Positions 1 to 34,438 of a stretch of 34,438 bases of DNA are shown piece after piece. Positions within the stretch are counted from its first letter, which is position 1. Every line of letters starts with the position of its first letter. Below the pieces are notes generated by a model. That model saw only the letters and a list, made by a program, of their open reading frames with translations, searched no databases and was not told the origin of the DNA. The position numbers and the translations under genes are program-made. Source of the stretch: Mizugakiibacter sp. (lineage in GTDB: Bacteria > Pseudomonadota > Gammaproteobacteria > Xanthomonadales > Rhodanobacteraceae); NCBI GenBank assembly GCA_003233305.1, contig QILI01000026.1:1-34438 (forward strand), read 5' to 3'.

Positions 1-1
1 G

Positions 2-2302
2 CAAGCCAGCGCTGGGCTCAGCCCGACTTGGTATATTATGGTTCTGCTCAGCACAGCACTGGCCTTGGTGTTCGGGCTGCCGCCACTACGGCGCAGGCTT
101 TTTGCCGCTACTCTGTTACCCGTTATGGCCCGGATTCTGCCACGACTGGGCGACACCGAGCGCGTGGCGCTGGAAGCCGGTACGGTCTGGTGGGATGCCG
201 AGTTGTTCTCGGGCCGGCCACACTGGCAACGCCTGCTGAACTTTAGCTGCCAGCCGCTGAGTCCTTCTGAACAGGAATTCCTGCGTGGCCCGGTTGAACA
301 ACTCTGTCAGATGCTTGATGATTGGCAGATCCAGCAGGATCGTGATCTATCCCCTGAAGTCTGGGCATTTTTGCGTGAACACCGTTTTTTCGGGATGATT
401 ATTCCAGGTAAATTCGGGGGTCTGGGCTTTTCCGAAATTGGTCATGCCCGGGTGGTTACGCGTATTGCCAGCCGTTCAGCCACCGCCGCAGTCACAGTGA
501 TGGTGCCCAACTCGCTGGGCCCGGCTGAGCTGCTGCTGCACTACGGTACTGATGAGCAAAAGAATTATTACCTGCCACGCCTGGCCGAGGGTCGGGAGAT
601 CCCCTGTTTTGCCTTGACCGGGCCGGAGGCCGGTTCCGATGCGGCAGCCACCCAATCGGAAGGCATCGTCGAAGCCCGCGATGTAGATGGTCAGGAGGTA
701 TTGGGGCTGCGCCTGAACTGGTGCAAGCGCTACATCACGCTGGCTCCGGTGGCCACCCTGATCGGTCTTGCCTTCCGGATGAAAGATCCTCACCAACTGT
801 TGGGCCAGCAGGAAGACCTGGGTATCACCTGTGCGTTGATTCCTCGCCAAACCCCAGGTGTCGAGATCGGCCAGCGCCATGACCCGATGGGGGTGCCGTT
901 CCAGAATGGTCCCACTGAGGGCCACGAGGTATGGGTACCATTGGAGGCGATTATTGGCGGTCGTCAGGGCATCGGCCAAGGTTGGCGTATGTTGATGGAA
1001 TCACTCGCCGCAGGGCGCTCGATCTCGCTGCCAGCATTGAGTGTGGGAGCGGCCGAGATGGCCACCCGGATCTGTGGTGCCTATGCCACGGTGCGCGAAC
1101 AGTTCGACACCCCGATCGGCCGTTTCGAGGGCATCGAGGAGCCCTTGGCACGGATTGCCGGCAAGACCTACCTGATGCGTGCCGCACAAACCCTGACCTG
1201 TGGCGCCCTGGACGCCGGCGAACGTCCAGGGGTATTGGGTTCGATCATCAAGGTCTACCTCACTGAGTTGATGCGCGAAGTCCTGGCCGATGCCATGGAC
1301 ATTCGGGCCGGGGCCGCGATCCAGCGTGGCCCGCGCAATGTGCTTGCTCATGCCTGGATGGCCGCACCCATTGCCATCACGGTCGAGGGGGCGAACATTC
1401 TTACCCGCTCGATGATCATCTATGGTCAGGGGGCAATTCGCTGTCATCCCTTTGTACAGAAGCTTATTTTCTCAACCCACAACAAGGACTACGTCGCTTT
1501 TGACCGGGCCTTGTTCGGCTATGCAGGTTTTGTAATCGGTAACGCTGTGCGGACTCCGCTGCTGGCCCTCAGTGGCGGACGACTGGCGTATGCGCCACGC
1601 GGCCCCCGGCACCGGGCGATGCAAGCAGCCAGCCGCTACGCGGTGGCTTTCTCCCTGCTCTCCGATCTGGCCATGGCCAGCCTGGGCAGTACCCTGAAGC
1701 GCCGGGAAATGCTCTCCGGCCGCTTTGCTGATGCCTTAGGTTGGCTGTATCTGGCATCGGCGACGATCAAACGAGCCCAGGATGAAGCGGATGACGCATG
1801 CCACCGCAACCTGAGCCGCTATGCCTGCGAGCTGGCGCTGTACCGGGTTGAACAGGCCTTGGGTGGCCTGCTCGATAACCTGCCAGTGCGTCCAGTGGCC
1901 TGGCTGGCCACTGCACTGATCTTTCCGTTGGGACGTCGCCGCCGCCTACCCCGCGATACGCTGACCCAAAGCGTGGCCCGCTCTGTGCTTGAGGATCGGG
2001 ATGCCCGGCGCTGGTTAACCGAAGACGTGTTCGTGCCGCCACCGCACGAACCTGGGCTCGGCACCCTGGAAGCGGCCTTGGATCGGGCCATGGCAGTGCT
2101 GCCCATCGAAACCAAATTGCGTGACGCGGTTCGCAAGGGTCGACTGCCTCATGCTCCGGGTCCGATGCTCGACGATCTGGCCCTCTCTGCGGGGGTCATC
2201 AGCGAAGACGAATACGAGCGCCTCGGCCAGGCGCGCGAGGCCCGTCAGGAAGTTATCCAAGTCGATACTTTTGCTGCCGACAGCTTTCGTGAACTTCGTT
2301 AA
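2..2302 (+). CDS. fadE: FadE-type acyl-CoA dehydrogenase, 5' end beyond window
   Basis: Catalyses the first step of fatty-acid beta-oxidation, oxidising acyl-CoA to trans-2-enoyl-CoA with FAD. The protein follows E. coli FadE almost end to end from memory: the membrane-proximal segment, then WWDAELFSGRPHW, EHRFFGMII, VPNSLGPAELL, FALTGPEAGSDA (about residues 191-202 from the ATG at 38), RYITLAP, EGIEEPLARIAGK and GQGAIRCHPF, then the FadE-specific C-terminal domain (DUF1974-like). The frame is open back to the first base of the window. FadE proteins carry roughly 45 more residues, including a hydrophobic segment, ahead of the point matching the ATG at 38, so the true start is probably upstream and this entry is partial. 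The predicted N-terminus is hydrophobic, fitting inner-membrane association. A DegV-family gene follows 82 bp downstream on the same strand. The family call is very secure; only the start is open. Confidence 0.95.
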   Translation, partial: QASAGLSPTWYIMVLLSTALALVFGLPPLRRRLFAATLLPVMARILPRLGDTERVALEAGTVWWDAELFSGRPHWQRLLNFSCQPLSPSEQEFLRGPVEQLCQMLDDWQIQQDRDLSPEVWAFLREHRFFGMIIPGKFGGLGFSEIGHARVVTRIASRSATAAVTVMVPNSLGPAELLLHYGTDEQKNYYLPRLAEGREIPCFALTGPEAGSDAAATQSEGIVEARDVDGQEVLGLRLNWCKRYITLAPVATLIGLAFRMKDPHQLLGQQEDLGITCALIPRQTPGVEIGQRHDPMGVPFQNGPTEGHEVWVPLEAIIGGRQGIGQGWRMLMESLAAGRSISLPALSVGAAEMATRICGAYATVREQFDTPIGRFEGIEEPLARIAGKTYLMRAAQTLTCGALDAGERPGVLGSIIKVYLTELMREVLADAMDIRAGAAIQRGPRNVLAHAWMAAPIAITVEGANILTRSMIIYGQGAIRCHPFVQKLIFSTHNKDYVAFDRALFGYAGFVIGNAVRTPLLALSGGRLAYAPRGPRHRAMQAASRYAVAFSLLSDLAMASLGSTLKRREMLSGRFADALGWLYLASATIKRAQDEADDACHRNLSRYACELALYRVEQALGGLLDNLPVRPVAWLATALIFPLGRRRRLPRDTLTQSVARSVLEDRDARRWLTEDVFVPPPHEPGLGTLEAALDRAMAVLPIETKLRDAVRKGRLPHAPGPMLDDLALSAGVISEDEYERLGQAREARQEVIQVDTFAADSFRELR

Positions 2303-2384
2303 AACAAAGGGTCTGGGCATGTTCCACAGCAACTCTGACATGCTAAGGTATCAATGCACGCAACGACTCCCTGGGGGCTGAACG

Positions 2385-3329
2385 ATGCGCATCGGCATAG
2401 TTGTGGATTCGACCTGCGATTTGCCTATCGATTTCATCCACGAACACAACATCACCATACTGCCTATCACTGTTCGCATTGACGAACATTCATTCGTCGA
2501 TCGCCGCGACCCGGTAGCAACGCTCAAGTTTTTTCATGAAAGTCTCGGTGATCGTGCTCATGCGGCAGATACCGAACCGTTTAGTACCGATCAGGTGCAC
2601 CAGTTGTTCCTCGATGAACTGGTGACTCGATATGACGCGGTATTCTGCCTTACCATCACTGCCTCACGCAGTCTGATCTACGAAAACACCCTGCGTGCCA
2701 GCTACGCTATTCTCAAGGATTACCATGCGGTACGTGCCGCAGCAGGACTCAGCGGCCCCTTCCTGATGCGGGTCATTGACACTCAGACTTTGTTTGCCGG
2801 CCAGGTTCCCAGTGCCTGGGAGGGGGTGCGGCTAATTGGCAGCAACGCCTCGCCGGGACAAATCCGCGAGCGCCTTGAACAGGTAGCGGCCAACTCGACC
2901 GGTTATTTCCTACCGCGTGACCTCTACTATCTGCGGGCCCGAGCCAAGAAGCGGGGTGACCGCAGTGTAGGCTGGATGACCGCTACCCTGGGCAGTGCCC
3001 TGGATATTAAACCCATCGTGCGTGGCTATCGCAAAGACACCCAACCGGTGGGCAAAGTCCGCGGTTTCGAAGCGGGTACCGAAGCTCTGTTCCAACACGT
3101 CATCGAGCGGGTCCGAGTGGGGTTGATGGTTCCGGTAGTGAGTCTGAGCTATGGCGGTGAGCTTGATGACCTGCGTGCCCTGCCGGGCTATCAGTCACTC
3201 TGCGATGTCTGTGCCGAACACGGCGTTAGCGTACTCGAAAGCGTAATGAGTATGACCGCCATGGTCCATGTGGGTGCCGAAGGCTTGGCCGTCGGCTTTG
3301 CCTGCGAACCCTATGAAGTACGTTTCTGA
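2385..3329 (+). CDS. DegV family protein (fatty-acid binding)
   Basis: DegV proteins bind a fatty acid between two alpha/beta domains. In Firmicutes the related FakB proteins present fatty acids to a kinase; in gammaproteobacteria the role is not settled. The N-terminus has the family hallmark DSTCDLP (residues 8-14), followed by LPITVRIDEHSFVDR, and the length of 314 residues is slightly above the usual 280 or so. The two motifs that normally hold the carboxylate are altered: the TSQPS-like site reads TEPFST (63-68) and the SGTY-like site reads ITASRSLIYENT (91-102). A G-rich stretch about 10 bases upstream of the ATG can serve as ribosome binding site. The gene lies just after fadE on the same strand, which supports a lipid role. 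No FakA-type kinase gene is in the window. Family call is firm, ligand is inferred. Confidence 0.88.
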   Translation: MRIGIVVDSTCDLPIDFIHEHNITILPITVRIDEHSFVDRRDPVATLKFFHESLGDRAHAADTEPFSTDQVHQLFLDELVTRYDAVFCLTITASRSLIYENTLRASYAILKDYHAVRAAAGLSGPFLMRVIDTQTLFAGQVPSAWEGVRLIGSNASPGQIRERLEQVAANSTGYFLPRDLYYLRARAKKRGDRSVGWMTATLGSALDIKPIVRGYRKDTQPVGKVRGFEAGTEALFQHVIERVRVGLMVPVVSLSYGGELDDLRALPGYQSLCDVCAEHGVSVLESVMSMTAMVHVGAEGLAVGFACEPYEVRF

Positions 3330-3457
3330 GGGTAGTAAACCACCGACTACCTCTATAAACCTGCCATGCGGCTTAATTGTTACGTTACGTCCTCACTCAC
3401 TCCTCGCCTATCTAGCGGATAGGTCTCAGAGATTCGCTCTGGGGCGCCTTGCACTCG

Positions 3458-3477
3458 AACCGCTCGCTACGGTTTTT
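3458..3477 (+). terminator. Candidate Rho-independent terminator after the DegV gene
   Basis: The inverted repeat AACCG / CGGTT with a 7-nt loop is followed directly by a run of five T on the plus strand. It lies 128 bp after the DegV stop codon. A second perfect hairpin, CCTATC / GATAGG, sits about 45 bp upstream. The short stem keeps confidence moderate. Confidence 0.45.
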
Positions 3478-3524
3478 AGAAGTATCCCACAGCAAAAACG
3501 CTCCGTAGATGGCCGCATCCCTAT

Positions 3525-4565
3525 TTACCCGGCCAACACCTTACCCAGCACCTGCAAGGCCCGTTCAATGCCGGCGTCGTCGACATCCAGATGGGTCACC
3601 GCACGCATCCGCCGTGATCCCATCGGGCACAAGCGCACCCCGTGCTCCAGGGTGGCCGCAGCCAGTTTCTTAGCATCCCATTGTGGCGCATCAATAGTGA
3701 AATAAATCAGATTGGTTGCGACGCTATCCGGGTCAATGCGCAAACCCGGCAAGCGGGCTAGCCCCTCGGCCAACTGCCGAGCACGGCGATGATCGGCAAC
3801 CAGGCCGTGCAGATGATGATCCAGCGCATGCAGGCAGGCGGCAGCAATGATGCCACTCTGACGCATGGCCCCGCCGATGCGGATCTGCCAGCGCCGGGCC
3901 TCATGGATGAAATCACCACTGCCGGCCAGCAAAGCCCCCCCGGGAGCGCCGAGACCCTTGCTGAAATCCACCCAGACCGAGTCGAATCCAGCCGCCTGTT
4001 CGGCCGCAGCAACACCGCTGGCTACCACCGCATTGAACAGCCGTGCACCATCCATATGGGTGGCCAGTCCAGCCTGGTGGGCCAACTCGGCTACTTCATC
4101 CAGCTGCGCCAGCGACCAGACCGCCCCACCACCGAGATTGGTGGTTTGCTCGACCTCGAGCAGACGTTGCCGCGGCGCCTGCAGATGATCGGCACGCAGA
4201 TAGCGACGCAGTGTATTGGCATCGAACATACCGCGCTGGCCGATAATCGGCTCCAGCATCACCCCGGCCAACGCCGCCGCACCACCGGCCTCAAAGCCAA
4301 TGATGTGGGCATCTTTTTCACACAATACCGCCTCGCCGGGTCGACAATGCACCGCCATCGCGATCTCATTGCACATGGTGCCTGACGGCAGATACAGCGC
4401 CGCTTCTTTGCCCAGCAGGGCCTGGCCACGCGCTTCCAACTCCAGCACGGTGGGATCCTCACCGGCACGCTCATCGCCCACCTCGGCCGCAGCCATCGCC
4501 GCCCGCATGGCCGCTGTAGGCCGGGTCTTGGTATCACTGAACAGGTCAACGATGATCGTCTGCAT
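3525..4565 (-). CDS. ltaE: Low-specificity L-threonine aldolase
   Basis: PLP enzyme of the beta-eliminating lyase family that cleaves L-threonine or L-allo-threonine to glycine and acetaldehyde in the cytosol. Visible landmarks are FSDTKTRPT at residues 9-17, GDERAGEDP (30-38), the substrate/PLP-stacking histidine in KDAH (His87), HMDGARLFNA (170-179) with the PLP-binding aspartate, and the Schiff-base lysine in DFSKGLGAPGG (Lys203). Its 346 residues match the family. The ATG at 4565 has a good Shine-Dalgarno sequence (GGAG, 7 bases away), so this start is well supported. It stands alone: the upstream neighbour (DUF4124 gene) is divergent and the DegV gene converges on it. GlyA-like side activity cannot be excluded, but the fold and motifs fit LtaE well. 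Confidence 0.92.
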   Translation of the reverse strand: MQTIIVDLFSDTKTRPTAAMRAAMAAAEVGDERAGEDPTVLELEARGQALLGKEAALYLPSGTMCNEIAMAVHCRPGEAVLCEKDAHIIGFEAGGAAALAGVMLEPIIGQRGMFDANTLRRYLRADHLQAPRQRLLEVEQTTNLGGGAVWSLAQLDEVAELAHQAGLATHMDGARLFNAVVASGVAAAEQAAGFDSVWVDFSKGLGAPGGALLAGSGDFIHEARRWQIRIGGAMRQSGIIAAACLHALDHHLHGLVADHRRARQLAEGLARLPGLRIDPDSVATNLIYFTIDAPQWDAKKLAAATLEHGVRLCPMGSRRMRAVTHLDVDDAGIERALQVLGKVLAG

Positions 4566-4663
4566 GACTGAACTCCGAAAAAACCCCTACGCTAACGCAT
4601 CCGGCCCGGTGGCGGTATGCTGATTCCACCCTGTCCCGATACGGCCTGTGGACTTTTACCCTC

Positions 4664-5299
4664 ATGTTGCGCTGTCTGGTCCTGTTCGCACTGCTGTTCT
4701 TTGCCGTACCAGCATCTGCCGGGCCGGTCTATCGCTGTACCGGCCCCCAGGGTCGCCTGGCTTTTCAGGATCGACCCTGCCCAGGTGATGCCCAGCAAAC
4801 CCTGCTAAAGCTTCCACCACCGCCACCCACCAGGCCTACTCCGCAATTAGCGCCGCCTGCTCATCAGCCGTCCACAAATACGACCGCCCAGCCCGGTGCC
4901 GCTACCTCAGCCACACCGCTGCCCAAATTGTATCGGTGTCGTGGTGCTGTCAACGGCAAAACCTACGTAAGTGACACCCCTAATCCGCCCGCTTACCGTG
5001 CTCCTTTGGGCGTGCTCGGTATTCCACAAATGCCGCTGTCCCGAGTCTACGGCCCGGGCGGGGCTGGAATTTCTGCACCGGGAGTCGGTCGAGCTGCCCA
5101 TGTCGCCTCACCGCTCGCCGGGTATTACACCTGGGTACGCGACCGCTGCCGACCCATGCCACGGGCTGCCCTTTGCAAGCGACTGGATCAGCAGCTGACA
5201 AAAATCGACAACACTCTGCGTGAACCCTACCCGCCCCGGCGCCAGCAACTTGAACAGCGTGCCACCACTTTGCGCGAGCAACTACGCAACTGCCGTTGA
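4664..5299 (+). CDS. Secreted DUF4124 domain protein
   Basis: A cleavable signal peptide (residues 1-20, ending ASA-G) is followed by a DUF4124-type motif, VYRCTGPQGRLAFQDRPCP (22-40), in which a short beta hairpin is framed by cysteines. A proline-rich linker (51-85) leads to a second related motif, LYRCRGAVNGKTYVSDTP (89-106). The C-terminal 55 residues are charged and probably helical, with two cysteines and a Gln/Arg-rich stretch. DUF4124 proteins are common, uncharacterised envelope proteins of gammaproteobacteria. No catalytic residues are apparent. Six or more cysteines in a periplasmic protein suggest disulfides. No clear ribosome binding site precedes the ATG, but the signal peptide starts there, which fixes the start. 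It is divergent from ltaE, with about 98 bp between them. Confidence 0.8.
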   Translation: MLRCLVLFALLFFAVPASAGPVYRCTGPQGRLAFQDRPCPGDAQQTLLKLPPPPPTRPTPQLAPPAHQPSTNTTAQPGAATSATPLPKLYRCRGAVNGKTYVSDTPNPPAYRAPLGVLGIPQMPLSRVYGPGGAGISAPGVGRAAHVASPLAGYYTWVRDRCRPMPRAALCKRLDQQLTKIDNTLREPYPPRRQQLEQRATTLREQLRNCR

Positions 5300-5391
5300 G
5301 TGTCTAATTGATCTAAAAAAGCGGCCGGTAGGGCGTCTGCGCTCCAAGCAACCCATAGCAATCCGCCTCGCTGAAACGGGCCAACCAAAAA

Positions 5392-6174
5392 TCAGAAGCC
5401 GTGGGCCAGAAAACCGCCATCTACCGCGAGAACCTGGCCGGTGATGTAGCCGGCCGCCGGTAGACACAGAAAAGCCACCGCCGCCGCCACCTCTTCCGGC
5501 TCGCCGATGCGGTCCATCGGAGTGTGCTCAAGCACTTCCTCCAGATAATCCGCATCGGCCAGATCAGGGCCAGTACGCCGGGTGCGGATGTACCACGGCG
5601 CCACCGCATTGACGCGGATGCCATCGGTAGCCCATTCACAGGCAAGATTGCGGGTCAACTGCTGCAAGGCCGCTTTGCTCATCCCATAAGGCGAACCGGT
5701 ACGGACGTAAGTGAGACCGGAAACAGAACCGATGTTGACAATGGCAGCATGGCCATGGGCGGCCAGATGCGGATGGGCCAGACGGCTGATTTCAAAGGCA
5801 CTGAGTAGGTTCATCTCCAGCAATTCCAGTACTTCAGCGTGATCGTAATCCAGAGTCGGCTTGCACACATTGCCACCGACGTTATTGACCAACAACGACA
5901 GCGATACCCCCAGGTCAGTGATCCAATCGAACAATTCGAAGCGTACTTCGGCATTGCTGAGATCTCCGGTGAAACAGCGGGGCCGACTATGCGGACAAGC
6001 CTCCGCCAGCTCTTCCCGGGTCGGTTCAAGTACATCAGGATCACGGGCCACCAGCAGCACTTCGGCACCCAGCGCCGCCAACTCGTAAGCCGTGGCCCGA
6101 CCGATACCCTGGCTGGCACCGGTAATGAGTGCAGTTTGACCATCCAGACGCCAGCGCGATGTCATCGTTTGCAT
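5392..6174 (-). CDS. Short-chain dehydrogenase/reductase (tropinone-reductase-like SDR)
   Basis: Classical SDR oxidoreductase of 260 residues using NAD(P)H. The nucleotide-binding motif TGASQGIG is at 18-25, the structural NNVGG at 97-101, the catalytic serine near 150, and the YGMSK catalytic pair at Tyr163/Lys167. [11 protein letters not shown] (about 199-209) and the C-terminal [10 protein letters not shown] are typical of this family. The overall pattern resembles plant-type tropinone reductase-like SDRs found in many bacteria, but the substrate cannot be read from sequence. The start at 6174 is fixed by a perfect AGGAGG six bases upstream; the second ATG three codons in is less well placed. 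It is monocistronic, with unrelated neighbours on both sides. Confidence 0.88.
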
Positions 6175-6180
6175 GGTTCA

Positions 6181-6186
6181 CCTCCT
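6181..6186 (-). promoter_or_regulatory. Ribosome binding site deciding the SDR start
   Basis: On the minus strand AGGAGG lies exactly six bases before the ATG at 6174. This favours that start over the internal ATG at 6165. Confidence 0.8.
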
Positions 6187-6438
6187 CGTCACAGTGTAAC
6201 GCCTGCGGCATGAGCACTCTCAACGGTAGCGCCCGCCCGACACTGCGGTGGCGCCCAGCAAAGCGGTAACGGTTCCTGGGTATGAGGTGAATTCTTCCAT
6301 GGATAGGCACTCCGTGACCATGGCCTTCTGCCGTGGATTCTCACCTGTGCGGGAATACCGAATGAGTACCTTCAACACCCGTACCCGGTAAGAAAAAACG
6401 GGCATTACGGCCTTGAACCGAGATCACCCATTAAGTGC
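6187..6438. other. Intergenic stretch before the lipoprotein gene
   Basis: Including the promoter and leader, the gap between the SDR start and the lipoprotein start at 6523 is 348 bases. It holds a degenerate dispersed repeat at 6334-6356 and a promoter at 6439-6470, described separately. I see no convincing coding sequence; the short open frames here lack ribosome binding sites and recognisable protein features. Confidence 0.5.
6334..6356. repeat. Degenerate copy of a palindromic dispersed repeat
   Basis: TGGATTC-tCaCCTgTGCGG-GAAT resembles the widespread proteobacterial pattern TGGATTCCCGCctgcGCGGGAAT. It matches the copy at 23783-23805 at 19 of 23 positions. It is intergenic and has partial dyad symmetry. 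Confidence 0.5.
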
Positions 6439-6470
6439 TTGACATCCGATCCACGTCATACTACTAATAT
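6439..6470 (+). promoter_or_regulatory. Candidate sigma-70 promoter of the lipoprotein gene
   Basis: A perfect -35 hexamer TTGACA at 6439-6444 is followed 17-20 bases later by an AT-rich -10 region (TACTAATAT, best hexamers 4 of 6). The lipoprotein ATG is about 55 bases further on. The local drop in GC around 6460-6505 supports a promoter. Confidence 0.55.
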
Positions 6471-6522
6471 CGGTGTTATACAACACTATTACACTATATA
6501 TGGGATAGCTGGAGAATCCTCT

Positions 6523-7074
6523 ATGCACCGCAGCAACCTCACTCTACGCATCGTTTTTCTCGCTCTGCTCGCCGCCAGTCTCGGTGCCTGTGTTAGCGGG
6601 TATTCCACGGAAGGGGCCATTGCCAATCGAATCACCGTGCACAATGGTTATGTGTCGATCTACAGCAGCGATGCGAGCTTGGCAGTGATTACCGCCTCGG
6701 GGGATTTACGCATTGCTGGTACGCCGATGTCCCTGACAGCACCGCAACGAGTGCTGACCCGGCGCTACTACAACCAGGTTCGGGATATCGAGCATCAAGG
6801 CATAGCAACCGGCAAGGCTGGGGCCACCATGGCCGGCAAGGTTATCGGCGCAGTGATTACCGGTCTGGCCAGCGGCGATACCGATCGTATCGATCGCACG
6901 GCCAACCTGCAGACCACGAAGGTCGAGGCCTCGGTGGTGAAAATCTGTGACGATCTGCAGATGGTCCAGAACACCCAGAGCCAGATTACGGCACAAATCC
7001 CGGCCTTTGCAGCGTACACCGTGATTGATAAACAGCAAGTTATTGACTGTCGATCTGATACACCCCATCCATAG
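6523..7074 (+). CDS. Predicted lipoprotein, unknown function (DUF2884-like)
   Basis: The N-terminus MHRSNLTLRI is followed by a hydrophobic stretch and the lipobox LGAC (acylated Cys23), so the mature 161-residue protein should be tethered to a membrane. The residue after the cysteine is Val, so there is no Asp retention signal and sorting to the outer membrane is likely. The middle reads as a beta-rich domain (ITVHNGYVSIYSSDASLAVI), then a small Gly/Ala-rich helical segment (GKAGATMAGKVIGAVITGLASG), then ICDDLQMVQNTQSQITAQIPAF. This order resembles DUF2884/YggN-like proteins of gammaproteobacteria, which I recall only loosely. I chose the ATG at 6523 over an upstream in-frame start at 6439 because GGAG precedes it and the signal sequence begins there. 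A second small lipoprotein gene follows 230 bp later. Confidence 0.75.
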   Translation: MHRSNLTLRIVFLALLAASLGACVSGYSTEGAIANRITVHNGYVSIYSSDASLAVITASGDLRIAGTPMSLTAPQRVLTRRYYNQVRDIEHQGIATGKAGATMAGKVIGAVITGLASGDTDRIDRTANLQTTKVEASVVKICDDLQMVQNTQSQITAQIPAFAAYTVIDKQQVIDCRSDTPHP

Positions 7075-7304
7075 CTACTTTTCTGAAATCCGTTTGGGTC
7101 AGACAAACCCGTATCAGTCCGGGCGTTGTGGAGGTCCTGGCCCGACTCGCGTTCCATCATGACCAGGAAGTTCATTGCCAGCACCTGCGGGCCGAGCACT
7201 TAGGGAGACCTCTTGCCACTTGCATGAGTCAAGGCCACGGTGCAATCTGCTGTCCGAGCCTGCAGCACCGGTCGATGGTGCTCCATGTCGAGGGGAGAAA
7301 TACC

Positions 7305-7550
7305 ATGATACGTCACAGCCTGTGGATTTCAGCATTGCTAACCCTGGCCGCTTGTACGAGCTCTCCGCCCCCCCAGGGCAGCGCTCAAGGTGGTGCTGCG
7401 GCTCACGCCAAAAGCACCTCCGCTGCGATGCGGACCAATGTTCCGTGGAGCAGCGCTCTCAAAGACGAGCAACGGGCTCGGGACGTACAGAAATTAATCA
7501 ACCAGCACGCCAAAAAACAGCGTGCCCAGATCGAGAAGGAAACCCACTGA
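7305..7550 (+). CDS. Small predicted lipoprotein (81 aa)
   Basis: MIRHSLWISALLTLAAC is a textbook lipoprotein signal with lipobox LAAC (Cys17). The mature part starts with a Ser/Pro/Gly-rich low-complexity linker and ends in a charged, probably helical tail rich in Lys, Gln and His (KLINQHAKKQRAQIEKE). The ATG at 7305 is preceded by AGGGGAG at 7291-7297, which supports it over longer in-frame readings. No domain is recognised and the function is unknown. It lies downstream of another lipoprotein gene on the same strand and converges on sppA. A role as a small outer-membrane entericidin-like or structural lipoprotein would be a guess. Confidence 0.68.
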   Translation: MIRHSLWISALLTLAACTSSPPPQGSAQGGAAAHAKSTSAAMRTNVPWSSALKDEQRARDVQKLINQHAKKQRAQIEKETH

Positions 7551-7661
7551 CCACGACCTGCCGGGTGACGGCAGCCGCTGGCGGCTCAGCAAGGCTCGGG
7601 GTATCCGCCGGGCCGCGAGGCGGGCGATGCATGACCAACACACCGCCCGACTATCCGCTGC

Positions 7662-9530
7662 TTATTGTCCACAGAAGCAATAGGCAAAGGCGTTGACCTG
7701 ACCGGGCCGGGCCTGTTGCAAGAGCAGCAGATCATTACTTATCCGAGGCGCCAGATCGGCCATCCAAGATGGCAGACGGATGCCATAGGCCCCGGCGAAC
7801 CCAACCATGGCATTCTTGCTGAAGCCAACAATGAAGCGCTGGATACGGCTAAGTGGCTCGGAGCGGTACACCACCCGATATTTCTTACCCAGCTTGGCGT
7901 CAGTAGCGGCCAATCGAATGGCCGTATTGATCCCCCCCAGTTGGTCCACCAAGCCGAGCTTGAGTGCCTGTCGTCCGGTCCAGACATGGCCCTGAGCGAT
8001 GGCATCAATCTGCGCAAAGCTCTTATGGCGGGCTTTGGCCACTCCCCCGACAAAATTCCGATAACCCTTGTTGATGACCAGTTGAATGGCTGCTGAAAAT
8101 TTCGGATTCATCGGTCGGGTCTGATCCATGGCCCCGGCCCAGGGCGTCGTACCCAGGCCTCCGGAGTGCACGCCAATCTTGGCAAGCATATTCGGTACGT
8201 TGAAAAACAGGCCGAAGATGCCAATCGAGCCGGTAATCGTATTGGGTTCGGCAACAATCTGATTGGCATCCATCGAAATCCAGTAGCCCCCACTGGCCGC
8301 GACATTGCCCATGGAAACCACCACCGGTTTACCGGCGCTACGGGTCAGTTGCACTTCACGACGAATCAGCTCGGCCGGAAATACCGAGCCACCGGGTGAG
8401 TTCACCCGTAACACGATCGCTTTCACCCGCCGGTCTTCACGGGCCTTGCGAATCAGACGGGCCGTTGCCATACCTCCGATGGTGCCAGGTTTCTGTGGCC
8501 CCGAAACAATCTCACCCTCGGCAACAATGATCGCAACTTCCGATTCCTGGCTACTGTGCAGACGCTGAGCCCGTTTCACTGTAGCCAGATAACTGCGAAA
8601 CCCGATGGCCCGAAAGCCATGCCCCCGTTGATCCGTTACGCCCAGCTTCTGCAACTGGGCGATCAGCTGGGAACGCGTCAGCAAACCATCGAGTAGATGT
8701 TCGTTAAGTAGCATCTTGGCCAGATCGCCGTTAGCCGCAGCCACCTGCTGTGGCAATTGCACGATGTCAGCGGAGAGTTTGGCCGGATCCAGCTTGCGGG
8801 CCTTGGCCACTGAATCCAACCATTGTGTCCAGACATCACCCATCCACGATTGGTTCTCTTCCTGGGCTGCCGGAGAAGGACCGTTGAGAATGAACGGTTC
8901 GGCGTAGGATTTGAACTTGCCCACCCGGATCAAATGCACCTTGACGCCCAGCTTGTCGAGCAGATCCTTGAAGTACAGCTGATAACTGGACAGGCCGGTG
9001 AACATTGCGCTGCCCTGTGGGTCCATCAGCACCCGATTGGCATGCACCGCCAGGTAATACTGGCTCTGGGTATAACTGGGTGACCAGGCGATAACCTGCT
9101 TGCCGGTCTTGCGAAATTGATCCAGGGCATGGCCCACCTGGCGCAGTGCTGCGAAAGTAAGTGCCCCGGTCTGCAGGTCGCCCGGATCCAGCAGAATAGC
9201 CTTGATATGCGGGTCATGTGCGGCCGCATCGATACTACTCAGCAAGTCACGCAGTTGCACCTGCCGCGACGGTTCGCCGGCCAATGCCGCAATGGCCCGC
9301 TGGGTTGGATTGATGCTGTACTGCTCAACCAGGCGGCCCTCGGGATGCAACACCAGAATGGTGCCGGACTTGAGCTCGGCAGACGGGTGGGAGGTTTTCA
9401 TAGCCACCCCGATAAGCAACAGTAACAAGCCGAAAAAAATTATATTCAAAAGTGCCTGGCGAACAAAATTGATACCCCGCCAGATCGCTCCCAGAAATCC
9501 TAGAAACCCGTTGCGACTTCCTGCTGCCAT
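7662..9530 (-). CDS. sppA: Signal peptide peptidase SppA, 67K type
   Basis: Membrane-anchored Ser/Lys protease that degrades cleaved signal peptides at the periplasmic face of the inner membrane. One transmembrane helix lies at about residues 25-44. Two tandem ClpP/crotonase-like domains follow, as in the long (about 618 residue) E. coli form; this one is 622 residues. The general-base lysine sits in KFKSYAEPF (Lys207) in the first domain and the nucleophilic serine in NVAASGGYW (Ser413) in the second. NSPGGSVFPAE forms the oxyanion region. A longer reading begins at a TTG at 9566; I prefer the ATG at 9530 because AAGG lies upstream and the length then fits the family. It lies 38 bp behind the MATE gene on the same strand, so the two may be cotranscribed. 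Confidence 0.93.
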   Translation of the reverse strand: MAAGSRNGFLGFLGAIWRGINFVRQALLNIIFFGLLLLLIGVAMKTSHPSAELKSGTILVLHPEGRLVEQYSINPTQRAIAALAGEPSRQVQLRDLLSSIDAAAHDPHIKAILLDPGDLQTGALTFAALRQVGHALDQFRKTGKQVIAWSPSYTQSQYYLAVHANRVLMDPQGSAMFTGLSSYQLYFKDLLDKLGVKVHLIRVGKFKSYAEPFILNGPSPAAQEENQSWMGDVWTQWLDSVAKARKLDPAKLSADIVQLPQQVAAANGDLAKMLLNEHLLDGLLTRSQLIAQLQKLGVTDQRGHGFRAIGFRSYLATVKRAQRLHSSQESEVAIIVAEGEIVSGPQKPGTIGGMATARLIRKAREDRRVKAIVLRVNSPGGSVFPAELIRREVQLTRSAGKPVVVSMGNVAASGGYWISMDANQIVAEPNTITGSIGIFGLFFNVPNMLAKIGVHSGGLGTTPWAGAMDQTRPMNPKFSAAIQLVINKGYRNFVGGVAKARHKSFAQIDAIAQGHVWTGRQALKLGLVDQLGGINTAIRLAATDAKLGKKYRVVYRSEPLSRIQRFIVGFSKNAMVGFAGAYGIRLPSWMADLAPRISNDLLLLQQARPGQVNAFAYCFCGQ

Positions 9531-9568
9531 AACCGTCGACCTTATGATCCGAACCGAAGCTGCCAAGC

Positions 9569-10963
9569 CTACCCGAGCTGCTTGTTGGCGTCATCTGCCA
9601 GAAGGCCTATCAGTAAGGGTCGCCGGGCATACAGGTAAAACCGCGTAAACAAAAGCAGTGCTGCCATGCTAAGCCCGGAGATCAGTCCCATCCACATCCC
9701 CCTGACCCCCAGACCGCGACCAAAGGCAAACCACAGGCCAAGTGGAAAACCCACCACCCAATAGGCAAAAATAGTGATGAACATGGGCACACGGGTATCT
9801 TTAAGTCCGCGCAAAGCGCCCGCTGAAGCCACCTGGATACCATCGGAAAACTGAAACATCCCAGCCAGTATCAACAACTGCGCGGCCAGCGCCACGACCC
9901 GCGTATTGTTGGTATACAGGCCGGCAATGCCATGCGGAATACTCAACATCAATACCGTGGACAGGCTTTGGGTGAGCAAGGTAAGGGCAATACCGGTAAA
10001 GCCCGCATAGCGTATGGCGGATACATCACCACGGCCCACGGCAAAACCGATCCGTACGGTAATCGCCATCGACATGCCCAGGGGCACCATGAAGGTCAAG
10101 GAGGCCACATTGAGGGCAATCTGATGGCTGGCCTCCGGGTCGACACCAAGCCGGCCGATCGCCAGAGCCGCCGCCACAAATAGGCCCATTTCCATCATCA
10201 AGCTTACCGCCATGGGTAGCCCTAAGCGCAGCAGTGCGGCAAGCTTTACCCAGTTGGGCCGCTGCGGACGCTGAAACAAATTCAAGTCTTGATAGACCTT
10301 GGCCCGACGTGCATAGGCCGCGAAAGCAAGCAGGTCGATCCACAATATTATGGCCGTTGCCATACCGCTGCCCCGGGCACCTTGTGGCGGCAGGCCGAGC
10401 TTGCCAAACATCAACACATAACCAACCGGGGCCAGCAAAGCGAGGCCGAGGAAACCAAAATACATGGTGGGCCGGGTATGTCCCAAACCTTCCGAAACCC
10501 CTCGCAAGGTAAAATAGAAAGCCAGCGCCGGCATTCCCCAGGCCACCGCATGCAAAAAATCCGTAATCTGCGGCCACAAGGATGGATCGACACCGATCCC
10601 CCGCATCAGCAGCGGTGCAGCTTCGCGCACAAACAACAAAAGCCCCACTCCTAATACCGCCGCCAACCACCAGGATTGCCGGAACAACGGTCCCACCTGA
10701 TCACGCTTCCCCGCCCCCACCAGCTGCGCTACCGTGGGCTGCAAGGCCATCATCACCCCAATGGTGGTGACCACCGCCAGCGACCACAGGCTTGAACCAA
10801 TGGCCACCGCGGCCAGCACTTGCGCTGAATAGTGGCCGGCCAATAGTGCATCGACCGTGCTCATGCCTACCGCTGCCAACTGGCCGGTAATCAAGGGTAA
10901 AGCCAGACGGATCATCGCCCCGGCTTCACCGAGTACGCGCGCGGGATCAGGACGTGTCATCAT
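9569..10963 (-). CDS. MATE family multidrug efflux transporter (NorM-like)
   Basis: Polytopic inner-membrane transporter of 464 residues with about twelve hydrophobic segments in two six-helix halves. MATE proteins export cationic or aromatic drugs in exchange for Na+ or H+. Family signatures are LALPLITGQLA near the N-terminus, STVDALLAGHYSAQVLAAVAIG, TLRGVSEGLGHTRPTMYF in the first half, and the matching SAGALRGLKDTRVPMF in the second. The order and length are as in NorM. The start is one of two adjacent ATGs (10963 or 10960), neither with a strong ribosome binding site. It is divergent from the epimerase gene with only 35 bp between start codons, so its promoter must lie partly in or next to that short gap. 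Substrate is unknown. Confidence 0.92.
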   Translation of the reverse strand: MMTRPDPARVLGEAGAMIRLALPLITGQLAAVGMSTVDALLAGHYSAQVLAAVAIGSSLWSLAVVTTIGVMMALQPTVAQLVGAGKRDQVGPLFRQSWWLAAVLGVGLLLFVREAAPLLMRGIGVDPSLWPQITDFLHAVAWGMPALAFYFTLRGVSEGLGHTRPTMYFGFLGLALLAPVGYVLMFGKLGLPPQGARGSGMATAIILWIDLLAFAAYARRAKVYQDLNLFQRPQRPNWVKLAALLRLGLPMAVSLMMEMGLFVAAALAIGRLGVDPEASHQIALNVASLTFMVPLGMSMAITVRIGFAVGRGDVSAIRYAGFTGIALTLLTQSLSTVLMLSIPHGIAGLYTNNTRVVALAAQLLILAGMFQFSDGIQVASAGALRGLKDTRVPMFITIFAYWVVGFPLGLWFAFGRGLGVRGMWMGLISGLSMAALLLFTRFYLYARRPLLIGLLADDANKQLG

Positions 10964-10998
10964 GGATGCAGCACTTCGGGAACGCGTAGTCTAACGGG

Positions 10999-11985
10999 AT
11001 GAAACACGCTTTCGTTACCGGCGCAGGGGGATTTCTTGGTCGTCACGTCGTGGCCGAACTGCAAGCGCATGGCCTACGGGTCAGCGCCCTGGCCCACAGT
11101 CCCGACAGCGCGGCATGGCTGCGTGGACAAGGGATAGAAACGCTACAAGGCGAGCTGACCGATCACGCCCTGCTTAGCCGGGCTCTTTCTACCCGGCCGG
11201 ACATGGTATTCCACCTCGCTGCCAGCACCTCGCTATGGCGGGCTGAACGCCACCAGCAACAGCACATCAATGTTGAAGGCACCAGTGCCCTGCTCAATGC
11301 CGCCATGCAAGCCGGTATCCCTCGGCTGGTCTACACCTCGAGTATCAGCGTATATGGCCTGGTCGATCAGGTGCCGATCAACGAGTCCATGCCCAGACTT
11401 GGGCGGCACGGACCCATCCATTACGCCCAAACCAAAGCCGAAGCTGAAGCCCGCGTATTGGCCGCTGCCCAGGCTGGCCGTATCCAGGCTGCGGTACTGC
11501 AGCCCGCACATCTGCTGGGTCCGGGCGACCGGCATAACTGGTCCAGGCTTGCCCGAATGATTGCCGCAGGTCGTCTGCCTGGAGCCCCACCGGGCCGCGG
11601 CTGCTTTGCCGATGTACGTGAAGTTGCCAGTGCCCACCTGCGTGCTGCACTGCACCCGGCTGCAGCCCGTTGCTGGGTACTGGGTGGGGTAGAAGCTGAT
11701 TTCATGGAGCTGTGCGTCGAGTTTGCCAAGGCCATCAACGTCGCCCCACCTCGCTGGCGCCTGCCGAGCGGGGTGCTGTACTTGCATGCCTGGCTGGCCG
11801 AAAGCCGTGCCGCCATCCGTAATCGCGAGCCTGAAATCACCCGTGAGGGGGTTGCCATAAGCTGCCACCGGATGCGTGTGGATGATCGGCGGGCCCGTGA
11901 AGAACTCGGCTATCAACATACTCCCCTCCGTAATCTCGCCGCTGCCACGGTAAGCTGGCTCCGGGCCAGCAACACTTTGTCCTAA
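10999..11985 (+). CDS. NAD-dependent epimerase/dehydratase (extended SDR)
   Basis: Rossmann-fold extended SDR of 328 residues. TGAGGFLGRH at 7-16 binds the dinucleotide, FHLAAST at 71-77 is the typical second strand, TSSISVYG (113-120) carries the catalytic serine, and Tyr142/Lys146 in HYAQTK form the YxxxK pair. QPAHLLGPGDRHNW is the usual motif of the substrate-facing region. It resembles dihydroflavonol-reductase or HpnA-like members that act on sugars, sterols or isoprenoid-linked substrates, but nothing nearby fixes the substrate. It is divergent from the MATE gene and followed by a 322-bp gap before priA. Confidence 0.85.
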   Translation: MKHAFVTGAGGFLGRHVVAELQAHGLRVSALAHSPDSAAWLRGQGIETLQGELTDHALLSRALSTRPDMVFHLAASTSLWRAERHQQQHINVEGTSALLNAAMQAGIPRLVYTSSISVYGLVDQVPINESMPRLGRHGPIHYAQTKAEAEARVLAAAQAGRIQAAVLQPAHLLGPGDRHNWSRLARMIAAGRLPGAPPGRGCFADVREVASAHLRAALHPAAARCWVLGGVEADFMELCVEFAKAINVAPPRWRLPSGVLYLHAWLAESRAAIRNREPEITREGVAISCHRMRVDDRRAREELGYQHTPLRNLAAATVSWLRASNTLS

Positions 11986-12307
11986 GCTTGCTGGATTCGC
12001 CATGTCCCACTCCACCCTGCTTACCTCCCGATCGGCAGCAATTGGCAGGCTTTTTGCTGGAGACTCTTTATCCGCGGGCAGGTTGTACACAAGCCCAAGC
12101 GCTAGCTTCGCATTCACCAGCCATTGTGCCAAGCACTCTGCAAGGCTTCGATTAGAATTTCCAATACATTGATATACAAGGACTATTCCAGATTGTTTAA
12201 AGTTTATGCAGATTAGGTGACAGCCCCATATGACGGCCTTTGGGAGGCCTGTACCCACCTTCATCCACAGACTTATGCACCGACGATGTGGATAAGTCAT
12301 ATTTCCC
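11986..12307. other. Intergenic region upstream of priA
   Basis: A 322-bp gap with no convincing gene. It contains a 10-bp perfect palindrome TTGTACACAA near 12083-12092, an AT-rich segment at about 12150-12220, and a cluster of DnaA-box-like sequences at 12261-12295 immediately before priA. The short reverse-strand frame through it lacks a ribosome binding site and protein-like composition. Confidence 0.6.
12261..12295. promoter_or_regulatory. DnaA-box cluster before priA
   Basis: Against the consensus TTATCCACA: TCATCCACA at 12261-12269 matches 8 of 9, TTATGCACC at 12273-12281 matches 7 of 9 in the same orientation, and TGTGGATAA at 12287-12295 is a perfect inverted box. The last box ends 12 bases before the first candidate priA start codon, so bound DnaA would be in position to affect transcription. 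Confidence 0.5.
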
Positions 12308-14560
12308 TTGGAAATCATACTTTTGACCAATTCAGCGAGTCCTACAAAAGGTACCGCCACAACCAGCCTTGATGGGGATTCCGAGGCCAGCATTGCCCGC
12401 GTGGCCCTTCCTGTACCCCTGAACCGTCTGTTTGATTATCTCGCTGCACCCGGCACCACCGTTCCTGCACCCGGCACCCGGGTGGTTGTGCCTTTCGGGC
12501 ACAGCCAGCGCGTCGGCATCGTGGTTGAACAAACCTGCCGCAGCCTGCTGCCAACGACACGGCTGAAATCCATTCAACGAGTTCTTGATTCTGCACCGAT
12601 ACTGAATGCCGAACTGCTGTCGAGCACGCTCTGGGCCGCCCAATACTGGCTGGCCCCCCCTGGTGAAGCACTGGCGAGCGCCCTGCCCCAGACCCTGCGC
12701 CAAGCCCGTCCGCTACCGCAGCGCGGCCAGGCAAGCTATCGCCTGAGCGTGGCCGGACGTAAGGCTCTGGCTACGGGGCAACGCCGTGGCCATACCCGGG
12801 CTCTACTCGAACGCTTGGCGGCAGCGGCCGTGCCCGCAGCACAACTGTATCGTCAGCAACCGGCATGGCGTGATGCGGCCCGGCGCCTGCTCGGTGCCGG
12901 CCTGCTCGAACGATGCCTTGAGGAGAGTCCCGAACCGCAGCGCCATCCTCAACCCGGCCCCGCACTGCACCCGGCCCAACAGCAAGCCGTGGCCACGGTG
13001 GCCGCAAGCCTGGGAACATTCCAGAGCTTCCTGCTCGAGGGCGTAACCGGCAGCGGCAAGACCGAGGTTTACCTGCAACTGGCTGCCGAAGTCTTGCGAC
13101 AAGGCCGGCAGGTTTTGGTACTGGTTCCTGAAATCGGCCTCAGCGCCCAAACCGTTGCCCGCTTCGAACAACGCCTAGGTATCCGCGTGCCAATCCTGCA
13201 CTCCGGCTTGGCCGACGGTGCTCGCGCCCGTGCCTGGCTACAGGCCGCAAGCGGCGCTGCCACCGTGCTGCTCGGCACCCGCTCGGCAGTATTTGCGCCG
13301 CTACCCAAGGCGGGTCTGATCATCGTCGATGAAGAGCACGATACGTCCTACAAACAGCAGGAGGGTTTTCGCTACCACGCCCGTGATTTGGCTCTGGTTC
13401 GGGCTCAGGCACTGAATGTACCCATCGTGCTGGGCTCAGCGACTCCTTCGCTGGAAAGCCTGGCCAATGTGCAACGCGGTCGATATCAGCGGTTAGCTCT
13501 ACGCAAGCGGGCCAATGCCCGTCCCCCACCCAAGGTGGAGATTATCGATCTGCGCCGCTATTTTGCCCGCGATGGTATCAGTGCCCCGCTACTTGCAGCC
13601 CTGCAGCAAACCTTCAACCGCGGTGAGCAGGCGCTGGTGTTTCGCAACCGCAGAGGTTATGCACCGATTTTTCTGTGTGGTCAGTGCGGCTGGCATGCTG
13701 AGTGCCAACAGTGCTCACGGCCCTTGACCCTGCATGAGCAACCTCACCATCTGCAATGCCATCACTGTGGCGCCCAACTGCCTGTTCCTGCGCAGTGTCC
13801 GACCTGCGCCTCGGCCAATCTGCGTGCTCAGGGACACGGTACCGAAAGGCTGGAGGCTGCCCTGGCCGAGCACTTCCCGAGCATTCCACTATTACGCGTG
13901 GATCGTGCCAGCACCCCAAGCCGGATGGCCATGCAAGCCCTGGAAATACGTCTTCCGGCAGAGGGCCCGGCATTGCTGATAGGCACCCAGATGTTAGCCA
14001 AAGGCCATGATCTTCCACGCCTGACCCTGGTTGCCATCAGTAGCCTCGACGAAGGTCTTTACAGCATCGATTTTCGCGCCCAGGAACGTATGGCGCAGTT
14101 GGTAGTACAGGTTGCGGGCCGTTCCGGTCGCGCCAACCATCCGGGGCGGGTGCTGCTGCAAACCCACCATCCCGATCATCCGCTGCTGTCCCGACTATTG
14201 CAGGGCGGCTACCCGGCTACGGCAGCCGAGCTGCTGGAGGAGCGCCGCATAACGCACCTGCCGCCCTACACCCAACATGCATTATTGCGGGCCCGAGCTG
14301 GCACCGAAAGTCGCCTGCAGGCTTTTCTCGACGCGGCTCATGCGGCTCTGCCCGCCCATCCGGGCATTGAGGTGGCTGGACCGATGCCTGCCCCCATCCC
14401 GCGCCTGCGTGGCATGCAACGTGGGCAACTGCTGCTGGAAGCGGAGAGTCGGGCGCGACTGCACCAAGTGCTTGCCGCTTGGGTCCCCATTCTGGAGACT
14501 CTGGCTCCAAAGCACCGCATCCGCTGGTCACTGGATGTGGATCCCGTCGATCTGTATTGA
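12308..14560 (+). CDS. priA: Primosomal protein N' (replication restart helicase PriA)
   Basis: 3'-5' DNA helicase that recognises stalled forks and loads the replisome away from oriC. The order is as in E. coli PriA: N-terminal DNA-binding domain starting ARVALPVPLNRLFDYL, Walker A GVTGSGKTE near residue 245, DEEH box near 340 followed by SYKQQEG, helicase motif GSATPSLES, a zinc-binding region with paired cysteines (CGQC, CQQC, CHHC, CPTC, about 456-501), then IGTQMLAKGHD and QVAGRSGRA in the second RecA lobe. The end, SLDVDPVDLY, matches the family terminus. No in-frame ATG exists between the upstream stop (12293) and the conserved ARVALP block. Candidates are TTG at 12308, TTG at 12323, or a GTG/ATT inside the conserved block. 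The 5' boundary is therefore uncertain by up to about 30 codons. Confidence 0.93.
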   Translation: MEIILLTNSASPTKGTATTSLDGDSEASIARVALPVPLNRLFDYLAAPGTTVPAPGTRVVVPFGHSQRVGIVVEQTCRSLLPTTRLKSIQRVLDSAPILNAELLSSTLWAAQYWLAPPGEALASALPQTLRQARPLPQRGQASYRLSVAGRKALATGQRRGHTRALLERLAAAAVPAAQLYRQQPAWRDAARRLLGAGLLERCLEESPEPQRHPQPGPALHPAQQQAVATVAASLGTFQSFLLEGVTGSGKTEVYLQLAAEVLRQGRQVLVLVPEIGLSAQTVARFEQRLGIRVPILHSGLADGARARAWLQAASGAATVLLGTRSAVFAPLPKAGLIIVDEEHDTSYKQQEGFRYHARDLALVRAQALNVPIVLGSATPSLESLANVQRGRYQRLALRKRANARPPPKVEIIDLRRYFARDGISAPLLAALQQTFNRGEQALVFRNRRGYAPIFLCGQCGWHAECQQCSRPLTLHEQPHHLQCHHCGAQLPVPAQCPTCASANLRAQGHGTERLEAALAEHFPSIPLLRVDRASTPSRMAMQALEIRLPAEGPALLIGTQMLAKGHDLPRLTLVAISSLDEGLYSIDFRAQERMAQLVVQVAGRSGRANHPGRVLLQTHHPDHPLLSRLLQGGYPATAAELLEERRITHLPPYTQHALLRARAGTESRLQAFLDAAHAALPAHPGIEVAGPMPAPIPRLRGMQRGQLLLEAESRARLHQVLAAWVPILETLAPKHRIRWSLDVDPVDLY

Positions 14561-14580
14561 AACCGGGCCGTCTGCAGCGC

Positions 14581-15798
14581 TCAGTTCGGCCAACGGCGTA
14601 AGGCCAACACCGCGTTGAGACCACCGAAAGCAAAGGAATGACTGAGCGCCGCGCGCACCGGCATCTCGCGTGCTAGGTTCGGCACGTAGTCCAGATCGCA
14701 TTCCGGATCCGGGTCGATGAAATTGACCGTGGGCGGCGCCACTCCATCGCGCAAGGCTCCCAGTACGGCAATCAACTCGATAGCACCGGCCGCACCCAGG
14801 GCATGTCCGTGCATGGACTTGGTCGAGCTGACCGCAACTCGCTGCGCATGGCTGCCCAGCGCCAGATGGATAGCGCGGGTCTCGGTACAGTCGTTGGCCA
14901 GAGTGCCCGTACCATGCGCATTGATGTAATCGACCTGATCGGCATTCAGCCCGCCATCATCAAGCGCCCCCCGGATAGCAGCGGCGGCTCCTGCTGCCGA
15001 AGGATAGACAATATCTCCGGCATCGGCGGACTGCCCGACCCCGGCCAGCTCAGCCAAAATTGTTGCCCCACGGGCCTGGGCATGCGGCAGTGCTTCGAGC
15101 ACGAAAATTCCCGCACCCTCACCCAATACCAGACCATGGCGCTGCTTGCTGAAAGGACGGCAAGTGTCGTCGGCCAACACCCGCATGGCTTCCCAGGCCC
15201 GCATCCCCCCCAGAGAAATGCACGCCTCACTGCCCCCGCTGATCGCCACATCGGCCCGACCGTTACGGATCAGATCGAAGGCTTGAGCGATCGCGTGATT
15301 GGACGAAGCGCAGGCACTGCTGACTGCATAGGCTGGGCCGCGAACGCCGAAAGCCATGCTGATCTGACTGGACGGCGCATTGGCCATCAAGCGGACAATC
15401 GTCAAAGGGTGCAGACGTGGATTACCCTCGGCATACATGCGCCGGGCCGACTCATCGTGAGTCAGTTCCCCACCTATGCCGGTACCGATCACGCAAGCCG
15501 TGCGGGGACTGAGTTCCGGGCTATCCAGGGCCAGCCCGGATTGGGCAATGGCCTCCGCTGCGGCCACCAAGGCAAACTGGCTGAAGCGGTCCAGCAAGAT
15601 CAGCCGTTTGGGATCGAAGTGCGCCTGCGGGTCGAAATCATGCACTTCAGCGGCGATACCAAAACGCAGAGTGTCGCGAGGTATCGATTCGATCGGTGCG
15701 ATGGCGCAAACCCCTTCGCACATTGCCTTCCAGGTATCGCGGGCATTCAGTCCCAGCGGACTGATGCTACCCATCCCGGTGACGACTACCCGAGGCAC
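14581..15798 (-). CDS. Beta-ketoacyl-ACP synthase (FabF-like)
   Basis: Condensing enzyme of the KAS I/II family that extends an acyl chain with malonyl-ACP. It has 405 residues with an intact Cys-His-His triad: Cys163 in SSACASSNHA, His295 in NAHGTGT and His332 in SMHGHALGAAG, plus the conserved Lys327. The nucleophile context (SACASSNHA rather than TACATGTHA) and its cluster setting suggest a specialised paralogue, not the housekeeping FabF. It starts four bases after the stop of the ACP gene, so the two are surely cotranscribed and probably work as a pair. Converges on priA with 20 bp between stops. The product chain is unknown. No ketoreductase or dehydratase is in the cluster, although two SDR genes lie elsewhere in the window. 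Confidence 0.88.
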   Translation of the reverse strand: MPRVVVTGMGSISPLGLNARDTWKAMCEGVCAIAPIESIPRDTLRFGIAAEVHDFDPQAHFDPKRLILLDRFSQFALVAAAEAIAQSGLALDSPELSPRTACVIGTGIGGELTHDESARRMYAEGNPRLHPLTIVRLMANAPSSQISMAFGVRGPAYAVSSACASSNHAIAQAFDLIRNGRADVAISGGSEACISLGGMRAWEAMRVLADDTCRPFSKQRHGLVLGEGAGIFVLEALPHAQARGATILAELAGVGQSADAGDIVYPSAAGAAAAIRGALDDGGLNADQVDYINAHGTGTLANDCTETRAIHLALGSHAQRVAVSSTKSMHGHALGAAGAIELIAVLGALRDGVAPPTVNFIDPDPECDLDYVPNLAREMPVRAALSHSFAFGGLNAVLALRRWPN

Positions 15799-15802
15799 GC
15801 AA

Positions 15803-16072
15803 TTACTCTCCGGCGGACGGCTCGGCTTGCTGCTGAGCCAGGAGTTTTTGTACGGTTTCCACCAGCCCCTTTACCGACTCGGTATCGAAGTCGGGGTCAC
15901 GATCAGGCATGGTGATATTAAAGTGGTCTTCAAGTTCAAACAGGATCTGGACAGCATCCAGTGACTGGATTTCCAGGTCTTTCAAGGTGGAATCCATGCT
16001 GATATTGGTCCGTTCGATACCAGATTCCTTGGCAATGATGTCGAATATAGTATCCGCCACGCTCTGCGTCAT
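15803..16072 (-). CDS. Stand-alone acyl carrier protein
   Basis: An 89-residue four-helix carrier protein. The phosphopantetheine serine is Ser37 in EIQSLDAVQILFELEDHF; the residue before it is Gln, where most ACPs have Asp (the DSL motif). The rest of helix II, including the acidic ELEDHF, is as expected for partner recognition. I chose the ATG at 16072 because AGGAG precedes it and the ACP fold begins there; a longer reading to 16120 adds an unlikely N-terminus. It sits immediately ahead of a ketosynthase gene and 74 bp after an alpha/beta hydrolase gene, so it is probably a dedicated carrier, not the fatty-acid-synthesis AcpP. The phosphopantetheinyl transferase must be encoded elsewhere. 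Confidence 0.88.
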   Translation of the reverse strand: MTQSVADTIFDIIAKESGIERTNISMDSTLKDLEIQSLDAVQILFELEDHFNITMPDRDPDFDTESVKGLVETVQKLLAQQQAEPSAGE

Positions 16073-16146
16073 GATTGGACAACTCCTGAGATGGGGCAGG
16101 GCCCGATGCCTTGACCGCAATGGCTTAGCATAACCGAGAGTAGACC

Positions 16147-17019
16147 CTACTCGACAGCCAGCGTATCAAGATCGAAATGTCCCTCGTCCTCAGCTTCCGG
16201 TCTGGGAGACCGTGCCAAACTCTGGAAAAAGCCCACGGAACGATCGATGACCCGCTGCCGCTCTCCATCCAGGGTGACCATGTGATAGCTGTCTTCGAGG
16301 GCCAGTAATTCGGTCGGCGCATGCACACCTTGTAGTACCACTTCGGCGTTACCCCGAAAACTGGCGATGTCGTCCTGGCATGCATGGACTACCAGAGTCG
16401 GTGCGTAAACCCTCCCCAGACGTGCCCGAACCCGGCGTGACAACCGAAACAATTCGGCCAATGCCGGCCAAGGATGACCAGGCAATCCTGCGGTACTGGA
16501 ATCCTCGCCGGACATCGCCTCGACCACTCGCTTGCGCATGCGCTCATCCTTTAGGCCGTAAGGATAGCTCTCGATAAATACCCGGTGGCGGCCGATACCC
16601 ATCGGAATTACCCAGGGCAGAAGGAAAGAAAGCCTGCCAATGGCCGGTACCGACCAGCCGTCATGCCGAAAGGTCACACCATACAGAGCTAAACCGGCAA
16701 CGTCGTGCGGATACTCGATAGCATGATTCAAGGCCAACAAAGCTCCCATGGAAAGACCGCCTACAAACATCCGGTCCACTCGTGCAGAAAGTTTTTCCGC
16801 CGCTGCGGCCACACTGTCTGACCAGTCGCGCCAGCCGGTTGCCAGTAAATCGGCCACACTACCGCAATGCCCGGCCAGCTGCGCCGCATACACTGTAAAA
16901 CCCTGCTTCTGCAGCCCCTTGGCGATAAACCGCATCTCTGTGGGCGTACCGGTCAGCCCATGGATAAGCAAGACACCCTGCGAACCACCTTCGAGGAAAT
17001 AGTCAACTTGTTTAATCAT
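16147..17019 (-). CDS. Alpha/beta hydrolase (carboxylesterase/thioesterase-like)
   Basis: Serine hydrolase of about 290 residues. VLLIHGLTGTP (about 16-26) is the oxyanion region, GGLSMGAL carries the nucleophile Ser90, Asp216/217 lies in VVHACQDD, and His246 in DSYHMVTLD completes the triad. The N-terminal IKQVDYFLEGGSQGVLLIHG and the AGHCGS segment fit bacterial monoacylglycerol-lipase/Est30-type carboxylesterases. I place the start at the ATG at 17019, which has AGG upstream and gives the family length; an in-frame ATG at 17094 would add 25 residues and cannot be ruled out. The gene lies directly upstream of the ACP and ketosynthase genes, so release of an acyl chain from the carrier is a reasonable inference. 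Substrate is unknown. Confidence 0.82.
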   Translation of the reverse strand: MIKQVDYFLEGGSQGVLLIHGLTGTPTEMRFIAKGLQKQGFTVYAAQLAGHCGSVADLLATGWRDWSDSVAAAAEKLSARVDRMFVGGLSMGALLALNHAIEYPHDVAGLALYGVTFRHDGWSVPAIGRLSFLLPWVIPMGIGRHRVFIESYPYGLKDERMRKRVVEAMSGEDSSTAGLPGHPWPALAELFRLSRRVRARLGRVYAPTLVVHACQDDIASFRGNAEVVLQGVHAPTELLALEDSYHMVTLDGERQRVIDRSVGFFQSLARSPRPEAEDEGHFDLDTLAVE

Positions 17020-17336
17020 GCGTTGCCTGAATAATCGATTGGAAGCATCCGTGCCAGAAAAGCTATTGTCACTATATTCAATCTTGATTGCCATACCTGT
17101 GGCGGCAACCTTACAAAATTGCAAACTTCTCCTGCCTTCCCACCAGCCCCCGAGCAAACCGGTAGTCAATCAGACCCAACGGCACACCGCTTGAAATAGT
17201 GCTTCGATCAGCCGATCCCTATAAATGATGCAGCTGTTCCACCATAGTGAGCTAGACATTACCGGGCTGCTGCTGAAGTCCACAAAACCGTCCTTCCATT
17301 GACCGCTTCGAGTCTCGGACAAGCGGCAGCCCACCG
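17020..17336. other. Gap between the PLP enzyme and hydrolase genes
   Basis: A 317-bp gap separates the DegT-type gene from the hydrolase start used here (242 bp if the ATG at 17094 is used). On the minus strand, shortly after the DegT stop, a CCGCTT / AAGCGG hairpin could slow or end transcription, but it has no T run. I see no firm promoter. The gap leaves open whether the ACP group and the transporter/PLP group are one transcript. Confidence 0.45.
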
Positions 17337-18575
17337 TTAATTCTCGTCACAACCCTCAGCAGATGACAGCTGTTTTGCAATCACTTGCAACACTCTGGTG
17401 AACCCAGCCTCATCCAGCCACAGGCTGTTGGACACGGTGAGCGTGGTGGCCGCCAGCGCCCGCCCGTTCGGAACATGTGCGGAAAGAAGCAGTGACCGTA
17501 AAGCTGGATAATCCGGCAGGGCATGGATGAACATCCGGGTCACCCCCAGGCGTTCACCCCACAATTGCCGAAGAACCGCATCGCGCATTGCCTCGCTAGG
17601 CAAACGCAACATCAACACCGGCCACACCCCCCGACCTCCTGCGGCATCCCGCAACACCTGCACCCCCTCGATAGCCTGCAAGCGGGCTACACGGTTCTGG
17701 GCCTGGATCTCGGTACTGGCATGAAATGCGGCTAATCGCGCAAAGGCCCGCGTCCCCACACTGGCACGAAATCGACCCATATGTTGTAACGGGATACGCG
17801 AGGGTAGGTCATCGCCGACCGCGCCCAGCAAATCGCCATGCCGTAGGGCGCGACGCAGCGGCCGACCGTAGACATGGACCAGACCCCGCGGGCGATACAG
17901 GGCGAAATACCCCAGCCATTCCAGGATACGCCACGCTTCCCGGCCAGGATGCGATCGCAGCATAGTACGAGCTGTAGCGGCCAGTGCCCGGCGTAAATAG
18001 GGGTCTCGGGCCAGCAACAAACCTCCGGCATAGGTGCTCAAACCCTTACCAACCCCCAGGCTAAACAAACCGATATCGCCTACCAAGCCCACGCTCTGCC
18101 CGTAGCTACGTGCACCCAGCGCTTGTGCCGCATCCTCAATGATAAACGCGCCACAGCCCTTGGCGATCATATGAATCCTGGCCACATCCGCCACCCGACC
18201 GGCAAGATGGGTCGGCAGTACCGCCAGGATATCCTGGTCACAAAGCTTTTCGAACTGCTCCGTATCAAGATCGAAGCCACCGGCCACGACATCGCATAGC
18301 CGAATCTCCAATCCTGCCTGATGCACCGCCAATGCGACCTGCGGGCAGGTATAGGCTGGAATTATCACCACTTTGCGCCGCTCGTCCAGATCGGCCAATG
18401 TGCGCAAGGCAATAAGCAGACCCGCCGTGCCGGAAGCTACCGGTAGCAATGGGAAATCTACGTCAACATACGTGGCCGCTGTGGCCCCCAGGTCAGCGTT
18501 CCAGGGCGGCAGCGCATCCCGCCAGTGGGCTGGCAGACCTGCGGTGGGTGGAACCTCAAGACCCCGGATGATCAT
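17337..18575 (-). CDS. DegT/DnrJ/EryC1/StrS-type PLP enzyme
   Basis: Fold-type I PLP enzyme of 412 residues. Family landmarks in order are ASGTAGLLIAL (47-57), PAYTCPQVALAV (73-84), EDAAQALGAR (147-156) with the PLP-binding Asp148, and FSLGVGKGLSTYAGG with the Schiff-base Lys177. These proteins usually aminate a keto-sugar nucleotide, though some act on other ketones or serve as dehydratases. The C-terminal half is more divergent than in ArnB-like sugar aminotransferases, and the gene is not in a sugar cluster. Its ATG lies 20 bases inside the preceding EamA-type gene, so translation is probably coupled to it. It is followed by the hydrolase, ACP and ketosynthase genes. The aminated substrate is unknown; an acyl-derived or lipid-linked ketone is one possibility. 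Confidence 0.8.
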   Translation of the reverse strand: MIIRGLEVPPTAGLPAHWRDALPPWNADLGATAATYVDVDFPLLPVASGTAGLLIALRTLADLDERRKVVIIPAYTCPQVALAVHQAGLEIRLCDVVAGGFDLDTEQFEKLCDQDILAVLPTHLAGRVADVARIHMIAKGCGAFIIEDAAQALGARSYGQSVGLVGDIGLFSLGVGKGLSTYAGGLLLARDPYLRRALAATARTMLRSHPGREAWRILEWLGYFALYRPRGLVHVYGRPLRRALRHGDLLGAVGDDLPSRIPLQHMGRFRASVGTRAFARLAAFHASTEIQAQNRVARLQAIEGVQVLRDAAGGRGVWPVLMLRLPSEAMRDAVLRQLWGERLGVTRMFIHALPDYPALRSLLLSAHVPNGRALAATTLTVSNSLWLDEAGFTRVLQVIAKQLSSAEGCDEN

Positions 18576-18984
18576 CGGTTAGCAGGGCAGCGGCAGAATC
18601 CGCATGTCGGGTATCTGACTTGTTCGTCGAGAGCACCAAAATACCTCCCACAATCAGTGCGCTACCTAGCAGTTCTGCCAGACTCAAACGTTCGTGAAAC
18701 AGCCAGGCCGAAACCAGTATCACGCTTACCACTTGTAAATGCGAAGCGGCAAAAGCGGCCCCAACCGGAGCGTGCCGCAACAGGCTCATATAGGTCACGA
18801 AAGCACCCAAATAGCCCAACACGGCGCCATAGATCCACGGTGCCGTGGCCACCCGAAACAGCCAGGATGGAGCTATCACCAAAGGGATGGCATGGTTGGC
18901 AGCCAACTTGAAACTGAGCTGGGAAACCGTGTCAAAACTAAGTAGCAGCAGAAACCCAAACAAGTAAAAGCGCCGCATGTTCAT
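18556..18984 (-). CDS. Small EamA/DMT-type membrane protein, second of a pair
   Basis: A 142-residue protein with four hydrophobic helices, the size of one half of a DMT transporter, like EmrE or the ArnE/ArnF flippase subunits. Conserved features are LSFDTVSQLSFKLAA in helix 1, the loop YMSLLRHAPVGAAFAASHLQVV between helices 2 and 3, and LFHERLSLAELLGSALIVGGI at the end. The charged tail after helix 4 is unusually long (about 25 residues). The ATG at 18984 overlaps the TGA of the preceding gene as ATGA, and the end of this gene overlaps the DegT-type start by 20 bases. This packing argues for a heterodimeric transporter that exports or flips the product of the cluster. Starting at the second Met (18978) is also possible. 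Confidence 0.8.
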   Translation of the reverse strand: MNMRRFYLFGFLLLLSFDTVSQLSFKLAANHAIPLVIAPSWLFRVATAPWIYGAVLGYLGAFVTYMSLLRHAPVGAAFAASHLQVVSVILVSAWLFHERLSLAELLGSALIVGGILVLSTNKSDTRHADSAAALLTDDHPGS

Positions 18985-19337
18985 GCCAGCCCCACTATGG
19001 CAACGCCCGCCGCAATCAGGAAAATACCCAGTAGACACCGACTATTGAGGCGCTCATTGAAGATAAGCCGTCCACCTACCAGCACCGCCACGATATTGAG
19101 TGAACCCAGCAGAATGCCCTCCGACAAGGGCACCAATGAGAGGAACACCAGCCAGAAAATAAACTCAGCACAAAAGAAGATAATCCCCAGCCACAGCCAT
19201 GGACGCCGTGCCATGGCGCGCCAGTGGGCCATTCCACCGCCTTCGTCACCATGGGCCGCCGCCGCTTTAAAGGCCAGCTGGCCCCCGGTATCGACCACCA
19301 CATTGAGCATCCATACGATAAAAATCAGTGGAGACAT
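18981..19337 (-). CDS. Small EamA/DMT-type membrane protein, first of a pair
   Basis: A 118-residue, four-helix membrane protein. Helix 1 carries NVVVDTGGQLAFKAAA, the counterpart of the same segment in its partner; WLVFLSLVPLSEGILLGSLNIVAVLVGG covers helices 2 and 3, and FNERLNSRCLLGIFLIAAGV closes the domain. The two proteins are similar in plan but not identical, as in ArnE/ArnF. It is the first gene of the minus-strand cluster; the start at 19337 has only a weak ribosome binding site. It overlaps the second gene by four bases (ATGA). It likely acts in the inner membrane on a lipid-linked or amphipathic substrate, which is inference from the family and the neighbours. Confidence 0.8.
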   Translation of the reverse strand: MSPLIFIVWMLNVVVDTGGQLAFKAAAAHGDEGGGMAHWRAMARRPWLWLGIIFFCAEFIFWLVFLSLVPLSEGILLGSLNIVAVLVGGRLIFNERLNSRCLLGIFLIAAGVAIVGLA

Positions 19338-19601
19338 ATTGGAACCGATAGCAAATTCGCATCAGGAATAATAGCTGTTCAGTATGCGCAGGCCGTTGGG
19401 GTGCTGTCGAGGCATGCTGCCCCAGGAGCGTCCTTAGAACTTGGAAAGGATCATCGCGCTGACAAGCTTTTTCTGAATACCCGCTCCAAGCTATCTTTAT
19501 TATTCATGTCGAGAATCAAATGTAATTATATGTATTATTTGTAGATATTGGCCTAATCCTTGCGTATAAAATTCCGAACTACTCGAGAGACCCATCCGCG
19601 C

Positions 19602-20675
19602 ATGGTATCGAAAACCGTACCCCACTCCATGATCATGGAAGAACAACCCGACCTATCCAGCTATCTCGAACGGCACCTAGGCCCGGTGGTGCGGGCGCTG
19701 CTGATTACCGGGATGCTGAGTTATACGGCATTCGTCATTATCGGCGAATGGGTAGGGCATTCCCGGGTTCCTCTGTGGCTGCGTATCCTGCCTGTCATTG
19801 CACTGGTTATCGTCAACGCCATCGCCCTGACCCAACGGCAGGCCCGTTGGTTCGGGATGCTTGGCCTGAGCACGTTAATCCTGCTGGAAATTGGAATTTT
19901 TCTGAATGGCTACGGCCGTAGCGAAGGTACCGCCTGGATTCTACCGGTCTATATCCTGGTGCCAATCGTCTCAGTACCCATCTGGCAGCGCCACCGCGAT
20001 TTTATTCTCGCCATGCTGATCAGCTGCGTCATCGGCCCCTTACCCTTGCTTTTATTATCTTCCCTGAACCGCTGGGAACGATTCCAATACATCGGCGACC
20101 TGCTCATCGTAGTGATTCTTTCCAGCGTGACCTACCGCTATATCAACCGCATGATCCGCGAGCAGTTCCACCTGGAACAACGACTGCGGCGGATCGCCTA
20201 TGTGGATGAACTCACTGGCCTGGCAACCCGTCGCCGTTTTTTCAAGCTGGCAGAAAATATCCTCAGCCGCTGTGTGGCGCAACGAGTGGCCCTGTCGGTG
20301 CTGTATCTGGACGCCGATCATTTCAAGCGGATCAACGATCAGCACGGTCACGCCGCGGGTGACAAAGCCTTGCAGGCGATCGGCAAAGCACTGCGAACCA
20401 AACTGCGCGATTTCGATCTGGTCGGACGTATCGGTGGTGAAGAATTTGCCGTACTGCTACCGGGCATCGATGCCCGCTCTGCCCTGGATACGGCCGAACG
20501 GCTACGCCAAGCGGTCAGCACCATCCGTAGCCCAGACAGTCAGCTCAGTATCAGCATCGGCGTAGTCACCCGCCAACCCAGGGAAATCCGTATCGAACCC
20601 CTGCTGGCGCGTGCCGACCGGGCTTTGACCCGAGCCAAACAGCTCGGCCGCAACCGTTGTGAACTGGCCCCCTGA
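19602..20675 (+). CDS. Membrane diguanylate cyclase (GGDEF domain)
   Basis: Makes the second messenger c-di-GMP. The N-terminal half has about six hydrophobic helices (residues 30-185) with no recognisable extracellular sensor domain, followed by a short coiled linker (REQFHLEQRLRRIA) and a GGDEF domain starting YVDELTGLATRRRFF. The active site is GGEEF at 278-282 and should be catalytic. RDFD at 269-272, five residues before it, is an RxxD inhibitory site, so product feedback is expected. The reading extends upstream to a TTG at 19560; I chose the ATG at 19602, with GAGAG upstream, but ATGs at 19629 and 19635 are also possible. It converges on the amino acid permease gene with only 3 bp between the stops. 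It has no partner gene nearby. Confidence 0.9.
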   Translation: MVSKTVPHSMIMEEQPDLSSYLERHLGPVVRALLITGMLSYTAFVIIGEWVGHSRVPLWLRILPVIALVIVNAIALTQRQARWFGMLGLSTLILLEIGIFLNGYGRSEGTAWILPVYILVPIVSVPIWQRHRDFILAMLISCVIGPLPLLLLSSLNRWERFQYIGDLLIVVILSSVTYRYINRMIREQFHLEQRLRRIAYVDELTGLATRRRFFKLAENILSRCVAQRVALSVLYLDADHFKRINDQHGHAAGDKALQAIGKALRTKLRDFDLVGRIGGEEFAVLLPGIDARSALDTAERLRQAVSTIRSPDSQLSISIGVVTRQPREIRIEPLLARADRALTRAKQLGRNRCELAP

Positions 20676-20678
20676 GTA

Positions 20679-22121
20679 TCAGTCGCTTTGATCTGTCTGA
20701 ATCAGCTTGCTATGCCGAATGCCATAGCCAAAATAGATCAGCAAACCTATGACCATCCAGATCACAAAGCGCCAATAAGTGATGGTTTGCAAGCCATAAA
20801 TCAGGAACAGCGAAAACCCGATGCCGAGCAGCGGTATCCACGGCACCCACGGGGTACGGAAGCGTCGCGGTAAGTCCGGTTGCCGGTAGCGCAACACAAT
20901 TATCGATCCGCAGATCACGATAAAGGCACTCAAGGTACCGATATTGACCATCTCAGCCACCTCACCAATCGGCAGCAATCCCGCTATCAGAGCTGTGAAC
21001 ACCCCGAGGATCACGGTTGGACGATACGGCGTCTTCCAACGTGGATGGACCCGACTGAACCAGGCTGGCAACAGCCCGTCTCGGGACAGCGCGAACCAGA
21101 TCCGCGCCGCCGCCAGCATGAAGGCAAACAGCACGCTGGTAATCCCGGCCACCGCCGCAACAGAAATGGCCACTTCCACCCAGCGCGCACCAACCGCCTG
21201 AAAAGCACTCGCCACCGGGGCGGCACTATTCAAGGTGGTGTAATGCACCATCCCGGTCAGTACCATGGAAATGGTCAGATACAGGGCCATGGAGATGCCC
21301 AATGAAAGCAGTACCGCACGTGGCAGATCGCGTTGCGGATTGCGAGCCTCCTCGGCCGCTGTGGTCAAGGTGTCGTAACCGAACACGGCAAAAAATACCA
21401 CGCTGGAAGCCGCCACGACGCCTTGCCAGCCGTAGTGGCCCACCCCATCAATAATCTGCCGTGGAGGAATAAAAGGATGCCAGTTAATGGTATTGATATA
21501 GAACCCACCGGCCACAATTACCAGCGCCACCCCGGCGATCTTGATCGCCACCACCAAGGTATTGAAGCGTGCTCCCCACTCCATGCGCACAGTGAGCATC
21601 AGCGCAATACCCAAAGACACCAGGGCTGCAATCACATTAAACACATGCCCGCGCCCGGTACCGTAAGCGCCCGCCGCCCAAGCCGGGATATGGATGCCCA
21701 TGGCTTGCAGCAACACCTGCACATACCCCGACCAGCCGATGGCCACCACCCCCACGATCAGCGCATATTCAAGAATCAGATCCCAGCCTATGATCCAGGC
21801 CGTAAACTCGCCCAGTACCGCATAACCGTAGGTATAGGCACTGCCGGTCACCGGGATCAAACCGGCAAACTCGGCGTAACACAGAGCAGCCGCAGCACTG
21901 GCAGTACCGGCAATCAGGAAACTGATAACCACCGCCGGGCCGGCATTGACGGCCGCCTGTTGCCCGGCCAGTACAAAAATACCCACTCCGATAATACCGC
22001 CAATACCAATTGCGGTAAGTTGCCAGATACCGAGAACGCGACGAAAATCCTCGCGTTTACCCAGATCGGCCTGCAATTGCTCCACGCTCTTGTGACGAAC
22101 CAGCGCTTGTACCCAACTCAT
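20679..22121 (-). CDS. APC-family amino acid permease
   Basis: A 480-residue inner-membrane transporter with twelve predicted helices. The signature GIGGIIGVGIFVLAG (about 39-53) is the unwound helix 1 region that binds the amino-acid backbone, followed by AGPAVVISFLIAGTASAAAALCYAEFAGLIP and GSAYTYGYAVLGEF. The segment FFAVFGYDTLTTAAEEARNPQRDLP is typical of the cationic-amino-acid-transporter (YfnA/CAT-like) subgroup, which often has broad specificity. The ATG at 22121 has GGAG seven bases upstream. It is likely monocistronic: the MFS gene upstream on the same strand is 210 bp away. No metabolic partner gene indicates the substrate. Confidence 0.9.
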   Translation of the reverse strand: MSWVQALVRHKSVEQLQADLGKREDFRRVLGIWQLTAIGIGGIIGVGIFVLAGQQAAVNAGPAVVISFLIAGTASAAAALCYAEFAGLIPVTGSAYTYGYAVLGEFTAWIIGWDLILEYALIVGVVAIGWSGYVQVLLQAMGIHIPAWAAGAYGTGRGHVFNVIAALVSLGIALMLTVRMEWGARFNTLVVAIKIAGVALVIVAGGFYINTINWHPFIPPRQIIDGVGHYGWQGVVAASSVVFFAVFGYDTLTTAAEEARNPQRDLPRAVLLSLGISMALYLTISMVLTGMVHYTTLNSAAPVASAFQAVGARWVEVAISVAAVAGITSVLFAFMLAAARIWFALSRDGLLPAWFSRVHPRWKTPYRPTVILGVFTALIAGLLPIGEVAEMVNIGTLSAFIVICGSIIVLRYRQPDLPRRFRTPWVPWIPLLGIGFSLFLIYGLQTITYWRFVIWMVIGLLIYFGYGIRHSKLIQTDQSD

Positions 22122-22331
22122 GAGATTTCTCCAGACATGAAGCGTGGATGCTAGCAGGCCCGTCCCTGATAGACCCGGGGCAAGGATGACGTCGGCATTA
22201 CACCACCGATCCGTCCCGGATTACGCTTACGCTCCATCCGGACCACACCTGCTGCAGACGCTTTGCGTCCAGGATAATGAGAACGACAAGTTTCCATCCA
22301 GCTGCAGTGAACACACATGCGCTCTGCTAAC

Positions 22332-23591
22332 TTACCGAGGGTGATCCATTGAGATGGTCTTATCGCTCTCCTTATTCTCATCCTCGTCTAACTGACCACC
22401 CTGAAACTCCAACCAATACACGACCCAGCCCAGACCCGCCAGTATTATGAAAATGACCGGCAGCGCATACACCGGACTGAACGGTAACAGGCTGACTCCG
22501 GCATTGGCCAATGCGGCGATGCCCATTTGACTGAAGCCCAGCATGGCGGCAGCCGCACCAGCCACCCTACTGAAAGGACGCATCGCTATACCGGTGGCAT
22601 TAGGGACAATCAGCGCAATCCCGGAGAAACTCAGCATAATCGGCAACAGCATACTAGCCAGATTAACCCAACCAAAAAAACCCATGCCAGCTTGCAGCGA
22701 AGCCCCCATCACAATAAAAACGAGACCGATCCGCAAAATACGTGTTGCTGAAATACGCTTCAATAACTGGATTCCCAACATTGATCCACTTACAAAAGCC
22801 AGCAGAACCCCCCCTGCCACCACGGCTATCCACCGCGAGGGCAACCCCAACACATCCGTCACCAGGGCCGGCGCTTCAGTCAGAGACGAGTAAACCATGC
22901 CAATAGCCAGCCCATTGATGAGAATGGCTGGCAAGTAGCTTCGATGCCGAAAAAGATTGCCATAGGTGTGCCATAAGCGACCCGGTAATAGTCTCTGTGT
23001 AGGATCCGGCCAATGGGTCTCGGGAAGAAACAAGAGCACCACCCCCAACAGCAGAGAACCCAGGATCAGGAGGATCAACATGTTCACATGCCAGCCGAAC
23101 CTGTCGTCGACAATTGAACCTACGATCGGCCCAATCGCCGGTGCCACCGCAAAAGCCGCATTGATGCGCAGGTAAATAGCCTCGATCTGATCCTTTGGGT
23201 AACTGTCTCGCACTGCAGCCGAACTGATTACTGCGCCGGCACAAGCTCCGAGCCCCTGTAGAAACCGCCCCGCCAGCAACATGCCCAGGCTGTTGCTGAT
23301 CCAGCAGACATAGGAGCCGAGTGTGAACAACAGCGCCCCCCACAGTGCCACCGGCTTGCGCCCTATACGGTCCGACCAGGGACCATAAAACAGCTGCACC
23401 ATGGCATAGGCCAGCAGATAGACCGTCATGCTCTGCTGTACCGCGCCGTAGCTGACCCCTAGGTCATGAGCAATGCGTGGCAGCGAGGGCGTGTATTCGG
23501 TATCACCGAATGGCCCCACCGAAACCATCAACACCAGTATCCAGATAGCGGGTACAGCGGTGTTCTGCAGGGAAGAACGCAACAGTCTCAT
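22332..23591 (-). CDS. Bcr/CflA family MFS drug-efflux transporter
   Basis: A 419-residue major facilitator protein with twelve helices. The N-terminal DTEYTPSLPRIAHDLGVS is the charged helix-1 motif characteristic of Bcr/CflA (DMYLPALP-like), and GPWSDRIGRKPV is motif A between helices 2 and 3. GRFLQGLGACAGAVISSAAVRD is motif C-like. Members export chloramphenicol, bicyclomycin, sulfonamides or cysteine by proton antiport; the substrate here is unknown. The C-terminal tail is acidic and hydrophilic (about 25 residues). No regulator is adjacent. The start at 23591 is the first Met of the hydrophobic N-terminus. Confidence 0.9.
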   Translation of the reverse strand: MRLLRSSLQNTAVPAIWILVLMVSVGPFGDTEYTPSLPRIAHDLGVSYGAVQQSMTVYLLAYAMVQLFYGPWSDRIGRKPVALWGALLFTLGSYVCWISNSLGMLLAGRFLQGLGACAGAVISSAAVRDSYPKDQIEAIYLRINAAFAVAPAIGPIVGSIVDDRFGWHVNMLILLILGSLLLGVVLLFLPETHWPDPTQRLLPGRLWHTYGNLFRHRSYLPAILINGLAIGMVYSSLTEAPALVTDVLGLPSRWIAVVAGGVLLAFVSGSMLGIQLLKRISATRILRIGLVFIVMGASLQAGMGFFGWVNLASMLLPIMLSFSGIALIVPNATGIAMRPFSRVAGAAAAMLGFSQMGIAALANAGVSLLPFSPVYALPVIFIILAGLGWVVYWLEFQGGQLDEDENKESDKTISMDHPR

Positions 23592-23782
23592 GCAAGACTC
23601 ATGTTAGCAGCCAATTCATCCACCTTCCGATAAAATGCCAGGCGCAGATCCGGGATCCAGTGTGAGACCACAGTAACGAAATCGGCCATCGTTTACAGGG
23701 TAAACCAGAGGAACCGGCTGCCCAGTGTTGCATAGCAACTAGAAAGAATGGATGCTCACTGCGTGGTTATGGCTTCCTGTAC

Positions 23783-23805
23783 TGGATTCCCGCCTATGCG
23801 GAAAT
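23783..23805. repeat. Degenerate copy of a palindromic dispersed repeat
   Basis: TGGATTCCCGCC-TATGCGGAAAT shows partial dyad symmetry (TTCCCGC with GCGGAAA) and closely matches the element at 6334-6356. Nearby, GATCCGGGATCCAG at about 23647-23660 and GTGCGGGAAT at about 23869-23878 look like further fragments of the same kind of element. Confidence 0.5.
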
Positions 23806-23883
23806 GGCAAAATAGGCATAGCACGCACCCATCCACTGCGGCCTGTGCGATCATGTCGGTATACCGTCGTGCGGGAATCTGCC

Positions 23884-24621
23884 ATGACCGATCTTTCCAC
23901 CCAGAAGCTGGCTGTACTGATTGACGCCGACAATGCTCAGCCGGCAATTATCGAAGGGCTGCTTGCCGAAATCGCCCAGTTTGGCACCGCTCACGTCAAG
24001 CGTATTTACGGCGACTGGACCGGTACCCATCTGAAAGGCTGGAAGGACACCCTGCTGACGCATTCAATCCAGCCGATCCAGCAGTTCGGCTATACCCGTG
24101 GCAAGAACGCCACCGACTCGGCCATGATTATCGACGCTATGGATTTGCTGTATACGGAACGCTTCGACGGCTTTTGCATCGTCTCCAGTGACAGCGACTT
24201 CACCCGTCTCGCCGCACGAATCCGTGAGGCGGGCCTGACCGTGTACGGCTTTGGTGAGAAAAAGACTCCCGAGCCATTCGTTGCGGCCTGTGACCGCTTC
24301 ATCTACACCGAGCTGTTGCTGGAGAAACCCGAGGATGAGACGCCCCGCAAGCGCTCCAGTCGTGCCGAACTCAAGCAGGACACCCGGCTGGTCAACCTAC
24401 TGCGTAATGCTGTAGAGGCCCATGCTGATGATGCGGGCTGGGCCCATCTGGCCCCAGTGGGTAGCAATATCGCCAAGCAGGCGCCCAATTTTGACCCTCG
24501 CAACTACGGCTACCGACGCTTGCGAGACTTGGTGGAAGCCACCCAGTTGTTCGAGATCGATGAACGCGGCGAAGGTACTCAGCGCATGCTCTATCTCCGC
24601 GACAAACGATCTTCCAGGTAA
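23884..24621 (+). CDS. NYN-domain protein with C-terminal OST-HTH/LOTUS-like domain
   Basis: A 245-residue protein of the LabA/DUF88 group. The NYN domain is a PIN-like ribonuclease fold, and the acidic residues expected for metal binding are present: Asp14/Asp16 in LIDADN, Asp78 in NATDSAM, Asp84 in IIDAMD, and Asp103/Asp105 in SSDSDF. The C-terminal 80 residues (LRNAVEAHADDAGWAHLAPVG onward) match the OST-HTH/LOTUS winged-helix pattern that binds RNA. The combination suggests an RNA-targeting nuclease. An upstream extension to 23752 is open, but the ATG at 23884 follows GGGA and begins the conserved domain. The gene is alone, flanked by a divergent efflux gene and an intergenic remnant region. 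The cellular role of this bacterial family is not settled. Confidence 0.88.
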   Translation: MTDLSTQKLAVLIDADNAQPAIIEGLLAEIAQFGTAHVKRIYGDWTGTHLKGWKDTLLTHSIQPIQQFGYTRGKNATDSAMIIDAMDLLYTERFDGFCIVSSDSDFTRLAARIREAGLTVYGFGEKKTPEPFVAACDRFIYTELLLEKPEDETPRKRSSRAELKQDTRLVNLLRNAVEAHADDAGWAHLAPVGSNIAKQAPNFDPRNYGYRRLRDLVEATQLFEIDERGEGTQRMLYLRDKRSSR

Positions 24622-24626
24622 GTACC

Positions 24627-24646
24627 CCGTTCCATGAACGGATTTT
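24627..24646 (+). terminator. Candidate terminator after the NYN gene
   Basis: Perfect stem CCGTTC / GAACGG with a 3-nt loop, followed by ATTTT, 5 bp after the stop codon. The stem and T run are short. Confidence 0.4.
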
Positions 24647-24656
24647 AGAGCTTCCC

Positions 24657-24812
24657 TTATTTTTGTAACGCCAACACCGTTAGCGGTAGAAACAACGTCA
24701 ATGACGTTTCAGGTGAAGCGATAAATCCATGGTGCGGGTAAAAAGTTGCCGCCGAAACATCTTTGGCATCGGCAATCAAGGTATAGGCCGCTATTTCTGG
24801 AGCAGACGAAAC
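24657..24812 (-). pseudogene. C-terminal remnant of a GNAT acetyltransferase (TacT-like)
   Basis: Reading the minus strand from 24812 to the TAA at 24657 gives 51 codons that look like the end of a GNAT-fold acetyltransferase: IAAYTLIADAKD, then AATFYPHHGF, then SLTLFLPL. This order of a DAKD-like strand, an AxxFY helix start and a GF turn is the hallmark of the C-terminal half of GNAT proteins, and the LFLPL ending is common in TacT-type toxins paired with DUF1778 antitoxins. The acetyl-CoA loop region that should precede it is missing: upstream sequence loses the pattern by about 24835, and there is no start codon or ribosome binding site. I see no antitoxin remnant. The call rests on motif recognition alone. 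Confidence 0.62.
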
Positions 24813-24934
24813 TTTCGAGCTAGTAACAGCCGTGTCCGTATATTGTGACCATACCGACTATCTGCCCCACCACAATAAGCATGGGATCCAGCGTTGTCGG
24901 TATCGTATCGCCACTCCCCAATCCCAGCCAGTTG

Positions 24935-25666
24935 CTAGCCGATACGGGCAAGGGCAGGAAAGGCAATCAACAGCCAGGAGGCAAACTGGGTCAGTAATCC
25001 GGTCATGATAGCCAGCCCCATGATCACAATGATGATGCCCGAGATCCGGTACAACCAGGCACCGGCACGAGCAAAACGGCTCAGTCGCCGCACCATCACC
25101 CCGGTAAAAACCGCCGTCAACATAAAAGGTACGGCTAATCCTGCCGAATACACCGCAAGCAGGGTGACAGCGTTACTGGTAGCGCCACTCGCACCGACCG
25201 TAAGTATTGCGCCCAGCACCGGACCAATGCAGGGTGTCCAGCCAAAGGCAAACGCTACCCCGAGTACAAAAGCGCTGGCCGGATTACCAACCGTACCGCG
25301 GGCCAGGATACGGTAATCGCGTTGTAAGAAAGGCAAGCGTATCAAGCCGGTCATCATTAGACCGAACAAGACCACCAACCCACCACCCAGAAGATTGGTG
25401 ATATCCCGATGGCTTAGTAACAACTGGCCCAGCCAGGACGCGCTGGCACCCATCGCGATGAAAACGCTGGAAAACCCCAGGACAAATAGGAAACTGAGGC
25501 CGATGGTGGACAAACGGGCCACCGACCGCTCCAAAAGTTCATCCGCCGAACGGCCAGCCACAAACGAGATGTATCCGGGTACCAACGGCAGGACACAAGG
25601 GGATAGAAACGAGATCACTCCGGCAAGAAATGCTGCCAGTAATCCAATCTGGGCGACTTCGAACAA
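24935..25666 (-). CDS. ccdA: CcdA/DsbD-like membrane thiol-disulfide transporter
   Basis: Carries reducing equivalents from cytosolic thioredoxin to periplasmic proteins, for example in cytochrome c maturation or repair of metal-binding thiols. It has 243 residues and six hydrophobic helices. The two redox cysteines are Cys24 in LSPCVLPLVPGY and Cys146 in GWTPCIGPVLG, in the standard proline-flanked contexts. No ATG is available in frame; a longer TTG reading begins at 25717, but AAGGA lies eight bases ahead of the TTG at 25666 and this start gives the normal family length, so I use it. It is the last gene of a minus-strand group with a Met-rich protein, a DUF411 protein and a Cys-rich secreted protein, so its clients may be these proteins. 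Confidence 0.88.
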   Translation of the reverse strand: MFEVAQIGLLAAFLAGVISFLSPCVLPLVPGYISFVAGRSADELLERSVARLSTIGLSFLFVLGFSSVFIAMGASASWLGQLLLSHRDITNLLGGGLVVLFGLMMTGLIRLPFLQRDYRILARGTVGNPASAFVLGVAFAFGWTPCIGPVLGAILTVGASGATSNAVTLLAVYSAGLAVPFMLTAVFTGVMVRRLSRFARAGAWLYRISGIIIVIMGLAIMTGLLTQFASWLLIAFPALARIG

Positions 25667-25674
25667 GCTTATAT

Positions 25675-25679
25675 TCCTT
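25675..25679 (-). promoter_or_regulatory. Ribosome binding site selecting a TTG start for ccdA
   Basis: AAGGA on the minus strand lies eight bases before the TTG at 25666. No ATG or GTG is better placed. Confidence 0.6.
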
Positions 25680-25754
25680 GTTTTGGGCCAGATAGCTGCA
25701 TGATTCTGCAGCCGCAAAACCCGCTTACTCTAGGAGTCCGGGACGACACCAATA

Positions 25755-25780
25755 AGCCGGCCACTCATCGGTGGCCGGCT
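25755..25780 (-). terminator. Strong hairpin after the Met-rich gene
   Basis: A perfect 10-bp stem, AGCCGGCCAC / GTGGCCGGCT, with a 6-nt loop lies 23 bp beyond the stop of the Met-rich gene. On the minus strand it is followed by TTATTGG, a poor T run, so it may attenuate rather than fully stop transcription into ccdA. Confidence 0.5.
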
Positions 25781-25803
25781 CGAAAGGCACTATGCCCTAT
25801 AAC

Positions 25804-26244
25804 TTATTTCGAATGCCCCACCTTGCCATGGTGGCTGGTCTTGGCCCCCTTCATGTCCATGTCATGGCACTCGCTCATCATCTTATGCATCATCTTATGC
25901 ATCTTGGCCATTTTTTTCATCATCTGCTCCTTATTCATCGTTCCTGACATGCCCTTCTTGCCATGCATCCCCGACATGCCCTTCTTGCCCATCATCCCCG
26001 ACATGCCCTTCTTGCCCATCATTCCCGACGTACCCTTCTTGCCCATCATTCCCGACGTACCTTTTTTACCCATCATCCCTGACATATCCTTCTTGCCTTG
26101 CATCATCTTGCCCTGTGCCATCTGACTCGTTGCTGCCGGATGCTTGGCCTGATCTTTTTGGGGAGCGGCTAACAGCACTGGGGCCATGGCGATCGAAGCG
26201 GCAAAAATACTCGCGATAAGGATGGTTTTCGCTGTACTAGTCAT
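25804..26244 (-). CDS. Secreted Met-rich repeat protein, probable copper binder
   Basis: A signal peptide (residues 1-28, ending LLAAP) precedes a mature protein of about 118 residues made mostly of Met, Lys, Gly and His. Residues 45-98 are five and a half copies of a nine-residue unit of the form KKGMSGMMG; two copies carry Thr in place of Met. The tail has KMHKMMHKMM, SECHDMDMKG and SHHGK, a plausible soft-metal site with one Cys. Met-rich periplasmic segments commonly bind Cu(I) or Ag(I), as in CopC, PcoE and CusF-like proteins. I chose the ATG at 26244 because GGAG lies upstream and the signal peptide starts there. The neighbouring DUF411 and Cys/His-rich genes support a copper role, but this is inference; no member of a named family is recognised. 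Confidence 0.78.
   Translation of the reverse strand: MTSTAKTILIASIFAASIAMAPVLLAAPQKDQAKHPAATSQMAQGKMMQGKKDMSGMMGKKGTSGMMGKKGTSGMMGKKGMSGMMGKKGMSGMHGKKGMSGTMNKEQMMKKMAKMHKMMHKMMSECHDMDMKGAKTSHHGKVGHSK
25951..26112. repeat. 27-bp in-frame tandem repeat
   Basis: Units begin at 25951, 25978, 26005, 26032 and 26059, with a partial unit from 26086. Each is 27 bp and encodes nine residues of the Met-rich protein. The 26005 and 26032 units are nearly identical, while the outer ones have diverged, consistent with recent internal duplication. Confidence 0.9.
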
Positions 26245-26435
26245 GATCTTTCTCCTGTCTTGCATGAATGAACTCCCGACCCAACAGCCGGGGTGATGAG
26301 GATCGGATTAAGTAAGCCGACACTCTGATTGCACTGGGCTCAAAACCTGTCAACAGCTGGTTTCCCACACTCGGTCGAGATGACCCATGCATGGTCAACC
26401 CCGTTGCCGACAGCATACCCACGATCACCAACTTG

Positions 26436-26903
26436 TCATTGTGTTGCGTAAATGCGTGATGGGCCATCGGCAATAACATAGACCACGAATGGGGCCTTTT
26501 TAGAACCACCCATTTTCGGATTCTCCATACCTGGAGAACCTGAAGGCATACCTGGTAAGGCTATACCACGAATCTTCGGATGCTCACGTAACATACGCTG
26601 AACGATATTGACCGGAACATGGCCTTCGACCACATACCCATCGACCAGCATGGTGTGGCACGAAGCCAGATCCTGCGGAACTCCATGCTCCTGTTTGAAC
26701 TGCAGAAGCTTCTTGGTCGAGACCACTTTTACGGCAAAACCCCGCTGGTCAAGATGTTGGGCATACAGTTCACAACAGGTGCAGCCCGGACTTCGATACA
26801 GGGTGGTGGGGATCGCCGGGGCCGCCACGGCCGAACCGGCGAAGATGGTCATTGCAGTGGTCAGTGACAGCGTTGTAACCACACGATTCAGGATCTTTTT
26901 CAT
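26436..26903 (-). CDS. DUF411 periplasmic metal-binding protein
   Basis: A signal peptide (about residues 1-28, ending AVAAP) is followed by the DUF411 domain: YRSPGCTCCELYAQHL with the CxCC metal site at residues 41-44, VPQDLASCHTMLVDGYVVEGHVP with a conserved Cys-His and His, and IRGIALPGMPSGSPGM with the family's Pro/Gly/Met turn. DUF411 proteins occur in copper, silver and other heavy-metal resistance loci and are thought to bind the metal in the periplasm. The mature protein is about 127 residues, as usual. GGAG nine bases ahead supports the ATG at 26903; an upstream in-frame GTG at 26918 overlaps that ribosome binding site and is rejected. It lies 191 bp upstream of the Met-rich gene on the same strand. 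Confidence 0.88.
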   Translation of the reverse strand: MKKILNRVVTTLSLTTAMTIFAGSAVAAPAIPTTLYRSPGCTCCELYAQHLDQRGFAVKVVSTKKLLQFKQEHGVPQDLASCHTMLVDGYVVEGHVPVNIVQRMLREHPKIRGIALPGMPSGSPGMENPKMGGSKKAPFVVYVIADGPSRIYATQ

Positions 26904-26932
26904 TGTTTTGTACTCCACAATGTTGATGGCAT

Positions 26933-26950
26933 GCAGGCCATCGGGCCTGC
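26933..26950 (-). promoter_or_regulatory. Hairpin in the leader of the DUF411 gene
   Basis: Perfect 7-bp stem GCAGGCC / GGCCTGC with the 4-nt loop ATCG, ending 29 bases before the DUF411 start codon. It could be a weak terminator of the upstream gene or a 5'-leader element. No T run follows on the minus strand. Confidence 0.4.
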
Positions 26951-27028
26951 GCAGTTTGCACTCGGCTCAGTCCGTAAGATCAGTTTGCCCTGTTTGGATA
27001 GCCCCGGCTGCTATGGACACGCCCATGA

Positions 27029-27050
27029 TTGACCTAACTTACAGTTGGTC
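27029..27050. promoter_or_regulatory. Candidate MerR-type operator dyad
   Basis: TTGACC overlaps an imperfect dyad, GACC-T-AACT / AGTT-GGTC (27031-27050), separated by three bases. It sits between two genes of the putative copper group. MerR-family metal regulators such as CueR use dyads of this size inside promoter spacers, but no good -10 element or regulator gene is visible here. Confidence 0.28.
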
Positions 27051-27123
27051 CAGGGTGAGCAAGCAGAATTCAGCAAACAATAGTAAGTGGACAATTTTCG
27101 CGAAGGAAGCGCGAACGAGCCGA

Positions 27124-27483
27124 TCAGCCAGCTGTGGAAAAACGCGGGGGGTACGGATCGGGTCCCTCGATGGGGCGACCGTGATGGGTAGGATGAAACA
27201 GGAAACGTGGGGCACTCAGTGACATGAAGCTTGGCAACACCAAAACCTGCACGCCCGCCACAACATCACACAAAGCCATGGAGCAATTTGCCATACTCGA
27301 ACCGCCATGTTGTGGATGTGACGGTTGGGTATTCGCACACATTGTGCAAACAGTGGTCGTCGCTGATGACATGCTGGCCATCGGCACCGGCGCATGACTG
27401 GTCAGGGCCATAGCCGCCGGGCTCGATAGCCCGCCGACAAGCACCAAACTCAAGACCAACAAGCTGGCAATGAAGCGTTTCAC
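27124..27483 (-). CDS. Small secreted Cys/His/Met-rich protein (CopL-like)
   Basis: A 119-residue protein with a clear signal peptide: VKRFIASLLVLSLVLVGG then AAMA. The mature part has CTMC (Cys46, Cys49), an HPQHGG stretch, then NCSMALC (Cys67, Cys72) and several Met residues, an arrangement able to bind soft metals. The C-terminus PDPYPPRF resembles the proline-rich ends of small copper-locus proteins often labelled CopL-like. The frame is open to an ATG at 27528, but that start has no ribosome binding site and would put 15 polar residues before the signal peptide. I prefer the GTG at 27483, also without a strong ribosome binding site, so the start is uncertain. It is first in the minus-strand group leading to DUF411, the Met-rich protein and CcdA. 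Confidence 0.62.
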   Translation of the reverse strand: MKRFIASLLVLSLVLVGGLSSPAAMALTSHAPVPMASMSSATTTVCTMCANTQPSHPQHGGSSMANCSMALCDVVAGVQVLVLPSFMSLSAPRFLFHPTHHGRPIEGPDPYPPRFSTAG

Positions 27484-27645
27484 GTTGTTAAGTGTAGTGG
27501 CCCACCCTGACTCCGACAATCCAGCCATGAGCGCGTGCTACAGCCGGCATTCAGCCATGAGCACGTCGGCTACATCCTCCAGAACCACTCATGATGAGAT
27601 GGGATACGAGCGAATATGGAGCCCATATCCTTCGTACCATACTTG

Positions 27646-27798
27646 TTACCGGAGTCTCGAAGTGTGGTACATCGCTGCCGGCAGTCTGACCTTTTGGAGC
27701 CACCGTAAAACCCGATCCTCGTCTCGAATGATGAGGCCCCGATCGAGCAAAATACTAAGCTGATCACTGAAGGTACGTGCAGGTTTCGTATAGCGCAT
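27646..27798 (-). pseudogene. Truncated Abi-family (AbiF/AbiD-like) gene
   Basis: The minus strand reads MRYTKPARTFSDQL, then LLDRGLIIRDEDR and LRWLQKV, then an unrelated tail and a TAA after 50 codons. This is the standard N-terminus of Abi_2-family abortive-infection proteins (M-x-Y-TKPp-TF-x-QL, LxxRGLII-DxxxAxxxL), which normally continue for about 300 residues. The match stops where the family would read YYRLSAYW, so the rest has been lost by deletion or rearrangement near 27680. GGAA precedes the ATG, and an RNA-like hairpin lies directly upstream as in intact loci. The fragment cannot be functional as an Abi protein. Identification is by motif recall, not search. Confidence 0.68.
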
Positions 27799-27812
27799 TT
27801 TCCAACCAATAA

Positions 27813-27866
27813 AAACCCGCCAAGTATGCGCATCACCTACCGAAACAGGGCTAAGCGTGGCGGGTA
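27813..27866 (-). ncRNA. Structured-RNA-like element upstream of the Abi remnant (abiF-motif candidate)
   Basis: An 8-bp perfect stem, ACCCGCCA / TGGCGGGT (27815-27822 with 27858-27865), closes a 35-nt interior that includes CCCTG/AGG pairing potential and the palindrome ATGCGCAT. On the minus strand the closing stem is followed by TTTTTATT, so the element also resembles a terminator, about 15 bases before the Abi start codon. Conserved 'abiF' RNAs are known directly upstream of Abi genes; whether this matches that motif needs a covariance search. Confidence 0.42.
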
Positions 27867-28133
27867 TGTTGATCGAACTTTACAACACACCGGGAATCGG
27901 AAAAATAGTGAACCTTGTCCAATATTAAATGAGTCCGAGATGATCTGAAGCGGGCTTGGATTCCGTTTATGCTCGGGCAACGAACCGATCAACCCCCATG
28001 TCGGCCACCCAATGGGACGGGTCTTTTGACGTGCCAGCACAGCTGGGTGGAAGCTTGTTGTTGCTTCCAAGCCGGACACGGAGTGTCCACAAACAGGTGC
28101 GACCGCAGAGCCGGGTCAGTCGATAAAAATTCT

Positions 28134-28191
28134 GTCATCCCAGGCTCCACAACAAGTCTTATCATCCGGGGTAGCGACCCGGGATCCAGGG
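28134..28191. repeat. Palindromic dispersed-repeat sequence
   Basis: GTCATCCCAGG, then a second TCATCC leading into ATCCGGGGT-AGCG-ACCCGGGAT (28163-28184), a 9-bp stem with one mismatch, and ending GGGATCCAGGG. The boundaries GTCATCCC and GGGATCCAG are those of the common proteobacterial palindromic intergenic repeats. Confidence 0.55.
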
Positions 28192-28357
28192 TGCGGTCGT
28201 TGCTGCGAGATGGCCTGTCGGCTACGAGACGATTAAACAACTACGAATGCCCACGGCATAGCTTAGGCCGACGCTGTACTACTTGGGTCAAGGTAAACCC
28301 GCTGGGTTTTCCTGCTAACCCCTGCCCCAGCGGCCGCCACACCGCTACACTTTGGGG

Positions 28358-29365
28358 ATGGTCCCATCGAATTCTTCCCGCCACCGGCCCGACCGCAGCC
28401 ATGCCACGGCACGCGCTCCAAAACCGACTCCCCCTCCCCGACCGGCCGATGCCTCGCGTCGATCGGTACGGGTGATTGAATGGCTGACCTCACACCTGCC
28501 GCCGCAACTGCGTGAGAAAGCACTCGATTATCTGGTACTGACCCGCATGGATCGCCCCATCGGCGCGCTGCTGTTGCTGTGGCCAACATGGTGGGCCCTA
28601 TGGCTGGCGGCGGGAGGATTTCCACCATTGGGAATTTTCGTAATTTTTACCGTGGGCGTGTTCCTGATGCGCTCCGCCGGTTGCGTGATGAACGACTACG
28701 CCGACCGCCATCTCGACCCCCAGGTGGCCCGTACCGCCGGACGACCGATTGCCTGCGGCCGGGTGCAGCCCCGCGAGGCTTTGCTGCTGTTCACGGTACT
28801 GCTGCTGCTGGCCTTCGGCCTGGTACTGCTGACCAATGCCATGACCATCAAGCTGGCCTTCGTCGGTGCGGCCCTGGCTGCGCTATACCCATTCAGTAAA
28901 CGCTATACCCAGTTACCCCAGGTCGTGCTTGGCGCAACCTTTGGCTGGAGTATTCCGATGGCCTTTGCGGCGGTTAGCCAGAAGCTACCGCCACTGGCCT
29001 GGCTGCTGTTTCTGGGTAACGTGCTGTGGAGCACCATCTACGACACCGAATACGCGATGGTCGATCGCGAAGATGATATCCGCGCCGGGGCCAAATCGAC
29101 CGCCATCCTGTTTGGTGAGGATGACCGCATGATTCTGGGGGTGCTGATGGTCAGCTTTGTGCTGACCATGGCCCTGGTCGGGCACCGCGCCGGGCTCAAC
29201 TGGCCCTACTGGCTGGGACTGCTGGGTAGTAGTGCCCTGTTCGGGCTACAGCAATGGACAACCCGTAAGCGCGAGCCCGCAGCTTGCCTGACCGCATTCC
29301 GGCAGAACAACTGGGTGGGCCTGCTACTGTGGGCCGGCATGGCGATTGCGCTGGTGATGCAATAG
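28358..29365 (+). CDS. ubiA: 4-hydroxybenzoate polyprenyltransferase
   Basis: Integral membrane enzyme that attaches the polyprenyl tail to 4-hydroxybenzoate in ubiquinone synthesis. The two Mg2+/diphosphate-binding motifs are present: NDYADRHLD starting at residue 112, and YDTEYAMVDREDD at about 227-239. RMDRPIGALLLLWPTWWALW and QVVLGATFGWSIPMAFAAVS are near-identical to E. coli UbiA, and the C-terminus FRQNNWVGLLLWAG agrees. The protein is about 45 residues longer than E. coli UbiA at the N-terminus, a Pro/Arg-rich stretch with no matching feature, so the true start may be downstream, for example the GTG at 28472; the ATG at 28358 lacks a spaced ribosome binding site. No ubiC is adjacent. 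Confidence 0.93.
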   Translation: MVPSNSSRHRPDRSHATARAPKPTPPPRPADASRRSVRVIEWLTSHLPPQLREKALDYLVLTRMDRPIGALLLLWPTWWALWLAAGGFPPLGIFVIFTVGVFLMRSAGCVMNDYADRHLDPQVARTAGRPIACGRVQPREALLLFTVLLLLAFGLVLLTNAMTIKLAFVGAALAALYPFSKRYTQLPQVVLGATFGWSIPMAFAAVSQKLPPLAWLLFLGNVLWSTIYDTEYAMVDREDDIRAGAKSTAILFGEDDRMILGVLMVSFVLTMALVGHRAGLNWPYWLGLLGSSALFGLQQWTTRKREPAACLTAFRQNNWVGLLLWAGMAIALVMQ

Positions 29366-29400
29366 ACCCAGTCAGAAAATAGGGGATCTCGAAAACCGTC

Positions 29401-29424
29401 GCCACCAGGCTGTAACCTGGCGGC
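29401..29424. terminator. Hairpin between convergent ubiA and comF
   Basis: GCCACCAGG / CCTGGCGGC, nine positions with one mismatch and a 6-nt loop, lies 35 bp after the ubiA stop and 96 bp from the comF stop. Its position between convergent genes suggests a bidirectional terminator, though no T run follows on either strand. Confidence 0.35.
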
Positions 29425-29520
29425 AACGAAGTGCCGTCCGGGGAAACTATTTTCGGCAACGTTGCAACCGGATTACGCTCGCTACCAAAATGTCACAATG
29501 CGAGAGCTGACCGCCTTCTC

Positions 29521-30243
29521 TTAACTGCGTGAGGCTCGGGCCAAAGCCCAGACCTCGACCCGCCCCACGCCAGCCCGCTTGAGCAAGCGGGCGCATTCGG
29601 CCAAGGTCGCCCCGGTAGTCATTACATCGTCGACGACCGCCACATGCTGCGGTAAATCCAGTCCCGGCGCCAGACCAAACGCTCCGCGTACATTGGCACG
29701 TCGAGCCTGGCCATCCAACTCGCTTTGCGGCGGCGTAGCGCGCCGACGCTGCAGCCCTCGTGGCAGCAAATCAATACCGAGTGCCCGGCTCAACGGACGC
29801 GCCAGTTCCAACGCCTGGTTGTAGCCACGCTGGCGTAAACGCGAGCGATGCAGTGGTACCGGCAACAGTCGTTGTGGTAAATCAACCAGGCTGGGTTCGC
29901 GCAGCCAGGCTTCGGCCAAGACTCGACCGGCCGCCAGGTCACCATGAAATTTGAAGCGGGTCTCCAATCGATCCAGCGGCCAGGCATAGCGAAATGGGGC
30001 CCAGGCCCGATCCCAGGGTGGGGCCTGGCGCAAACATTCACCGCACAATGCCGCCGGCTTGGCCAAGGGCACGGCGCAGCGTGCGCAATACGAGTCGTTA
30101 CGTGGCCATTCGTGGGCACAAGCGGCGCACAGGTCACCAAAGTGGCCCGGGGCCTGACACAACACGCAACGCGGCGGCAACACGACCCGTTCCAGGCGCT
30201 GCCAACCGTCAACCAGTATGGTGCGTAAGCGGTTGACAGACAT
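29521..30243 (-). CDS. comF: ComF family phosphoribosyltransferase-like protein
   Basis: A 240-residue ComF/GntX-type protein. The N-terminal zinc-ribbon-like part has four Cys pairs (Cys26/29, 39/42, 53/56, 67/70). The C-terminal part is a type I phosphoribosyltransferase fold, with [17 protein letters not shown] and the PRPP-binding loop [11 protein letters not shown] at about 203-213. Family members function in DNA uptake (ComF) or in use of DNA and gluconate (GntX); the enzymatic reaction is unsettled. The frame is open to 30354, but GGAGG seven bases ahead of the ATG at 30243 fixes the start. It is divergent from bioB with 46 bp between start codons, the usual place for this gene next to biotin operons of gammaproteobacteria. 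Confidence 0.92.
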
Positions 30244-30289
30244 GCTTGACCCTCCCAGACTTTGCGACACTGTACCGTGGGAACTTACC

Positions 30290-31315
30290 ATGACGACCCT
30301 GCGCCATGACTGGACGCGCGAGGAAGTACTCGCCCTGTTCGCTCTGCCGTTCAATGATCTGTTGTTTCGTGCCCATAGCTTGCACCGCCAACATCACGAT
30401 CCCAATGCCGTACAGATCTCCACCCTGCTCTCGATCAAGACCGGTGGTTGTCCAGAGGATTGTGGCTACTGCCCGCAGGCGGCCCGTTACGATACCGGAG
30501 TCGAGGCTGAAAAACTGATGAGTGTCGAGGCCGTGCGGGAACGCGCCCAGGCCGCGAAGGATGCCGGTGCCAGCCGTTTCTGCATGGGTGCGGCATGGCG
30601 CGAACTCAAAGATCGTGATGTCGAAAAGGTGGCGACGCTGGTTCGCGAGGTGAAGGCCCTGGGCCTGGAAACCTGTGTCACGCTGGGCATGCTGCAAGGT
30701 GAACAGGCGCGGCAGCTGAAACAAGCCGGTCTGGATTTCTACAATCACAACCTCGACACCGCACCGGAGTACTACAGCGAAATCATCCATACCCGCACTT
30801 ACCAGGACCGCCTCGATACACTCGAACAGGTGCGCGATGCCGGGCTGCGCACCTGCTGCGGCGGCATCGTCGGCATGGGTGAGGCTCGTGAGCAACGTGC
30901 CGGCCTGCTGCAAACCCTGGCCAATCTACCCCAGCACCCCGAGTCGGTACCGATCAACCATCTGGTACAGGTCGAAGGTACTCCACTGCAGGGCACCGAA
31001 GCGCTGGACCCGTTCGAGTTCATCCGCACCATCGCCGTGGCCCGCCTGCTGATGCCGGCTTCGGTAGTACGGCTGTCGGCCGGCCGCGAATCGATGCATG
31101 ACGAAATGCAGGCTCTGGCCTTTTTCGCCGGTGCCAATTCCATTTTCTATGGTGAGAAGCTGCTGACCACCGGCAACCCGGATGTCGCGCAGGATCAAGC
31201 CCTGTTCCAACGGCTGGATCTGCAGCCGATGCAGTTCGGCCCGGCAGCTGCTAGCAAACCCGTTGATCTGACCACCCCTGAGTCGCAACCCGCCCCCACA
31301 GACGTGACAGCTTGA
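30290..31315 (+). CDS. bioB: Biotin synthase
   Basis: Radical-SAM enzyme that inserts sulfur into dethiobiotin, the last step of biotin synthesis. The [4Fe-4S] cluster cysteines are in [12 protein letters not shown] (Cys54, Cys58, Cys61). The ligands of the auxiliary [2Fe-2S] cluster are in [18 protein letters not shown] and AGLRTCCGG, with the conserved arginine in LSAGRESM. Length is 341 residues, normal for the family. Although the frame opens at an ATG at 30218, the ATG at 30290 begins the conserved sequence ([11 protein letters not shown]) and avoids overlap with comF, so I use it; its ribosome binding site (GGGA) is weak. It is the first gene of a four-gene operon. TTGACA at 30233-30238 and TTGACC at 30246-30251 are possible -35 elements, without a good -10. 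No BirA-type operator is obvious. Confidence 0.95.
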
Positions 31316-31380
31316 CGGCAGCCTTGCCCATAAACCCGCACCCGGCACCTTCCTGGCCGTATGCCCCCATCTCTTCACCC

Positions 31381-32577
31381 ATGCCCCGTACCGACCTTAT
31401 CGAACGTCTCGCCCAACGCCAGGCCGATTGCGCCCGCAACGGCCTGCTGCGCCGCCTGCGCACTGTTGAGGCCATCGATTCGACGACCATCATCCTCGAC
31501 GGTCAACGCCTGTGCTCGTTCGCCAGCAACGACTACCTCGGCCTGGCCGCCCACCCAGATCTACGTCAAGCCCTGATCGAAGCGGCACAGGATTGGGGCG
31601 TCGGTGCGACCGCCGCACATCTGCTCGGCGGCCATCGTGCCGCGCATGCCGAGCTGGAGGAAGAACTGGCCGACTGGACCGGCCGCGAGCGAGTTCTGCT
31701 GTTTTCTACCGGTTTCATGGCCAATCTGGGGGTCATTGATGCGCTGCTTGAGCGTGGCGAATCATGTGTGCAGGACCGACTCAATCACGCCAGCCTGCTC
31801 GATGGTGCCCGGCTCAGCGGAGCCCACCTGAAACGCTATCCACACCTCGATATGGACGGCGCGGCCCGGCAACTCACCCGATCCACCGACACCCCGACAT
31901 TGTTGGCCAGCGACGCGGTGTTCAGCATGGATGGGGATATCGCGCCACTGTTACAGCTGGCAAAGCTCTGTGCCCGGCAGCAGGCTACCCTGCTGATCGA
32001 CGATGCCCACGGTCTCGGCGTCCTCGGCCCACAGGGTGCCGGCAGTCTCGCCGCAGCAGGACTAAATGCAACCCAGGTTCCCATCCTTATGGCCACACTG
32101 GGTAAGGCGCTCGGAGTTAGCGGTGCTTTCGTTGCCGGCTCGGCAAATCTGATTGCAGGACTGGGGCAATTTTCACGTCCCCATATCTACACCACCGCTA
32201 TGCCCCCGGCCCTGGCCGCGGCAAGTCTGGCCGCAGTACGCCTGGCCCGTGGTGCCAACGAGCGTCGTGAAAATTTGCAACAGCGGATCGCCCAGTTCCG
32301 GCATGGGGCCCAGCAACTCGGCCTGGCGCTACTCGATTCATCTACCCCGATCCAGCCACTGCGAGTGGGTGAGGCCGCCACCGCGACAGCTTGGTCGCAG
32401 GCACTGCAGGAAGCTGGATTTTTTGTACCGGCGATCCGCCCGCCAACCGTCCCACCCGGCCAGGCGCGACTACGGGTGGCCCTGTCCGCCCAACATGACC
32501 ACGCCGAGGTCGAACAACTGCTCGATGCTCTGGCAGGCCTGGCCCGCAGCACCGCTCCACTCATGGGCGAGAACTGA
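31381..32577 (+). CDS. bioF: 8-amino-7-oxononanoate synthase
   Basis: PLP-dependent alpha-oxoamine synthase that joins pimeloyl-ACP (or -CoA) with L-alanine to give KAPA. Landmarks are FASNDYLGLAAHP near residues 44-56, HLLGGHRAAHAELEEELA, FSTGFMANLGV, DRLNHASLLDGARLSGA, DDAHGLGVLGPQGAG with the PLP aspartate, and the Schiff-base lysine in ATLGKALGVSGAF (Lys242). It has 398 residues counted from the ATG at 31381. An in-frame TTG at 31312 overlaps the bioB stop but would add an atypical Pro-rich N-terminus; the ATG lacks a strong ribosome binding site, so some uncertainty remains. bioB ends 65 bp upstream and bioH starts 28 bp downstream, all one operon. Confidence 0.94.
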   Translation: MPRTDLIERLAQRQADCARNGLLRRLRTVEAIDSTTIILDGQRLCSFASNDYLGLAAHPDLRQALIEAAQDWGVGATAAHLLGGHRAAHAELEEELADWTGRERVLLFSTGFMANLGVIDALLERGESCVQDRLNHASLLDGARLSGAHLKRYPHLDMDGAARQLTRSTDTPTLLASDAVFSMDGDIAPLLQLAKLCARQQATLLIDDAHGLGVLGPQGAGSLAAAGLNATQVPILMATLGKALGVSGAFVAGSANLIAGLGQFSRPHIYTTAMPPALAAASLAAVRLARGANERRENLQQRIAQFRHGAQQLGLALLDSSTPIQPLRVGEAATATAWSQALQEAGFFVPAIRPPTVPPGQARLRVALSAQHDHAEVEQLLDALAGLARSTAPLMGEN

Positions 32578-32605
32578 GCTATTGCAAACCGGACTTCAAG
32601 GAACT

Positions 32606-33382
32606 ATGGCAGATCTTTACATCGAAACCCGCGGTAACGGGGCAATACATCTGGTGCTGATCCATGGCTGGGCCATGCATGGCGGTATCTTCGCCCACCT
32701 GACCGAAATCCTGCAAGACCGCTACACCGTGCATCGCGTCGATCTGCCTGGACATGGTCGCTCGCGGACCAGCACCCTGCCACTGGAACCGGCCGCCGTG
32801 GTCGATGTGGTATGTGAGCGGGTGCCACGCGCGCTGTGGCTGGGCTGGTCGATGGGCGGCCTGTTTGCCCTCGAAGCCGCCCTGAGCCATCACCCTGAGA
32901 AAGTGCCGGGACTGATCATGCTCTCCTCGACCCCGCGTTTTGTCGCCGCAGCAGACTGGCCACAGGGCATGGCGCGTGGGCAGTTCGAGCATTTTGCCAC
33001 CGACCTCGCCCGCGACTACCGGGCAACCGTCCAGCGTTTTCTGGCCCTTGAAGTGCTGGGTGATCTCCAAGCTCATGGGGATTTGCGCGCCCTCAAGCAC
33101 GATTTGTATGCGTACGGCGACCCTGATCCGATCCACCTGCAGACAGGGCTGACCCTGCTCGATTGCACTGATCGCCGTGCCGACCTGTCCCGACTCACCG
33201 TACCCAACCTGTGGATTGCCGGGCGTCGTGACCGTCTGGTGTCACCCGCTGCGATGCGTAAAGCCTCGGCCTTGGCCGGCGGGCGTTACCTCGAACTCCA
33301 CCACGCTGCCCACGCCGGCTTTCTCGGCCACGCCGCAGCCATTGCCACGGCTATCGACAAACTAAGCGGACTCATCTCGTGA
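32606..33382 (+). CDS. bioH: Pimeloyl-ACP methyl ester carboxylesterase
   Basis: Alpha/beta hydrolase that removes the methyl group from pimeloyl-ACP methyl ester, ending the disguised fatty-acid-synthesis route to the pimelate moiety. The triad is visible: Ser82 in LGWSMGGL, Asp209 in AGRRDRLV and His236 in HHAAHAGFL, nearly the same positions as in E. coli BioH (256 residues; here 258). LVLIHGWAMHGGIF is the oxyanion loop. The open frame begins far upstream inside bioF, but AAGGA four bases before the ATG at 32606 and the family length set the start. Stop overlaps the bioC start as GTGA. Confidence 0.94.
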   Translation: MADLYIETRGNGAIHLVLIHGWAMHGGIFAHLTEILQDRYTVHRVDLPGHGRSRTSTLPLEPAAVVDVVCERVPRALWLGWSMGGLFALEAALSHHPEKVPGLIMLSSTPRFVAAADWPQGMARGQFEHFATDLARDYRATVQRFLALEVLGDLQAHGDLRALKHDLYAYGDPDPIHLQTGLTLLDCTDRRADLSRLTVPNLWIAGRRDRLVSPAAMRKASALAGGRYLELHHAAHAGFLGHAAAIATAIDKLSGLIS

Positions 33383-34281
33383 ACGATACTTTCCAGCTTG
33401 ACCGCAACCAGGTTCGCCGGGCTTTTTCCCGGGCCGCCAGCCGCTACGAACAGCACGATGCGCTGCAGCGTGAAGTCGGCAACCGCCTGCGTGAGCACCT
33501 GGACTTTTTCGACCAACCGGTACGCCGCGTGCTGGACCTCGGTGCCGGAACCGGACTGGGCACACTGCAACTTCTGCAACGCTATCCGCAAGCCCAACTT
33601 GTCGCCGCCGACCTGGCCCAGCCGATGCTGCAGCAGGCCCGTCACCATGCCGGCTGGCGTGGCCGCCGCTTTGCCCGGGTGACCGCCGATGCCGGGCAAC
33701 TACCCTTTGCCGACGCCAGTTTCGACATGCTGTATTCCAATCTATGCATCCAGTGGCTGGAAGCACCACAAACCCTGTTCGCCGAACTGTTGCGGGTGCT
33801 GCGTCCAGGCGGGTTTCTGCTACTGACCAGCTTCGGCCCGGATACCCTCCGGGAACTGCGCCAGGCCTGGGCCCACGCCGATGATCGGTATCCACACGTA
33901 TCCCGCTTTCTCGATATGCACGATCTCGGTGACGCCGCTCTGATGGCGGGACTACGCGACCCGGTACTGAGTAGCGAAGCCCTGCAGATGACCTACCCTG
34001 ACGTAGCCGCGCTGTTGCGTGAACTCAAAGGCCTGGGGGCAACTAATGCCGACCAGTCACGACAACGCGGCCTGACCGGCAAGAGCCGTTACCAGCGCAT
34101 GCTGCAGGCCTATCCACAGCAGACCGACGGGCGCATCGGTTCAAGCTGGGAAATCATCACCCTGCACGGGCACGCTCCCCGCGAAGGTGAGGCCCGGCGT
34201 ACCCCCCAGGGCCAGGAAGCAAGCTTCTCGGTCGAAGCTCTACGGGCCACGCGGCCCAAGCGCTCACCGCCGACCTCGTAA
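33379..34281 (+). CDS. bioC: Malonyl-ACP O-methyltransferase
   Basis: SAM-dependent methyltransferase that methylates malonyl-ACP so the fatty-acid synthase can build pimeloyl-ACP. The SAM-binding motif is VLDLGAGTGLG (51-61), followed by the acidic AADLAQPM, the motif DAGQLPFADASFD, and SNLCIQWLEAP and LRVLRPGGFLLLTSFGPDTLRELR, which are highly characteristic of BioC. It starts with GTG, sharing four bases (GTGA) with the bioH stop. The C-terminal 60 residues include the TGKSRYQRMLQAYP segment of the family; length is 300 residues, somewhat above E. coli BioC (251). bioD would be expected next but is not in the remaining 157 bp, which contain no gene. Confidence 0.94.
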   Translation: MNDTFQLDRNQVRRAFSRAASRYEQHDALQREVGNRLREHLDFFDQPVRRVLDLGAGTGLGTLQLLQRYPQAQLVAADLAQPMLQQARHHAGWRGRRFARVTADAGQLPFADASFDMLYSNLCIQWLEAPQTLFAELLRVLRPGGFLLLTSFGPDTLRELRQAWAHADDRYPHVSRFLDMHDLGDAALMAGLRDPVLSSEALQMTYPDVAALLRELKGLGATNADQSRQRGLTGKSRYQRMLQAYPQQTDGRIGSSWEIITLHGHAPREGEARRTPQGQEASFSVEALRATRPKRSPPTS

Positions 34282-34438
34282 CGCTGAACACGGTTTTCCT
34301 CTTTTAGTCCAGATGCAGAGCTCCTGTACCGGGCTAACGCCACAGAGTGCTATCAGCTAAAAAGCCGGCTGACGCAAGCCCGTACCGTTTGGCAAAAGAA
34401 ATACTCGTCAGCGCATAGCGCGACGGGCGACGGGCGAC
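34282..34438. other. Non-coding end of window after bioC
   Basis: No open frame of note. It ends in short tandem CGACGGG units at the window edge (from about 34420), which may continue outside. No clear terminator. Confidence 0.4.

Follow-up and report, generated by a model that had tools for sequence, protein, structure and literature searches.

A locus in the genome of Mizugakiibacter sp. is probably the fossil of an AbiF toxin and RNA-antitoxin locus (a type III-like pair) that lost its toxin first and kept its RNA. It is a known kind of locus, in ruins. We count the homology and fold of the RNA, the homology of the remaining toxin stub and the absence of the Abi_2 domain as demonstrated. 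In the following, "the window" refers to the whole analyzed stretch of 34,438 nucleotides (contig QILI01000026.1), and R1 refers to a covariance model described in the next section. The relevant features are:

27809-27870, minus strand: abiF-type RNA (AbiFr-like antitoxin RNA / terminator hairpin) with 5' leader AACA; from the R1 covariance match, Rfam RF03085 and alignment to the RNAs of 24 Abi_2 loci
27858-27865, minus strand: 5' arm of the outer stem, ACCCGCCA; from sequence, fold and pair counts for 7 of 8 pairs
27815-27822, minus strand: 3' arm of the outer stem, UGGCGGGU; from sequence, fold and pair counts for 7 of 8 pairs
27829-27857, minus strand: inner helix, CGC at 27857-27855 paired to GCG at 27831-27829, around a variable apical hairpin; the helix from fold and covariation over 25 sequences, the hairpin from comparison by eye with the RNA of locus L002
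27811-27814, minus strand: T run TTTT, terminator-like, 3' of the hairpin; from sequence
27649-27798, minus strand: 50-codon toxin stub, the N-terminus of an AbiF/AbiD protein (Abi_2 family), with the family match at residues 1-37
27564-27687, minus strand: sequence in the place expected for the rest of the Abi gene, without Abi similarity
27913-28257, strand not given: dispersed intergenic repeats beside the relic in two blocks, 27913-28017 and about 28034-28257; from sequence comparison

The abiF-type RNA

The first-pass annotation described an 8-bp stem that closes a 35-nt interior and is followed by a T run upstream of the open frame, and the sequence is exactly so: ACCCGCCA (27865-27858) pairs with UGGCGGGU (27822-27815), the interior extends over 27857-27823, and TTTT follows at 27814-27811. 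The end of the stem is 16 nt from the ATG of the stub, which places the RNA directly upstream of the (truncated) Abi_2 gene. In a search of the window with Rfam, the abiF family (RF03085) ranks first among 4227 families at 27864-27815 and the match covers the complete model (1-37), but the score of 17.9 bits (E 3.2) does not reach the gathering score of 37. The Rfam check proposed by the first-pass annotation thus gave the right family below the accepted score, and the assignment became clear with a model trained on relatives. The stem sequence of RF03085 is the same as that of the window RNA, whose apical part is 12 nt longer than the RF03085 consensus. When Rfam was applied to 20 Abi_2 loci, only 3 reached the gathering score and 17 did not; 10 of the 20 had an abiF match of whatever score with E up to 10. 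Set against the recovery by R1 given below, the Rfam cut-off misses most RNAs upstream of Abi_2 genes in the scanned loci.

The relative-trained model R1 was built after reading the upstream DNA of 35 Abi_2 loci, from which 24 RNAs were taken; L027 was omitted as nearly identical to L026. R1 is based on the alignment of these 24 RNAs without the window, with the structure written by hand. It recovers 26 of the 35 Abi_2 loci at E below 1e-7, L027 and L051 being outside the training set, and 9 of the 35 have no clear RNA, some of them being divergent or broken members. The best R1 match in the window is 27870-27809, which scores 34.8 bits (E 2.2e-7) over the full length of the model (1-57), compared with 18 bits for the opposite strand of the hairpin, and it is also the best place in the whole genome of the organism (E 1.7e-5). 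The outer stem, inner helix, bulge and leader are all present in the window RNA as parts of one covarying structure, with 10 of the 10 modelled pairs formed. In the alignment of 25 sequences (the 24 and the window) 250 of 250 cells pair, and changes on both sides occur at 6 of the 10 pairs; with slid partners the number is no higher than 3.

A close point of comparison is L002, a locus of the same genus (genome G001) whose RNA is 74% identical to the window RNA over 58 nt and has a predicted apical hairpin capped by UUCG. Compared by eye with L002, the apical hairpin of the window reads CCUGU[UUCG]GUAGG with one compensating change, whereas the lowest-energy fold closes the loop differently. 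The predicted fold of the window RNA shares its plan with L042, and its thermodynamic stability is unremarkable (z from -1.5 to -1.9). Next to L002 lies what we take to be a type I methyltransferase gene.

Characterized AbiF/AbiFr systems (PbAbiF, structure 8VZ6, and AbiF-RCd22 of C. difficile) have the same arrangement as the window, a structured RNA and T run followed by the Abi frame. The window differs in that its toxin is cut after about 37 residues and has no HEPN core, in that no clear promoter is seen for the RNA, and in that it holds one RNA motif where RCd22 has two. RCd22 is reported to be transcribed from its own promoter and mostly to stop before the toxin gene, and to bind AbiF and neutralize the toxin both in cis and in trans, which stem mutations abolish (PMC12373285). 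The window RNA keeps the stems required for an antitoxin function of this type. A review reports the structure of a PbAbiF-RNA complex and describes Cas13 as descended from AbiF; in this view, Cas13 and crRNA derive from AbiF and its RNA (PMC12737573). Both sources ascribe to such RNAs in relatives the double role of antitoxin and terminator (PMC12373285, PMC12737573).

The toxin stub and the missing domain

The 50-codon frame starts at ATG 27798 and stops at TAA 27648-27646 on the minus strand. It was noted in the first pass as beginning like Abi_2-family proteins and then breaking off, and this is borne out, as only residues 1-37 match Abi proteins. The N-terminal family stretch Y-x-K-P ... 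Q-L ... R-G-L-I-I is present. Comparison with plasmids (tblastn) yields 16 records with a best E of 4e-3, 10 of them annotated as Abi family protein and 15 ending at residue 37, and among phages 5 records are found, 4 of which are annotated as Abi or abortive-infection proteins. The PADLOC AbiD profile matches residues 2-37 (E 3.9e-4), the alignment with the N-terminus of 8VZ6 is weak (E 1), and searches of the stub against Pfam and NCBIfam give no match. Our own profile, made from the whole and fragmentary Abi sequences of the 35 fetched loci, assigns 29.2 bits to the stub and 3.0 to the next best frame of the window. Among 20,000 shuffles of the 50 residues none reaches 29.2 bits, the best scoring 14.4; on sequence grounds, the stub is not a chance open frame. 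Both the covariance match and the protein similarity on which the first-pass annotation depended were therefore found, the latter by tblastn, PADLOC and our own profile.

The rest of the toxin is not found. The Abi_2 domain (PF07751) has no match in the whole 2.66-Mb genome and none in the stub; the genome is a draft of 172 contigs, given as 99.23% complete. The intact 333-residue Abi_2 protein of L002, which the window lacks, is clearly homologous to AbiF in the solved structure 8VZ6, with which it aligns over 292 residues and nearly the entire length (E 5.7e-40, including the R-N-x-C-x-H-H motif), and as a tblastn query (E up to 10) it finds a single place in the genome of the window, namely the stub locus, where 34 residues align (query residues 38-71, E 0.058). 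Comparison of 35 Abi proteins and fragments with positions 27300-28350 yields nothing convincing past stub residue 38, and the unfiltered profile applied to the whole window has the stub as its only Abi match, again with nothing convincing past residue 38. The HEPN RNase motif, R-N-x-C-x-H-H in relatives, is absent from the frame, which has no Abi similarity beyond residue 38. The Abi_2 domain and the HEPN RNase motif are gone from the locus. Together with the RNA match (34.8 bits with all modelled pairs), these results agree with the original description of an intact RNA beside a lost protein. The sequence at 27564-27687, in the place of the missing part, has no other copy among 13 genomes of the genus at E 0.001.

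A segment resembling the HEPN region at 28264-28211 (best-query E 5.6e-4 for a 1-kb target and 35 queries) was rejected as a chance similarity because it is interrupted by a stop, is located on the upstream side of the RNA and falls mostly inside a many-copy dispersed repeat.

Promoter, genomic setting and RNAs without an intact toxin

A sigma-70-like promoter is found at the expected place, with p<0.05 by shuffles, for 18 of 25 RNAs at Abi-bearing loci. The best site of the window, TTTTCC-16-TAAAGT, is equalled by 387 of 1000 shuffles, and in an earlier, differently scored run 745 of 2000 shuffles were as good. This suggests that the promoter has been lost in the window; the loss is suggested rather than proven because 7 of the 25 Abi-bearing loci also have weak promoters (p>=0.05) and fail the same test.

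In the nearest relative, G012, identity to the window is 81-87% as far as 27563; past this point G012 carries different genes, which we take to be hslR- and htpG-like, and its ubiA-like gene is located on a different contig. Downstream of the relic, the window has a gene at 27124-27528 that is missing from the neighbourhood of ubiA (about 1.5 kb of fetched flank) in all of 10 other loci of the genus; we count this in favour of a fossil. Between 27563 and the ubiA-like gene of the window lie the stub, the RNA and the two repeat blocks. From this stretch, the break against G012 and the ubiA neighbourhoods, it follows that the relic sits at a rearrangement junction. The repeat blocks have many copies in the organism's own genome and in G012 and none in the other 11 genomes of the genus at E 0.001; in part they resemble the common ...CCTGGATCCCGGGTC... 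palindromes, presumably of REP type. The relic locus is in no other of 13 genus genomes, a search of viral contigs for it gave no match, and a scan of genome contigs for relatives of the locus found two Bacteroidales only. In the same part of the window, 26436-26918 encodes a DUF411 protein (PF04214) with a CxCC motif, near the relic, and 25804-26265 encodes a small protein that looks secreted and contains numerous Met/Gly/Lys repeats, almost identical to one another (GMMGKKGMSGMM is an example); its repeat part differs in G012.

Applied to 321 genomes of the class, R1 finds 75 places, of which 43 are full-length and correspond to 40 loci. At 25 of the 40 there is a long Abi_2 frame of at least 260 aa, and one (L084) ends at a contig edge. 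At the other 14 (the window, L090, L095, L099, L102-L107 and L109-L112) the DNA that was fetched contains no intact Abi_2 gene. This count is conditioned on the RNA being found, and some of the 14 RNAs score as low as 30 bits (L112), so it is no evidence that survival of the RNA without its toxin is commoner than the opposite case. Toxin stubs are seen at 3 of these 14 loci, namely the window, L090 (E 0.0015) and L109 (weak, E 1.2, by eye), and those of L090 and L109 break off after about 30-40 residues, as in the window. By the shuffle test, 6 of the 14 toxin-less RNAs keep a promoter, good examples being L090, L105 and L109. In the genome G262 a solitary abiF RNA lies within a duplicated segment of 1.94 kb (L106 and L107, 90.4% identity), and two Abi_2-bearing loci are present in addition; the two RNAs are identical at 46 of 49 positions versus 90.4% over the 1.94 kb, which gives no clear selection signal. 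The RNA of L103 is similar to the L002 RNA, and after it, on the opposite strand, comes what is presumably an IS256-type transposase gene; the solitary RNAs L095, L099 and L105 stand beside genes that we take to be type I restriction genes, a HigA-like gene and a Fic-like gene. Tandem pairs of abiF RNAs, similar to RCd22 with its two motifs, occur at L045/L094 (the same place), L090 and L095, the first of which precedes an intact Abi_2 gene. We found no papers on solitary abiF RNAs among the open-licence papers searched.

Interpretation of the locus

From the studied relatives we infer how the intact locus would have worked, and we likewise infer the order of loss and the present inactivity. 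The RNA, transcribed from its own promoter, would have folded and ended most transcription before the toxin gene, and it would have bound and inhibited the AbiF HEPN ribonuclease. A deletion or rearrangement would then have removed the toxin past about codon 37, the RNase domain included. The RNA was probably left in place because loss of the toxin first is harmless, while loss of the RNA first would free the toxin. Since the genome holds no toxin for it and its promoter is not clear, we take the RNA to be most likely, at present, an unexpressed or weakly expressed relic.

Of the two outcomes offered by the first-pass annotation, a fossil or an orphan RNA that still acts, the fossil is the better supported, as the site at which the majority of relatives carry a promoter shows nothing above chance here. 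One point against a fossil is that all modelled pairs are intact, which could mean that the RNA is still under selection; from sequence alone, a sequencing or assembly error behind the broken frame also retains some probability. A solitary antitoxin RNA that is still expressed could protect the cell from plasmid- or phage-borne AbiF toxins, as anti-addiction or counter-defence; anti-addiction by chromosomal toxin-antitoxin systems has been discussed (PMC12548467), and the activity of the C. difficile RNA in trans would suit such a role (PMC12373285), as would the recurrence of toxin-less loci, some with good promoters. Nevertheless, with its toxin partner absent from the genome, its own promoter not above chance and the L106 and L107 RNAs hardly more conserved than their flanks, we consider it unlikely that the window RNA is still acting in this way.

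That the hairpin is an ordinary intrinsic terminator beside a chance open frame is hardly credible. A hairpin with a T run is what a terminator would look like, and 32 of the 75 R1 places are short hairpins of 28-34 nt, most likely ordinary terminators, with scores up to 35.8 bits. The 34.8 bits of the window fall within this range and alone would not prove an abiF RNA; the full-length match, the inner helix and the neighbouring stub do. The leader and bulge also fit the RNA family, no convincing minus-strand gene ends just upstream, and the adjacent stub outscores every one of its shuffles. It is also very improbable that an intact locus was damaged only in assembly, through a collapsed or chimeric contig: the draft state of the genome, the dispersed repeats alongside and the synteny break at 27563 would be compatible with such an error, whereas the remaining parts of an Abi_2 gene are found on none of the contigs, although the genome is listed as nearly complete.

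The fossil of an AbiF toxin and RNA-antitoxin pair is thus our preferred reading, and what deserves further attention is the recurrence of solitary RNAs. A broader proposal, namely that the antitoxin RNAs of AbiF often persist after loss of the toxin and make up a solitary class guarding hosts against incoming AbiF toxins, to which the window RNA would belong, appears distinctly doubtful at present. Decayed loci of this kind may reveal the order in which AbiF toxin and RNA pairs fall apart, and the solitary RNAs, if expressed, would offer a straightforward system in which to examine the action of RNA antitoxins in trans.
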